A stretch of DNA of 55,942 nt from Candidatus Erabacter solicola. Lineage in GTDB: Bacteria > Vulcanimicrobiota > Vulcanimicrobiia > Vulcanimicrobiales > Vulcanimicrobiaceae. How positions within the stretch are numbered: position 1 is the stretch's first letter; every line of letters begins with the position of its first letter. Under the pieces are notes generated by a model that was given only the letters and a program-made list of their open reading frames with translations, ran no database searches and was not told where the DNA came from. Shown one piece after another: positions 1 to 55,942 of the stretch. The position numbers were made by a program, and so were the translations under genes. The DNA is taken from assembly GCA_003136895.1 (NCBI GenBank), contig PLDY01000165.1:1-55942 (forward strand). The letters are read 5' to 3'.

Positions 1-358
1 GTGAGGCCAGCAGCTCGAGCGCGCCCGGCCAAATCTGCAAATGTTCTTTGCGATACCGATTGTAGGCCACGCCGCAGCGTTCGGCCAGCGTCGCATCGTC
101 GACGCCGGCCACGCCGAGGGCGGCACGCCACATGGCGGCGCGCACGCCGACCAGCGGCGTCGAGAGATTCTGTGCCGTGAGGTTCTGCCAGAACGACTCC
201 GCCTGCGCGACGTAGGCGGCCAGCAGCACGGCGGCGTCGATGCCGCGCTCCGCGGCGACGTCTTGCGCGACGCGTTCGGCCGCGCGGCGATACGTCGCGG
301 TATCGTCGTGCAGCGTGTCGTCGAGATCGAACAAGACCGCAGCCAACGGCGGGCGCAC
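1..358 (-). CDS. HAD-superfamily hydrolase, 3' part cut by window edge
   Basis: Only the first 119 codons are present; the gene runs off the left end. Translation from a GTG at 358 gives a start of the form VRPPLAAVLFDLDDTLHDD, which carries HAD motif I (DxDxT, the aspartate nucleophile and the general acid). The rest seen here is the helical cap region. HAD enzymes of this type are usually cytosolic phosphatases; the substrate cannot be told. The GTG overlaps the TAG stop of the alpha-mannosidase gene by one base, so the two are very likely translationally coupled, and the product may act on a sugar phosphate, but that is inference. Confidence 0.8.
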   Translation of the reverse strand, partial: MRPPLAAVLFDLDDTLHDDTATYRRAAERVAQDVAAERGIDAAVLLAAYVAQAESFWQNLTAQNLSTPLVGVRAAMWRAALGVAGVDDATLAERCGVAYNRYRKEHLQIWPGALELLAS

Positions 359-2808
359 TAGCCGAGCCTCACGCGGAACGAACGAAGTTGGAAGGCTTCG
401 AAGGTTGCATGCAACGCACCCTCGCGCAGTTCGACGCCGCCTTCCGCGAACCGTTCGAGCGCATCGACCGAACTCGCATCGCGCGCTCGCGCGGCACACA
501 GGATCGCCGCGGCGACGCGTTCGCCGTTACACTCCCGGGCGCGCACGATCACGCCGTCACCGTCGTCGGCGGGTTTGGTCGCCACGACCAGCACGCCCGG
601 CGCGTCGCAGACGAACATCGCCGGTTCCGGCGGCCGCGCGTAACGGTCCCACAGGCGCTCGAGTTCTCCGGTCGTCTCGCCGGCCAGCGGAACGAGCGCG
701 TATGCGAAGATCTGCTCGCCGATATCCGCCTGTGCATCGGGCCACGTGCTGCCACGCAGCAACGAGTGGCCGAGTTGCGCCCGGCCGTCGCGCGTCCTTG
801 CGAGATTCCAGCCGTACGTATCGAGCGCGAAGAGCGCGCAGCCGCCCGGCTCAGCGTTGATCGCGATGAAGCGTTGCGCCGGAAACTCGAACTTCGCGCG
901 CTCGGCCTTCGTCGCGGGCGCGACCGGCCGCTCGATCGTGCCGTGGGGCGTGCCGCAGCGCGCTCGCTCGGCTCGCACGGCCAATTCGTTCTCGCAGCGT
1001 AGCAGCGTGTGACGCTCGTGCCAATCGAGTGCCAGTTCGAAGCGCAGGAGCGGCTCGCCGTTCGAACATGAGACGCGTAGAGCGCCGAGCGATTCTCCCA
1101 CACGTATGCGGAACTCGAGGGCGCCGTCGACGATCTCGCACGCTTCGAAACGCACGGGGCGCGTACGGCGTGCGTACGTGCGATCGATATTCCAAGCATC
1201 CCAACGCGCCGGCCGGTCGACGTAGGCCGTCAGGACGTTCCCGCGGGCGACCACGTTGGTTCCACCGGTCCGCGCGAGTTCGAGCACGGTCCCGTCGGCG
1301 GCAACGCGCGCGCGCAGCAGGTCGCTTTCGAAGACGAAGCCCTCGCCAACGGGGCGTGGGGCCGCCAAGACCGGCGGCGGCGCCGGCTTCGCCCGCGGCA
1401 GGATCGAGCGCGCATTGGCCGCGGCGCCGGCGAGAAGCCGTTCGGCGTGCTGATATTCCTGCCGCATGTCGTCGTAGACCGCCCCGATCGACGTGCCGGG
1501 CAAGACGTCGTGAACTTGCGCGCGCAACGCGATCTGCCAAGCCTCGCGCAATTGCTTGCGCAGTTCGTCCAGGAAGAACGGCGAGGCGTGCAACGCGACG
1601 GCCCACGCGCCGAGTTGCTCGACCTCTGCCAGCCTGCGCTCGAGCGCTGCATTCCCGGCTTTGATCTCGTGATGGGTCGTGTACGTGCCGCGATGGTACT
1701 CGAGATAGAGTTCGTCGCGAAGCACGGGTAACTCGCTCGCGCGCAACGAGAGCAAACGAAACCACGTCGCAAGGGATGCGAAGGCGCCGGCTGCGTGCGC
1801 GCCCTCCAGCATCGCGTCGGTCGCGCCGCCGCCACCGTCGCCGTATCCGATCAGCAACGGTTCGTCTCGCTGCCGCGCGCGCGCGGTGCGCGCCGTATTC
1901 GGACCACCTTCGATCGAAGCGATCTGAGCCGCGAGCACGCGGCTGCCGTCGGGTCCTTCCCAAACAAATTGCGCGTAGGGGAACTGCGTCGTATCGTTCC
2001 AGGCGAGCTTGGTCGTCGCGAACGCATCCACGCCGGCGTGCGCGAACAGTGTCGGGAGCGTGTTAGCGAAGCCGAAGGAATCCGGCAGCCACGCGACGTT
2101 CGGCACGATCCCGAACCGTTCGCGCGCGTACTCGATTCCATGCACCAGTTGACGCAGCAACGACTCGCCGGAGGGAAGATTGCAATCCGGCTCGACCCAC
2201 AGCGCGGCGCCGCTCGCGTCAAAGCGTCCGGCCCGAGCTAACGTGCGGATGCGCTCGAAGAGTTCCGGCTCATCCGCTTCAACCCAGGCATAGAGTTGCG
2301 GCTGGCTTTGCGTGAAGATATACTGCGGATCCGCTTCGAGTTGGCGCACCGCGGTCGCGAACGTGCGAGCGGCTTTGCGCTGAGCTTCGGCATACGTCCA
2401 AAGCCACGCGACATCGAGATGCGAGTGGCCGATTATCGTCAACGCACCGTGCGCGCCGTTCGCGGGCGCGACCGCCGGTGCATCCGTGACGACCTCGATC
2501 GAATTCGCGGGCGTCTCGTGCGAGCGGGCGAGCAGCCAGCGCCAGCGCAGTCCGTCGCCGGGCGGCAACCCGTTGGTCGGCAGCGAACGCCGTTCGACTT
2601 CGAGCGCGACCGCGCCGCGCGCATCGGGCGGTAATGGCACGCTCAAGTGTTCGCGGTCGAACGCGCCGCGCACGATGCCACCGACGCGCAACAGCGCACC
2701 GGTGCGCGTGCGATAGCGCAGCGCAAGCGCGCCCCGCGGGAGCGGTACTTGCGAGCGCAAGCGAACGACGCCGCCGTCCTCGCCGGCCGGCTCGAGGCGC
2801 AGGTTCAT
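358..2808 (-). CDS. GH38-family alpha-mannosidase
   Basis: An 816-residue glycoside hydrolase family 38 protein, which hydrolyses alpha-mannosidic bonds with a zinc-dependent retaining mechanism. The N-terminal motif HSHLD (residues 128-132) supplies zinc ligands, the WLPDSFGF motif near 240 carries the predicted nucleophile Asp243, and a GTYTTHHE segment follows further on; the C-terminal half is the usual beta-rich GH38 part. No signal peptide is visible, so the enzyme should be cytoplasmic. The ATG overlaps the stop of the preceding barrel-like gene (ATGA). The length fits bacterial members. The exact linkage specificity cannot be read from sequence. Confidence 0.9.
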   Translation of the reverse strand: MNLRLEPAGEDGGVVRLRSQVPLPRGALALRYRTRTGALLRVGGIVRGAFDREHLSVPLPPDARGAVALEVERRSLPTNGLPPGDGLRWRWLLARSHETPANSIEVVTDAPAVAPANGAHGALTIIGHSHLDVAWLWTYAEAQRKAARTFATAVRQLEADPQYIFTQSQPQLYAWVEADEPELFERIRTLARAGRFDASGAALWVEPDCNLPSGESLLRQLVHGIEYARERFGIVPNVAWLPDSFGFANTLPTLFAHAGVDAFATTKLAWNDTTQFPYAQFVWEGPDGSRVLAAQIASIEGGPNTARTARARQRDEPLLIGYGDGGGGATDAMLEGAHAAGAFASLATWFRLLSLRASELPVLRDELYLEYHRGTYTTHHEIKAGNAALERRLAEVEQLGAWAVALHASPFFLDELRKQLREAWQIALRAQVHDVLPGTSIGAVYDDMRQEYQHAERLLAGAAANARSILPRAKPAPPPVLAAPRPVGEGFVFESDLLRARVAADGTVLELARTGGTNVVARGNVLTAYVDRPARWDAWNIDRTYARRTRPVRFEACEIVDGALEFRIRVGESLGALRVSCSNGEPLLRFELALDWHERHTLLRCENELAVRAERARCGTPHGTIERPVAPATKAERAKFEFPAQRFIAINAEPGGCALFALDTYGWNLARTRDGRAQLGHSLLRGSTWPDAQADIGEQIFAYALVPLAGETTGELERLWDRYARPPEPAMFVCDAPGVLVVATKPADDGDGVIVRARECNGERVAAAILCAARARDASSVDALERFAEGGVELREGALHATFEAFQLRSFRVRLG

Positions 2809-3524
2809 TTCAGGACCGGGAAACGCACCTCGAACGTGACGCCGCCACCGACGTTGCTATCCACCAGCGCGCCGTTGAGTCCGTTGCGCGTGTGATAACT
2901 CAAGCCGCGAACGCCGACGATGTACGCCGTTCCGCCCCGCTTCCAGCCATAACCGGCCGAATAGTCGACCTCGGCTCCCAGTTCCGGCTTATTCGCCTCG
3001 GGTAGATTGTTGATCGTATATGCGCCGAGACTGGCTCGAACGTTGGGCAAGACCGCAGCCGAGAGTTCGACGAAGCGATCGCGCGCGATCGGCAGCGTGG
3101 CTGCAACCTCATACCGGCCCGACGTGGCGCGTGCATAGTTCGTGTCGCCATTGTTGCCGTTGAAGTTGTGCAAATTGATCAGTTGAACGCCGCCGCCGAC
3201 GCGAATGCGATGGTTCTTGTCGAGGTCGACCATCGCCGTCGCGTTCAATATACTGAGCGTTGCGGATGAATGGCCGAACGCGCCGCTATTCGTGCCGGCC
3301 GCGCCGACCTGGGGAATGCCCTCAAGGTGTAGACGAAACCCGTTCCATTTTTGAGTGATCTCGAGCAGCGCGCCCGGCACGACGCCTGAAACCGGCGTCG
3401 GATTATCCTCGCCGACGTGGGAGCCCGCCACGATAGCGCCCTCGATGCCGATCTCGGTCTGGGCGCCCGCCGCTGCTGTTCCCAGCGCGAAGAACAGCAG
3501 CGCGCAGCAAAGCCTACTCACCAT
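2805..3524 (-). CDS. Secreted, possible outer-membrane beta-barrel protein
   Basis: A 239-residue protein with a clear signal peptide (about residues 1-21, ending near AGA/QTE). The mature part alternates short polar and hydrophobic strands rich in Gly, Asn and aromatic residues and ends in a strand closing on VRFPVLK, which is what small outer-membrane barrels look like. No family is recognised. Its ATG lies 11 nt inside the end of the upstream MBL/cupin gene and its stop overlaps the mannosidase start, so it is part of the same transcript. If it is a barrel, the host has an outer membrane; that is inference. Confidence 0.65.
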   Translation of the reverse strand: MVSRLCCALLFFALGTAAAGAQTEIGIEGAIVAGSHVGEDNPTPVSGVVPGALLEITQKWNGFRLHLEGIPQVGAAGTNSGAFGHSSATLSILNATAMVDLDKNHRIRVGGGVQLINLHNFNGNNGDTNYARATSGRYEVAATLPIARDRFVELSAAVLPNVRASLGAYTINNLPEANKPELGAEVDYSAGYGWKRGGTAYIVGVRGLSYHTRNGLNGALVDSNVGGGVTFEVRFPVLK

Positions 3525-4575
3525 CGAAATACTCCAGAATCGGATTGTCGCGAACGAGCACGCGGCTCTTCTCGACCAGCAGCTTGTGTGAATCGGGATA
3601 ATAGCAGACGTCGTCGGGATCGGTATTGGCGATCATCAGCACTTCGCACGGCGTCTCGCCGTCGTTGAGCAACTTGTGCGCGCCCGCCGCCCGGGCGGGA
3701 AACGAAATGAGGTCGCCTTTGCGCAAGCGCCAGTTGCCGCGCGGCGTCACCAGCGTCGGCGTCCCTTCGAGGACGTAGTACAGTTCCTCTTCCGCCGCGT
3801 GCCAATGCACGGGGCAGAAGGCTTTCCCCGGCGGTAGCCGCGCGACCAGATAGCCGAGCTTCTCGGCACCGATCAGCGGATCGACATCAAGCCACGAGCC
3901 TTGGTAGAGGCCGGGCGTCGATGGCCCGTCATGGTACCACACGCCCTCATCGATGTTGATCTTGTTGGCGTAGACGTCGGTGCGTCGCTCCAAGCAATCC
4001 CAGATGACGCGCATCGCATCGCCGAAGATGCAGGCCCCGTCGCCGACCAGCAAGTGAGCGGGGCGCGATATGCAGAGACGGCGCAAGGAGAGCGCCGCGC
4101 GCGCTGGATCGGTGAGCTTTCCGTCGGGCATGAGCCGAACCGACCCGGCGGGATCGCCCCACAGCGCATCGCCGACGACGACCGTTCGTTGCTTACGAAA
4201 CAGCAGGGCAATTTCGCCAGCGGTTTTCAGCCCCTCAAGCGCGATGACGCGCGCGCCCGCCAATTCTTCGCCGTCGTTCAGGCGGCGGTCGACCGGCCCG
4301 CTCAGCAGCGCGGCGTCGGCTTCACTCGCCGCGATCTTCGCCCCGAATCGCTTCGCGATTGCTCGTGCGTCGCGCTCGTGATCGCGGTTGGTAACGGCAA
4401 CCCACGCCAAACCACCGCGCCGTTCGATCTCGGCAAGGTCCTCTTCGCTCAGCGGAAGCGGATCGATCGCCAGATTTCCGCCGCCGTCGACGACGAAGAA
4501 CGAGTTGAAAAACAGATTCCGGTCGGGTTGCCACACCGACCATATGAAGATTCCATCCGCCACGGTTGCCTGCAT
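3514..4575 (-). CDS. Metallo-beta-lactamase-like domain fused to a cupin domain
   Basis: A 353-residue two-domain protein. Residues about 1-190 resemble the metallo-beta-lactamase fold (FFVVDGGGNLAIDP, then VAVTNRDHERDA where the THxHxDH zinc motif would be, then VVVGDALWG), but the metal-binding histidines are mostly missing, so this half is probably not a hydrolase. Residues about 245-340 form a cupin with intact metal ligands: the HWH of PVHWHAAEEELYYVLEG followed by a downstream Glu and the PARAAGAHKLLN second motif. The cupin may be a dioxygenase or a ligand sensor. No signal peptide. It is cotranscribed with the GNAT gene upstream (32 nt) and the barrel-like gene downstream (overlapping). 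Confidence 0.75.
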   Translation of the reverse strand: MQATVADGIFIWSVWQPDRNLFFNSFFVVDGGGNLAIDPLPLSEEDLAEIERRGGLAWVAVTNRDHERDARAIAKRFGAKIAASEADAALLSGPVDRRLNDGEELAGARVIALEGLKTAGEIALLFRKQRTVVVGDALWGDPAGSVRLMPDGKLTDPARAALSLRRLCISRPAHLLVGDGACIFGDAMRVIWDCLERRTDVYANKINIDEGVWYHDGPSTPGLYQGSWLDVDPLIGAEKLGYLVARLPPGKAFCPVHWHAAEEELYYVLEGTPTLVTPRGNWRLRKGDLISFPARAAGAHKLLNDGETPCEVLMIANTDPDDVCYYPDSHKLLVEKSRVLVRDNPILEYFDGE

Positions 4576-4607
4576 GGAACGCCTCTTCAGGATGCGAGCG
4601 CCGGGCC

Positions 4608-5165
4608 CTACAATGCCGGAAAGGTCTCGATCTCCTCGCCGGCGATGAATGCGTCGGCATCGAGCGAGAAGAGCGCCATGTCACGCTCGAAATAGCGCAC
4701 GGTACCGCCCGCCTGCATCCCGAGCTTGCGCATCACGTTCAGCGACGCCGCGTTCTCCTGATGCGCGATCGCGACGATCTCGCGCAGACCGGCCTGTTCG
4801 AACCCGATGGCGAGCGCGGCGCGTGCGGCTTCGGTCGCGTAGCCGCGCCCCCAATACGGCCGATCCAGCAGCCACGCGACTTCGACTTTGTCGGAGGCCG
4901 GCAGATTCTGTAAGCCGCACCAACCGATCACCTCGTCGCCCTCGCGTTCGAGAATCGCCCAAATCGTATGGTCGCGCGTTCGCGCGTCGGTCGACCAGCG
5001 TGAGAGCGCGCGCCGCGCGGCCTCAGGCGGTAACGCGCCGCCCGAGCCGACATGACGCATCACGACCGGATCGCCGAAAAGCCGTTCGATCACGGCGGAA
5101 TCTTCCGGCTCAAATCCGCGGAGGATCAGGCGCGCCGTACGCGCCGCAAGCAGCGGCCCGTTCAT
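4608..5165 (-). CDS. GNAT-family N-acetyltransferase (RimJ/RimL-like)
   Basis: A 185-residue protein of the RimJ/RimL type, which moves acetyl from acetyl-CoA to an amine. It starts with TARLILRGFEPED, typical of this group, has GWCGLQNL and VEVAWLLDRPYWGRGYATEAA (the acetyl-CoA pyrophosphate-binding loop is the RGYATEA part), and near the end ENAASLNVMRKLGMQ, the usual motif that closes the fold. The substrate is not predictable. The start overlaps the stop of the upstream secreted protein by 4 nt. Confidence 0.88.
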   Translation of the reverse strand: MNGPLLAARTARLILRGFEPEDSAVIERLFGDPVVMRHVGSGGALPPEAARRALSRWSTDARTRDHTIWAILEREGDEVIGWCGLQNLPASDKVEVAWLLDRPYWGRGYATEAARAALAIGFEQAGLREIVAIAHQENAASLNVMRKLGMQAGGTVRYFERDMALFSLDADAFIAGEEIETFPAL

Positions 5166-5755
5166 ACGCGCGTCGTCGAGAGCATGCCGTAGAACGGTAG
5201 CCGGCGCACCGTCAGATAGAGGCTCGGCGTCGAAGGGCGCAGATCGCGGGACAATCCTTGTCCTCCGTTCGGGTAGATGTTGTAAAACTTCGAATGCTTC
5301 GCGACAACGTGCCCGCGATCGTCGAAATAGCGCGATTCGTCATCGCGTACTTCCGCCCCAGACGTACTCTCCATGACGCGCGCAAGCGTTCCCGATTCAC
5401 GAAAACAGTAGGTGCTATTCGCGCGTAACTCAAGCGACCGCGCCTCAATATCGACCAGCACGACGCGCCCGTCGATCTCCCATGTCTTCGCGACCTCGCT
5501 GTAGATATCGGGGTCGACGGCGATGCGGTGCAAGATCGCAGCCGTCGCTTCGCGCCACTCCCCGCGCTCGTCGCGGCCATAGAGGCGCGCAAATGCCTGG
5601 GGTTCGCTCTTGAGCACGCGATCGGCCGAATTCGCGCAGAGCACATCGATCTGCGCTGCCACAACGGCGTCCCGCGACTCCAACGGCGGCGCCGGCAAAG
5701 CGGCGCACGGTGCGAACGCGCAGCCGAGTGCGAGAATAGCGATTCTTCGCCTCAC
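5162..5755 (-). CDS. Secreted hypothetical protein
   Basis: A 197-residue protein I do not recognise. It begins with a signal peptide (RRRIAILALGCAFAPCAALPAPP), and the mature part is mixed alpha/beta with no transmembrane helix after the leader. A cysteine within the signal region (FAPCAAL) is not a good lipobox. The GTG start overlaps the TGA of the membrane sensor gene upstream (GTGA) and its stop overlaps the GNAT start, so it is firmly within the uvrB-led transcript. The function is unknown; its translational coupling to the sensor gene might mean the two work together at the envelope. Confidence 0.7.
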   Translation of the reverse strand: MRRRIAILALGCAFAPCAALPAPPLESRDAVVAAQIDVLCANSADRVLKSEPQAFARLYGRDERGEWREATAAILHRIAVDPDIYSEVAKTWEIDGRVVLVDIEARSLELRANSTYCFRESGTLARVMESTSGAEVRDDESRYFDDRGHVVAKHSKFYNIYPNGGQGLSRDLRPSTPSLYLTVRRLPFYGMLSTTRV

Positions 5756-7527
5756 GGGTGCGACATTCGTTTGAGGTCCTCGTGCAGCTCGTCCAGCTTG
5801 CGGAGCACCAAGTCGCTCGAGCCGTCCCGTTGCGCCGAAAGGACATCGAGCGTCGTGCCGACCCCGTGCGCGAGCACAAGCAGGGCGTCCGATTCATCGG
5901 GAGCGTAGGATTCGCCGTTGGGCTTCGCTCCGCAGACGAGTACGCCAACGAGCGCGCCGCGCGAGAACATCGGAAAGGCGAACTCTCCGCGCAACGCGGA
6001 ATCCTCGATCGATCCGAGGTCGATCGGCTTGCGCCAGGCGCGCAACGCCAGGATCGCGGGATCGTTCTCGCTAGCGATCGTGCGCGCACCGTCGGTCTCC
6101 GGAGACGATGAAAATGCCGTAGCCCCATTCTCGACCAGAATCGAGGCATCGGCGTGGGTGTGGTCCTTGACTTCGCGAACGGCCCGCTCGAGCAACACGG
6201 AACGATCGGTGATATAGGAAGATTCGTGCGCGAAGCGGCGCAGTGCGGCTTCATCTTCGTGCCGCTTGCGGAAAAATACGCGATCGACGAAGCGGTCGAC
6301 GTGCCGGTGGATATAGCGCATCGACAAACCGAGGCCGAGGGCCAGGCTCATTCCGATAACGGTGCTGGCCGTGTGACCGGTGCTGACGAGCCACTCCCTC
6401 GCTGCCCATTCGACCAGGACGAACGCGCCGATCACGATGGTGGAAACGATCGCGAAGATGAGCGCCCGATTCAAGACAAAACCCACGTCGATCAGACGCC
6501 GGCTGAGCGCGGCGTAGGTCAGCGCGAGCGGCGCGGCAAGGATCCCCAGATTGCCGGCAAGGCTCCAGAGGACGGCGTTCGCGTACGATGACGAGGCTGA
6601 GATTGCAATCCCAAGCACGATAAGCGAGCACAAAATGGCCGCGAGAGGTGCGATCGTCCACACCGCTCGCTGACGCTCGACGCCACGGGCAGCCGCAATT
6701 GCGAGCACGCTGCAGAGCGCTGCCGTGAGGATAGCGCCTACAAACGCGACGAGCCACAGGAGCTCATTCGTGAACGCGGGCGAATCAATCTGTAGCCCCA
6801 TAATTCTGAAAATCCAAGCCACGGAGTTCGCGATTGAGATCGCGACGAATGCGTAGCAGAGCCATTGTGCGATACGACGAAATCGTGAGAGCGGCCGGGC
6901 GAAACACCCGGCAAGCGCCGCCCACAACCCCATCGCTAACAGCACAGCTACGCCGCTGACGATGTTGAAGAGAATGTGCACCCACGCCCATGGCGCCGCG
7001 AAACCGCCCGTGGCGCCTATGAGAACAAAAACCACGAGCCACAGCGAGAGCAGTCGCATCTGATGTAAGTCGGCGCGACGCCATGCAATGAGAGCTGCAA
7101 AGAGCAGCAGCCAGAAAGTCCCGAACGCACCGAGCAGGAAGTCCCAATATCGGGCTGCCTGAAGCGGACGCGGTATAACCGTCAGCTCAGTTTGCAGCGT
7201 TCCTCGCTGCACCAAGAGGTTGATAGGCCGCCCATTGAGCAGCCCCTGCCCGAAACCCAAGAGCGAAAGACGCTCGAGGGGACTGTTTGCGCGCATGTCG
7301 ATGCGATCGCCGGGACGAAGGCCGGCACTTGCCGCCGGCCCGCCGGGTTCGACCGAGCGAACATCGACGCGGGACAGTCCCGAAAAGCCGTCGACCGTAG
7401 CTCCCAAGCGGCCCCACCATGGCGGCGCGCCGCCCATTCCGGTCACGTCAAGCACCGACGCTGTCTGGATGAGCGCCGTAAGCGCGCAAATCACCAAGAG
7501 GACTGGCCGCCATGCGACGCGTCTCAT
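5752..7527 (-). CDS. Membrane sensor: PDZ domain, multiple TM helices, GAF-like domain
   Basis: A 591-residue protein with an N-terminal anchor, then a PDZ-like domain (about residues 50-115; VDVRSVEPGGPAASAGLRPG is the usual peptide-binding loop context), about eight hydrophobic helices (roughly 125-390), a juxtamembrane linker (RHVDRFVDRVFFRKRHEDE) and a GAF-like domain at about 420-565. It ends soon after the GAF domain in a short helical tail, so no histidine kinase, cyclase or phosphatase output is present. It presumably senses something at or outside the membrane and passes the signal by protein contact. It lies 44 nt downstream of uvrB. Confidence 0.75.
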   Translation of the reverse strand: MRRVAWRPVLLVICALTALIQTASVLDVTGMGGAPPWWGRLGATVDGFSGLSRVDVRSVEPGGPAASAGLRPGDRIDMRANSPLERLSLLGFGQGLLNGRPINLLVQRGTLQTELTVIPRPLQAARYWDFLLGAFGTFWLLLFAALIAWRRADLHQMRLLSLWLVVFVLIGATGGFAAPWAWVHILFNIVSGVAVLLAMGLWAALAGCFARPLSRFRRIAQWLCYAFVAISIANSVAWIFRIMGLQIDSPAFTNELLWLVAFVGAILTAALCSVLAIAAARGVERQRAVWTIAPLAAILCSLIVLGIAISASSSYANAVLWSLAGNLGILAAPLALTYAALSRRLIDVGFVLNRALIFAIVSTIVIGAFVLVEWAAREWLVSTGHTASTVIGMSLALGLGLSMRYIHRHVDRFVDRVFFRKRHEDEAALRRFAHESSYITDRSVLLERAVREVKDHTHADASILVENGATAFSSSPETDGARTIASENDPAILALRAWRKPIDLGSIEDSALRGEFAFPMFSRGALVGVLVCGAKPNGESYAPDESDALLVLAHGVGTTLDVLSAQRDGSSDLVLRKLDELHEDLKRMSHP

Positions 7528-7571
7528 GCCGGGCTCTTAATCGAGCCGGACGCCGGTTCCGCCCGGTCGCG

Positions 7572-9620
7572 CTAGTTTCCGACCAACTCCCGCAGCGCGT
7601 GGGCGAAGATCTTGGGCGCCTTGCCTTGGAAGAGCACGCTCTCGTTGCCGCCGATTTGTTTGCGCAGCTCGAGCAGTTCGTCGCGCAACGCGGCGGCTTT
7701 CTCGAATTCGAGGTTGGCGGCGGCCTCGTGCATCTTTTTTTCGATGTCGTTGGACATCGCCAGCGCGACCTCGCGCGGCAGGTGCTCGCCCTTGAGTTTG
7801 GCGGCTTCGCTGACCTCGCCGCTCGCGACCAAGTCGAGAATGTCGCGCACTTCTTTGCGGATCGACTTCGCTTCGATGCCGTGCTCGACGTTGTGCGCGA
7901 GCTGCCGTTCGCGACGCCGCCGCGTCTCGCCAAGCGCCTTCTCCATCGAGGCGGTGATCACATCGGCGTACATCAAGACTTTGCCTTCGACGTGGCGCGC
8001 TGCGCGGCCGATCGTTTGGATCAGTGACGTGCTGCTGCGCAGATAGCCTTCCTTATCGGCGTCGAGGATTCCGACCAGCGAAACCTCCGGCAAGTCCAAG
8101 CCTTCGCGTAACAGATTGATGCCGACCAGCACGTCGAAGACACCGCGGCGCAGATCGCGCAAGATCGCTATGCGCTCGAGCGTCTCGATCTCACTGTGCA
8201 GATAGCGGACCTTGAAACCGTTCTCAAGCAAGAAATCGGTCAGGTCTTCGGCCATCTTCTTCGTCAGCGTAGTGACCAGGACGCGCTCGCCTTTTTCGGT
8301 GCGTTGCCGAATCTCTTCCATGAGATCGTCGACTTGATTGCGCGTCGGGCGCACCTCGACTTCGGGATCGACCAGGCCCGTCGGCCGGATGATCATCTCG
8401 GCGACCTGCGTCGATTTTGAAATCTCGTAGGTCGCCGGGGTCGCGCTCACATAAATCGTCTGGTTGAGATGCGTTGAAAACTCGTCGAACGTCAGCGGCC
8501 GATTGTCCATCGCGCTCGGCAGACGGAAGCCGTGATCGACCAGCACTTGCTTACGCGAGCGATCGCCGGCGTACATGCCGTGCACTTGCGGGATTGTGAC
8601 GTGCGACTCGTCGACGAAGAGCAGCCAGTCCTTGGGAAAGAAGTCGAGCAGACAGGACGGCGTCGAGGCCGGTTCGCGGCCCGCGAGATGGCGCGAGTAG
8701 TTCTCGACGCCGTTGCAGTATCCGACCTCGCGCAGCATATCGAGATCGTAACGTGAGCGCATCTCCAGCCGCTGCGCTTCAAGCAGCTTGCCGTTGTCGC
8801 GAAAATATTTGAGCCGCTCCTCGAGTTCGATCTCGATCGCGGTCACCGCGCGGCGCAACTTCTCGTCGGGCGTGATGAAGTGCTTGGCGGGGAAGATCGT
8901 GATCTCGTCTTTCGACTCGACGTACTCGCCGGTCATCAAGTTGACGACGTTGATCGCCTCGATCTCATCGCCGAAAAACTCAATCCGGTGGACCAGCTCT
9001 TCTTCGACGCCGACGAACTCGAGGGTATCGCCCCGCACGCGGAACGTGCCGCGCACGAGGTTGAGGTCGTTGCGGCGGTACTGCATATCGATCAGGCGGC
9101 GCAGGAAGACGTCGCGATCGATCTGGTGGCCGACCTTGACCGGCAGCGACATCTCAATATAGTCCGCGGGCGAACCCAAACCGTAGATGCACGAGACGGA
9201 GGCGACGATCAGCGTGTCGCGCCGCGTCAGGAGCGACTGCGTCGCCGAGTGGCGCAGTCGCTCGATCTCGTCGTTGATCGAACTGTCCTTCTCGATATAC
9301 GTGTCGGTATGCGGGATGTACGCTTCGGGCTGGTAGTAATCGAAGTACGAGACGAAATACTCGACCGCGTTGTTCGGAAAGAAATCCCGGAACTCGGCGC
9401 AGAGTTGAGCCGCCAAGGTCTTGTTGTGGCAGAGTACGAGCGTCGGCTTTTGGACCATCTCGACGACCCGGGCCATCGCGACGGTCTTGCCGCTGCCGGT
9501 CACGCCCAAGAGCGTCTGCGCCTTGTCGCCACGGAGCACGCCGGCGGCCAGCTTGTCGGTAGCAGCGGGTTGGTCGCCGGCCAGCGCATACGGCATGACC
9601 AGCTCAAAACGATCGGACAT
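7572..9620 (-). CDS. uvrB: Excinuclease ABC subunit B
   Basis: UvrB loads with UvrA at DNA lesions, verifies damage and recruits UvrC in nucleotide excision repair. At 682 residues it has the usual length. Walker A (GVTGSGKT, about 39-46), the beta-hairpin region ([16 protein letters not shown]), helicase motifs in the second half ([32 protein letters not shown]) and a C-terminal UVR motif (residues about 635-665) are all visible. The ATG at 9620 is preferred over an in-frame GTG two codons upstream because an AGGTAGG sequence lies at a good distance from it. It is the first gene of an eight-gene run. Confidence 0.97.
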
Positions 9621-9650
9621 CGGCACCTACCTACGACACACCGGGAAGCA

Positions 9651-9742
9651 GGGCCGTTTCAGCCCGGCCGCTACGGGAGACCCTAGCTTCGGCAGGGAAA
9701 CCTGCCGGAGCAATACGCCCGTCGTCGCGAGACCTCGGTCTC
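9651..9742 (+). promoter_or_regulatory. Structured leader upstream of prs (candidate RNA element)
   Basis: The space between divergent uvrB and prs folds strongly in the prs direction. GCTTCGGCAGG (9686-9696) pairs with CCTGCCGGAGC (9701-9711) around a GAAA tetraloop; ACGGG (9673-9677) can pair with CCCGT (9718-9722) outside it, leaving an asymmetric internal loop; GAGAC (9729-9733) pairs with GTCTC (9738-9742) around CTCG, just before the AGGAG of prs; a GGCCG/CGGCC stem sits at 9652-9669. No known riboswitch class matches well. The promoter could not be placed, so transcription of the whole element is assumed. Confidence 0.45.
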
Positions 9743-9759
9743 CCCGTCAGGAGTCTGCC

Positions 9760-10797
9760 GTGATACAGAAACCCTTGCTCTTTACCGGAAACTCAAACAA
9801 AGCGCTGGCCGGCGAGGTCGCGAGCCGGATGGAATCGCGACTGGGTAGCGCGCTGGTCGACAAATTCAAGAACGACGAGTGCCGCATCGAGATTCGCGAG
9901 AACGTGCGCGGCGCCGAAGTCTTCGTCATGCAGTCGATCTGCAAAGCGCCGAACGGTCAGACCGTCAACGATTCGTTGATGGAACTGCTCCTGATGATCG
10001 ACGCGCTCAACCGCGCCTCGGCCTACCGGATCACCGCGGTCGTTCCGTATTACGGTTACGCCAAGCAAGACAAGAAGACCAAAGGCCGCGAGCCGATCTC
10101 GGCCAAGTTGGTCGCGAACTTGATCGAGAGCGCCGGCGCCAAGCGACTGGTCACCCTCGATCTGCACGCCGCGCAGATTCAAGGCTTCTTCGATATCCCC
10201 GTCGACAATCTCGAAGCGACGCCGACGCTCTGCTCGTATCTCAAGCAGCAGGGCTTCACCGGCAACAAGATCGTCGTCGTCTCGCCTGATGCCGGCGGCG
10301 TCGCGCGCGCCGAAAAGTTCGCCAAGCGTCTGAACTCGACGCTCGCCATCGTCTTCAAACGCCGCCCCGAGCCCGACGTTTCGGAAGTAACCGAGATCGT
10401 CGGCGACGTCGACGGCAAGATCGCGATCGTCGTCGACGACATGATCTCGACCGGCGGCACGCTCGCCAAAGCAGCCGAAGCGTTGATCAAGCGCGGCGCG
10501 ACGAAGGTTTACACCTGCGCGACGCACGGCATCTTCGCCGGCGACGCGGCGCGCGTACTCATCGACTCGCCGATCGAAAAAGTGATCGTCACCAACACTT
10601 TGCCCAACGTCGAAGACACGCTCGGTCCGAAGTTCAAAGTGCTTTCGATCGCGCAGATTCTGGCCGACGCCATCAAACGCATTACCGCCAACCGTTCGGT
10701 CTCCGAACTGTTCGCCAAAGAGGAAGAAGACCGGCCTCCGCCGTCACTCGGCCCGCTGCTCGACCTTCCTGAAGCATCCCTCACGCCCGCGTCATAG
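9760..10797 (+). CDS. prs: Ribose-phosphate pyrophosphokinase (PRPP synthetase)
   Basis: This enzyme makes PRPP from ribose 5-phosphate and ATP for nucleotide, NAD, His and Trp synthesis. The GTG at 9760 follows AGGAG at a 6-nt distance; an open frame continues upstream over uvrB but is not part of the protein. At 345 residues it is slightly longer than usual because of a C-terminal tail. Markers are GNSNKALAGEVA at the N terminus, VVSPDAGGVARA (pyrophosphate loop) and the PRPP-binding loop IVVDDMISTGGTL. It heads a run with rplY and pth, a common bacterial order. Confidence 0.96.
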   Translation: MIQKPLLFTGNSNKALAGEVASRMESRLGSALVDKFKNDECRIEIRENVRGAEVFVMQSICKAPNGQTVNDSLMELLLMIDALNRASAYRITAVVPYYGYAKQDKKTKGREPISAKLVANLIESAGAKRLVTLDLHAAQIQGFFDIPVDNLEATPTLCSYLKQQGFTGNKIVVVSPDAGGVARAEKFAKRLNSTLAIVFKRRPEPDVSEVTEIVGDVDGKIAIVVDDMISTGGTLAKAAEALIKRGATKVYTCATHGIFAGDAARVLIDSPIEKVIVTNTLPNVEDTLGPKFKVLSIAQILADAIKRITANRSVSELFAKEEEDRPPPSLGPLLDLPEASLTPAS

Positions 10798-10823
10798 CCG
10801 GCTAGAAAGCAGACCACACCTCA

Positions 10824-11498
10824 ATGGCAAGCCTCAAAGACAATCTCGCCGTCGAAACGCGCTCCACGGCCGGCTCGACCGCCTCGAATTCACTGCGTAG
10901 GGCCGGCAAAGTCCCGGCGGTGCTCTTCGGCCACGGCGTCGACGCGCTGCCCGTCGCACTCGACGCGAAGGCCTTCGACGAACTGCTCCACTCCGGCGCG
11001 AAGAACAGCCTGCTGCACATCACGATCGACGGCAAGACCAAAGATACCGCGCTCCTGCGCGAGGTCCAGCGCGATCCGATTACGCGTCGCATCCTGCATG
11101 CCGATCTGCAGCGCGTCAGCGCGACCGAGACCGTCGGCGCGTCGCTGACGCTGGTGACGATCGGCGTGCCCGACGGCGTCAAGAACTCGGGCGGCGTCAT
11201 GGACGTCATCTTCCACGCGATCGATGTCGAGGGGCCGGCCAACGCGATCCCGCCCAACATCGAGGTTGACGTCACGGAACTCGGGCTGCATCAGCACGTC
11301 ACCGCCGGCGATGTCAAGCTGCCCGCCAACTTCAAACTCAAGATGGATCCTTCGACCGTCTTGATTGCGATCGAGCCTTCGCGCACCGAAGCGCAAGCGG
11401 CTGAGACCGCCGCGGCTGCCGCACCGGCACCCGTCGAAGTTCCGACCGTCGGCGAAACGACGCCGGGGGCGGACACGACCCAGGGGAGCGCGTCGTAG
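10824..11498 (+). CDS. rplY: 50S ribosomal protein bL25 (CTC/TL5 form)
   Basis: A 224-residue bL25 of the long general-stress (CTC) type, which binds 5S rRNA. The N-terminal RNA-binding part has the usual RRAGKVPAVLFGHG and a following LLHITIDGK region; the TL5-like C-terminal beta domain includes DVTELGLHQHVTAGD. It ends in an Ala/Pro/Glu-rich tail of about 35 residues, probably disordered. It lies 26 nt after prs. The stop codon TAG overlaps the apparent initiation codon of pth. Confidence 0.95.
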   Translation: MASLKDNLAVETRSTAGSTASNSLRRAGKVPAVLFGHGVDALPVALDAKAFDELLHSGAKNSLLHITIDGKTKDTALLREVQRDPITRRILHADLQRVSATETVGASLTLVTIGVPDGVKNSGGVMDVIFHAIDVEGPANAIPPNIEVDVTELGLHQHVTAGDVKLPANFKLKMDPSTVLIAIEPSRTEAQAAETAAAAAPAPVEVPTVGETTPGADTTQGSAS

Positions 11499-12106
11499 CG
11501 AGCGGGACCAAGATCGTCGCCGGGCTCGGCAATCCCGGCAAGAGCTACGAGCGCACGCGCCACAACCTCGGCTTTCGCATCGTCGAGGAAGTGGCGCGGC
11601 GGCTCGCCGTCACCACCTGGAAAAACAAAGACGGAGCGGCGCAAGCGCACGTCGCCGCGCGCGCCGTCGTCCTCGTCAAGCCGCAATCGTACATGAACGA
11701 TAGCGGCATCCCGCTCGCGCGAATCTCCCATTGGTGGAAGACGCCCGCGGGCGATCTGCTCGTCGTCGTCGACGATCTCGATCTGCCGCTCGGGCGTCTG
11801 CGTATGCGCGCCTCGGGCGGCTCGGGCGGTCACAACGGTCTCAAGTCGATCATCGAACATTTCGGCACGGAGTTTTCGCGACTGCGCGCCGGCATCGGCC
11901 GCAGCAGCGATGAGGCGATCGATCACGTGCTCTCGCCGTTTACACGCGACGAAGAAAGCGTGCTCGACGCCGTCGTCGGCATCGCGGCCGACGGTGTGCT
12001 GCTCTGGCTCGAGCGCGGCGCGGTCGACGCGATGAACTTCATCAACGCATGGCGGCCGCCGGGGGAGGACAAGACCGCGAAGAACGGGCAAGAGCAACAG
12101 ACATGA
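11495..12106 (+). CDS. pth: Peptidyl-tRNA hydrolase, with non-canonical start codon
   Basis: Pth frees tRNA from peptidyl-tRNA that falls off ribosomes. The catalytic residues are all visible: GLGNPG (Asn), TRHN (His), KPQSYMNDSG (Asn), DDLDLPLG (Asp) and GGHNGLKS (Asn). These require translation to begin near 11495-11510, but in this frame there is no ATG, GTG or TTG between the upstream stop at 11402 and a GTG at 11591, which would remove the first motifs. AGGGGAG at 11482-11488 lies 6 nt before an in-frame GTA (11495) followed by GCG. I therefore set the start there. GTA shares two bases with the rplY stop (GTAG). A sequence error is the main alternative. Confidence 0.9.
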   Translation, partial: VASGTKIVAGLGNPGKSYERTRHNLGFRIVEEVARRLAVTTWKNKDGAAQAHVAARAVVLVKPQSYMNDSGIPLARISHWWKTPAGDLLVVVDDLDLPLGRLRMRASGGSGGHNGLKSIIEHFGTEFSRLRAGIGRSSDEAIDHVLSPFTRDEESVLDAVVGIAADGVLLWLERGAVDAMNFINAWRPPGEDKTAKNGQEQQT

Positions 12107-12615
12107 CGCGGCGCCTCCTCGCCCTCGTCGTTCTCGTCACACTCTGCGCCGGCGCGAGCGCCGCAGCGCGCGGTGCTTCGGCGCCGGAGCGCGAGGCGCT
12201 CGATGTGCCGGATGTCGCGCTGTACGACGTGCCCGCGGCCGAGACCACGATGTTCGAGGATATCAACGCCGAGCGCGCGCGGCACCGCCTCCCGGCGCTC
12301 GAACTCGATCGCGGCCTGTCGTCGGTCGCGCGCGCCTACGCGCACGAGATGCTGACCCACCACTACATCGGCCACGTGACGCCGGCCGGCGTCACCCCCT
12401 TCCAGCGCTTGGAGAGTGCCGGCTACATCTTCAAGTGGAGCGGGGAGAATCTCGCCTATTCGAGCGACGGTGAGAACGCAGCGTTCGCGCATCTCGTTGC
12501 GAGTCCAGGACACCTCGCCAACATCCTCGGCCAACGGTTCACCCGCGTCGGGGTTGGGGCGGTCTCAGTCAGCGTGTACGGTACGATGTTCGTTCAAGAG
12601 TTTGCCGGTGATTAG
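12103..12615 (+). CDS. Secreted CAP-domain (SCP/PR1-like) protein
   Basis: A 170-residue protein with a signal peptide (RRLLALVVLVTLCAGASAAARG) and one CAP domain, the fold also called SCP or allergen V5. Domain marks are INAERARHRLPAL, the RAYAHEMLTHHYIGH segment holding cavity histidines, GENLAY and SPGHLANIL. Bacterial members are secreted or wall-associated and their roles are mostly unknown (peptide or lipid binding, possibly protease activity). The ATG overlaps the TGA of pth (ATGA), so an upstream open frame at 12049 is not used. Confidence 0.9.
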   Translation: MTRRLLALVVLVTLCAGASAAARGASAPEREALDVPDVALYDVPAAETTMFEDINAERARHRLPALELDRGLSSVARAYAHEMLTHHYIGHVTPAGVTPFQRLESAGYIFKWSGENLAYSSDGENAAFAHLVASPGHLANILGQRFTRVGVGAVSVSVYGTMFVQEFAGD

Positions 12616-13294
12616 CAGGGACGCGTTCGCGGGAAAGACGTTCGTCCTGCGCATCGATCGCGAAATCCTCACGCAGACGACGACGCTCGGCGAGGATCTC
12701 GGTTTCCTGATCGAGCGCGGCATCCGCCCGATCGTGGTCGCGCCGACCAGCGACGTGGCTCGCGGCTACGTGCGCGCACTGAACCGTCACACGAACATCG
12801 CGGTCGGGCTCTCCGGCGCCGATGCGGGCCTGCTGCCCGCCTCCGGCAACGAAACGATCGGGCGCGTGCAGACCGGCATCCTCGCCACGTTGCTTTCGGT
12901 CGGATACGTTCCCGTCATCGAACCAACCGCGCTCGGCATCGGCGGCAACGACGTGGAGTTGGCGGCCGATGACGTGGCTGCGGCAATCGGCGGCGCGACC
13001 TCGGCGGCTCGCGCGTTCTTCTTCCACGAAGCGGGCGGCGTCTTCGATCCGCAGACGCTCGATGTGATCGCCGAGCTTACGCCGGCCGAGGCACTGGCGC
13101 TCGCCGAGCGCGACGATCTCGACCCGCAACTACGCGCCGCGGTTCGCGCGGCCGCACGCGGCGTGCGCGCGGGCGTCAACGCGGCACAGATCTTGGATGG
13201 ACGCATCGCGCACGCGACGATCGTCGAGTTTCTCACTTCACGGCACCTCGGCACGCAAGTGACCGGCGCCATCTACACCGGAGGAGTCGCGTGA
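12608..13294 (+). CDS. Degenerate amino-acid-kinase-fold protein, acetylglutamate kinase-like
   Basis: About 228 residues with the fold and order of ArgB: GRVQTGILATLLSVGYVPVI, then a VELAADDVAAAIGG segment like the ArgB nucleotide-site helix, then AGVNAAQILDGRIAHATIVEFLT followed by HLGTQVTG, close to the ArgB C terminus. However the N-terminal lysine/glycine loop (KxGG) reads LRIDREI and the HGGG loop reads APTSD, so acetylglutamate phosphorylation is doubtful. The GTG at 12608 follows AAGAG by 7 nt and overlaps the CAP gene end. It may be a paralogue with a binding or regulatory role. Confidence 0.72.
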   Translation: MISRDAFAGKTFVLRIDREILTQTTTLGEDLGFLIERGIRPIVVAPTSDVARGYVRALNRHTNIAVGLSGADAGLLPASGNETIGRVQTGILATLLSVGYVPVIEPTALGIGGNDVELAADDVAAAIGGATSAARAFFFHEAGGVFDPQTLDVIAELTPAEALALAERDDLDPQLRAAVRAAARGVRAGVNAAQILDGRIAHATIVEFLTSRHLGTQVTGAIYTGGVA

Positions 13295-14169
13295 GTTCAC
13301 GTTCAGTCGCCGCTGCCGTCTTTGCAAGCTGCGGGCTTGCGCTCGCCTTCGGCGGGAACGCCACCGGGCAGCCCGTACCTTCGCCGTCGCCGGCGATCAC
13401 CGCTTCGCCGGCCGGCGTGGTCGGGCGAGCGCAGTTGGTCGTGCAGGCGGCCCTCGGCGGCGCCGGCGACAAGCTGACGCTGGGCGGCGATGTCGCCTTC
13501 GAACAGCGTGACACGTTTCTGCGCATCGACGTGCTCTCGATTAAGATTCCCGGAATGAACCCGATCGCGGGCGCCGTCGCGTCGAGCGAACTCTTTCCGC
13601 AGGGCGGTTTCAGCGCGGTCTTCGATCGTTCCGACAATTCGTACACGATCTGGTCGGCCTCGAGCCGGAAATACTACACCGGCAAAGGCAAGCCCAATAC
13701 CGTTCCAACGGCAACGCCAAGTCCCGCGGCCACCCCAAGTTCGTCCGACCTGCTCGAGCTCTTTAAGTGGCTTACGTTCATCAAGACCTTGAAAGCAATG
13801 ACGCTCTCATTTACGCTTGCCGGACACGGGACCACCAACGGACATGCGACGACCGGCATCGACTATCAATTCACCGATATCCATCAAGACCTAAGCCCGT
13901 CCGACGTGCACGGGCGCGTGCAGTTCGCCGACGATCTGGACGAGTTTCCGGTTCAGTTGACCGCTAGCGTCAAGCTGAAAAACGTCCCCCAGGGCGCACT
14001 GCGTCTGGACCTCAAGACGCTCGAGCGGCGCGCGCCGGCGTTCGCCGACTTCCACCCGCCGCAAGACTACGTGCGGACCGACAATATCGGCGAAGCCTTC
14101 GGCAAGTTCGTCCTGCCGAGCGGCCTGTTGGGGCCCGCTACCAAGACCTCGCCGCCGGCGAAACGGTAA
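13291..14169 (+). CDS. Secreted hypothetical protein
   Basis: A 292-residue protein with a signal peptide (about residues 1-27) and no recognised domain. Proline/serine-rich linkers occur after the leader (PVPSPSPAITASP) and near residue 140 (PTATPSPAATP), dividing a beta-rich N-terminal part from a C-terminal part. The general look, with an early strand region like GDKLTLGGDVAFEQRD, brings to mind outer-membrane lipoprotein carriers such as LolA, but I see no firm match. The GTG overlaps the previous stop (GTGA). It is the last gene of the prs run and is followed by a hairpin. Confidence 0.65.
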   Translation: MSSRSVAAAVFASCGLALAFGGNATGQPVPSPSPAITASPAGVVGRAQLVVQAALGGAGDKLTLGGDVAFEQRDTFLRIDVLSIKIPGMNPIAGAVASSELFPQGGFSAVFDRSDNSYTIWSASSRKYYTGKGKPNTVPTATPSPAATPSSSDLLELFKWLTFIKTLKAMTLSFTLAGHGTTNGHATTGIDYQFTDIHQDLSPSDVHGRVQFADDLDEFPVQLTASVKLKNVPQGALRLDLKTLERRAPAFADFHPPQDYVRTDNIGEAFGKFVLPSGLLGPATKTSPPAKR

Positions 14170-14189
14170 GCCCGCAAGACAAAAGAAAA

Positions 14190-14220
14190 GCGGCGCAGGC
14201 CCCTTTGGACCTGCCCCGCC
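14190..14220. terminator. Likely bidirectional terminator
   Basis: Between two convergent genes, GCGGCGCAGGCCC (14190-14202) can pair imperfectly with GGACCTGCCCCGCC (14207-14220) around a TTT-centred loop. An A-rich stretch lies on the left and TTCTT on the right, so it could end transcripts from both sides. The stem has mismatches, so confidence is moderate. Confidence 0.45.
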
Positions 14221-14242
14221 TTCTTGGGGTCTACTGGGCTGC

Positions 14243-14656
14243 TTAGGTGACGGTTCCGGTTGTCGTCGTGACGACGACGGTGACAGCCGTAGCGTTGTTG
14301 CTCGCGTCCTTGACCGTGATCTGACACGTGCCGGCGGCAACCGACGTCACCGAGAACGACGCCGTGGGACCCGTGCCGGATGACGGAGTGAACGTCGCGA
14401 TGCCCGCACAGTTGCTGGTTGCCGTCAATGCCCCGGCATAACCGTTCTCCGTAACGGTGAAGCCCGAGATGGCGCCGGCTGTCGTAAACGACACGGACCC
14501 AGCGCTTGGCGTGAGGATGGGTACTGCCGGGGTCGGGGTGACGACGACCGTGATCTGTTGGATCGGGACGCTATTCGTCGAGCCGGACGTGCAACTCGCG
14601 ACGCCGAGAGCGGCAACGGTGAATGCGAGAACGGCAAACGCAGGGTTGATTCGCAT
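14243..14656 (-). CDS. Small lipoprotein with Ig-like beta domain
   Basis: About 137 residues, starting at the ATG at 14656 because AAAGGAAA lies 7 nt upstream; an in-frame start eight codons earlier is less likely. The leader ends in the lipobox LGVASC, so the protein should be lipid-anchored. A Thr/Val/Pro-rich linker (VVVTPTPAVPILTP) is followed by one Ig-like domain of alternating strands (SVSFTTAGAISGF, TATSNCAG, CQITVKDASNNA) with two cysteines that may pair. It lies 25 nt downstream of the larger lipoprotein gene. Role unknown; surface adhesion or wall contact is possible. Confidence 0.7.
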   Translation of the reverse strand: MRINPAFAVLAFTVAALGVASCTSGSTNSVPIQQITVVVTPTPAVPILTPSAGSVSFTTAGAISGFTVTENGYAGALTATSNCAGIATFTPSSGTGPTASFSVTSVAAGTCQITVKDASNNATAVTVVVTTTTGTVT

Positions 14657-14681
14657 GTGCGATTTCCTTTCGCTCTTCACG

Positions 14682-16376
14682 TTAGTACACCAGCTTTCCG
14701 ATGCGCCCGGGGTTGAGCCCGGTACCGGGTTCGCAGAACCAGAGCGAGCCGTCCGAAGCGACCGCGATACCTCTGAGGGCGAGCCCCGTCACCGGAGATG
14801 CGAACTCCGTGACCGTTCCGCCCGTTGTGATGCGCCCGATCTTATCGAGCCCATTCTCGGTGAACCACAATGCGCCGTCTTGGCCGACCGTTATGCCGAC
14901 CGGTGCGGAGTTTGGCGTGAGCGTCGGGAACTCGCCGGTGACCGAGAACGAATTCGGCGACAGACGCCCGATCTTGCCCGTGCCGTTCTCGGTGAACCAC
15001 ACATTGCCGTCCGGGCCGCGCACGATCGATTCCGGAACGGTTCCGGTTGTCAGACTGATTTCGCTTTGCGCCGTAAACAGGTTGGCGATACGGCCGATCT
15101 TGTCGACCGCGGATTCGGTGTAGTACAGGTTATTGTCGGGCGCGGTCGCGATCCCGAAGGGACCCGAATTGGCCGTCGGGATGCTGGTCTCGCCGGCCAC
15201 GCCGGATGAGATGCCCTGGAAGCCGACGCGGCTGCTGCCGTTCGCGACGTACCAAATGTTGCCGTCTCCGCGATCGACGAGGCCCAGCGGATTGTCGGGC
15301 GGCGGCGGCGAGAAGAGCGTCGTGAACTCGGTGAACGTTCCCGTCGTCGTCACCTTTGCGACCTTGCTCGTGCCGGGAGCCGGCGTCGTCGAGAACTCGG
15401 CGAACCACAGGTTGCCATCGGACGCGCCAATGATCATCTGGGGCTGCGCGTTAGCGGTCGGAATCGCGAACTCGGTCACGACGCCGGCCGGAGTGATCCG
15501 GGCGACCGCGCCACCGGGGTTTTCCGTGAACCACATGTTGCCGTCGCTGCCGGCGGCGATCCAATTGGGACGGTTGGTCGCAACCGGAATCGAGAATTGG
15601 TAGAACGTCGGCGTCGGCGCGAATGTCGCGGCGGCGCTCGTGACGCCCGTCGCCGATGCGACGATTGAGGCGCTCGAGAGCGTGCCGCCGTTGTACGTCA
15701 GCGTCGCCGTGGTCGACGAATTCGGAAGGTTGTTCGTCGAGAGCGAGAGCGTGTTGCTCGAAGCCGGGTCGCTGATCGCCAGATGGATTGGCACGCTGTA
15801 GTCGCCGGGACCAACGATCGTATTGCCGTCGGCATCCTTGGCCGTAACGTTGACGTTGACCGTCGCCGGCACGCCCGCGTTCGGAGAAGGATTGCTCAGG
15901 CTGACCGAGACCGTGACGACGACGCCGTTCAAGACCGCGCTAACGGTGTTGGCCGTGCCGGCGACGACCGCTTTGGTGACCGATGCGCGGCTCAGGACGT
16001 TGCCTTGACCGTTCTGGTCGTCGAAGGTCGCGAACGCGAAGGTATCGGTTCCGACCGGCGCATCGATAACGATCGTCGCTGCGGGCGCATTGAGGAACTG
16101 CGGCGTGCCGCCGTTCACCGAAACCGAAACGCTGCGCGCCGTCGCCGGCACATACTTGGGCGTGCGTGCGTTGGAGACGAGCGTGTCGTTCCACGACATC
16201 GTGAACGTCACTTTCGCCATTGCCGCGTTGCTCGGGCCGTTGGGCGTGGTCGTTGGTACGCTCTGCGTACCGCCGCCGCCCGAACAGGCCGCGAGCAAGG
16301 CAGCTAAAGCGGACGCCCCGACCGCGCGTTGCAGAAACGCTACGGCGCGAGAACGGCCGAATGAAGCCGAATTCAT
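14682..16376 (-). CDS. Lipoprotein with Ig-like region and virginiamycin B lyase-like beta-propeller
   Basis: A 564-residue protein. The leader ends in LAALLAACSGGG, a lipobox. Residues about 50-260 are Thr/Val-rich beta domains like bacterial Ig repeats. Residues about 265-564 are a propeller of short repeats of the form NxWFTExxxGKIGRIT, which is the Vgb/NHL-type pattern. Real streptogramin lyases are cytoplasmic and shorter, so the antibiotic-lyase name would mislead; this is more likely a surface-exposed binding propeller. The ATG is preceded by GAGG at 7 nt. It is read together with the small Ig-like lipoprotein downstream. Confidence 0.8.
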   Translation of the reverse strand: MNSASFGRSRAVAFLQRAVGASALAALLAACSGGGGTQSVPTTTPNGPSNAAMAKVTFTMSWNDTLVSNARTPKYVPATARSVSVSVNGGTPQFLNAPAATIVIDAPVGTDTFAFATFDDQNGQGNVLSRASVTKAVVAGTANTVSAVLNGVVVTVSVSLSNPSPNAGVPATVNVNVTAKDADGNTIVGPGDYSVPIHLAISDPASSNTLSLSTNNLPNSSTTATLTYNGGTLSSASIVASATGVTSAAATFAPTPTFYQFSIPVATNRPNWIAAGSDGNMWFTENPGGAVARITPAGVVTEFAIPTANAQPQMIIGASDGNLWFAEFSTTPAPGTSKVAKVTTTGTFTEFTTLFSPPPPDNPLGLVDRGDGNIWYVANGSSRVGFQGISSGVAGETSIPTANSGPFGIATAPDNNLYYTESAVDKIGRIANLFTAQSEISLTTGTVPESIVRGPDGNVWFTENGTGKIGRLSPNSFSVTGEFPTLTPNSAPVGITVGQDGALWFTENGLDKIGRITTGGTVTEFASPVTGLALRGIAVASDGSLWFCEPGTGLNPGRIGKLVY

Positions 16377-16544
16377 AGATGAACCTCGCTAGATTAGGGG
16401 TTAGAACGTTCGTTCAGTTGAGCGTGAAACAAGCGTCGCTTCTTGAGGCGCCACGCCCATTTCCAGGCAGACACAATGAGACAGCGACGATAGATTCACC
16501 TGGCCCCACGTCGAGCGACCCCTTGGCTGGAGCGCGCCTCACAC

Positions 16545-16562
16545 GTAACCCAAAAGGGTTAC
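16545..16562 (-). terminator. Hairpin at the end of tag
   Basis: GTAACCC (16545-16551) and GGGTTAC (16556-16562) form a perfect 7-bp stem around a 4-base loop (TTTT on the minus strand). The hairpin contains the tag stop codon. There is no T tract after it, so termination is plausible but not certain. The rest of 16377-16544, upstream of the lipoprotein gene, holds no gene that I can see. Confidence 0.4.
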
Positions 16563-17134
16563 CCTTCCGGAGCAAGCTGGCGGTAGCGGAAACACGAGGC
16601 CAGATGATCGTTCACCATCCCGGTCGCCTGCATGAACGCATAGACGATCGTCGGGCCCACAAAACGCATCCCGCGCGCGCGCAATTCGCGACTGATCTCC
16701 TCCGCCAGCGGGGTCGTTGCCGGAACGTCGCCGAGACGACGGCGAGCGCCCCGGCGCGGAACGCCCGCCACGAACGACCAGAAGTATGCATCGAGCGAGC
16801 CGAATTCGGCCTGCACCGCGAGCACGGCCCGCGCGTTGGCTATCGCGGCCTCGATCTTGAGACGGTTGCGCACGATTGCCGCATTCTGCATGAGCGTTGC
16901 GACCTTCCGGGTGTCGAAGCGAGCGACCCGGGCCGGATCGAAACCGGCGAAGGCCTTGCGGTAGCCCTCGCGCTTGCGCAAGATCGTCTCCCAACTGAGG
17001 CCGGCCTGCGCGCCTTCGAGGATCAGGAACTCGAACAGACGGCGGTCGTCGTGGACCGGAACGCCCCATTCGGTATCGTGGTAGAGAATCGACTCCGGCG
17101 TCCGCGCCCACGCGCAACGCCGGATCAGCGGCAC
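16559..17134 (-). CDS. tag: DNA-3-methyladenine glycosylase I
   Basis: Tag removes 3-methyladenine from alkylated DNA. From the GTG at 17134 the protein is 191 residues, the family length, and starts PLIRRCAWA. Marks are YHDTEWGVPVHDDRRLFEFL, the GLSWETILRKREGYRKAFAGFD core and a C-terminal ATGMVNDH segment that holds zinc-binding and active-site positions. An upstream in-frame start at 17221 would add a basic extension over the previous gene and is rejected. The GTG lies 10 nt inside the M48-like gene. It is the last gene of the peroxiredoxin-led run, which fits a damage-repair role. Confidence 0.95.
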   Translation of the reverse strand: MPLIRRCAWARTPESILYHDTEWGVPVHDDRRLFEFLILEGAQAGLSWETILRKREGYRKAFAGFDPARVARFDTRKVATLMQNAAIVRNRLKIEAAIANARAVLAVQAEFGSLDAYFWSFVAGVPRRGARRRLGDVPATTPLAEEISRELRARGMRFVGPTIVYAFMQATGMVNDHLASCFRYRQLAPEG

Positions 17135-18405
17135 GGGTCGGGACGGCCCGTCGCGCTTGCGATGCGCGTGCCGAGGTTGGGCGCCGGACCAAAATACAGA
17201 AGTGCGGCGCGCGGCGCGCACAGCAAAGCGAAGCGTCGATCCGCCGAACGCACGAACGAGCGTACCGCCGACGCGGGATCGTGCGTGATGCTCAAAGCGT
17301 ACGCATCGGCCTTCGTCTCGATCTGACGCGAATAGAGGTTGTAGATTGGAAACGCTAGCAGACCGGCGACGCCGGCCAGGGCCGCGACCAGCGCGATTCT
17401 GGCGAGCGGGTCATCGTCGCCTCGGAAAACGATGCCTTCGGCCACGAGCACGCCGGCAGCGATCGATAACAGGAAGAGCAACGTCCAGACGCATGTCGTT
17501 CGCAATGCGTCCTCGCGCTTGTAGTGCGCCAACTCGCGCGCGAATGCGTAGTCGACCTCGCCGGCCGTCGCCGCCGAAAAGAGCGTGTCGCCGAGCCAAA
17601 TGCGCGCCGTCGGCCCGTACCCGAGCATGCGCGTCGTCACGATTTGCGTTTGGCGTGACGCATCGCCGATATAGATCGGCGCGTCGACGCCTGCGGCATT
17701 CTCGAGCGCGCGCAGGGCGGGAACATACGGATTCCCGGCCGGCAAGGGCTGGTAGTGATTGAAGGCCGGCGCAATCGCAACCGGATCAAAAAATCCGATG
17801 GCCAAGGTCAGCGCGAGCATGCCGATGGTCGAATAGACCCACCAGGCGCGCGTCCGCGCGACCAGCGTCAGCACGACCGCGACGACGATTCCCACGCCGA
17901 GCGCATCGACGCCGACGCGGACGATGCCGTCGCGAAGCCAGCTCCACAGTGGTTGCGCCGATTGATCGAAGACGATCGACACGCGGTATTGCGCGAGCGA
18001 GGCCGGCAACGCCGCCAATCCCGCCACGACGGCCAGAGCCGCGCCGTACGCGAAGCGCAGCCAAAACGGTGAACGGATGCGCCGCTTCAGCGCGTCGCGC
18101 AGGCGCGCGGCGTTACCCGAACCCCAGAGATAGAGCAACGCGCCGATCTGCGAGAACGCCCAAGCAAAAAAGAACGAGCGCCTATACCAAGCGAGTGTCT
18201 GCGCAATCTCCTGGTGACCGCGGTCGACGTAGCTTGCCGGGTCGGCCGAAAGAAGCTGGGCCGCGGGCAACGCGGTCACGCGGCGGTCGACGTAGGGAGC
18301 GGCCGCACTCGGCGCTGCTGGCGCCGGGCGCGCTCCCGCCAGCGTCACGAAGACGAGCAACGCGAACGCGACGATTCCTAGCGACCTGCGGCCGCCCGTC
18401 GTCAA
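17125..18405 (-). CDS. M48/Ste24-like membrane protein with altered zinc motif
   Basis: About 426 residues from a TTG at 18405 that overlaps the thyX stop (TTGA). It has a signal-like N terminus, several membrane helices (about 70-90, 120-145, 175-230, 325-380) and a Ste24-like zinc region. The expected HELGH reads RELAH: the first histidine is arginine (codon CGC). The later SRQIETKADAYAL still has the glutamate ligand. M48 peptidases cut membrane or misfolded proteins; without the first zinc histidine this one may be inactive or bind metal otherwise. It belongs to the peroxiredoxin-thyX transcript. Confidence 0.82.
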   Translation of the reverse strand: MTTGGRRSLGIVAFALLVFVTLAGARPAPAAPSAAAPYVDRRVTALPAAQLLSADPASYVDRGHQEIAQTLAWYRRSFFFAWAFSQIGALLYLWGSGNAARLRDALKRRIRSPFWLRFAYGAALAVVAGLAALPASLAQYRVSIVFDQSAQPLWSWLRDGIVRVGVDALGVGIVVAVVLTLVARTRAWWVYSTIGMLALTLAIGFFDPVAIAPAFNHYQPLPAGNPYVPALRALENAAGVDAPIYIGDASRQTQIVTTRMLGYGPTARIWLGDTLFSAATAGEVDYAFARELAHYKREDALRTTCVWTLLFLLSIAAGVLVAEGIVFRGDDDPLARIALVAALAGVAGLLAFPIYNLYSRQIETKADAYALSITHDPASAVRSFVRSADRRFALLCAPRAALLYFGPAPNLGTRIASATGRPDPCR

Positions 18406-19124
18406 CTCGCCGCGAGCGCCGTGCGGCGCCGGGCTGCGACCGGATTCTTGACCGCGATGTAGCGCGGGCAATCCGGCCCGTTGGGTTCGTTGCAGTAGCC
18501 GCGCACGCAGGTCGCACCGGCGCGAACGAAGAGACTTGGCGCCGCCTTTTTCGCCAAGCGCAGCATCGCGAAAGAGAGTTCGCGAATCTCCCACTGCGCG
18601 TTGTTACACGTGCGAAGCGTAAAGAAATCCAGCAGGGCGCGAGCATTGGCGGTGATGACGATCTGCGTCTCGGCCGCATTCGGCAGGGCGAAGCGCGCGT
18701 CTTCGGGCGGCGTGCCGGCCTCGAGTGCGCGCTGATAAAACTCGGAGATCTGTTCCATCAACGCGCCAAACTCGGCGGCGATCTCCGGGCGCGCCGCGAT
18801 CGAGGGCGGCGCGACGAACGGAAACTGTCCTTTGATCTTGATGTAGCGTTGGCTCTTCTGCTCGTACGACATGTGGCGATGGCGCACGAGTTGATGCGTC
18901 AGCGCACGCGAGACTCCCGAAACGCCGAAGGTGAACATCGTGTGTTCGAAGGTCGAAAGGTGTCCCGCGTCGCGCACGCGCGTCACCATCTTTTCGACCT
19001 CGTCCTCAGTCCAGTTCTCATCGATCGTCTCGATGTCGCGCGGGCTATAACAATTGCGCGCGGCGGTCGCCACCGCCCGTTCGGGATCGGGTGAGTGGGA
19101 AAGAAGAACCACCTTCAACGCCAT
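18402..19124 (-). CDS. thyX: FAD-dependent thymidylate synthase
   Basis: ThyX methylates dUMP using methylenetetrahydrofolate, FAD and NADPH. The signature RHRxxSxxxxSxR is present as RHRHMSYEQKSQRY (about residues 81-94), with STFEHTMFTF ahead of it, both parts of the flavin/dUMP site. At 240 residues it is of normal length. No thyA is in the window. It sits 38 nt after the thioredoxin-like gene and its TGA overlaps the TTG of the M48-like gene. Confidence 0.96.
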   Translation of the reverse strand: MALKVVLLSHSPDPERAVATAARNCYSPRDIETIDENWTEDEVEKMVTRVRDAGHLSTFEHTMFTFGVSGVSRALTHQLVRHRHMSYEQKSQRYIKIKGQFPFVAPPSIAARPEIAAEFGALMEQISEFYQRALEAGTPPEDARFALPNAAETQIVITANARALLDFFTLRTCNNAQWEIRELSFAMLRLAKKAAPSLFVRAGATCVRGYCNEPNGPDCPRYIAVKNPVAARRRTALAAS

Positions 19125-19162
19125 ACGTCCGAGCCTTCGCCGGAGTTGGGACCTGGCCCGCC

Positions 19163-19633
19163 TCAGGGAGAGACCGGGGCCGCTTCCTCCGCGAGTACCC
19201 GATCGATCGCGGCGACGATCCGGTCGTACCCTTTATCACCGGCTTGAAAGTGGCGCAACGTGTGGTTGCGATCGAAAAGATAATACGCGGGCACGAACTC
19301 GTTCGCAAACCGGTCGACGAGCGTGTGGTCGTTATCGATCGCGCACGGTTGCGTGAGCCCCATCGGCCCGGTCGCGTCGAGCGTCACTTTGTCGATGTCG
19401 AGCTCCGCGGGGCCGCGCGGCTGGTGGATGGCGACAAACTGCAGCCCGAGCGGCCGATAGCGCTCGCGCCATTCCGCGACCATCGACGCGACATCGTGGC
19501 ACGTATGGCAACTCGTCGACCAAAAGTGCACGAAGAGCGGCTTCCCGGCGAGTTCGGCTTCCGCCGGCTCGCCGTTAATCCAGGCCGTGGCGCCCGCCAA
19601 GGACGGCAGCGGGCTGCGCATTCGAAGTCCCAT
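19163..19633 (-). CDS. Thioredoxin-like (TlpA/AhpC-TSA type) protein
   Basis: A 156-residue thioredoxin-fold protein with the active site STSCHTCHD (CxxC, about residues 41-44) after FVHFW, and a PAYYLFD cis-proline region. There is no signal peptide, so it should act in the cytoplasm. It lies 3 nt after the peroxiredoxin gene. Given that, it may reduce that peroxiredoxin or a related thiol enzyme; this is inferred from position only. Confidence 0.88.
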   Translation of the reverse strand: MGLRMRSPLPSLAGATAWINGEPAEAELAGKPLFVHFWSTSCHTCHDVASMVAEWRERYRPLGLQFVAIHQPRGPAELDIDKVTLDATGPMGLTQPCAIDNDHTLVDRFANEFVPAYYLFDRNHTLRHFQAGDKGYDRIVAAIDRVLAEEAAPVSP

Positions 19634-19636
19634 CAG

Positions 19637-20194
19637 TTAGCCCGTTACGACCAGCGTCGCTTTGCCGGGCTTCCAATCCGCCGGGCAGCGCGCGCCGGTC
19701 TGCAAGGCTTGCAGGATGCGTAGCGTTTCGTCGACGCTGCGCCCGATGTTGCTGTTGGTCACCGTGATGTAGCGGACCACGCCTTCCGGATCGATGATGA
19801 ACAGACCGCGCTGCGCTTCTCCGCTGTCTTCGTCGAGCGAGCCATAGGCGCGTGCCGTCTCCTTTTTGTAGTCGGCGATCAGCGGGTATTTCAGCCCGGC
19901 GATGCCGTTCTTATCGACCGGTGTGTTGATCCAGGCCCAGTGGCTGAAGACCGAATCGGTCGAGCAGCCCAGCACGTCGGCGCCGAGCGAGGTGAACTCC
20001 TCGTAGCGGTCGGAGATCGCGAGGATCTCGGTCGGACAGACGAACGTGAAGTCCAGCGGATAGAAAAAGAGCACGAGCCATTTTCCCTTGTAATCGGAAA
20101 GCGAGACCTGGAATCCAAGGTCGTTGCGGCTGGTCGCGTTCTTGGTACTCTTGAGTTTGAAATCCGGGGCGGGCTTGCCGACCTGTGCGCTCAT
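19637..20194 (-). CDS. 2-Cys peroxiredoxin (AhpC/Prx1 type)
   Basis: A 185-residue thiol peroxidase that reduces hydrogen peroxide and organic peroxides. The peroxidatic cysteine is in FTFVCPTE and the resolving cysteine in ARCPADWKPG, the typical 2-Cys set. I start at the ATG at 20194, which follows AAAGGA by 7-8 nt; an in-frame upstream start would read through the regulator-binding site. It is the first gene of a run with a thioredoxin-like protein, thyX, the M48-like protein and tag, and faces a Fur-family regulator across an operator, so peroxide control is likely. Confidence 0.96.
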   Translation of the reverse strand: MSAQVGKPAPDFKLKSTKNATSRNDLGFQVSLSDYKGKWLVLFFYPLDFTFVCPTEILAISDRYEEFTSLGADVLGCSTDSVFSHWAWINTPVDKNGIAGLKYPLIADYKKETARAYGSLDEDSGEAQRGLFIIDPEGVVRYITVTNSNIGRSVDETLRILQALQTGARCPADWKPGKATLVVTG

Positions 20195-20226
20195 GCGGGG
20201 GTCCTTTCGCGGGAAGGGAATGAAAG

Positions 20227-20241
20227 TGATACTGATTGTCA
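20227..20241. promoter_or_regulatory. Fur/PerR-type operator between prx and the regulator gene
   Basis: TGATACTGATTGTCA matches the 7-1-7 Fur/PerR box TGATAATNATTATCA at 12 of 14 defined positions. It sits inside a larger perfect inverted repeat, GAAAGTGA (20222-20229) and TCACTTTC (20239-20246). It lies between the divergent starts at 20194 and 20272, so one bound dimer could control both genes. A second imperfect repeat (CTATG 20253-20257, CATAG 20262-20266) lies next to the regulator start. Confidence 0.75.
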
Positions 20242-20271
20242 CTTTCGCTCGACTATGCTATCATAGCCGAA

Positions 20272-20694
20272 ATGGAGCGTCAACCACTTACCCGTCGGCT
20301 GCCCAAAAACTACGCCCTGGTGCGCGATATCGTGCTGGCAGCCGGCCGCGGCGCTCACCAGAGCGCGAACGAGATCTACCGCAAGGCGCGCGAAGCGCAG
20401 CCGTCGATCGGTTTTGCCACCGTGCACCGCGGACTCGGCCGGCTCTGCGAACTGGGCGAAGTGATGAAGATCCAGCTTTCGGGCGGCGACTCGGCCTGGT
20501 ACGAACCGCCCGCTCGGGCGCACGCGCACTTGCACTGCGACCGCTGCGGGCACATCGTCGACGTCGACTACGCGACGGCGCCGCGCACGCTGCGTTCGAT
20601 CGCCGAACGCGAGGGCGTGCGCATCGAAGCCGAGTCCCTGACCTTCCGCGGCCTCTGTCGCACCTGCGCCCGCCGGAGGCGCAAGACGCCGTAA
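20272..20694 (+). CDS. Fur-family transcription regulator, PerR-like
   Basis: About 140 residues from the ATG at 20272. The winged-helix part contains the family pattern SANEIYRKAREAQPSIGFATVHRGLGRL; the dimer domain has HAHLHCDRCGHIVDVDY, giving metal-binding histidines and the first CxxC, and ends with CRTC, the second structural-zinc pair. Its position facing a peroxiredoxin across a Fur/PerR box suggests a peroxide sensor rather than an iron regulator. Sequence alone does not settle this; the residues that separate PerR from Fur were not resolved here. Confidence 0.92.
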   Translation: MERQPLTRRLPKNYALVRDIVLAAGRGAHQSANEIYRKAREAQPSIGFATVHRGLGRLCELGEVMKIQLSGGDSAWYEPPARAHAHLHCDRCGHIVDVDYATAPRTLRSIAEREGVRIEAESLTFRGLCRTCARRRRKTP

Positions 20695-20715
20695 GCTAGA
20701 TCCGGCAAACCTTGG

Positions 20716-20730
20716 CCGCCGGTCCGGCGG
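20716..20730. terminator. Hairpin between convergent regulator and glmU
   Basis: CCGCCG (20716-20721) pairs perfectly with CGGCGG (20725-20730) around GTC, directly against the glmU stop. On the plus strand a short T run (20738-20741) follows. It may end transcripts from both directions. Confidence 0.4.
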
Positions 20731-22107
20731 TTACGGCTTTTCCTTCCTCGGTAGGGCGCGCGCCGGGTTGCCCGCGACGCGGCCGCCCGCCGGGACATCG
20801 TGGTTGACCACGCTGCCGGCGCCGGTCATCGCGCCATCACCGATTTCGACCGGCGCGATCAGCGCCGAGTTCGATCCGATGAAGACGTCCTTGCCGATCT
20901 TTGTCGCGTTCTTCTTCTCGCCATCGTAGTTGCAGGTGATCGTGCCCGCACCGATGTTGGTGCGGTCGCCGACCGTCGCGTCACCGAGATAGGTCAGATG
21001 CGCGGCCTTGACGCCAGGCGCGAGCTTGACGTTCTTGGTCTCGACGAAGTTTCCGATGCGCACGCCGGTGCCGAGTTCGCTCGCGCCGCGGATGTGTGCG
21101 TACGGTCCGACCTGCGCGAAGTCGCCGATTACGCTGTCGACGATCAGGCTATTGATCACGACCGCATGTGCGCCGATGCGTGCGTTCGAAAGTCGTGAGT
21201 TCGGCCCGATCTCGGCATGCGCGCCGATCGTCGAACGCCGTCCAATCGTTGAGTTGGGCAGAATTGTCGCGTCGGGAGCGATCTCCAGATCCGGCTCGAG
21301 ATACGTGGTCGCAGGGTCGATGATGGTCGCGCCGGCTCGCATATAGTGTTCGCAGAGCCGGCGGTTGAGCAAGGCTGTCGCCGCCGCCAGCTCCACGCGA
21401 TCGTTGACGCCCAACACCGAACGATAGTCGGGGGCCAAGACGGGAACGACGCTCTCGCCGCGCGCGACGAGCGATCCTACCGTGTCGGTCAAGTAGTACT
21501 CACCCTGCGCATTATCGTTGCGCAGTTCGGCGATCGCGGCTCGCAGCTTCTTCTCATCGTAGACGTAGAGGCCCGCGTTCATCTCGTCGAGTTCCAGCTC
21601 GTCGTCGCTCGCGTCGCGTGCTTCGACGATGCGTCCGACGTGCTCGCCCTTGCGCACGATCCGTCCGAAGCTGGACGGAAGCGGCATTCGCGCCGTGACG
21701 AGCGCCAGAGCGCCGGCGCACGCGTCGATTGCGCTGCGGATCAACTGCGACTCGAGCAGCGGCATGTCCCCGTTGACGACCACGAGCATCCCGTCGCCGG
21801 GCGCCAACTCTCCGAGCGCAACCTGCACGGCGTGCCCGGTTCCGAGCTGCGGCTCTTGCACGACCGAACTCGCCGAAGGGTGCCCGGCATCGGACGAAAT
21901 CGTCTGTAGATGTTCGGAAACCTCGGCGTTGCTGACGACCAGCACGTCGCCCACGCCCGCGTCGTGCAGCGAGCGCAGCACGTGCCACAGCATGGAGCGC
22001 CCGCAGAGTTCGTGGAGAACTTTCGACCGCGTGCTGCGCATGCGCGTGCCCTTGCCGGCGGCCAGCACGATGCCACGCACGTGCGCGCGCCCATTCGTCG
22101 CGCTCAC
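20731..22107 (-). CDS. glmU: Bifunctional N-acetylglucosamine-1-phosphate uridyltransferase / glucosamine-1-phosphate acetyltransferase
   Basis: GlmU makes UDP-GlcNAc for cell-wall and lipopolysaccharide precursors. The N-terminal half is the nucleotidyltransferase (VLAAGKGTRMRSTRSKVLHEL, GDMPLL); the C-terminal half, from about residue 250, is a left-handed beta-helix of hexapeptide repeats (IGRRSTIGAHAEIGPNS) with the acetyl-CoA region NYDGEKKNATKIG. 458 residues is the usual length. The GTG overlaps the gltX stop (GTGA). It is the last gene of the long minus-strand run. Confidence 0.97.
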   Translation of the reverse strand: MSATNGRAHVRGIVLAAGKGTRMRSTRSKVLHELCGRSMLWHVLRSLHDAGVGDVLVVSNAEVSEHLQTISSDAGHPSASSVVQEPQLGTGHAVQVALGELAPGDGMLVVVNGDMPLLESQLIRSAIDACAGALALVTARMPLPSSFGRIVRKGEHVGRIVEARDASDDELELDEMNAGLYVYDEKKLRAAIAELRNDNAQGEYYLTDTVGSLVARGESVVPVLAPDYRSVLGVNDRVELAAATALLNRRLCEHYMRAGATIIDPATTYLEPDLEIAPDATILPNSTIGRRSTIGAHAEIGPNSRLSNARIGAHAVVINSLIVDSVIGDFAQVGPYAHIRGASELGTGVRIGNFVETKNVKLAPGVKAAHLTYLGDATVGDRTNIGAGTITCNYDGEKKNATKIGKDVFIGSNSALIAPVEIGDGAMTGAGSVVNHDVPAGGRVAGNPARALPRKEKP

Positions 22108-23609
22108 CGCGCCGGGTTCTCGGGAACTGTCGCCGGTTTGAGGGGCATCTTTTTCCAGGCTTCTTGCTCGCTCGCCGAGGCACCGCCCAAACGCTCCAGC
22201 GCACCGCGCAGCCGTTCGCGCACGATGTCGCGGCCGAGGATCTCCATCGAATCGAAGAGCGGCACGGATTGCGGCTGACCGTTGATCGCGACGTAGAACG
22301 GTCGCACGAAATCGCGCAGTTTCCTTCCGAGGGTCTCGCAGGCGGCGCGAACCACGCCTTCGATCGCCTTGACCTCCCAGGCCGGCAGCGCCTCGAGGTG
22401 TGCGGCGACGAGCACGAAGGCTTGGCGCAATTCGAGATCGTCGAGTTTGCCATCGCGCAATTGCTCGGCGCTGACATCGAGCCGGCCTGCAAAGAAGAAC
22501 GCGAGCAACGGCCCGAGGTCCGAGAGACGCTCGATCCGGGATTGCGCCAGCGGCGCGATGCGGCCCAAGTAGGTTTCGTTCAGCGCCCAGGTGCGCACGC
22601 GCTCGCTGAATTCGCCGGAATTCAGGCGCTCGCGCAGATAGCGTCCGTTCAGCCAGTCGAGTTTCGCGACATCGAAGACCGGGCCGCCGAGCGAGACATT
22701 CTTCACATCGAACCCCGCGACCATCGCCGCGAGATCCATGATCTCTTCACCGCCGGCGGGTGGTACCGCGAGCAATCCCAAGAAGTTGAGCAGCGCTTCG
22801 GGCAGATATCCCATGCGCTCGTAAAAGAGAATCCCGGTCGGATTCTTTCGCTTGGAGAGTTTGCTCTTGTCCGCGTTCCGCAAAAGGGGCAGGTGAGCGA
22901 GACGCGGCATCTCCCAGCCGAAATATTCGTAGAGCAGCGCGTGCTTAGGAGCGGACGAAATCCACTCTTCGCCGCGCATCACGTGCGTGATCTGCATCAG
23001 GTGATCGTCGACGACGTTGGCCAAGTGATAGGTCGGCCATCCGTCGGACTTCATCAGGACTTGCATGTCCACGGTGCGCCATTCGAAGACGATCGGACCG
23101 CGCAGCATGTCTTCGATCGTGATCGAGCCTTCGCGCGGCACCTTCATGCGGACGACCATCGGAATGCCCGCACTCTCACTCGCAGCGATTTCAGCCGGCG
23201 TTAGCGTCACGCAGTGCCCGTCGTAGCCGGGCGGCTTGCTCATCTGCCGCTGCTCCATCCGAACTGCTTCGAGCCGCTCGGGAGTGCAGAAACACTTGAA
23301 TGCGTGGCCTGCGGCGAGCAACTCGCTCGCATAGCGCGTGTAGAACGGAAGACGTTCGCTCTGACGGTACGGCCCGTGCGGGCCGCCGCAATCCGGTCCC
23401 GCATCCCACGACAGCCCAAGCCAGTGCAGCGCGTCCAGAATCGTTTGCTCGGAGGCAGCCGTGCTGCGCGCGCGGTCGGTGTCCTCGATGCGCAGCAGGA
23501 ATTCGCCGCCGTGTTTCTTGGCGAAGCAGTAGTTGAGCAGCGCGACGTAGGCCGTGCCGACGTGCGGGTCGCCCGTCGGCGACGGCGCGATCCGGGTGCG
23601 TACGTTCAT
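22104..23609 (-). CDS. gltX: Glutamate--tRNA ligase
   Basis: A 501-residue class I synthetase charging tRNA-Glu. RIAPSPTGDPHVGTAY holds the HIGH-type motif and SKLSKRKNP the KMSKS-type motif; the helical anticodon-binding domain forms the C-terminal 170 residues. Whether it is discriminating, or also charges tRNA-Gln, cannot be said. It begins 10 nt after the small B12-binding mutase subunit and overlaps glmU, so the housekeeping genes are transcribed with the mutase. Confidence 0.96.
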   Translation of the reverse strand: MNVRTRIAPSPTGDPHVGTAYVALLNYCFAKKHGGEFLLRIEDTDRARSTAASEQTILDALHWLGLSWDAGPDCGGPHGPYRQSERLPFYTRYASELLAAGHAFKCFCTPERLEAVRMEQRQMSKPPGYDGHCVTLTPAEIAASESAGIPMVVRMKVPREGSITIEDMLRGPIVFEWRTVDMQVLMKSDGWPTYHLANVVDDHLMQITHVMRGEEWISSAPKHALLYEYFGWEMPRLAHLPLLRNADKSKLSKRKNPTGILFYERMGYLPEALLNFLGLLAVPPAGGEEIMDLAAMVAGFDVKNVSLGGPVFDVAKLDWLNGRYLRERLNSGEFSERVRTWALNETYLGRIAPLAQSRIERLSDLGPLLAFFFAGRLDVSAEQLRDGKLDDLELRQAFVLVAAHLEALPAWEVKAIEGVVRAACETLGRKLRDFVRPFYVAINGQPQSVPLFDSMEILGRDIVRERLRGALERLGGASASEQEAWKKMPLKPATVPENPAR

Positions 23610-23619
23610 GCCGGCGATG

Positions 23620-24039
23620 TTAGCCGACCAGCTCGCGGCGTTTGCCGCACTCGCGCTCGACGAACTCGATGATCAGCGAGAGCGGCGCGCCCGGCGTGAA
23701 CACCTCGCGAACGCCCAAGCGCTTGAGTTCGGCGGTATCGTCGGCCGGAATCGTGCCTCCGCCGAAAAAGACGATATCCCCAGCACCCTGCGCTTGCAAT
23801 TGCTTCAGCACTTCAGGAAAGAGCGTCATGTGCGCGCCCGAAAGGATCGAGAGCCCGATCCCGTCGGCATCTTCCTGGATCGCCGTCTGAACGATCTGCT
23901 CGGGCGACTGGAAGAGCCCGGTGTAGATGACTTCCATCCCCGCGTCGCGCAGGGCACGAGCGATCACCTTGGCGCCGCGGTCGTGCCCGTCGAGCCCGGC
24001 CTTCGCGACGATGACCCGGAGCGGCCTATCTACCGGCAT
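23620..24039 (-). CDS. icmB: Coenzyme-B12-binding small subunit of acyl-CoA mutase (IcmB-like)
   Basis: A 139-residue B12-binding domain protein. The DxHxxG motif is DGHDRG (His ligates cobalt), followed by SILSGAH and GGGTIP, the other two parts of the cobalamin site. It is the separate small subunit that works with the catalytic large subunit encoded 240 nt upstream. The length matches stand-alone small subunits such as IcmB and archaeal McmB. The gene name follows the large subunit, which has isobutyryl-CoA mutase residues; methylmalonyl-CoA mutase is the alternative. Confidence 0.88.
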   Translation of the reverse strand: MPVDRPLRVIVAKAGLDGHDRGAKVIARALRDAGMEVIYTGLFQSPEQIVQTAIQEDADGIGLSILSGAHMTLFPEVLKQLQAQGAGDIVFFGGGTIPADDTAELKRLGVREVFTPGAPLSLIIEFVERECGKRRELVG

Positions 24040-24078
24040 ACTAATGAAAGGTTCGAGCCCTCGGGCCGCTCACCTCGC

Positions 24079-24216
24079 CTACGTGCCGAGCCCGTACGGG
24101 ATGCCGGCGAGCATCGCGGCAAGGCAAAGCATCGGTAGAAAGATCAAGACCGAGATCAAGACCAGCCAGACCACGGTTACGGCCGGCGGGAAGGATGGCT
24201 GCAGATGTGCTTTCAT
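24079..24216 (-). CDS. Small single-helix membrane protein
   Basis: A 45-codon frame between the two mutase subunit genes. It starts MKAHLQPSFPPAVT, then has one long hydrophobic stretch (about residues 13-38) and ends PYGLGT. No strong ribosome-binding site is seen before the ATG. The frame is coherent, sits in a real gap of a cotranscribed run, and looks like a membrane microprotein. No family is recognised. Confidence 0.5.
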   Translation of the reverse strand: MKAHLQPSFPPAVTVVWLVLISVLIFLPMLCLAAMLAGIPYGLGT

Positions 24217-24274
24217 GAGCACATGCTACGCCCCAGCGCCGGGACGCCGCGTCCGTAGAATTACGGAGAGTCTC

Positions 24275-25990
<1,716 letters not shown>

Positions 25991-26042
25991 GTCCATTCCT
26001 TCGACGCGACCCGCGCCAATCCCGAGGGCCGGCCCGAAGGCC

Positions 26043-26903
26043 TTAGCCGGTCGTGATGTCGAGGCCGATGTCAAGCGCTCGTGCGCTGTGGGTCAATGCT
26101 CCGCTCGAGATGACATCGACGCCGGTGGCGGCGATCGCGGCGACGGTCTCAAGACGAACGCCGCCCGAGGCCTCGACTATGAGGCGTCCGTCCACTCGGC
26201 GTACGGCCTCGCGCAGGTCATCGAGCGCGAAGTTGTCGAGCAGCACGGCACCGACAAGGCCGACGCGTTCCAGCACCTCGTCGAGTTGCGCCAGCGTGTC
26301 GACTTCGATCTGGATGTTCATCAAGTGTCCGGCGCGCGCTGCGGCTGCGTCGATCGCCGGGCCGATGCCGCCCGCGACCGCGATGTGATTATCTTTGATC
26401 AGAATTGCGTCGTCGAGCCGGAAGCGGTGGTTCGCACCCCCGCCCGCGCGTATCGCGTACTTTTCAAGCGCGCGCAGTCCCGGCGTCGTCTTACGCGTTT
26501 CGGCGATCGTACAGGCCGCGTCGCCGATCGCGCTTACGAACGCCGCGGTCGCGGTCGCGATTCCACTCAAGTGGCAGAGCAAGTTGAGTGCCGTGCGTTC
26601 GGCTGAAAGGATCGCGCGCGCGTCGCCTGAGATGAGCGCGATCGCCGTTCCCGGCGCAAGCGCGTCGCCGTCGCGTTTCTCGACGCGAATCGAAACTTCA
26701 GGATCGAGCAGATGAAACGCCAGCAATGCCGCATCCAGACCGGCGAGTACCCCGGCTTCACGCGCAACGAGTGAAGCAGCGGCGAGCGTTCCGGGCGGAA
26801 TCGTGGCGTCGCTCGTGATGTCGCCGCCCAGGCCCAAATCTTCCAAGAGCGCCGCTCGAACGAGCGGTTCGATCATCAAAGCGGGCAACGGCACGAGCGT
26901 CAT
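26043..26903 (-). CDS. nadC: Nicotinate-nucleotide pyrophosphorylase (carboxylating)
   Basis: NadC turns quinolinate and PRPP into nicotinate mononucleotide. 286 residues, the family length. Seen are [32 protein letters not shown] (phosphoribosyl/quinolinate site), [20 protein letters not shown] and the C-terminal [12 protein letters not shown] and [11 protein letters not shown]. It overlaps the nadB stop by 4 nt, completing the nadA-nadB-nadC de novo NAD pathway. Confidence 0.97.
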
Positions 26904-28429
26904 GCCGACGGAACCAAATCGGCGAGCGTCGCGAACGAATGCTCCGAGTGCAACGCGCTACCGGGGTAATCGAGCCGCACGTGACTGCCGCGCGTCTCGC
27001 GCCGGCGCAGCGCGGACTGCGCGATCAGCGCAGCCGTCGTGGCCGCGTCGCGCACCTCATCGCTCGGTGTCGTTTCGGCGAGCGCGCGGAACGCGGCGAG
27101 CGCATGGCCGAGCCCGGCCTCGTCGCGCTCGACGCCAACGTTGGCATACATCTCGCGCCTCACTGCACGCCACTCGTCGTCGCGTCCGGCGACGTATGGC
27201 CGCGTCGCAATCGCCTTGTCGTCGGTTCCGGCGATGCCGCGCTCGGCGCGCGCATGCGTTTTCACATCGCGCGCGATCCGCTCGGGATAGACCACGGATT
27301 CGAGCAGCGAGTTGCTGGCGAGCCGGTTCGCACCGTGCACGCCGGTCGCAGCGACTTCGCCGCACGCATAGAGTCCGGGAACGCTCGTGCGTCCCTCGAG
27401 ATCGATCGCGACGCCGCCCATGTGATAGTGCGCGGCTGCAACGACCGGGATCGGTTCGAGGCGCGGATCGATCCCGTGTGCCATGCAGGCCGCAAAGACG
27501 GTCGGGAAACGCTTCGGCAGGCTCTCGCCGAGCGCGCGTGCGTCGAGAAAGACGCGCTCGCCCGCAACACGCACGGCGAAGGCTCGACGCGCGACGACGT
27601 CGCGCGAAGCCAGTTCGAGCGCCGGATCGATGCCCTCCATAATCCGCCGGCCGGCGGCGTCGACCAATTTCGCGCCTTCGCCGCGAAGCGCTTCGGTCAC
27701 GAGCGGCAACGGATCGGACGGCACGTCGAGCGCCGTCGGATGAAATTGCACGAACTCGAGATCCTCGAGACGCGCGCCGGCGCGCGCTGCGATCGCGATC
27801 CCCGCTCCGACCGACGCCCGCGGATTGGTCGTGTGCGAGTAAAGCCCACCGATTCCACCGGTCGCCAGGATCACCGCATCGGTCGTAAGGCGTTCGAGCG
27901 CGCCCTCAGCGTTTCGCACGACGACGGCACATACTCGGCCGTCGCTCGTGACGATATCCAAAGCGCGCGCACCCTCGAACGGTACGATCGTCGGCGCGTG
28001 ACGCACCCCCTCGGCCATCGCGCGCACCAACTCGGCGCCGGTCGCATCGCCGCCGGCCCGCAAGATGCGCCGCCGCGAGTGCGCGGCCTCGCGCCCGAGC
28101 GAATATTCCGAGGCCGCATCGCGATCGAACTGCACGCCGAGTGATGCGATCCGCTCGATCGCCTCGGGCGCGTCGGCGGCGAGACGCGCGGCGACGTGCC
28201 GCTCGACCAACCCAGCGCCGGCACGCACCGTGTCGGCCGCATGCAACGATGGCGAGTCGTCGTCGCCGACCGCAGCCGCGATTCCACCTTGCGCCCACGC
28301 CGACGATGTCAATTCGCCGAGCGCACGATACGAGACCAGCGCGACCGAGAGCGGCCGCAATTCGAGCGCGGTCAACATTCCGGCAAGGCCGCCGCCCACG
28401 ACGACCGCGCCGAATCGTTCGTTTTTCAC
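26900..28429 (-). CDS. nadB: L-aspartate oxidase
   Basis: NadB oxidises aspartate to iminoaspartate, the substrate of NadA. From the GTG at 28429 (overlapping the nadA stop as GTGA) it has 509 residues; a longer open frame upstream is a nadA shadow. VVVGGGLAGMLTALEL is the FAD-binding start, SSAWAQGGIAAAVGDDDS and ATGGIGGLYSHTTNP are family motifs, and HYHMGGVAIDLEGRTSVPGLYACGE is split between the substrate and FAD sites; the helical C-terminal domain follows. Confidence 0.97.
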   Translation of the reverse strand: MKNERFGAVVVGGGLAGMLTALELRPLSVALVSYRALGELTSSAWAQGGIAAAVGDDDSPSLHAADTVRAGAGLVERHVAARLAADAPEAIERIASLGVQFDRDAASEYSLGREAAHSRRRILRAGGDATGAELVRAMAEGVRHAPTIVPFEGARALDIVTSDGRVCAVVVRNAEGALERLTTDAVILATGGIGGLYSHTTNPRASVGAGIAIAARAGARLEDLEFVQFHPTALDVPSDPLPLVTEALRGEGAKLVDAAGRRIMEGIDPALELASRDVVARRAFAVRVAGERVFLDARALGESLPKRFPTVFAACMAHGIDPRLEPIPVVAAAHYHMGGVAIDLEGRTSVPGLYACGEVAATGVHGANRLASNSLLESVVYPERIARDVKTHARAERGIAGTDDKAIATRPYVAGRDDEWRAVRREMYANVGVERDEAGLGHALAAFRALAETTPSDEVRDAATTAALIAQSALRRRETRGSHVRLDYPGSALHSEHSFATLADLVPSA

Positions 28430-29451
28430 CGCGCGTCGCGGCCGATCGCGGTCATCCGCTCGACGGAGCGGCGCGCACGTTCCGCGATCGCCGAATCGAT
28501 CTCGATCTGCGGCGACATCGTCTCCAGCGCGCGCAATATTTTGGGCAGCGTGATGCGCTGCATATGCGGGCAGAGCATACACGGTTGCGTGAACTCGATC
28601 TCGGGGAACGCCTCCGCCACATTCCCCGCCATCGAACATTCCGTGATCATCGCAACCCGCGCCGGCCGCCGTTCCTTGATGTAGCCGAGCATCGCCGTCG
28701 TCGAACCGACGAAATCCGATGCGGCCAGTACGTCGGGCGGGCACTCCGGGTGTGCCAGCACGACGATGTCGCCGTGCATCTCGCGCAGCTCGGCGATCTG
28801 GGCGCCCGTGAAGCGTTCGTGCACTTCGCAGTGCCCGCGCCAGGTAACGATCTCGACCGCCGTCTTCGACGCGACGTATGCGCCCAAGTATTCGTCGGGG
28901 ATGAAGATCACTCTCGGCACGCCGAGCGATTCGACGACCGCGACCGCGTTGGCCGATGTGCAGCAGATATCGGACTCGGCTTTTACCGCCGCCGATGTAT
29001 TGACGTAGGTGACGACGGGCACGCCGGGATGCGCGGCGCGCAACGCGCGCACGTCCTCGGCCGTGATCGATTCGGCCAGCGAACAGCCCGCGGCAAGATC
29101 CGGCAACAGAACGATCTTCTGCGGGCTCAGCAACTTAGCGGTCTCGGCCATGAAATGCACGCCGCACATGACGATTACGTCGGCCTGCGTCGCCGCCGCA
29201 GCCTGGGCGAGCGCGAGCGAATCGCCGATGATATCGGCCACGCAACGGTAGATTGCGGCCGACTGGTAGTGGTGCGCGAGCACGACCGCATTGCGCTCGT
29301 CTTTGAGGACCTCGATGCGCGCGACGTACGGTGCGAACAACTCCCACTCGACCGGAGTGACCGTGCGCGAGACGCGCTCGTACAGATGCTCGGTGGCTCG
29401 GGCCACGTCGCTCGTGTAGGGCAGGGTCAGGCGTTCAGGCTCGGCGATCAT
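28426..29451 (-). CDS. nadA: Quinolinate synthase A
   Basis: NadA condenses iminoaspartate with dihydroxyacetone phosphate to quinolinate with a 4Fe-4S cluster. 341 residues. Marks are VLAHHYQSAAIY, VMCGVHFMAETAKLL, the YVNTSAAVKAESDICCTSANA region, HPECPPDVLAASDFVGSTT and, near the end, PCMLCPHMQ; cysteines in these segments supply the cluster. It is the first NAD gene and probably has its own promoter at 29500-29505 in front of it. Confidence 0.97.
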   Translation of the reverse strand: MIAEPERLTLPYTSDVARATEHLYERVSRTVTPVEWELFAPYVARIEVLKDERNAVVLAHHYQSAAIYRCVADIIGDSLALAQAAAATQADVIVMCGVHFMAETAKLLSPQKIVLLPDLAAGCSLAESITAEDVRALRAAHPGVPVVTYVNTSAAVKAESDICCTSANAVAVVESLGVPRVIFIPDEYLGAYVASKTAVEIVTWRGHCEVHERFTGAQIAELREMHGDIVVLAHPECPPDVLAASDFVGSTTAMLGYIKERRPARVAMITECSMAGNVAEAFPEIEFTQPCMLCPHMQRITLPKILRALETMSPQIEIDSAIAERARRSVERMTAIGRDAR

Positions 29452-29499
29452 CTCTCAATATCCCTGACGGCGCATACTGTCCCGAAGGTTTCCCGTTTC

Positions 29500-29505
29500 A
29501 TTATA
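29500..29505 (-). promoter_or_regulatory. Likely -10 box of the nadA promoter
   Basis: A perfect TATAAT on the minus strand lies about 50 nt upstream of the nadA start and overlaps the meaB stop codon (TTATAAT). No good -35 box lies 16-18 bp upstream, so the promoter may depend on an activator. The interval 29452-29499 contains no gene. Confidence 0.4.
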
Positions 29506-30499
29506 AGCCCTTGACGCTCGCCCGGATCGGCAACGCACGCGTAGCGGGCCCGCCGTGCAGGGCGGGCAGGGCTCCGTCCAGCGGCGCAAGCAGCCGTTCG
29601 GCGGCGCTGTATGGGTCGGAAGCCCCGCCCCCATCGGCACTGAGCGATGCCAGCAAGCGCGGTTCGATGCGCCGTTCCATTTCGCCCGTCACCAGCGCTC
29701 GCACGCGATGGGCGAATGCGGTTCGCCGCCGCGTTTCGAGATCGCCGCTTTGGCGCAGATACGCGTCGTGTTTGAGAATAGCGGTCCACAATTCGTCGAC
29801 CCCGATCCCTTCGCGCGCCTGCGTCGCGACGAGTTCCGGAACCCAGCCGCTGAAATCGAGCATCTCCATCATGCCGCGAATCTCGCGTCTCAATTGTAAG
29901 GCCATCGGATGGTCGGCCTTGTTGACCACGAAAATGTCGGCGACCTCAAGGATGCCCGCTTTAAGCAACTGCACGGAATCGCCGCTGCCGGGTTGCAGCG
30001 CAACCAGCGTCGTATCGGCGAGTTCGGCGATCTCGATTTCGGATTGTCCGACGCCGACCGTTTCGATCAGAATCACATCCTTGCCGAATGCGTCCATGAA
30101 CGTCGCGGCGTCGCCGGTCGCGCCGGCCAGACCACCGAGATGACCGCGGCTCGCCATCGAACGGATGAACACGTCGGGATCGGTGAAGTGCTCGTTAAGC
30201 CGGATGCGGTCACCGAGAATCGCGCCGTGCGAGAATGGCGAACTCGGATCGACCGAGATGACGCCGACCGTCTTGCCCGAGGCGCGCGCAATCTTCACGA
30301 GTGCCGAGGCAAGCGTCGATTTTCCGACGCCGGGCGGCCCGGTCAATCCGATCGTCAGCGCCTTCCCGCTGCGCGCGTACAGCGCCCGCACGAGTTCGGC
30401 GCCGTGTCCGGATTCGGCGCGCGTGATCGCCCGGGCCAGCCCTCGCGGGCTGCCGGCTTCGAAGAGGGCCAAGATCTGGGCGTCGCGATCCTCGGGCAT
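29501..30499 (-). CDS. meaB: MeaB/ArgK-family GTPase chaperone of B12-dependent mutases
   Basis: A 332-residue G3E-type GTPase that guards loading and reactivation of adenosylcobalamin mutases. Walker A is GPPGVGKST (about residues 56-64), followed by VISVDPSSPFSHGAILGDRIRL, ETVGVGQSEIEI (switch/Walker B) and NKADH for guanine recognition. It fits with the split mutase encoded in the same cluster, with the NAD genes between them. It begins 15 nt after a small membrane protein gene. Confidence 0.95.
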   Translation of the reverse strand: MPEDRDAQILALFEAGSPRGLARAITRAESGHGAELVRALYARSGKALTIGLTGPPGVGKSTLASALVKIARASGKTVGVISVDPSSPFSHGAILGDRIRLNEHFTDPDVFIRSMASRGHLGGLAGATGDAATFMDAFGKDVILIETVGVGQSEIEIAELADTTLVALQPGSGDSVQLLKAGILEVADIFVVNKADHPMALQLRREIRGMMEMLDFSGWVPELVATQAREGIGVDELWTAILKHDAYLRQSGDLETRRRTAFAHRVRALVTGEMERRIEPRLLASLSADGGGASDPYSAAERLLAPLDGALPALHGGPATRALPIRASVKGL

Positions 30500-30514
30500 T
30501 ACTCTCGCCTTCGC

Positions 30515-30901
30515 CTAACGTCTCGACTCTTCTTGGACTCGTCCCAGATCGCGCAGTGCGACGATCGCGCCGGCCGTACCGAGGGCGGTTATCACCAGCG
30601 CGACGAGCCCGAGCGTGCCTATGAAGGTCAACCAGCGCCAGCCCGCAGCCTGTGGTAAGCCGGCCAGCAACGCTCCGAAGACGAACGCGCACAGCCCGGC
30701 TCCGGCGCCGACGAAAGCCAGCCGGGTGATCTCCGAAACAACCGCGAGCACCGCGCGTTGCGGTGCTTCCTTCAAGATGTAGTCAACGTAACGCCGCCGA
30801 TAGCTGAAATACTTGTCAAATAATTGTCGCACGTACGCCGTCCACGAGCGCCGGAGTTCGACGCTCGCATCGATGGCGCCGCTTCGAGCGGGACGCGCCA
30901 T
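30515..30901 (-). CDS. Small membrane protein, two transmembrane helices
   Basis: About 128 residues from the ATG at 30901. A basic, tyrosine-rich N-terminal half (VRQLFDKYFSYRRRYVDYILKEAPQR split over two helices) is followed by two hydrophobic helices (about residues 62-85 and 94-117) and a charged tail. I do not recognise a family. Only 23 nt separate its start from that of the tricorn gene, leaving no room for ordinary promoters. It is cotranscribed with meaB. Confidence 0.6.
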   Translation of the reverse strand: MARPARSGAIDASVELRRSWTAYVRQLFDKYFSYRRRYVDYILKEAPQRAVLAVVSEITRLAFVGAGAGLCAFVFGALLAGLPQAAGWRWLTFIGTLGLVALVITALGTAGAIVALRDLGRVQEESRR

Positions 30902-30924
30902 CGCGCTCGCCAATGACCTCGACC

Positions 30925-33900
30925 ATGAAGAATAGGGGTTACTACCGATTCGCAACGGTCGCCGGCGAGACGCTCGTCTTCGTCTGCGAGGACGATCTTT
31001 GGTCGGTCGCGCGCAGTGGCGGCACCGCGCAACGCCTTACGGCGAGCGCGGGCGAAGTGTCGACCCCGCGGCTCTCACCCGACGGATCGGTCGTGACCTT
31101 TGTGGCGCGCGAAGAGGGCCACCCCGAAGTCTACGTGATGCCGGCGACCGGCGGCAGCGCTCGGCGCTTGACGTTCCTGGGAAGCGAAGCGTGCGCGATC
31201 AGCGGCTGGTCGCCCGACGGTAACCAGATTCTGTTCGTCTCCGATAGCGGTTCGCCGTTCGTCAAGGAGACGCACGGGTTCAGCATCGCGCGTGAAGGCG
31301 GCGTTCCGCAGCCACTCGGCCTCGGTCACATGAAGTCGCTCTCGATGCACCCCGACGGCCGCATCGCGATCGGCCGGAACAACGACGATCCGGCGCGCTG
31401 GAAGCGGTATCGCGGCGGCACCGCCGGCGATCTTTGGGTCGATGCGACGGGCTCGGGTGAGTTCGTGCGTCTCATCACGCTCAAAGGAAACTTGTGCTGG
31501 CCGATGTGGATCGGCGAGCGCGTCTTCTTTCTCTCGGATCACGAAGGCATCGCCAACATCTATTCAGTGTTGCCCTACGGAAGCGACGTGCGCCGTCACA
31601 CCAACGAGACCGAATACTTCGCGCGCTTCCCTTCGACCGACGGAAAGACGATCGTCTACACCGCAGGCGCCAACGTCTACGAACTCGATCCCGAAGGCGA
31701 CGTCGTGAAGCGCGTTGAGATCGAAACGCCGTCATTCGCACCCCAGACGGTGCGCCGTTTCGTCGACATCGCCGACGATCTCGAGCACTTCGCGCCAAGC
31801 CCCGACGGAACGGCGCTGACCCTCGTCTCGCGCGGACGTCCTTTCACGATGTCGCTTTGGGAAGAGGCGGTCGTCGAACACGGCGCCGGCAGCCGCGTGC
31901 GCTATCGCTCGAGCGAGTGGCTGCACGACGGCGCGCGGTTCGTCTGCGTCAGCGACGAAGGCGGCAGCGAACGGCTCGAGGTGCGCGACAGTCGCGGCGA
32001 AAGTTGGCCGGTGGTTGCGACGAGCGAAGACATCGGGCGCGTCACCGAACTCGCCGCTTCGCCGGCCGCCGACATCGTTGCGGTCGCGAACCATCGCAAC
32101 GAACTGCTCCTGATCGACTTGGGCGAACGCAAAGTGCGCACGATCGACAAGAGCCCGGCGGCACGCATCCACGATCTGTCGTTCTCGCCCGACGGCCGCT
32201 GGCTCGCCTATTGCGCCTCGGTCCCGGCCGACGCGGGCGCGACCGCGAACTCCGACACGGCGATCGTGCGCATCGCGAAAGTAAAGTCCGGCGCCGTGCA
32301 CGACGTTACCCCGCTGCTGCGTGCCGATCGCTCACCCGTCTGGGATCCCGAAGGCAACTATCTTTTCTTCATCTCGACGCGCGATTTCAATCCGGTCTAC
32401 GACGCATTGCAGTTCGACCTCAGCTTTCCGCAGGCGTCACGCCCCTTCGTCGTAACGCTGCGCGCAGACGTCCCTTCGCCCTTCGTGCCGAAGCCTACGC
32501 CGATCCACAAAGACAAACACGACGATGACGATGACCGCAAACACGACGAGAAGCCAGTTCGCGTCGAGATCGACTTCGACGGTATCTCCGGTCGCGTGCT
32601 GGGCTTTCCGGTCGAGGAAGGCAACTACGAACAGATCGTCGCCGCCAAAGGGCGCGTGCTGTTCACGCTCTTTCCGGTCAAAGGCATCAAGCCGGCCGGC
32701 AACAGCTGGGCCGACGACGACGGAGTCGGTACGCTGCTTGCCTACGACTTCGAGCAGCAGCGTTGCGCGACGCTGCAGAACGATGTCGGCGATATTCGCC
32801 TAAGCATCGACCGGCGCACGCTCGTCTACACATCGCGCGATCGCATGCGCGCGATCGACGTGCTCGGCGACCTTCCCGAGAGCGGCGATGACGAACAGCG
32901 CCAGCAGGGCGACGGGCCGGGACGCCGTTCGGGTTGGCTCGACCTGCACCGCGCCAGCGTGCAGGTCGAACCGCGTGACGAGTGGGCGCAGATGTACCAT
33001 GAAGCGTGGCGCATGCAGATCGAACACTTCTGGGATGCGTCGATGACCGGCGTCGACTGGGTCCTCGTGCGCGAGCGTTACGCCAAGCTGTTACCGCTCG
33101 TACGCACGCGCGCCGAGTTCTCCGACTTGATCTGGGAGATGTTCGGCGAACTGGGCACATCGCACGCGTACGAGATCGGCGGCGATCACCGTCATCCGCC
33201 TCAGTATCAGCGCGGCTTCCTCGGCGCCGACCTGGCCTGGGACGACGACGCTAACGGCTACCGCATTCTCAAGATCTACCGCGGCGACTCGTGGAATCGC
33301 GAGATCGACTCACCGCTCGCCGAACCTGGCCTCGACGTGCGCGAAGGCGATGCCATCGTCGCCGTCGGCGGCCGCACCACGACGCCGCATCAGTCGCTCG
33401 ATGAACTGCTCGTAAACGCCGCCGAGCGCGAGATCCAATTGACGATCTTACGCAAGAAAGAGCGGCGCCGCGTGATCGTGCACGCCTTGCGCGACGAACG
33501 CATGTTGCGCTATCGCGCCTGGGTCGAGGCCAACCGCGCGTACGTGCACGAGCAAACGCAAGGACGCGTGGGCTATCTGCACATCCCCGATATGGGGCCG
33601 TGGGGCTTCTCGGAATTCCATCGCGGTTTCTTGTCGGAGTTCAATCGCGACGCGTTGATCGTCGACGTGCGCTACAACCGCGGCGGGCACGTCTCGCCGC
33701 TGCTGCTCGAAAAGCTCGCGCGTAAACGCGTTGGCTACGATGTCACGCGCTGGGGGCCGCCGGTACCGTATCCGCCGGAGTCGGTGGGCGGCCCGATCGT
33801 CGCACTGACCAATCAGTTCGCAGGCTCCGATGGCGACATCTTCAGCCACTGCTTTAAGTTGTACAAACTCGGTCCGCTCGTCGGAAAGCGAACCTGGGGT

Positions 33901-34197
33901 GGCGTGGTCGGCATCAACCCGTACCATCGTCTGGTCGACGGCACGATTACGACGCAACCGGAGTTTTCGTTCTGGTTCGTCGATGTCGGGTGGCGCGTGG
34001 AGAACTACGGCACCGATCCCGACTACGACATCGATATCGCACCGCATGACGTGAAGGCCGGCGCCGATCCGCAGATGGCGAAAGCGCTCGAACTCGTCGC
34101 ACAACTCACCGCCGCCTCGCCCAACGGTAAGCCGCGCTTCGATCGGCGCCCGCACCTGGGGATTCCAAGTGAACTGCTGACGCCGACGCCGAATTGA
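30925..34197 (+). CDS. Tricorn-type protease
   Basis: About 1090 residues in the order of archaeal tricorn: two beta-propellers of WD40/PD40-like blades (about residues 10-330 and 330-650; LSPDGSVVTFV, FSPDGRWLAYC), a charged His/Asp/Lys linker near 540, a helical core with GELGTSHAYEIGGD (Ser-His of the active site), a PDZ domain (about 770-870) and an S41-type half with NQFAGSDGDIFS, the nucleophile serine. It degrades oligopeptides in the cytoplasm. No signal peptide. The next gene overlaps its TGA. The start could be 12 nt earlier. Confidence 0.92.
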   Translation: MKNRGYYRFATVAGETLVFVCEDDLWSVARSGGTAQRLTASAGEVSTPRLSPDGSVVTFVAREEGHPEVYVMPATGGSARRLTFLGSEACAISGWSPDGNQILFVSDSGSPFVKETHGFSIAREGGVPQPLGLGHMKSLSMHPDGRIAIGRNNDDPARWKRYRGGTAGDLWVDATGSGEFVRLITLKGNLCWPMWIGERVFFLSDHEGIANIYSVLPYGSDVRRHTNETEYFARFPSTDGKTIVYTAGANVYELDPEGDVVKRVEIETPSFAPQTVRRFVDIADDLEHFAPSPDGTALTLVSRGRPFTMSLWEEAVVEHGAGSRVRYRSSEWLHDGARFVCVSDEGGSERLEVRDSRGESWPVVATSEDIGRVTELAASPAADIVAVANHRNELLLIDLGERKVRTIDKSPAARIHDLSFSPDGRWLAYCASVPADAGATANSDTAIVRIAKVKSGAVHDVTPLLRADRSPVWDPEGNYLFFISTRDFNPVYDALQFDLSFPQASRPFVVTLRADVPSPFVPKPTPIHKDKHDDDDDRKHDEKPVRVEIDFDGISGRVLGFPVEEGNYEQIVAAKGRVLFTLFPVKGIKPAGNSWADDDGVGTLLAYDFEQQRCATLQNDVGDIRLSIDRRTLVYTSRDRMRAIDVLGDLPESGDDEQRQQGDGPGRRSGWLDLHRASVQVEPRDEWAQMYHEAWRMQIEHFWDASMTGVDWVLVRERYAKLLPLVRTRAEFSDLIWEMFGELGTSHAYEIGGDHRHPPQYQRGFLGADLAWDDDANGYRILKIYRGDSWNREIDSPLAEPGLDVREGDAIVAVGGRTTTPHQSLDELLVNAAEREIQLTILRKKERRRVIVHALRDERMLRYRAWVEANRAYVHEQTQGRVGYLHIPDMGPWGFSEFHRGFLSEFNRDALIVDVRYNRGGHVSPLLLEKLARKRVGYDVTRWGPPVPYPPESVGGPIVALTNQFAGSDGDIFSHCFKLYKLGPLVGKRTWGGVVGINPYHRLVDGTITTQPEFSFWFVDVGWRVENYGTDPDYDIDIAPHDVKAGADPQMAKALELVAQLTAASPNGKPRFDRRPHLGIPSELLTPTPN

Positions 34198-35750
34198 ACG
34201 TGCGACTCCGGCGCGTTGCGGCAGCGCTTCTCGCCGCAACGATCATCGCGCTCGGGTACGCGCCGGCGCGCGCCGAGGACCTGACGGTCGACGAGTTGCT
34301 CGCGAAGGCGCGAGCCGGGTTGCCAAAGACGACGCCCGCGAGCGAAGTCGAGGATTGGACGGCCCATTCGGAAGGCCTCGACGGAAGCTGGCACGTCGTT
34401 CGACGTCGCGCCGATGTGAAGGTGACGCTCGTGCTCGGCCCGTTCGTCGCGGCTTCCGGCGTCGTAGCCGGTCAGCGTTGGCATCAGACCGATAACGGCA
34501 CGACGGTTCTCGACAAACCCCAACCGTCGCAGATCGAAAAACTCGTCGACCGGACGCTCGACCGCGTTAGCCAACCAATCGATGCCTATCGGGTCACCAC
34601 GAACTACGCGAGCGGTCATATCACGCGCACCTACTACGATCCCAAGACGTATCTGGTCGAACGGATCGAGCGCGTCGCGGCCGGCCGGACGACGTTCACG
34701 GACTACGACGATTTTCGCACCGACGCGAGCGGCCGCACGCGCGCTTGGCACTATAGCGGAGGTTCGGATCGCACCGAGGATGCCTACGATTACCGGCTGC
34801 GCGGCGATGCCGTCGACGAGCCCATCGATGACGCCGATATCGCGCTGCCGCCCGATCGGCGCATGCTGATCGAATTTCCGGCCGGCCGGCAGATCGTTCG
34901 GCTTCCCGCGCGTATCGAGCGCAATCGCATCTACATTCGGGTGAAGATCGGCGAGCGTGGACTCGACCTGTTGCTCGATAGCGGCGCATACGGTTTGGGC
35001 CTGAACGAACGCATCATCAAGGAACTCGGCCTCAAGGTGCAAGGCCGCAACTCTTCAGCCGGCGGAGCCTACAGTTCGGGCCGCGTCGTCGTTCCGCAGA
35101 TCAACGTCGGCCCGCTCGCAATGCACGACGTCGTGATGGCGACGGTGCCGTTCGACAACACCGAAAGCGCGGATACAAAAGTTGTCGGCGTACTCGGCTT
35201 CGACTTCATCGCGCACGCCGTCCTCCACATCGATTACGAGCACGGTACGGTCGACGCCATTCTGCCCTCGTCGTTTCGGCTACCTGCGGGCGCCTTCGAG
35301 TTACCGGCCACGCTCAACACCCAACAGCCGCATGTCGAACTTTCGCTCGGTGCCAGCACGAGTTCGGATTTCTTGATCGATACCGGCTCGCCCGGTTCGC
35401 TCTTGCTCTTCCGGCGCTTCCTCACAATGCACGACGCCGATCCGGCGCTCGTCTCCGCATTCCGGCCGGAGGATGCGGCCGTCGCCACGATACAGACGCT
35501 GGAAGGTCCAACGCCGGTGCGTCGCGTCGCGCTGCGCGATGTGCGCTTAGGGCCGTACCGCTTCGATCTGAGCAACGGACTCGTCGCGCTCGATCGTAAC
35601 GCCTTCGGTAGCGATACCGAGGACGGGATCGTCGGAGCGAACATTCTGCGCATGTTCGATGTCTACTTAGACTACCAGGGCGGCCGCGTTATCCTCGAAC
35701 CGAACTCGAGCTTCCCGCTCTCGCGAAACGACCGCATCTCTTCGTCGTAG
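34194..35750 (+). CDS. Secreted two-lobed aspartic protease-like protein
   Basis: A 518-residue protein with a signal peptide (RLRRVAAALLAATIIALGYAPARAED). After a beta-rich N-terminal region of about 230 residues there are two retropepsin-like halves: LLLDSGAYGLGLNE and FLIDTGSPGSLLLF, each with the catalytic D(S/T)G and a hydrophobic flap region. Each half is followed by the GVLGFDF or GIVGANIL motif expected at the end of the fold. It may therefore work as a monomer. A TTG at 34194 overlaps the tricorn stop; a GTG six bases on is equally possible. Confidence 0.85.
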   Translation: MNVRLRRVAAALLAATIIALGYAPARAEDLTVDELLAKARAGLPKTTPASEVEDWTAHSEGLDGSWHVVRRRADVKVTLVLGPFVAASGVVAGQRWHQTDNGTTVLDKPQPSQIEKLVDRTLDRVSQPIDAYRVTTNYASGHITRTYYDPKTYLVERIERVAAGRTTFTDYDDFRTDASGRTRAWHYSGGSDRTEDAYDYRLRGDAVDEPIDDADIALPPDRRMLIEFPAGRQIVRLPARIERNRIYIRVKIGERGLDLLLDSGAYGLGLNERIIKELGLKVQGRNSSAGGAYSSGRVVVPQINVGPLAMHDVVMATVPFDNTESADTKVVGVLGFDFIAHAVLHIDYEHGTVDAILPSSFRLPAGAFELPATLNTQQPHVELSLGASTSSDFLIDTGSPGSLLLFRRFLTMHDADPALVSAFRPEDAAVATIQTLEGPTPVRRVALRDVRLGPYRFDLSNGLVALDRNAFGSDTEDGIVGANILRMFDVYLDYQGGRVILEPNSSFPLSRNDRISSS

Positions 35751-35764
35751 AAGATCGGACGCCG

Positions 35765-37114
35765 CTACTTCCCCCAGAAGACAAACATCGCAACCGCCGC
35801 CAAGCTCATCGCGCCGGTCGTCCCCCATCCCAAGACGTTGAGTAGCGGCCCGTTGACGTGTTTGCCCATGATCTTCTTATTGTTCGCGATCAGCATCAGC
35901 ACGATCAGGACGACCGGGGCCAGCAGACCGTTGATCACGGCGGTCCAAAACAGCGCGGCGATCGGGCTGACGCCGAGGAAATTGATCTCGATGCCGACGA
36001 GCGTCGAGGCCGCGATGATGCCGTAGAACTGCGGCGCGCGGCCGGGATGTTCGCTGAGCCCGTACTTCCAGCCGAAGGCGGCCGCGAGCACGTAGGCCGA
36101 CGACGCCGTCAGGATCGGCACGGCCAGCATGCCCGCGCCGATCATGCCGGCGGCAAGCAAGAGTTCCGCGCCCTTGCCGGCGAGCGGAACGAGCGCCTTG
36201 GCCGCATCTGCGGCCGTATCGATATGGTGATGTCCCGAGACGAAGAGCGTCGCCGCGGTCGTCAGAATGATGAAGTACATGACGACGTTCGAGAAGATCA
36301 TACCGACGCCGGTATCGATCGCGGCATAGGTCAGCTCGCGCGGCGTCGTTCCCTTGCGCTGCCAGAGCTTGGTCCGGCCGAGCGCGATATCTTCTTCAAC
36401 TTCCTGGCGTGCTTGCCAAAACAGCATGTATGGTGAAATCGTCGTGCCCAGAATAGCGACGAGCGTGGTGATGAATTCGGCGTTGAGCACGACGTGCGGA
36501 CGGAACGTGTTTTGTGCGACTTCATTCCAATTGACGTGTACAAAGAACGCGGCTGCCACGTATGCGAAGAGCGCGAGCGTCAACCACTTGAAGATGCCCG
36601 AGATCAACTTGTACGAACCCCAGATCTGAAAGGCGATCAAGATCGCGCCGATCGGAATGACGAGCGCGGCGATCGACACCTTGGGGGCAAGTAGATTGAT
36701 CGAGGCGCCGATCGCTCCGATGTCGGCGCCGGCATTGATCGTGTTGGCGACCACGAGTCCAACCGCAACGATATAGACGAGGGGTTGCGGATAGTGCTTT
36801 TTCAGGAGCACGCCGAGGCCGTCGCCGGTCACGAGGCCGATCTTGGCGGAGATGTACTGCACGGCCGTCATCAGCGGAACGGTGAGCAGCGCCACCCACA
36901 GCGTTCCGAAGCCGAGCGCCGCCCCGGCGACGGCGTAGGTGCCGATGCCCGACGGATCGTCGTCCGAAGCGCCGACCGTGACGCCGGGCCCGAGAATCTT
37001 CAAGAACTTGATCAGCGGATGCGTACTGGCGCCGAGAGCCGACTCGCGCGAGCCCAGTTGGGACGCCAAGATGACGTTCTCGCCAGTTTCGGATTCGGGA
37101 CCCGTTTCAGCCAT
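35765..37114 (-). CDS. Nramp-family divalent metal transporter, divergent type
   Basis: A 449-residue membrane protein with about 11 helices of the Nramp fold. Helix 1 has DDDPSGIGTYAVAGA and helix 6 has GTTISPYMLFWQARQEVEED. Classical manganese/iron transporters have DPGN in helix 1 and a methionine (MPH) in helix 6; here the Asn is replaced and the Met is absent, so the metal preference may differ (magnesium-type relatives are known). The ATG is preceded by a possible -10 (TATAGC). Confidence 0.88.
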   Translation of the reverse strand: MAETGPESETGENVILASQLGSRESALGASTHPLIKFLKILGPGVTVGASDDDPSGIGTYAVAGAALGFGTLWVALLTVPLMTAVQYISAKIGLVTGDGLGVLLKKHYPQPLVYIVAVGLVVANTINAGADIGAIGASINLLAPKVSIAALVIPIGAILIAFQIWGSYKLISGIFKWLTLALFAYVAAAFFVHVNWNEVAQNTFRPHVVLNAEFITTLVAILGTTISPYMLFWQARQEVEEDIALGRTKLWQRKGTTPRELTYAAIDTGVGMIFSNVVMYFIILTTAATLFVSGHHHIDTAADAAKALVPLAGKGAELLLAAGMIGAGMLAVPILTASSAYVLAAAFGWKYGLSEHPGRAPQFYGIIAASTLVGIEINFLGVSPIAALFWTAVINGLLAPVVLIVLMLIANNKKIMGKHVNGPLLNVLGWGTTGAMSLAAVAMFVFWGK

Positions 37115-37143
37115 TAGAATCGGCTATACCCAACTTTAGAGCA

Positions 37144-37166
37144 GGCAAGCAGAAGGCGCGCTTGCC
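37144..37166 (-). terminator. Hairpin after the multicopper oxidase gene
   Basis: GGCAAGC (37144-37150) and GCTTGCC (37160-37166) form a perfect 7-bp stem with a 9-base loop, just past the stop of the multicopper oxidase gene. There is no long T tract on the minus strand, so it is a possible rather than certain terminator. Confidence 0.4.
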
Positions 37167-37180
37167 AGCGGAAGTCGAGG

Positions 37181-38359
37181 TTACGGCAAGACCTGGTAGC
37201 GCGCGACCATACCGCCCTCCATGTGATCGCTCACATGGCAATGGAACAGCCATATTCCGGGATCGTCCGGAACCATGTCGGCCGTTACCATCTGCGCCGG
37301 CGAGAGCGCGATGACGTCGGTGCGCTGACCGTTGACGAGGACCGTATTGCCGTGCCAGTGCGGGGTGTGGAAGTTGAACGCCTCGCCCAAGGTCATGACG
37401 TACCAGCGAACGTGCTCGCCCGTTTTCATTCGCGGCATCGGCATGTTCGCAAACTGATAGCCGTTGATCGTGAATCGAAAATTCGCAGGCCCGAAACCGG
37501 TGCCTATCAATATATCGAAATTGCCTTGGGGATCGACGGGAGCGCCTTCGAATTTAAGCTTCTTTGGCTTGCGCGACGTCGTGAAGCGCCTGATGTTCTC
37601 GTCGAGGAACCAGCTCTGGTTCTCATCGTATTCCATGAAAAGAGTGACGAATTCTCGGTCGACGTCCTTCGGGGTTCCGTCCGGCCGCGCCATCCCGCGA
37701 CGCGTGACGACGATCGCCCCGATCAACCCGGCGTTGACGTCGCGCCGCTCCGTGACGTGCGAGTGGTACAGCCACACGATCGAACTCGGATCGTTCGGGC
37801 CCGGACCGGCCCGTTCGGGAACTTCCCAGGTGTACGTGAACGTCTTGCCCGGCGCGACCGCGTCGCCGCCTTTATCGGCCGCGGCGACGCCGTCGGAGTA
37901 CGGCGAGCCTTCTGAGGCTTTCTTGTAGAGGACGCCATGGGGATGCATGCTGTACGGATGCGTGCCGTGGTTCCTGAAGACGATCTTGATCGTGTCGCCG
38001 ACCTCGGCGCGTACGATCGGACCGACGAGGCCCAGGTATGCGTCGCGGGCCGGGCGCGGCTTGAGGTGCTTGAACGTCGCGTCGGTGTACTCGCGATACA
38101 TCGCCTTGTGGTAGACCTTGCCGATCAGATGCGGCCCGCGCGTCGCGAAAGCTTTGGCATAGCCCGACGGCGCCATCCCCATCATCTTGTCGAGGCCACT
38201 CGGGAGATAGTCCCAATCCAACTCGTCCGCCGCGATGTAGTACGTTCTCACCGTGCCGGCCGAGATCTGAGGGTCAGCCCCGAAACTCGGAGTTGAGAGG
38301 AACAGAGCACACGACATCGATATGAGCGCAAGTCCGAGCGCAAAGCGGCGAAAGGTCAT
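37181..38359 (-). CDS. Multicopper oxidase, ceruloplasmin/hephaestin-like
   Basis: A 392-residue exported enzyme; the ATG at 38359 follows GAGGT at about 5 nt. A signal peptide (RRFALGLALISMSCALFLSTPSFG) is followed by a start resembling A domains of ceruloplasmin (YYIAADELDWDYLPSG). All copper-binding sets are intact: MHPHG, LYHSHV, HTPHWHG and the C-terminal FHCHVSDHMEGGM with type 1 Cys, His and Met. It oxidises an unknown substrate (Fe(II), Mn(II), Cu(I) or phenols) in the envelope with O2. The 174 nt from 38360 to 38533 hold no gene; only a weak ACTCC/GGAGT repeat at 38424-38434. Confidence 0.92.
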   Translation of the reverse strand: MTFRRFALGLALISMSCALFLSTPSFGADPQISAGTVRTYYIAADELDWDYLPSGLDKMMGMAPSGYAKAFATRGPHLIGKVYHKAMYREYTDATFKHLKPRPARDAYLGLVGPIVRAEVGDTIKIVFRNHGTHPYSMHPHGVLYKKASEGSPYSDGVAAADKGGDAVAPGKTFTYTWEVPERAGPGPNDPSSIVWLYHSHVTERRDVNAGLIGAIVVTRRGMARPDGTPKDVDREFVTLFMEYDENQSWFLDENIRRFTTSRKPKKLKFEGAPVDPQGNFDILIGTGFGPANFRFTINGYQFANMPMPRMKTGEHVRWYVMTLGEAFNFHTPHWHGNTVLVNGQRTDVIALSPAQMVTADMVPDDPGIWLFHCHVSDHMEGGMVARYQVLP

Positions 38360-38533
38360 AGAACACCTCGTTATAGCGAGACGATTCAGGGCCCACGTTT
38401 CCAGTACGCCCATATTTCTCTTAACTCCCGGAGTGGCAGTCCACCTCCCTGTCTCCCCCTGAGGGCGCCTTCGTCGACGTTGCTGAGCATGGGGACATTT
38501 CTAAATTGTGCTGATAACGTACCCCCGTTCGCC

Positions 38534-38563
38534 TTGACGCTCCCGGCAGGTCCCTGGTATAGT
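38534..38563 (+). promoter_or_regulatory. Promoter of the infC-rpmI-rplT operon
   Basis: TTGACG (38534-38539), an 18-bp spacer and TATAGT (38558-38563) form a good sigma-70-type promoter. Transcription would start near 38570, leaving a leader of about 130 nt before infC. Confidence 0.75.
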
Positions 38564-38594
38564 CGGCAAGCCGAAGCAGGGCCCCCAGGCCCTC

Positions 38595-38680
38595 ACCGGA
38601 TGCCTCACGGCGATCCGGTCGCACTCTTGGAACCGACGGTAGGTTCCGCGTGTGGGATGTTTCGGCATCACCACTTTTTT
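38595..38680 (+). promoter_or_regulatory. infC leader with attenuator-like hairpins
   Basis: Three stems follow one another: ACCGGAT (38595-38601) with ATCCGGT (38613-38619); GGAACC (38629-38634) with GGTTCC (38642-38647); and TGGGATG (38653-38659) with CATCACCA (38666-38673, one bulge) followed by six T residues (38675-38680). The last one looks like an intrinsic terminator just before the ribosome-binding site of infC. Control of this operon through its leader by L20 or translation is known in other bacteria; the mechanism here is inferred. Confidence 0.55.
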
Positions 38681-38700
38681 GTTTCTTAGGGAGACCGCAC

Positions 38701-39351
38701 ATAGCACGACCGCTACGAATTAACGACCAGATTCGGATCCGCCAAGTTCGCGTCATCGATGATGAGGGCACGCAACTCGGGGTGATGCCAACGGAGAACG
38801 CCCTCGCGCTCGCGCGTCAGAAAGGCCTCGATCTGATCGAAGTCTCACCGACCGCGGTTCCGCCGGTCTGTCGAATCAGCGATTATGGACGCCTCAAGTA
38901 CGAGCAATCGAAGAAAGACAAAGACGCTCGTAAGAAACAGAAGAACTGGGAACTCAAAGAAGTCAAACTCCGCCCGAAGATCGAGAATCACGACTACGAA
39001 ACCAAGGCCCGGATGGCCGAGCGTCTCTTGCTGGACGGCGGAAAAGTCAAAGTCACAATCATGTTCCGCGGCCGCGAAATTACGTACACGAGCTTCGGAA
39101 AGAAATTGCTCGATCGCATGGCGGTCGACATGTCTCCGATCGCGATCGTCGAGCGCGATGCGAAACTCGAAGGCAAGAACATGTTCATGATCCTCGCCCC
39201 TCGCCCGGTACCATCGGGGCCACCGAAATTCACCTCAATGTTGCACCCGGAAAAAGTTGCCGCGGTAACGCCGGAAAAGAGTCCGGAGATGCCGGAACAA
39301 GCCGCGGAACCCCCGGAAGCACCGAGTCAAGGAGTCGCCTCCAGTGCCTAA
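38701..39351 (+). CDS. infC: Translation initiation factor IF-3, ATA start codon
   Basis: IF-3 checks the start codon and the initiator tRNA on the 30S subunit. AGGGAG (38688-38693) lies 7 nt before an ATA (38701) followed by GCA CGA; the protein then reads RPLRINDQIRIRQVRVIDDEG, the normal IF-3 N terminus. The only canonical upstream start in frame (GTG 38650) lies in the attenuator hairpin. Other bacteria start infC with ATT for autoregulation, so ATA fits. 216 residues, longer than usual through a Pro/Glu-rich tail of about 40 residues. It overlaps rpmI by 8 nt. Confidence 0.95.
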   Translation: MARPLRINDQIRIRQVRVIDDEGTQLGVMPTENALALARQKGLDLIEVSPTAVPPVCRISDYGRLKYEQSKKDKDARKKQKNWELKEVKLRPKIENHDYETKARMAERLLLDGGKVKVTIMFRGREITYTSFGKKLLDRMAVDMSPIAIVERDAKLEGKNMFMILAPRPVPSGPPKFTSMLHPEKVAAVTPEKSPEMPEQAAEPPEAPSQGVASSA

Positions 39352-39550
39352 GATCAGGACGCATCGCGGAACCGCCAAACGCGTGAAAGTCAGCGCGAAT
39401 GGGAAGGTCACGCACCGCCATCAGTTCAGTGGCTGCGGTCACATCCTCAGTAAGAAGTCGCGCAAGCGCAAGCGGAAGTTCCGCAAAGACCAGCCCGTTT
39501 TCGCCGGCGATCTCAAGCGCTTTGCGCCGCAGATCCCGTACTTGCTGTAG
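39344..39550 (+). CDS. rpmI: 50S ribosomal protein bL35
   Basis: A 68-residue, very basic protein with the family layout: PKIRTHRGTAKRVKVSANGKV at the N terminus split over the RNA-binding stretch, then HILSKKSRKRKRKFR. It begins with GTG inside the end of infC and is followed after 12 nt by rplT, the standard infC-rpmI-rplT order. Confidence 0.96.
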   Translation: MPKIRTHRGTAKRVKVSANGKVTHRHQFSGCGHILSKKSRKRKRKFRKDQPVFAGDLKRFAPQIPYLL

Positions 39551-39562
39551 GAGCGTCGAACA

Positions 39563-39943
39563 ATGGCACGCATCAAGCGCGGAGTACATAAAGCCAAGAA
39601 TCGCCGCAAGGTGATGAAGCTCGTCAAAGGCTTCCGAGCGGCCCGTCGTAGGAACTACCGCCTTGCCAACGAGGCGCTACTCCATTCCTTGAGCTACGCC
39701 TATCGGGACCGCCGCGTCCGCAAGCGCGATTTCCGGTCGCTGTGGATCGCGCGTATCAACGCGGCGGCGCGGCGCGAAGGCCTTTCTTATTCGCGGCTGA
39801 TCGACGGCCTAAAGAAGAGCGGCGTGACCCTAAATCGAAAGGCATTAGCCGACCTGGCCGTCTCCGATCGGGCCGCGTTCGATTCGCTTCTCGCAGTAGC
39901 GAAGGCTCAGTTGGAAGCTCGTTCGACCCCGGTTGCGTCCTGA
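39563..39943 (+). CDS. rplT: 50S ribosomal protein bL20
   Basis: A 126-residue protein with ARIKRGVHKAKNRRKVMKLVKGF, the long basic helix that enters the 23S rRNA, then YAYRDRRVRKRDFRSLWIARIN and the C-terminal globular domain. L20 binds its own operon leader in several bacteria and may do so here at 38595-38680. A GGAG lies before the ATG. Confidence 0.96.
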   Translation: MARIKRGVHKAKNRRKVMKLVKGFRAARRRNYRLANEALLHSLSYAYRDRRVRKRDFRSLWIARINAAARREGLSYSRLIDGLKKSGVTLNRKALADLAVSDRAAFDSLLAVAKAQLEARSTPVAS

Positions 39944-39984
39944 ATCGCAACTATTACGTGCAGGGATGCAGTTAGAGGACCGAT

Positions 39985-40875
39985 ATGACTAAGATGAAGA
40001 TCCAAATGCCGATGACCCAACGGGGTACGCGCGACTATCCCACCGCCATCGGTCTCGCCATCATTCATCTTGGAGCGCTCGGCGTATTCGTTCCGGCGCT
40101 CTTCTCGTGGTCGGGCGTCTTCGTGGGCATCGCGCTGTACGTGGCCACCGGATTTGGGATCTCGCTCGGTTTTCACCGGCTCTTGACGCATCGCAGTCTG
40201 ACGATGTGGAAGCCGCTCGAATACTTCGCCGCGTTCGTCGGCGGGCTCGCGTTACAGGGCGGACCGATCGATTGGGTCGCCACGCACCGCGCACACCACG
40301 CCAATACCGATCGCGACGGCGATCCGCACGATGCAAACCGCGGTATGCCGTGGGCGCATATGGAGTGGCTCTTCCGCACGAGCAAAGACCGCATCGAGCC
40401 CGAAGAACGCCAGCGTTGGGCTGCCGATCTATTGAAGGATCCGTTCTACTGCTTCCTCGAGAAATACAACACGTACATCCAAATCGTGCTCGGCCTCGCC
40501 TTGCTCTTAGTGGGCGGATGGTCGTGGGTGATCTGGGGAATCTTCTTCCGGCTCGTCTTCACCTACCATTGCACCTGGCTCGTCAACAGCGCAGCGCACG
40601 CGGTCGGCTATCAATCGTACCGCACCGGCGACCGCTCGACCAACAACTGGTGGGTCGCCTTCCTGAGCTTCGGAGAAGGCTGGCACAACAATCACCATGC
40701 GTTTCCGTTCTCGGCAAGCCACGGATTGCGCTGGTTCGAGTTCGATGTCACGTTCTGGATCATTCGCTTCTTGCGCTGGACCCGTTTGGCGAAAAACGTC
40801 CGCCTTCCGTCGCGCGAGATGATGGAACGCCTGCAGCTTCCCAAACCGATCATCCGCCGCAGTTTCTCGAACTAA
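39985..40875 (+). CDS. Acyl-CoA/acyl-lipid delta-9-type fatty acid desaturase
   Basis: A 296-residue membrane di-iron desaturase. The three histidine boxes are present: HRLLTH, HRAHH and, near the end, HNNHH in GEGWHNNHHAFP. Four transmembrane helices in two pairs are visible (about residues 15-55 and 165-200). It introduces a double bond in fatty acyl chains using O2, tuning membrane fluidity. It lies 41 nt downstream of rplT and may share its transcript. Confidence 0.93.
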   Translation: MTKMKIQMPMTQRGTRDYPTAIGLAIIHLGALGVFVPALFSWSGVFVGIALYVATGFGISLGFHRLLTHRSLTMWKPLEYFAAFVGGLALQGGPIDWVATHRAHHANTDRDGDPHDANRGMPWAHMEWLFRTSKDRIEPEERQRWAADLLKDPFYCFLEKYNTYIQIVLGLALLLVGGWSWVIWGIFFRLVFTYHCTWLVNSAAHAVGYQSYRTGDRSTNNWWVAFLSFGEGWHNNHHAFPFSASHGLRWFEFDVTFWIIRFLRWTRLAKNVRLPSREMMERLQLPKPIIRRSFSN

Positions 40876-40884
40876 GCTACGCGG

Positions 40885-41409
40885 CTAGCCCGTTCTCGCG
40901 CGCGCCCAGGCGAGGGCGATCTGCGTTTTGGCGTCGCGTAGTTCGTCGCGTTCGACGAGTCTCCACGCGTCCTCGACAGGCCAAACGCGCAATTCGAACG
41001 ACTCGTCCTCTTCGGGCTGCGCTTCGCCCGGCGTGAGGCCTTCGGCGACGAAGAAGTGGATGCGCTCCTGGCAGAATCCGGGCGTCGTATAGATGCTCCA
41101 CAAGAAGCGGAGCCGCTCGGCGCGATAGCCGGTCTCCTCGATCAACTCGCGGCGCGCGGTCTCGAGCGGCGGCTCGCCGCGTTCGATCATGCCGGCCGGA
41201 ACCTCCCACAACTCTTGACCCGTCGGATGCCGGTACTGGCGCACCAGCACTATCGTATCGCGCGCAGGCTGCGCGATCACGACGACGCCGCCCTGGTGTT
41301 CGACGACTTCGACCTTGCGTCGCTTGTCGCCGTGATACGCATCGATTTCATCGACGCGTAGGTTGAGCACGCGGCCCGTGTAGATGCGTTCGCTCGAATG
41401 GACCTTCAT
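40885..41409 (-). CDS. NUDIX hydrolase, ADP-ribose pyrophosphatase-like
   Basis: A 174-residue NUDIX protein. The box GX5EX7REUXEEXGU is seen as GMIERGEPPLETARREL followed by IEETGY (about residues 93-115). The N terminus (SERIYTGRVLNLRVDEI) and VLVRQYRHPTGQELWEVPAG are typical of ADP-ribose pyrophosphatases, which clear ADP-ribose and similar sugar nucleotides. The ATG overlaps the stop of the HD protein gene (ATGA). Confidence 0.92.
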   Translation of the reverse strand: MKVHSSERIYTGRVLNLRVDEIDAYHGDKRRKVEVVEHQGGVVVIAQPARDTIVLVRQYRHPTGQELWEVPAGMIERGEPPLETARRELIEETGYRAERLRFLWSIYTTPGFCQERIHFFVAEGLTPGEAQPEEDESFELRVWPVEDAWRLVERDELRDAKTQIALAWARARTG

Positions 41410-42089
41410 CCCGGCGTCGACGCGCGCGATGCTTCATGCAAGGCGAGCAACTCGTCCGACGATCGTCCGCCGCCCATCTCGCCGATCAGTTCGGCGAGGT
41501 TCGTGGCGATCGAGGCGTGCCGGCCGGCAAAGCCGCTATACAGATCCGCAAGCGTCCGATAATACCAAAGCGTCCCCCACTTGCTCCCGCTAAAACGCTT
41601 GAAGACCGCGTCGCCAACCTCGGGCCGACGCAGATCCGCATGAATCGAACGCAGGTTGTAGAGTTTATCCGCGGCGCTGACGAGCATTGTCCCGGGGCGC
41701 ACCGCGCCGATCGATCGGAGCCGCGCGATGTACCACTGCTTGCGCGCCAGCCACTCGCCTTTGTCCGCGCCTTCTTCAACCAATGCATCGCTGCACTCTG
41801 CGACGATCTGGGTTACCTCCGGACCGAAGCGCGCTGCGATCGCTTCGAGTTGTTCGTGGCCACCATGATCTTCGGCGGCATCGTGCAAGAGCGCAGCGAT
41901 CGCTTCGTCTTCGTTACCGCCGTTCTCCAGCACGATCGAGCAGACGCCGAGCAGATGCCCGGCGTACGGTACTGCGGTCGACTTTCGCAGATCGCAGCGG
42001 TGGACGTGCAGCGCGTAGGCGAGAGCCTGGTCGAAGCGCTCCGTCAGGATCGGCGAATCGGTCGTGTCTCCCACCTCTACGGCATCCAA
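41406..42089 (-). CDS. HD-domain protein, SpoT/MESH1-like hydrolase
   Basis: A 227-residue stand-alone HD protein. AVPYAGHLLGVCSIV, ALLHDAAEDHGG (the HD pair), a FGPEVTQIVAECSDAL segment and SAADKLYNLR follow the order of the (p)ppGpp hydrolase domain of SpoT. There is no synthetase or TGS domain. It may hydrolyse ppGpp or another nucleotide; the close NUDIX neighbour fits nucleotide clean-up. Substrate not certain. Confidence 0.82.
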   Translation of the reverse strand: MDAVEVGDTTDSPILTERFDQALAYALHVHRCDLRKSTAVPYAGHLLGVCSIVLENGGNEDEAIAALLHDAAEDHGGHEQLEAIAARFGPEVTQIVAECSDALVEEGADKGEWLARKQWYIARLRSIGAVRPGTMLVSAADKLYNLRSIHADLRRPEVGDAVFKRFSGSKWGTLWYYRTLADLYSGFAGRHASIATNLAELIGEMGGGRSSDELLALHEASRASTPG

Positions 42090-42099
42090 AAGCTTCTCC

Positions 42100-42456
42100 T
42101 TACGTTGCGGGCGGCGGGCTCGGCGCGAGGCGCGCCATCAATTCCAGAACGAGCGCGATCTCGAGCGCGACGATGCACGTGCCGATCGACCAGCGCGCCG
42201 GCGCAAGCACGAACAGGGCCGCGGCGGTCGAGGCCCCGATGAAGGCCATGTCTCGGGTGGCTTGCACGCCGACCAGCGGGCCGCCGGCCGCGATGTTGCG
42301 GCGCAGCGCGAGCGTCTGCGCCAGAGTGAGCGCGCCCAGCGCGAACGCGGCCGGATAGCCGAAGTGCGCGATTTCGACGAGCAGGCTGCGACCGCCGATC
42401 AGGACCACGAGCGCGATCACCGCGATAAACGCCGCCTCGACGGTACGGGAACTCAC
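42100..42456 (-). CDS. Small integral membrane protein
   Basis: A 118-residue protein with four hydrophobic helices (about residues 8-24, 32-50, 66-84, 88-110) and a short Pro-rich C terminus. No family is recognised. It starts with GTG, without a clear ribosome-binding site, and lies 10 nt upstream of the HD gene, so it is probably the first gene of that transcript. A similar-length frame on the same strand (42077-42466) is a shadow. Confidence 0.6.
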   Translation of the reverse strand: MSSRTVEAAFIAVIALVVLIGGRSLLVEIAHFGYPAAFALGALTLAQTLALRRNIAAGGPLVGVQATRDMAFIGASTAAALFVLAPARWSIGTCIVALEIALVLELMARLAPSPPPAT

Positions 42457-42545
42457 CCTCGGCCACTCATCCGGCGCGGCGGCGTTTCCCTACCTCGCTC
42501 CAGGCCGCGAGAGGGCCGCCCCAGACTCGCGCGGGACTAGGCAGC

Positions 42546-43358
42546 ATGCGCGGTCCTCAACCCCTTGGCGCCCACTCGCCGAAACTGGACGCCGTGCGAG
42601 CGCTTCGAACAAAGGCGGGCCGGCGCGAGCGAGCGCGCTTTTCGATCGAGGGCCCGACGCTGCTCGAGGAGGCGCTCTCCAGCGGCGTCCCGATCGAGGC
42701 GCTGTACGCCACCGAGGACGGTTACGCCAAGATAGGGCGCCTGGCCGAGCGGATCGATGTGCCGGTCTATATGATCCCCGACCGGGCGATGGCCAGGATC
42801 TCGGACCTCGAGACGCCCCCGGGCTCGCTGGCTGTGGTACCGGCGGTGCTGGCGCCGCTCGAGAAGCTCCTCGGCGAGGGGGAGCCCGTACTTCTCATCG
42901 CCGGGGTGGGTGATCCGGGCAACGCCGGAACCTTGCTGCGCTCGGCGGAGATTTTCGGCATCCGCGGGGTGATCTTCGGAACCGACGGGGTCGAGCCGCA
43001 CAACCCCAAGGTGGTCCGCGGCTCGATGGGGGCGATCTTCCGGCTGTCTATCGCCGTTGCTGGCGCCGAAGAGGTCCGGGCTGCGGCCGGTCACGAGGGG
43101 TACGCTCTCCTTGCCACCTCGCGCGAGGGGACGCCCATAGGCCAAATGCGCTTCTCCCGACGCTCGATCGTGGCCGTCGGAAACGAGCGCCGCGGGGTTG
43201 CCGCTTGGCTGCCCAGCTGGGACGGCGCCGTCTCGATCCCTCAGCGCGGCCGAGGCGAAAGCCTCAATGCGGCGGTGGCCGGCAGTATCATAATTCACGC
43301 ATTAATGCAACAGTTAGACGACAAAATTCTCCCAGACTCAAATCGCGAAAAACCCTGA
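42546..43358 (+). CDS. TrmH/SpoU-family RNA 2'-O-methyltransferase
   Basis: A 270-residue SPOUT methyltransferase. The N-terminal substrate-binding part (KAGRRERARFSIEGPTLLEEAL) is followed by the knotted domain: GDPGNAGTLLRSAEIFGIRGV (motif 1), VAVGNERRGV (motif 2) and ESLNAAVAGSIIIHAL (motif 3). It methylates a ribose in rRNA or tRNA; the site is unknown. It stands directly upstream of the pheS promoter. Confidence 0.93.
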   Translation: MRGPQPLGAHSPKLDAVRALRTKAGRRERARFSIEGPTLLEEALSSGVPIEALYATEDGYAKIGRLAERIDVPVYMIPDRAMARISDLETPPGSLAVVPAVLAPLEKLLGEGEPVLLIAGVGDPGNAGTLLRSAEIFGIRGVIFGTDGVEPHNPKVVRGSMGAIFRLSIAVAGAEEVRAAAGHEGYALLATSREGTPIGQMRFSRRSIVAVGNERRGVAAWLPSWDGAVSIPQRGRGESLNAAVAGSIIIHALMQQLDDKILPDSNREKP

Positions 43359-43369
43359 TTTGTCAAGAC

Positions 43370-43398
43370 TTGGCGGACCCTTAGAGCCATGCTATACT
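43370..43398 (+). promoter_or_regulatory. Promoter upstream of the YqzL-like gene and pheS
   Basis: TTGGCG (43370-43375), a 17-bp spacer and TATACT (43393-43398) form a good sigma-70-type promoter just after trmH. Transcription would start near 43405 and run through the small gene to the hairpin before pheS. Confidence 0.7.
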
Positions 43399-43459
43399 CC
43401 GGTTTGTCATAGGCCCGCGTAAGCCGCACAAAATTTGAAGAGAAGGGTACCGCTCACTG

Positions 43460-43561
43460 ATGCGTACTAGCGACCGCTTCTGGAAATTGTTCACGAGTAC
43501 CGGATCCATTTACGCGTATCTGATGTATCGACAGATCAACCCGCCGGTGGCAAGTAGCTAG
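43460..43561 (+). CDS. YqzL-like small protein
   Basis: A 33-residue frame: it begins MRTSDRF and has the core WKLFTSTGSIYAYLMYRQI, which resembles the YqzL family pattern W-K-x-F-x-x-T-G-x-I-x-x-Y-L, found as tiny proteins of unknown role in other phyla. A GAAGGG sequence lies 12 nt before the ATG, a little far. It is between a promoter and a terminator-like hairpin, ahead of pheS. It has only two phenylalanines, apart from each other, so it is not an obvious pheS leader peptide. Confidence 0.65.
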   Translation: MRTSDRFWKLFTSTGSIYAYLMYRQINPPVASS

Positions 43562-43585
43562 AAACCCGATAACGAGAAAGTTTGA

Positions 43586-43615
43586 CGAACGCCTGGCCGA
43601 ATGGTCGGGCGTTCG
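43586..43615 (+). terminator. Strong hairpin before pheS, possible attenuator
   Basis: CGAACGCC (43586-43593) pairs perfectly with GGCGTTCG (43608-43615), and GGCC (43595-43598) pairs with GGTC (43603-43606) around GAAT, giving a 13-bp stem with wobble pairs. CATTTT follows (43616-43621). It looks like an intrinsic terminator between the YqzL-like gene and pheS and could regulate readthrough into pheS. Confidence 0.65.
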
Positions 43616-43635
43616 CATTTTACGACAGGAGCGAA

Positions 43636-44691
43636 GTAGCCATCAGTCAGCTCGGTGAGCAGTTGCAGGCGCTCGGTGCGCGACTCGAAGCGGCCCTCGG
43701 CGACGTGCGCGACGGCGCCGCCCTCGATGACGTGCGCGTTCGCTTCTTAGGTCGCAGCGGCGAAATTACTGCGCTGCGTCGCGCCATCGGCAACCTGCCG
43801 CCTGCCGAGCGGCCCGAGGCCGGCAAGATCATCAACGCAGCCGTTACGGGTTGGGAAGCAATCGTCGCGTCCAAGGCCGATGAGTTGCAGCGGCGCGCAC
43901 TCGACACGCAACTCGAGATCGCCATCGACGTCACGTTTCCGGCGCCGCCGGCGCGCAGCGGCTCGCTGCATCCGCTGCGCCGCGCGCTGGAAGACGCCTG
44001 CGGCTACTTCGAACGGCGCGGCTTCGCCGTCGTGCTCGGTCCCGAGATCGAGACCGAATACTACAATTTCGACGCGCTCAACATCCCGGCCGATCATCCG
44101 GCACGGGAGGGGCTCGATTCGTTCTACTTCGGCGACGGCAGGCTCTTGCGCACGCATACCTCACCGATGCAGATTCGCACGATGCAAGCCCATCCGCCAC
44201 CGGTCGCGATCGTCACCTCCGGCAAGGCCTACCGGCGCGACGGCATCGACGCGCGCCACTCGCCGATGTTCCATCAGATCGAAGGCTTGCTGGTCGCGCC
44301 GGGCATCCACATGGGGCACCTCAAGGGCATGCTGACCGGAATGTGCCGCGAACTGTTCGGTCCCAATCAAGCCGTGCGCTTCCGGCCGTCATTCTTTCCG
44401 TTCACCGAGCCGAGCGCCGAAGTCGACACGACGTGTCCCGGTTGCGCCGGAACCGGATCGGCGGCCGGAGATCCCGGCTGCAAGACGTGCGGCGGTTCGG
44501 GCTGGATCGAACTCGGCGGCTCGGGTATGGTGCATCCCGGAGTGCTGCGCGAAAGCGGCTACGATCCCGATGTGGTCTCCGGCTTCGCATTCGGCGTGGG
44601 CATCGAACGCATCGCGATGGTGCAGCACGACCTCGACGACATCCGCGTCCTCTTCGAAAACGACCCGAAGGTTCTGGCTCAGCTCGCGTGA
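43636..44691 (+). CDS. pheS: Phenylalanine--tRNA ligase alpha subunit, non-canonical start
   Basis: The catalytic subunit, about 351 residues. An N-terminal coiled coil is followed by the class II core: GPEIETEYYNFDALN, THTSPMQIRTM (motif 2 region), SFFPFTEPSAEVD and GFAFGVGIERIAM (motif 3). A CxxC...CxxC zinc-type insert follows EVDTT. The start is unclear: AGGAG (43627-43631) is followed by in-frame GTA GCC ATC, with no ATG, GTG or TTG where the protein should begin. A TTG at 43582 lies in the hairpin and one at 43663 lacks a good site. I choose the GTA at 43636; ATC at 43642 is the main alternative. Confidence 0.93.
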   Translation, partial: VAISQLGEQLQALGARLEAALGDVRDGAALDDVRVRFLGRSGEITALRRAIGNLPPAERPEAGKIINAAVTGWEAIVASKADELQRRALDTQLEIAIDVTFPAPPARSGSLHPLRRALEDACGYFERRGFAVVLGPEIETEYYNFDALNIPADHPAREGLDSFYFGDGRLLRTHTSPMQIRTMQAHPPPVAIVTSGKAYRRDGIDARHSPMFHQIEGLLVAPGIHMGHLKGMLTGMCRELFGPNQAVRFRPSFFPFTEPSAEVDTTCPGCAGTGSAAGDPGCKTCGGSGWIELGGSGMVHPGVLRESGYDPDVVSGFAFGVGIERIAMVQHDLDDIRVLFENDPKVLAQLA

Positions 44692-45347
44692 TAGGCGCAG
44701 TGCGCGGCGAGAGCGCAGCCTGCGCAAAGGGGCGCGCTGCGCCGGCATACCTGTTGTCCGTGACGCCGCGCGAGTTGGTGCGCGCGCACGAGCGCGGGCA
44801 CGTCGTCGCCCGGCGGAATGCGCGCCAGCACGTTCTTATAGGTCGTCGCGTAGTTCGGGCTCTCGGCGCCGAACCAAAATCTCGCGAGCACGCGAATGCC
44901 GTTCGACTCAAACGCCGCCTGCGCGGCCAAGCCGCTAAAGAGCAGAATCTTGTCGGCGCCCGGTTCGCCGATCATCGGAAAACGACGCAGCAATTTCCGT
45001 TGTTCGCGCAGCGGCGTACCCTCGAGCGCCGCTCGCAGATCGCCGTCGCACGTCTCCAGAACGATCTGCGCGCTCTCACGCAACCGAGCGGATCGCTCGG
45101 TGCCGTGGATGCCGCCGAGCGACGCGATCTCCGCGAGCACGGCCGGCTTCGCGCTCAGAATTCGCTTCGGCGCGAGGCCGACGCGTTCACGCAGAGCCTC
45201 AAACGCGGCGAGCCGTCGCGCGTCGGTTGCGAGGTACGCGATCTGATCGTAGAGGATCGTCTCGAACGGATCGACGATCGCCGGCGGCTCGGGCGGTCCG
45301 TACCGGCGCTCCAGCAGTTTCGAGATCGACGAAAGACCCTGTGGCAT
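44679..45347 (-). CDS. Endonuclease III-like HhH-GPD protein with altered active site
   Basis: A 222-residue protein on the opposite strand between pheS and pheT. It has the HhH-GPD helical fold and the C-terminal iron-sulfur loop (CRRSAPLCAGCALAAHC; Cys-x6-Cys-x2-Cys-x5-Cys). The hairpin that normally reads LPGVGRKTA reads FPMIGEPGA, removing the catalytic Lys (Pro instead), and the usual VDTHV reads FESNG, where Asp is Glu. It may bind DNA damage without cutting, or use other residues. The ATG follows GAGGAGG closely. A longer open frame upstream is a pheT shadow. Its end overlaps the end of pheS by 13 nt. Confidence 0.8.
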   Translation of the reverse strand: MPQGLSSISKLLERRYGPPEPPAIVDPFETILYDQIAYLATDARRLAAFEALRERVGLAPKRILSAKPAVLAEIASLGGIHGTERSARLRESAQIVLETCDGDLRAALEGTPLREQRKLLRRFPMIGEPGADKILLFSGLAAQAAFESNGIRVLARFWFGAESPNYATTYKNVLARIPPGDDVPALVRAHQLARRHGQQVCRRSAPLCAGCALAAHCAYHAS

Positions 45348-45383
45348 GGCCTCCTCTGCGCCCCGGCGTACTAAGAGTTCGGC

Positions 45384-47753
45384 ATGAAACTCCCGATCGC
45401 TTGGCTGCGCGACTACATCGACCTGGACCTCAGCACCGATGAGATCGCCGGGCGACTCGCGCTGTTGGGATTTCCGGTCGACGGCGTCGAGCGCCGCCCG
45501 AAACTCTCGGGCATCGTCGTGGGCCGGCTGACGAAGGTCGAGAAACACCCGAATGCCGATCGCTTGCAGGTCTGCACGGTCGATACCGGCGGCGCATCGC
45601 CGCTCACGATCGCAACCGCCGCGACCAATGTGGCGCAAGATCAAGTCGTGCCCGTCGCCACGACCGGTGCGAAGCTGGTCGGACTCGAGATCGTCCCGCG
45701 CGCGATGCGCGGCGTCGAATCGCAAGGCATGCTCGTCTCGGCCAGCGAGATCGGGCTTCCCGACGACTGGTTCGAAGACGGCATCCTGCAGCTCGCGCCC
45801 GCGACGCCGCTCGGCACTGATTTCGTAAAGCTGTACCGGCTTGAAGACGACGTGCTCGACGTCGAGATCACCGCGAACCGCGTCGACGCGATGTCGGTTC
45901 TCGGACTCGCGCGCGAATTCGCAGCCGCGCTCGGCACGAGCGTTCGAGAACCCGAGACGCACGCCGCGCCGGCGCACGGAGCGATAGGCACCTCCGACAC
46001 GGGCGTGACGCTCGAGAGTTCCGATTGCAAACGCTTCGTCGCGCAGCGTTTCTCGAACGTGACCGTTCGAACCGCACCATTCTGGATGCGGGTGCGGCTC
46101 GCGCTCGCCGGCCAGCGGCCCATCAACAACCTCGTCGACATTTCGAACTTCGTCATGCTCGAGACGGGGCAACCGCTGCACTTCTATGATTTCGAGAAGC
46201 TCGCCGGCCGGCGCGTCGTCGTGCGCGATGCGCGCGCGGGCGAGACGATGACGACGCTCGACGGCGAAGAGCGCACGCTCCAACCGATCGATCTCGTCAT
46301 CGCCGATGCGGAACACGCGCAGTGCTTGGCCGGCCTGCGTGGGGCGGCTTCGAGTGAGGTGACCGACGCGACCCACGAGTTGCTGCTCGAAGCCGCGAGT
46401 TTCTCGGGACCGCGCATCCGCCGCATGAGCGTCGCGATGGGCTTGCGCACCGACGCGTCGAGCCGTCACGAAAAGGGCTTGCCACTCGCGCTCGGCGAGT
46501 TGGGCGCTGCGCGTGCCGCGAACTTGTTGGGAGCGGAGGGCGCAACCGCGCAGCCCGCGTTCGCTACCGGCGCCGAGATCGAGCCTGCGGCCTCGATTCG
46601 CGTCTCGGCTACGCAAGTGCATGCATTGCTCGGCGCCATCGTCACCGGCGCCGAGATCGAACGCTCGTTACGCGGTCTCGGTTTCACCGTCGCCGTCGAC
46701 GGTGACGCATTCGTCGCTACGCCTCCGGCTTGGCGCGGCGACGTCAAACTGCGCGAAGACGTTATCGAAGAGATCGGCCGCATCACCGGCTACGACCGGA
46801 TCGGCGCCGAGCAGCCGCCGATTCTCGATCAGGCGATCCCGAGCAAGGACTACCACGACGAGCGGCGCATCGCGCATGCCATCGAGGCGCTCGGGTATCG
46901 CGAAGCGGTAACGTTCTCGCTGCAGGCAGTCCAGGTGCGCGAGCTGCACGAACGTGCCGGCGTCGCGCTGCCTGGTGCGATCGTGGAGATCACGAACCCG
47001 CTCTCGGAAGAGCAGCGCTACATGCGCTTTTCGCTCTTGCCCGGACTACTGGGTCTCGTGCGGCGCTACGAGAGCGCGACGCCGCGACGGCTCTTTGAGA
47101 TCGGGCACGTCTTCTTTGGCGCACCCGCAGCGCTCGAAAGCGAGATGGTTGCCTGGCTCCTGGCGATGCCCAAGATCTCGGGCGAGCCGGAGTGGCGCGA
47201 TACGGGCTTCCTCGAATTCAAAGGCGAGTCGTTGGCGTTCGTGCGGGCTCTGGCTGGACGCAACGGTGAGGTCGTCAGCACGCGCCGCGAGGAGTTGCAT
47301 CCCGGCAAGAGCGCGAGCCTGCTCGTCGACGGTAAGGATGTCGCGACGATCGGCGCCGTCGATCCGCGCTTGCTCGCAAGCTACGAGATTACCGGCCGCG
47401 TCTACGCGGGACTCGCGCGCATCGGGGACATTCCCGCATATCGCGTACCGCCGTACAAACCGGCCTCGCGCTATCCCGCAGTCGAACGCGACTTGGCCTT
47501 GATCGTCGCCCCCGAGATTCCCGCGATGGATATCGAGCATGCGGCGCGCGCAGGCGGCAACGGCTTCCTGACCGACGTGCACGTCTTCGACGAGTACCGT
47601 GGGCCGCAGGTCGAAGCCGGCAAGAAGAGTATCGCGCTCCGCGTCGTGCTGCAACGCGACGATGCGACGCTTACCGATGCCGAGGCAGACCGCCACGTCG
47701 CCGCCATCCTCGCGTCGCTGGCCGAGCGCTGCGGGGCGAAGATTCGGGAATGA
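45384..47753 (+). CDS. pheT: Phenylalanine--tRNA ligase beta subunit
   Basis: 789 residues with the standard order: an N-terminal part with MKLPIAWLRDYIDLDLS, the EMAP-like tRNA-binding domain (about 40-150), B3/B4 editing domain (about 200-380), B5 domain (about 400-475; EEIGRITGYDRIG), the inactive synthetase-like core and the C-terminal anticodon-binding FDX-ACB domain (about 695-789; PPYKPASRYPAVERDLALIV). AAGAG lies 6 nt before the ATG. It is separated from pheS by an antisense gene, so it probably has its own promoter; a weak TACTAA lies about 10 nt upstream. Confidence 0.97.
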   Translation: MKLPIAWLRDYIDLDLSTDEIAGRLALLGFPVDGVERRPKLSGIVVGRLTKVEKHPNADRLQVCTVDTGGASPLTIATAATNVAQDQVVPVATTGAKLVGLEIVPRAMRGVESQGMLVSASEIGLPDDWFEDGILQLAPATPLGTDFVKLYRLEDDVLDVEITANRVDAMSVLGLAREFAAALGTSVREPETHAAPAHGAIGTSDTGVTLESSDCKRFVAQRFSNVTVRTAPFWMRVRLALAGQRPINNLVDISNFVMLETGQPLHFYDFEKLAGRRVVVRDARAGETMTTLDGEERTLQPIDLVIADAEHAQCLAGLRGAASSEVTDATHELLLEAASFSGPRIRRMSVAMGLRTDASSRHEKGLPLALGELGAARAANLLGAEGATAQPAFATGAEIEPAASIRVSATQVHALLGAIVTGAEIERSLRGLGFTVAVDGDAFVATPPAWRGDVKLREDVIEEIGRITGYDRIGAEQPPILDQAIPSKDYHDERRIAHAIEALGYREAVTFSLQAVQVRELHERAGVALPGAIVEITNPLSEEQRYMRFSLLPGLLGLVRRYESATPRRLFEIGHVFFGAPAALESEMVAWLLAMPKISGEPEWRDTGFLEFKGESLAFVRALAGRNGEVVSTRREELHPGKSASLLVDGKDVATIGAVDPRLLASYEITGRVYAGLARIGDIPAYRVPPYKPASRYPAVERDLALIVAPEIPAMDIEHAARAGGNGFLTDVHVFDEYRGPQVEAGKKSIALRVVLQRDDATLTDAEADRHVAAILASLAERCGAKIRE

Positions 47754-48295
47754 GCAATCTGTCACTTCACTGGCCTGACCTGGTCATCGGCGTCATCCTG
47801 CTGCTCGGTCTGTGGCGTGGCTATGCGCGCGGCTTCGTCGCGGAACTGATGGGAGCGATCGCGCTCGCGGTCGCGGTCCTCGCCGCGATCGTCTATCCCG
47901 GCATGTGGGACGGCGCGTTCGCGGATTGGACGCACCTCGGACCGGGTACGGCACACGTTCTCGGCATGCTCGCGTTCGCTGCGCTCGCCTACGCCATCGT
48001 TTCGGTCATCGGCCGCATTCTCTCGCGCATTGCGAAGCTTCCGATCTTAGGATTCTTCAACGCGCTCCTCGGCGCGGTCGTCGGGCTCGCTTGGTCGGCG
48101 GCGTTCTGCTGGCTCGCTCTCTTCATCGCGCTGTATTTTCCACTGAGCCCGAACGTGCGCAAAGATCTCGGCAAGTCGTATTTTGTCGCGATTCTCGAGC
48201 AGCCCAACGCACCGATCGACGACTATCTCAAGAAGGCGATGCCGTGGTTCGTAAAGCCCTTTTCAGAGGACCTCTTCAACAACCACAAAGTCTGA
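47750..48295 (+). CDS. CvpA-family membrane protein
   Basis: A 181-residue protein with four hydrophobic helices (about 10-27, 30-50, 65-90, 100-130) and the CvpA layout (DLVIGVILLLGLWRGYARGFV at the start). CvpA was first linked to colicin V production, but most members are of unknown function in the inner membrane. The ATG overlaps the pheT TGA (ATGA), so it is translated from the same message. Confidence 0.85.
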   Translation: MSNLSLHWPDLVIGVILLLGLWRGYARGFVAELMGAIALAVAVLAAIVYPGMWDGAFADWTHLGPGTAHVLGMLAFAALAYAIVSVIGRILSRIAKLPILGFFNALLGAVVGLAWSAAFCWLALFIALYFPLSPNVRKDLGKSYFVAILEQPNAPIDDYLKKAMPWFVKPFSEDLFNNHKV

Positions 48296-48298
48296 GGT

Positions 48299-49720
48299 TC
48301 AGTACCGCACTCGCACCGAATACGTCAGCTTCGTGCGGCTGTCGGCGGGGACGTGCACGAGCCACGACGCGGTCGTGCTCGACGATTGCTGGTGGGGCCG
48401 GCTCTCCTTGAGCATCTGCCACTCGCCGGGAATCGGTTCGACAACGAGCACGTCGACGGCTTGATCTTTCGCGTTGCCGAGCACGATTTCGTAAGCACTG
48501 TCGTAGATCCAGGGTCCTTTCGCGTTCACAATGTGAAAGTTCGTTTGCTTCTTGCGCGCCGTGACGTCAAAAGAGTCACCGACGTGTAGCCGCACGGTTT
48601 CGTTCTTAGGGGTATGGTCGATGCGATCCGCCCCGAGAAAAAGCGACGTCCCTCGCGAGTCGTTCTTGTAGAGTCGCACCAGACCAGCCGGCAGCGGTAC
48701 ACCGAGTTCGCCGTTCTTGTTCAAGAAGCTAATGTATGTTGCGACCGGCAGCTTTGCTCCGAGATCCGGCTCCTGGCTGCGATAATAATCAGCGCCGCCC
48801 CGCAGCTCAAGCGTCTTACGGATCGGCACCGCGTGAGCGGTCAGAAAGCCGACTTGCTTGGTCTGATTGTCGGCGATCGTCGTCGTTCGCGCCAACGTGT
48901 AGAGGTGATACTCGAAGTAGTTCTCTTGTTGCACTTGTTCCGCCGTCACGCTATAGGTGTCCCGCATCGCCATCGGCGGCGGCGGTACGTTGACGTTGCC
49001 CGCGACGAGTTGGAGATGCGCGTTGGTATAGGTCGTGCCGCTCCTGTTGGTGAGGGTGATTAGTCCGCCGAGGTCGAGTTTGTCTTCGTTCGGCGAGACT
49101 TGCCCGACGTATTCGGCATGCCAGCCGAGCCCGGAAGTCAAGTAACTCAGGTCGATATCTTCCGCGGATTCGCGCGTGCTCTCCAAGTTCAACACCAGCG
49201 TGGGGCGGTCGCGCAGATTTGGCGGCAACGACGAGTACACGATGTGCTGGTCGGGGCCGAGCGAGGTCTCAATGCGATCCGCGTACTGCAGGATCAGGCC
49301 TTCCGTCGTGCTCAACAGCTTTGCTTCTTCGCGCGGCTTCTGGCCAGGCCCCGGATAGTCACGCGCGACGATCACCGTCTGCCCGACGGCTTTCTCAAGC
49401 AGCGCCGACGGCTTGAGCAAATCGAAATTGAAGTTCTGCTCGAGCAGCGAGACGGTGCCTGGCGATGTTAAACTTTGCACGAGCGACGAGGTTCCGTCCA
49501 GATTCGCGCTAACATCGCGCCAGGCAATGTGATTCTCGCCCTTGCGCAAGCTGATATGACGTCTATCGTGGATGAGCGCCAAGTCGCTGTTATAGATCGT
49601 CACATTGACGCGCCGTTGATCGGCGAGCGTGCTGGTCTGCTCGCCGGGATCAGCGCTCAGGCGACTCCCCGAAACGACCACAAACGAGGCGAGTAGTGCG
49701 AACGATACGAAGATGCGCAT
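48299..49720 (-). CDS. DUF4139-domain secreted protein (paralogue 1)
   Basis: About 473 residues from an ATG at 49720, with a signal peptide (RIFVSFALLASFVVVSGSRLSA). The mature protein opens with VNVTIYNSDLALIHDRR and KGENHIAWRDVSANLDG, and has YLTSGLGWHAEYVG and NRSGTTYTNAHLQLVAGNVN, all characteristic of the DUF4139 family, large beta proteins of unknown role. An in-frame start 20 codons earlier would run into the neighbouring gene. It is 16 nt from its paralogue. An exported binding or structural role is likely; enzyme activity is unproven. Confidence 0.85.
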   Translation of the reverse strand: MRIFVSFALLASFVVVSGSRLSADPGEQTSTLADQRRVNVTIYNSDLALIHDRRHISLRKGENHIAWRDVSANLDGTSSLVQSLTSPGTVSLLEQNFNFDLLKPSALLEKAVGQTVIVARDYPGPGQKPREEAKLLSTTEGLILQYADRIETSLGPDQHIVYSSLPPNLRDRPTLVLNLESTRESAEDIDLSYLTSGLGWHAEYVGQVSPNEDKLDLGGLITLTNRSGTTYTNAHLQLVAGNVNVPPPPMAMRDTYSVTAEQVQQENYFEYHLYTLARTTTIADNQTKQVGFLTAHAVPIRKTLELRGGADYYRSQEPDLGAKLPVATYISFLNKNGELGVPLPAGLVRLYKNDSRGTSLFLGADRIDHTPKNETVRLHVGDSFDVTARKKQTNFHIVNAKGPWIYDSAYEIVLGNAKDQAVDVLVVEPIPGEWQMLKESRPHQQSSSTTASWLVHVPADSRTKLTYSVRVRY

Positions 49721-49736
49721 GCGTCGGATCCCGCGC

Positions 49737-51173
49737 CTAGTAACGCACGCGCGCGGTGTAGATGAGCGTCGCGTGTCCATTCGCGGGAACGTGCACGAGC
49801 CACGAGGCGGTCACGCTTGAGGACTTATCGTGTGGCTGGCTCTCGCTCGTGATCTGCCATTCGGACGGAATCGGCTCGACGACGAGCACGTCGACATCTT
49901 GATCCTTGGCGTTTCCGAGCCTGATCTCGTACGAGCTATCGTAGATCCAGGGATTGTTCTCGCTCACGATGTGAAAGTTTGTCTGTTTCTTGCGCGCGGT
50001 TACGTCGAACGAGTCGCCGACGTGCAAGCGTACGGTCTCGTTCTTCGGCGTGTGTCCGATCCGATCGGCGCCCAGAAACAACGACGTGCCGCGCGAGTCG
50101 TTCTTATAGAGGCGCACGAGGCCGCCCGGTAACGGCACGCCAAGCTCACCATCTTTATTGTCAAAGCTGATATACGTGGCAACCGGGAGTTTCGTCCCGA
50201 GATCGGACGTGGAGGTGCGGTAGTAGTTTCCGAAGCCGCGCAATTCGAGCGTCTTGTGAATCGGAACGGAGTGTGCGCTGATAAAACCCACTTGCTTCGT
50301 CTGATTCTCTGCAATCGTCGTCGTCCGTGTCAACGTGTACAGATGATACTCGAAGTAATTCTCCTGGACCACGGGTTGGAACGCGCTTCCGGCGGCCGAA
50401 ATCCGCCCGATCGTTTGTAGCATTAGCGGAGTCGGTGGCGGAACGTTAACGTTTCCGGCAACCAATTGCAGATGCGCATCCGCGTACGTCGTTCCGCTCG
50501 TATTCGTGAGCGTCACGAGCCCGCTAAGATCGAGCTTGTCTTCGTTTGCGGAGACCTGGCCGACATACTCCGCGTGCCAACTGAGTCCGGACGTCAGGTA
50601 ACTCAGGTCAACGTCTTGGGGAGTGTCGACAGTGCTCTCCAAATTTAAGACCAACGTCGGCCGGTCGCGCAGATTCGGCGGAAGCGATGTGTAGACGATA
50701 TGGCTGTCGTAGAGCGCCGTCTCGATGCGATCCGCGTACTGGAGGATGATGCCCTCGTTCGTACTGAGGACCTTCGCGTTCTCACGCTCGGGCTGCCCGG
50801 CGCGCGGATGGTCGTGAACGACGATCACCGTGTGGCCGACTGCCTTCGCCAAGAGCGCCGACGGGCGGAGCAGGTCGAAATTAAAGTTCTGCTCCAGGAC
50901 CGAAACCGCGCCGGGCGCCGTCAGGCTTTCGACGAGCGACGATGTGCCGTCGAGGTTCGCGCTCACATCGCGCCAGGCGATGAGGTTCTCGCCCTTGCCG
51001 AGCGTCAGTCGTCGCCGGTCGTGCACCAAGGCAAGATTGCTGTTGTAGATCGTGACGTTGACCTGGCGCTGGTCGGCCAGCGTGCTGGTCCGTTCGACGG
51101 TGTCGGCGACGAGGCGCACGCCCGACCCCGCGACCAGAGAGACGAAGAGCACGAGCGATACAAGAACACGCAC
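49737..51173 (-). CDS. DUF4139-domain secreted protein (paralogue 2)
   Basis: 478 residues, aligned end to end with its downstream neighbour and clearly more than half identical (YLTSGLSWHAEYVGQVS, NDSRGTSLFLGADRI, VGDSFDVTARKKQTNFHIV). It has its own signal peptide (RVLVSLVLFVSLVAGSGVRLVA). The GTG at 51173 follows a strong AAGGAGGT by 7 nt. The two genes look like a local duplication transcribed together. Confidence 0.87.
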   Translation of the reverse strand: MRVLVSLVLFVSLVAGSGVRLVADTVERTSTLADQRQVNVTIYNSNLALVHDRRRLTLGKGENLIAWRDVSANLDGTSSLVESLTAPGAVSVLEQNFNFDLLRPSALLAKAVGHTVIVVHDHPRAGQPERENAKVLSTNEGIILQYADRIETALYDSHIVYTSLPPNLRDRPTLVLNLESTVDTPQDVDLSYLTSGLSWHAEYVGQVSANEDKLDLSGLVTLTNTSGTTYADAHLQLVAGNVNVPPPTPLMLQTIGRISAAGSAFQPVVQENYFEYHLYTLTRTTTIAENQTKQVGFISAHSVPIHKTLELRGFGNYYRTSTSDLGTKLPVATYISFDNKDGELGVPLPGGLVRLYKNDSRGTSLFLGADRIGHTPKNETVRLHVGDSFDVTARKKQTNFHIVSENNPWIYDSSYEIRLGNAKDQDVDVLVVEPIPSEWQITSESQPHDKSSSVTASWLVHVPANGHATLIYTARVRY

Positions 51174-51227
51174 GAGCGGAACCTCCTTAACCCCTACAGC
51201 AACGCTACGAGTCCTCTCGACGTGATG

Positions 51228-51258
51228 GGACCCCGCTTCCTGCGCGAAAGCGGGGTCC
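51228..51258. terminator. Perfect hairpin between histone-like and DUF4139 genes
   Basis: GGACCCCGCTT (51228-51238) and AAGCGGGGTCC (51248-51258) form an 11-bp perfect stem with a 9-base loop. It follows the histone-like gene on the minus strand. No T tract follows, so a terminator or mRNA-stabilising element is possible. The space 51174-51284 has no gene. Confidence 0.6.
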
Positions 51259-51284
51259 GGTGTTGCTGGTAAGCGCTGCCTGGG

Positions 51285-51551
51285 CTACGAGCGCTTCTTG
51301 CGGCCGCGGGTTCCCTTTTCGACCCGCGCCGTTGCCTTCTCGAGCGCCGCGGCGCCCTGTTCGACGATCGCGCCGATCTCTTGGGCGGCGCGTCCGACCT
51401 TGCGCGCGGCGGACGTGGCTTTCTTTGCGCCGCCGATCGCCTTCTTTATCGTGTTGCCTGCGCGTTTGGCGACCGACTTTGAGGCTTTCTTCGTTTTCGA
51501 AACCGCCTTCCGCGCGCCGGCGGCCTTCTTACTCTTCTTGCGTGCGGCCAT
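51285..51551 (-). CDS. Histone H1-like Lys/Ala-rich protein
   Basis: An 88-residue protein built of Lys, Ala, Ser and Arg with short repeats such as KKASKSVAKRAGN and GGAKKATSAARKVGR, and a less basic central part near 60. Such eukaryotic-histone-H1-like tails in bacteria bind and compact DNA, often as chromosome-associated proteins. AAGGAG lies 9-10 nt before the ATG, and a promoter-like pair is upstream. The composition alone can mislead, so the role is inferred. Confidence 0.75.
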   Translation of the reverse strand: MAARKKSKKAAGARKAVSKTKKASKSVAKRAGNTIKKAIGGAKKATSAARKVGRAAQEIGAIVEQGAAALEKATARVEKGTRGRKKRS

Positions 51552-51569
51552 ATCAGCTCTGCTCCTTGC

Positions 51570-51597
51570 TAGATAGTCTCGGAAGCGCTCGACTCAA
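51570..51597 (-). promoter_or_regulatory. Likely promoter of the histone-like gene
   Basis: On the minus strand TTGAGT (51597-51592), a 16-bp spacer and TATCTA (51575-51570) resemble a sigma-70 promoter about 20 nt before the ATG at 51551. The spacing is slightly short. Confidence 0.4.
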
Positions 51598-51655
51598 CAT
51601 CGTTGCGCGACTCCCGACTCTGCGATGCTACCCACATCCCCGTGCAAGCGGACGC

Positions 51656-52819
51656 TCAAACCCGTGCGGCTGAGGGCTCCAGAAAGACTTGTAGCGCGGC
51701 GCGTACCGCGGAGCCGACCTGCAGTTGATAACCTTGCTGCAGGAGGACGATCTCGAGCGCACCGATCGCGCCGAGAATATCGGTCTGCGAGAGCGCGCCC
51801 ATCGTGCCGATGCGCAGAATCTTGCCCTTGAGATCTTGCTGGCCGCCGCCGATGATCACGCCGCAGTCCTCGCGCAAGGCCCGCCGTATTTGATCGGCCG
51901 AGAGCGACTCGGGCAAACGTAGCGCGACGACGGTGACCGAGTGAGCGCCGGGTTGCGAGAAAAGTTCGAGTCCGAGCGCGCCGGCCGCGGCTCGGATCGC
52001 GCGCGCATACCGCTCGTGCCGCGCGTAGACGGCCGGCGCACCCTCGGCATGATAGCGGCGTATGCCGACATCCAGCGCGAACGCTATTGAGACCGGCGGC
52101 GTCCACGGCGTTTGGCCCTGCGGCGAGAACTCGTGCGCCCGCGCAAGATCGAGATAGAAGCGCGGCGACTTGGCCTGCGCGATGCGTTCCCAGCCGCGCT
52201 TCGAGACCGCAACCATCGCAATACCGGGCGGAACCGCGAGCGCTTTCTGCGAGGCCGCGACCACGATATCGAAGCCCCACGCATCCATCTCAAACGCTGA
52301 GGCGCCGAGCCCGCTGACCGAGTCGACGACGGTCGTCGCCGGATGCCGGCCGACGGCGCCGGCAAGGGCGGCCATGTCGTTCTGCACGCCGGTCGAGGTC
52401 TCGTTGTGCGTTAACAAGATGCCGTCGATCGCATGTGCGGCGTCGGATTTCAGGCGCGCGGCGAGCGCGGCCGGATCGACGGCGCTGCCGTACGGCGTGT
52501 CGAGCAGTTCGACTTCGAGGCCGTACGTGCGCGCGATATTGGCCAGGCGTTTTCCGAAGACGCCGACCGGAGCGATTAGCACCCGTTGGCCCGGCGAGAA
52601 CGCGCTCGAGACCGCGGCCTCTAGGCCGCCCGTTCCCGAACACCCCAAGATCACGACGTCGCCGTTCGTACCGAAAATTGGCCGCAGACCATCCTCGATA
52701 CGCCCCAGCAGTTCGGCGAATTCCGGACCCCGATGATCGATCATCGGCTTCGCCATTGCCTCCAGAACAGGTTGAGCGACCGTGACGGGACCCGGAATGA
52801 AGAGAAGGTGTCGATGCAT
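51656..52819 (-). CDS. Class V aminotransferase, serine-pyruvate/alanine-glyoxylate type
   Basis: A 387-residue PLP enzyme. FIPGPVTVAQPVLEAMAKP is the family start, SGTGGLEAAVSSAF binds the cofactor phosphate, VVDSVSGLGASAFEMDAWG gives the aspartate that contacts the pyridine nitrogen, and the lysine that forms the Schiff base is in VAASQKALAVPPG. Substrates may be serine, alanine, glyoxylate, or phosphonate-linked amines (2-aminoethylphosphonate relatives are close). It is divergent from the CoA-transferase gene. Confidence 0.9.
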   Translation of the reverse strand: MHRHLLFIPGPVTVAQPVLEAMAKPMIDHRGPEFAELLGRIEDGLRPIFGTNGDVVILGCSGTGGLEAAVSSAFSPGQRVLIAPVGVFGKRLANIARTYGLEVELLDTPYGSAVDPAALAARLKSDAAHAIDGILLTHNETSTGVQNDMAALAGAVGRHPATTVVDSVSGLGASAFEMDAWGFDIVVAASQKALAVPPGIAMVAVSKRGWERIAQAKSPRFYLDLARAHEFSPQGQTPWTPPVSIAFALDVGIRRYHAEGAPAVYARHERYARAIRAAAGALGLELFSQPGAHSVTVVALRLPESLSADQIRRALREDCGVIIGGGQQDLKGKILRIGTMGALSQTDILGAIGALEIVLLQQGYQLQVGSAVRAALQVFLEPSAARV

Positions 52820-52856
52820 CGCAGTTTCATCCTACGATAGCGCAGAAAGGCCCTGT

Positions 52857-52883
52857 ATGCTTGTTGATTGCGATTCCGCTTGA
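52857..52883 (+). other. Eight-codon mini-ORF ahead of the CoA-transferase gene
   Basis: AAAGG (52846-52850) followed 6 nt later by ATG begins a short frame (MLVDCDSA) whose TGA overlaps the TTG at 52880. It may couple translation into the next gene, or it may be the real start of that gene with a one-base error in this read. Confidence 0.35.
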
Positions 52884-54061
52884 GCGCCGGACCGCTGGCC
52901 GGAACGCGCGTCATCGACCTGACGTCGGTCGTGATGGGACCGTGGGCCACGCACGTGCTGGCGGATTACGGCGCCGACGTGATCAAGATCGAGCCGCCCG
53001 GCGGCGATATCATCCGCACCGCCGGACCGATGCGCAATCCGTTGATGGGTCCCGTTTTCCTCAACTCATCGCGCGGCAAACGCAGTGTCGTGCTCGATCT
53101 CAAACAGCCGCAGGACCGCGCGGCGCTACTCAAACTTTGCGCGAGCGCCGACGTGTTCATGCACAACGTGCGGCGCCAAGCGATGGCGCGGCTCGATCTC
53201 GGCTACGAAGTCGTCGCGCGCGCGAATCCGGCGATCGTGTACGTCAGTCTGCTCGGCTACGATCGCCAGGGGCCGAAAGCCGATCTGCCGGCCTACGACG
53301 ATCTGATGCAAGGTGCGTGCGGGCTCGCTTCGCTGTTCACCGCTTCGGGCGACGACGCGCCACAATTCGTGCCCGCGCTCGTCGCCGACCGCTACGTGGG
53401 TGTGACGGCGGTGAACGCCGTGCTGGCGGCGTTGCTCGAACGCACGCGGACGGGCGCTGGGCAGGCGATCGACGTTCCCATGTTCGAAACGATGGTCGAA
53501 TTAGTGTTGAGCGATCACCTCGGCGGCCACACCTTCGAACCGCCGATCGGCCCGTTCGGCTACCAGCGCACGCTGTCGCCGTTTCGCCGGCCGTACCGCA
53601 CGTCGGACGGCTTTGTCTGCGTCTTGCTGTACAACGATGCGCACTGGGATACGTTCTTTCGGATCACCGGAAATCTCGAACGCTACGCATCCGACGCCCA
53701 TCTCTCCGATCCCGAAGGCCGCCGCCGCGATTTCAACCGCACGTACGGCGCCGTCGCCGAGATCCTCGCGATGCGTACGACGGCCGACTGGCTCGAATTG
53801 CTGCGCGCAAACGACATCCCGGTCGCTGAAGTGAACGACTTGGCCGCACTCCTCCGCGAGCCGCAGCTGACGGCGACGGGCTTCATCGAAACACACGAGC
53901 ATCCGAGCGAAGGGCGCATCCGTTCCGTTCGCGCGCCGGCGCGCTTCGACGGCTCGCGGCCCGAGCGAGCGGCGCCCGCTCCGCAGCTGGGCGAACACAC
54001 CGCGGAAGTCTTACGCGAGGCCGGCGTAGACGAAGCGTCGATTCGCGCGATCGTCAACTAA
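52880..54061 (+). CDS. CaiB/BaiF-family CoA-transferase (family III)
   Basis: About 393 residues. GPLAGTRVIDLTSVVMGPWATHVL, then LADYGADVIKIEPPGGD, and a large second domain with GYDRQGPKADLPAYDDLMQG, which is the order of family III CoA-transferases that move CoA between acids. The C-terminal part ends GEHTAEVLREAGV, as in many members. Start choices are TTG at 52868 or 52880; the latter overlaps the stop of an upstream mini-ORF. The substrate is unknown. Confidence 0.88.
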   Translation: MSAGPLAGTRVIDLTSVVMGPWATHVLADYGADVIKIEPPGGDIIRTAGPMRNPLMGPVFLNSSRGKRSVVLDLKQPQDRAALLKLCASADVFMHNVRRQAMARLDLGYEVVARANPAIVYVSLLGYDRQGPKADLPAYDDLMQGACGLASLFTASGDDAPQFVPALVADRYVGVTAVNAVLAALLERTRTGAGQAIDVPMFETMVELVLSDHLGGHTFEPPIGPFGYQRTLSPFRRPYRTSDGFVCVLLYNDAHWDTFFRITGNLERYASDAHLSDPEGRRRDFNRTYGAVAEILAMRTTADWLELLRANDIPVAEVNDLAALLREPQLTATGFIETHEHPSEGRIRSVRAPARFDGSRPERAAPAPQLGEHTAEVLREAGVDEASIRAIVN

Positions 54062-54121
54062 GAAGCCCAACGACGGCTTCCAAGAAATTTTGAAAGCGCC
54101 GAAGGGCCGCTGAAAGTACGT

Positions 54122-54152
54122 GCCGGGTAAGGCCCGCAATTGCTTACCCGGC
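54122..54152. terminator. Hairpin between convergent CoA-transferase and transporter genes
   Basis: GCCGGGTAAG (54122-54131) pairs perfectly with CTTACCCGGC (54143-54152) around an 11-base loop, in a 134-nt gap between convergent genes. A good candidate for ending both transcripts, though T tracts are short. Confidence 0.55.
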
Positions 54153-54194
54153 TAATCGAAGAAACGACCGGGGAGCGCGAATCGTTCCATCGGG

Positions 54195-55088
54195 CTATTC
54201 GAGGGCGGATTTTGGCCGTAACTGCGTCATCATGAGCGTCACGCCGAGCACGATGACGACGGCCCCCAGCACCGTGTGCCAGGTCAGCGGCTCGTGCAAG
54301 ACCAGCGCCGCCAGTGCGATCGCAACGACCGGATTGACGTACGAATAGGTGGAGGCGAGAACGGTTTCAACGTTGCGCGCCAGCCACACGTACGCGCTGA
54401 ACCCAACGATGCTGCCGAAGATGATCAGATACACAAGCGACGCCGTCGCAGCGGGCGTGAACTCCGCCGGCGTTAGGCGCTCGCGGAAGAGCAACCCGAG
54501 CAGCCCCAACTCGACGCAACCGACCAGCATCTGCATCCCGCTCATCTGCGCGAAATCCGTCGCGGGATAGCGCCGCTGAATCATCGAGCCGACCGACCAC
54601 GCGATCGAAGTTGCGGTCGCAATCACGACCGGGAAGAGCGGCAGATGTTCGGCCGCGCTCGGTGAGACGAGATAGGCCATACCTCCGATGCCCATCGCGA
54701 TGCCGACGATTGCAAGCGGCGAGAGGCGTTCGCGATAGAACGCGGCGCCAATGACCGCGTTCCAGAGCGGTGAGAGCGCGAAGAAGAGCGAGCCGAGGCC
54801 GCTCGGAATGTACTGCAGACACCAGGCGAACATTCCGTTGCCGAGCGTCAAGAGGATCGTTCCGGTGATCGCCGCGCCGCGCCAATCGCGCACCGAGGGA
54901 AGCGGCACGCCGCGGATCCGCGCGTACAGCCACAGAATCGCGCCCGCGACCAGGAAGCGAACCGAGGCCATGTACCAAGGCGGCAACGTCGCGACCGCAA
55001 CCTTGATCGCCGGCGCGGTCGAGCCCCAGAAGACGAATACCGCGAGCAGCGCAAGCACGATCGCGGGCACGTTCTTCGACGTGCGCAC
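54195..55088 (-). CDS. EamA/DMT-superfamily metabolite exporter
   Basis: A 297-residue membrane protein with ten helices in two EamA repeats of about 140 residues each, opening with VFVFWGSTAPAIKVAVATLPP and an LAVTAxW-like second-half pattern (TATSIAWSVGSMIQ). It ends in a short basic tail. Such proteins export amino acids, nucleosides or related compounds; the substrate cannot be told. GTG start at 55088; 20 nt after the lon stop. Confidence 0.9.
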   Translation of the reverse strand: MRTSKNVPAIVLALLAVFVFWGSTAPAIKVAVATLPPWYMASVRFLVAGAILWLYARIRGVPLPSVRDWRGAAITGTILLTLGNGMFAWCLQYIPSGLGSLFFALSPLWNAVIGAAFYRERLSPLAIVGIAMGIGGMAYLVSPSAAEHLPLFPVVIATATSIAWSVGSMIQRRYPATDFAQMSGMQMLVGCVELGLLGLLFRERLTPAEFTPAATASLVYLIIFGSIVGFSAYVWLARNVETVLASTYSYVNPVVAIALAALVLHEPLTWHTVLGAVVIVLGVTLMMTQLRPKSALE

Positions 55089-55108
55089 CGCGTGCGGAAC
55101 CCGCGCGG

Positions 55109-55942
55109 CTATCGTTTGCGCGAGGAGGCGACGGAACGCGTGCGCGCCGGCGCGCGCTTGCGCTCGCCGTTGACGCGTTTGATCGAACCGCGAATCGGCA
55201 CGACGTTGCTTTTCTTGCTTTCGATCGCGCCCAGCGCAACCGGCGTGATCAGCGGCTTGCCGAACGCTTGCAAGAAGACCTCCGAGATCTCTTCGACGCC
55301 GACGAACATCATCGTGTCGCGCACTTCCTTGGGCACGTCGTCGAGATCGAGTTCGTTGCGCTTGGGCATCACGATCTTGCTGATCCCGGCACGCTTGGCG
55401 CCGAGCACCTTTTCCTTGAGCCCGCCGATCGGCAACACTTGACCGGTCAGCGTGATCTCGCCCGTCATGGCGAGATTCGAATCGACCTTGTTGCCGGTCA
55501 ACAGCGACGCGATCGAGGTTGCGAGCGAGATTCCGGCTGAGGGTCCGTCCTTCGGCACCGCACCGGCCGGCACGTGGATGTGCAGGTCGTGCTTAGCGAA
55601 GTAGTCGTCCGGCAACCCGAGTTCGGGCGAACGCGAGCGCAAAAATGAAACCGCAGCTTGCGCGCTCTCTTTCATCACGTCGCCCAATTGACCGGTCAAC
55701 ACAAGCTTGCCGCTCCCCGGCATCGTCGTCGTCTCGATGAACATGATATCGCCACCGACCGGCGTCCAGGCCAAGCCCGTCGCCACGCCGACCGTCGCCA
55801 TCCGCTTCTTCACTTCGTTGTAGTAGCGCGGCTTCTTCAAGTAATCGACCAGGTTGTCGGGTTTGATGCGGCCCTTGAAACGCGGCTCCTCGGCGATGCG
55901 GCGCGCGACTTTGCGGAAGATCGTACCGATCTCGCGCTCGAG
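55109..55942 (-). CDS. lon: ATP-dependent Lon protease, C-terminal part only
   Basis: The right window edge cuts the gene, leaving the last 277 codons. Present are the end of the AAA+ part and the whole proteolytic domain with [11 protein letters not shown] (catalytic serine) and GGLKEK (catalytic lysine). A basic tail ([18 protein letters not shown]) follows the domain. Lon degrades damaged and regulatory proteins. The AAA+ half lies outside the window. Confidence 0.97.

Follow-up and report, generated by a model that had tools for sequence, protein, structure and literature searches.

A conserved hairpin with a YNMG-type tetraloop lies before the Shine-Dalgarno sequence of prs in Candidatus Erabacter solicola and some of its relatives

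The window analyzed here is a 55,942-nucleotide stretch of Candidatus Erabacter solicola DNA (contig PLDY01000165.1; contig C91 of genome G000 in our set), in which the genes around the leader under study are uvrB, running leftwards, and prs, ctc and pth, running rightwards in that order. The PRPP synthetase gene prs (9760..10797, plus strand; Pfam PF13793, PF14572 and PF00156) starts, as read directly from the sequence, at GTG 9760, and an AGGAG Shine-Dalgarno (SD) sequence at 9749..9753 on the same strand stands 6 nt 5' of this codon. It is followed by ctc (10824..11498, plus strand), which encodes a two-domain ribosomal protein L25 (PF01386 and PF14693), and by the peptidyl-tRNA hydrolase gene pth, whose listed open reading frame (11591..12106, plus strand) matches PF01195 over profile positions 30-183 only and whose true start probably lies further upstream. 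The divergent neighbor uvrB (7572..9626, minus strand; Pfam UvrB domains) has an open reading frame from GTG 9626 with an ATG two codons further in, and is read leftwards from about 9620. Among named genomes, those that best match the window's prs are two Ca. Eremiobacterota genomes, which the tree puts in Vulcanimicrobiota. Of 99 genomes from the family, 94 yielded a prs gene, and we read the upstream side of 92 prs loci and four more fragments; two of these loci, L031 and L032, probably repeat L120 and L136, being nearly the same stretch on contigs of equal length and probably from the same genomes.

An earlier note on this DNA had described a structured leader of four stems in front of the PRPP synthetase gene, and what it observed in the sequence is borne out: the gene is prs by its Pfam domains, with its start at GTG 9760 and its AGGAG at 9749-9753, and the stems can all be read directly in the sequence. 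On the plus strand these are a first small stem found by folding (9652-9656 with 9665-9669), which lies upstream of the conserved block described below; a helix ACGGG/CCCGU (9673-9677 with 9718-9722); an 11-bp stem with a GAAA loop (9686-9696/9701-9711) that contains one U.G pair; and a last hairpin, GAGAC-CUCG-GUCUC (9729..9742), with a tetraloop of the YNMG type (cCUCGg) and conserved in relatives. The gap between this last hairpin and AGGAG (9743-9748) measures 6 nt, not the 7 nt previously given. The RNA fold of 9651-9775 reaches -58 kcal/mol (z -3.57; matched by 1 of 200 shuffles), and the 11-bp stem, which is the strongest local folding excess (40-nt folding window, z -6.16), is far from random. 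The four-stem fold is one among several alternative folds of 9651-9775: the minimum-energy fold retains the first stem, the 11-bp stem and the last hairpin and replaces ACGGG/CCCGU by pairing 9672-9684 with 9749-9762, which comprises the SD and the start codon, and when the folded segment is given other end points, a different fold displaces the last hairpin (pair probability 0.08 and 0.01). The window's plus strand contains 6 hairpins of the 9729-9742 kind, where Markov sequences average 7.1; it is conservation, and not presence, that marks this one. A search of 9560-9800 for an intrinsic terminator or attenuator, as a G+C-rich hairpin followed by a T run, found none.

Nine leaders (L001-L009), which we term type A, have the block CCCRTCGTCGCGAGACYNCGGTCTCCC in common with small changes. 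A covariance model built from these nine (R1) and searched in 103 genomes of the order recovers all of them together with two leaders unused in building it (G057 and G063, at 53.3 and 45.0 bits), giving 11 of the 103 genomes, and all eleven sites lie at prs, with an N gap between leader and gene in G063. Below them R1 yields many weak matches, the best at 26.7 bits (E 6.6e-4 for one genome, with 103 searched), which we considered as leaders at other genes and took as noise; when four of the loci (L216-L219) were checked for prs, one short and weak match appeared (L217; 44%, E 0.003). No convincing R1 match placed a type A leader at a second gene elsewhere among the 103 genomes of the order. 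Since uvrB lies within 400 nt upstream of prs at only 5 of 10 type A loci, the conserved block goes with prs and not with uvrB.

A second set of leaders, type A', carries a hairpin at the same place before prs on a different stem (13 of 117 genomes of the class), in the form GCUUCC-hairpin-GGAGGC (GCCUCC in L010) 5' of the SD. The model R2, built from these leaders (twelve picked by eye, plus L202 fetched later), returns from the 117 genomes of the class the same 13 prs leaders and four weak matches (G110, G111, G089:C170 and G064), and G110 and G111 show no prs. In the A' structure as placed by RNAalifold, the outer helix GCUUCC/GGAGGC is kept, with one pair occurring as U-G, U-A or C-G and with one U.U mismatch. 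Neither model clearly recognizes the leaders of the other, as R2 does not find type A leaders and R1 finds among the type A' leaders only L010, at 9.9 bits; the link between the two types thus rests on position, loop class, the protein tree and L010. In that tree the ten included A' members form one clade (100/99), adjoining a group of nine A members and G063 (95/73), with both together at 96/90 (the G063 leader, L011, carries the label B there although it is of type A). L010, which joins a type A-like flank (CCTCCCGTTGTCGC) to an A' kind of stem, is the deepest branch within A'. The upstream regions at the remaining prs loci look different from both types. The covariance search in relatives that the earlier note had proposed divides its proposed structure: the last hairpin is conserved before prs, and the upstream stems are mostly not kept.

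The five pairs of the last hairpin are invariant across the nine type A leaders, an invariance that alone would also fit a DNA palindrome, and we weighed the possibility that GAGACYNCGGTCTC is a protein-binding operator and not an RNA hairpin. The two invariant arms, and their closeness to the promoter-like boxes described below, are what such an operator would explain; the loops are what it would not, because they obey an RNA rule, including U where DNA symmetry needs C, and because in type A' loops of that class sit on another stem, one that includes G.U pairs. We consequently consider a DNA operator at this position distinctly improbable. Type A loops vary only as Y-N-C-G, type A' loops are of the same class, and 21 of the 23 tabulated loops fit YNMG, the exceptions being L018 and L019 (UCUG). 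Twenty of the 23, representing ten distinct loops, appear in the list of 16 special tetraloops that the ViennaRNA parameters give; outside that list are L018, L019 and L020, the last of which fits YNMG but has a U-G closing pair. The table includes L024 and L169, whose hairpins were set by hand and whose stem is interrupted by a G.A mismatch at pair four; uncounted in it are L163 (32 nt only) and G063, whose loop (CCACGG) is complete ahead of its N gap and would be the 21st special loop of 24.

Across 16 distinct hairpins, which we had cut out because they fold, pairing extends to 91.3% of cells (71.5% in shuffles) and 19 cells are changed on both sides (7.0 in shuffles), values that 0 of 500 shuffles reach in either case. 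Two of the five measures show no excess over shuffles, with 4 pairs carrying double changes (3.2 in shuffles) and 6 pair types (7.9 in shuffles). The A/A' tree and the intermediate form of L010 indicate that most of the double changes represent one old stem replacement. The retention of the loop class on a different stem in A' argues that the last hairpin was selected as RNA, and 9729-9742 is, on this comparison of sequences, an RNA hairpin under selection.

Upstream of the hairpin, many relatives do not keep the 11-bp stem and the ACGGG/CCCGU helix intact. The window's own genus is represented by one genome; the genus closest to it in prs identity (L002 and L003; 87-88%) is without the 11-bp stem, and the nine type A rows keep 55.6% and 60% of pairs in the region of that stem and pair in 80% of cells of the helix. 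The 75 nt 5' of the hairpin have a mean folding z of -0.23 in 10 type A leaders and -0.25 in 13 type A' leaders, where the automatic finder misplaced the hairpins of L024 and L169 and so shifted their upstream segments, and upstream pairing with the hairpin's 5' flank, with its 3' side and with the SD is not above shuffles (Fisher p 0.83, 0.19 and 0.84). When the four-stem structure is laid on a MAFFT alignment of the nine rows, 73% of cells are paired against 33-46% for slid versions, the covariation score is 0.228 against 0.106 (0 of 500 shuffles as high) and double changes exceed shuffles, all numbers that are raised because the structure was taken from one of the nine rows. The residual covariation signal is nonetheless not fully explained away, and the lack of covariation that the earlier note had named as evidence against its proposal is accordingly only partial for the upstream stems. 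Within the stretch of the 11-bp stem, four leaders (L001, L008, L201 and L203) have a folded stem (z -6.2 to -1.6), and the mean folding z there is -1.06 over 11 leaders. We read the upstream stems as coming and going over a sequence box, a reading that leaves room for a weakly conserved upstream stem.

These results bear directly on whether all four stems form a metabolite riboswitch that acts on prs translation in response to PRPP, a purine nucleotide or ppGpp. The folding excess of the window's leader, the residual covariation and a downstream gene whose product makes PRPP are in its favor; the upstream stems are not kept in relatives, no convincing match falls at a second gene in 103 genomes, and no Rfam family matches the leader, and we hold such a riboswitch to be scarcely probable. 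The comparative analysis gave no sign of a ligand, whether PRPP or a purine nucleotide, and the ligand-binding four-stem leader first proposed is not upheld, given its broken upstream stems, the lack of an upstream folding excess, of a second gene and of an Rfam match. Rfam 15 at the gathering score finds nothing in the whole window (ykkC classes included), and at E <= 10 two matches fall in 9400-9900, neither on the leader, in agreement with the earlier finding that the leader could be assigned to no known riboswitch class. The PRPP and ppGpp riboswitches (ykkC subtypes 2b and 2a) resemble the leader in that the metabolite is related to the gene, and differ, in the available portion of their description, in having a three-hairpin aptamer (PMC5912903). 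The 257 examples of the PRPP riboswitch are from Firmicutes, and the text of the paper contains neither "prs" nor "PRPP synthetase" (PMC5912903). The parts of the literature accessible to our search held no work joining Eremiobacterota and riboswitches, and those on prs leaders described no leader element.

The sequence box over which the stems vary is the second of two conserved boxes, CGGG (9674..9677, plus strand) and GGGAA (9695..9699, plus strand), the latter overlain by the 11-bp stem. The first, as (C/A)GGG, precedes the second by 17 nt in 9 of the 11 type A leaders and by 15 nt in L002 and L003, and the second is present as GAA in 11 of 11 and as GGGAA in 6 of 11. Together the type A boxes score 5.13 bits around an unconserved spacer (0 of 5000 rotations as high), and those of type A', CAGGA and approximately TGMCGCAGG at constant spacing, score 10.79 bits (0 of 3000) in the 11 of 13 leaders that remain when L010 and L019 are left out of the alignment; in both cases the anchors were picked by eye and the leaders are related to each other. 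From the GGGAA box to the hairpin, the distance in type A runs from 30 to 44 nt. Near-constant spacing between the boxes with a free distance to the hairpin is what we would expect of a promoter or operator followed by an untranslated region, and CGGG-N17-GGGAA is most likely part of the prs promoter or operator; a sigma-70 promoter scan gave no site, and the boxes match no promoter consensus in that scan. Transcription of prs would then probably start after about 9700, and the 11-bp stem would be a DNA dyad of the window's lineage, outside the conserved RNA fold. Two leaders, L008 and L201, have inverted repeats of their own over or beside a GGGAA-like box, 30-50 nt before the hairpin (ATACAGGGAACCCTGTAT; CGGGTCT...AGACCCG), which resemble the window's dyad in other letters and may be operator dyads.

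Our favored reading, which we consider moderately probable, is that 9729-9742 is a short 5'-UTR hairpin of the prs-ctc mRNA that tunes translation and the stability of the mRNA 5' end without sensing a metabolite, and that the upstream boxes are its promoter or operator. The transcript should include 9729-9742, and the conservation of the hairpin argues against a transcription start downstream of 9742. Carrying an exceptionally stable tetraloop 6 nt before the SD, the hairpin would set translation from the start region and would also set the stability of the 5' end of the mRNA. Stem-loops in the 5' UTR, of which that of ompA is the type, protect or tune bacterial mRNAs, and they share with this element a short, stable hairpin on the 5' side of the ribosome-binding site; for prs, unlike the ompA type, both the transcript start and the effect on stability are predictions. 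The likeness to YNMG/UNCG tetraloop hairpins (PMC5311481), with 21 of 23 prs loops fitting YNMG and 20 special, is to a structural motif and not to a regulatory family. In the window, a hairpin that is truly conserved is joined by a stem belonging to the window's lineage, which makes the leader resemble a riboswitch; the element appears to be a start-region hairpin of an ordinary kind rather than a new riboswitch. Comparative evidence has weakened the riboswitch candidate and left a smaller, well-supported element, a hairpin in the start region of a central metabolic gene, from a phylum that has received little study.

The suggestion that the last hairpin could control translation is supported by its position, and folding predictions indicate that the hairpin can influence the start site. 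A competing hairpin, GUC-GCGA-GAC with a GNRA loop (9724..9733, plus strand), is mutually exclusive with the conserved one, and we compared folds with either enforced; CUCC, from the hairpin's 3' arm and the next base (9740..9743, plus strand), is complementary to GGAG of the SD and could act as an anti-SD. These elements allow a bistable start-site switch, in which the YNMG form (form B) keeps GUCUCC from the SD and the GNRA form (form A) frees GUCUCC to pair with GGAG, closing the start site. Predicted folds of the short UTR agree with it: in 8 of 10 leaders no more than 3.5 kcal/mol separates the two forms, and in 9 of 10 the YNMG form leaves the SD more open. The GUC flank is present in 10 of 11 type A leaders. 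Random 3' arms raise SD opening in most trials in L001, L003, L008, L009 and L201. Against the switch, random 5' arms clearly lower SD opening (at most 2 of 60 random arms reaching wild type) in only 3 of 10 leaders (L005, L007 and L009), 13 of 60 reach the wild-type value in the window, which amounts to no clear lowering, and the anti-SD logic does not take the same form in type A'. We regard the bistable switch as unlikely. Its fuller version, a protein- or metabolite-controlled switch on the Eremiobacterota prs-ctc mRNA in which the YNMG and GNRA hairpins compete for GAGAC and thereby open or close the SD, possibly with L25 (Ctc) as an effector coupling PRPP supply to ribosome assembly, appears to us highly unlikely. 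Were either the bistable or the L25 reading true, the supply of nucleotide precursors would be tied to ribosome assembly.

Feedback by L25 was considered because ctc directly follows prs: the leader would imitate helix IV/loop E of 5S rRNA, and the protein would bind it and so exert autogenous control. We compared type A leaders with the 5S rRNA of G000 (L243) and type A' leaders with that of G086, leaving out L019 and L169. For 6 of the 10 type A leaders the best alignment with 5S rRNA falls in helix IV/loop E, the L25 site, and that of L007 has p 0.050, but the combined Fisher p is 0.07 over type A (0.41 for the reversed-5S control) and 0.98 over A'. Autoregulation by L25 exists in E. coli, and the L25 (rplY) leader of Enterobacteria likewise forms structure in the 5' UTR, ahead of the ribosome-binding site, on an mRNA encoding L25; as far as the available portions of these reports go, that control depends on a weak GAGA SD and on an L25 of one domain, whereas here the SD is AGGAG, the protein has two domains (PF01386 and PF14693) and L25 is encoded by the second gene of the mRNA (PMC10931766, PMC7247131). 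Taken together, these points make L25 feedback the least probable of the explanations we weighed.

Other branches of the family carry different sequences upstream of prs. In one, a highly conserved motif, GAACGATTCA-N5-6-GCGAAC, in which GAAC occurs twice as a direct repeat, lies between uvrB and prs, 26-35 nt 5' of the aligned prs start (L031, L119, L120, L125, L129, L132, L133, L137, L138, L149, L152, L155 and L168, of which L031 and L120 are probably from the same genome). This motif could be a promoter or the site of a regulator, with LexA a conceivable candidate because of uvrB. The start codons of uvrB and prs are only about 51-66 nt apart in many genomes (e.g., L119, L129 and L133), and several prs starts in this closely spaced branch are without a clear Shine-Dalgarno sequence; the close spacing and the missing SD suggest that prs may be leaderless there.
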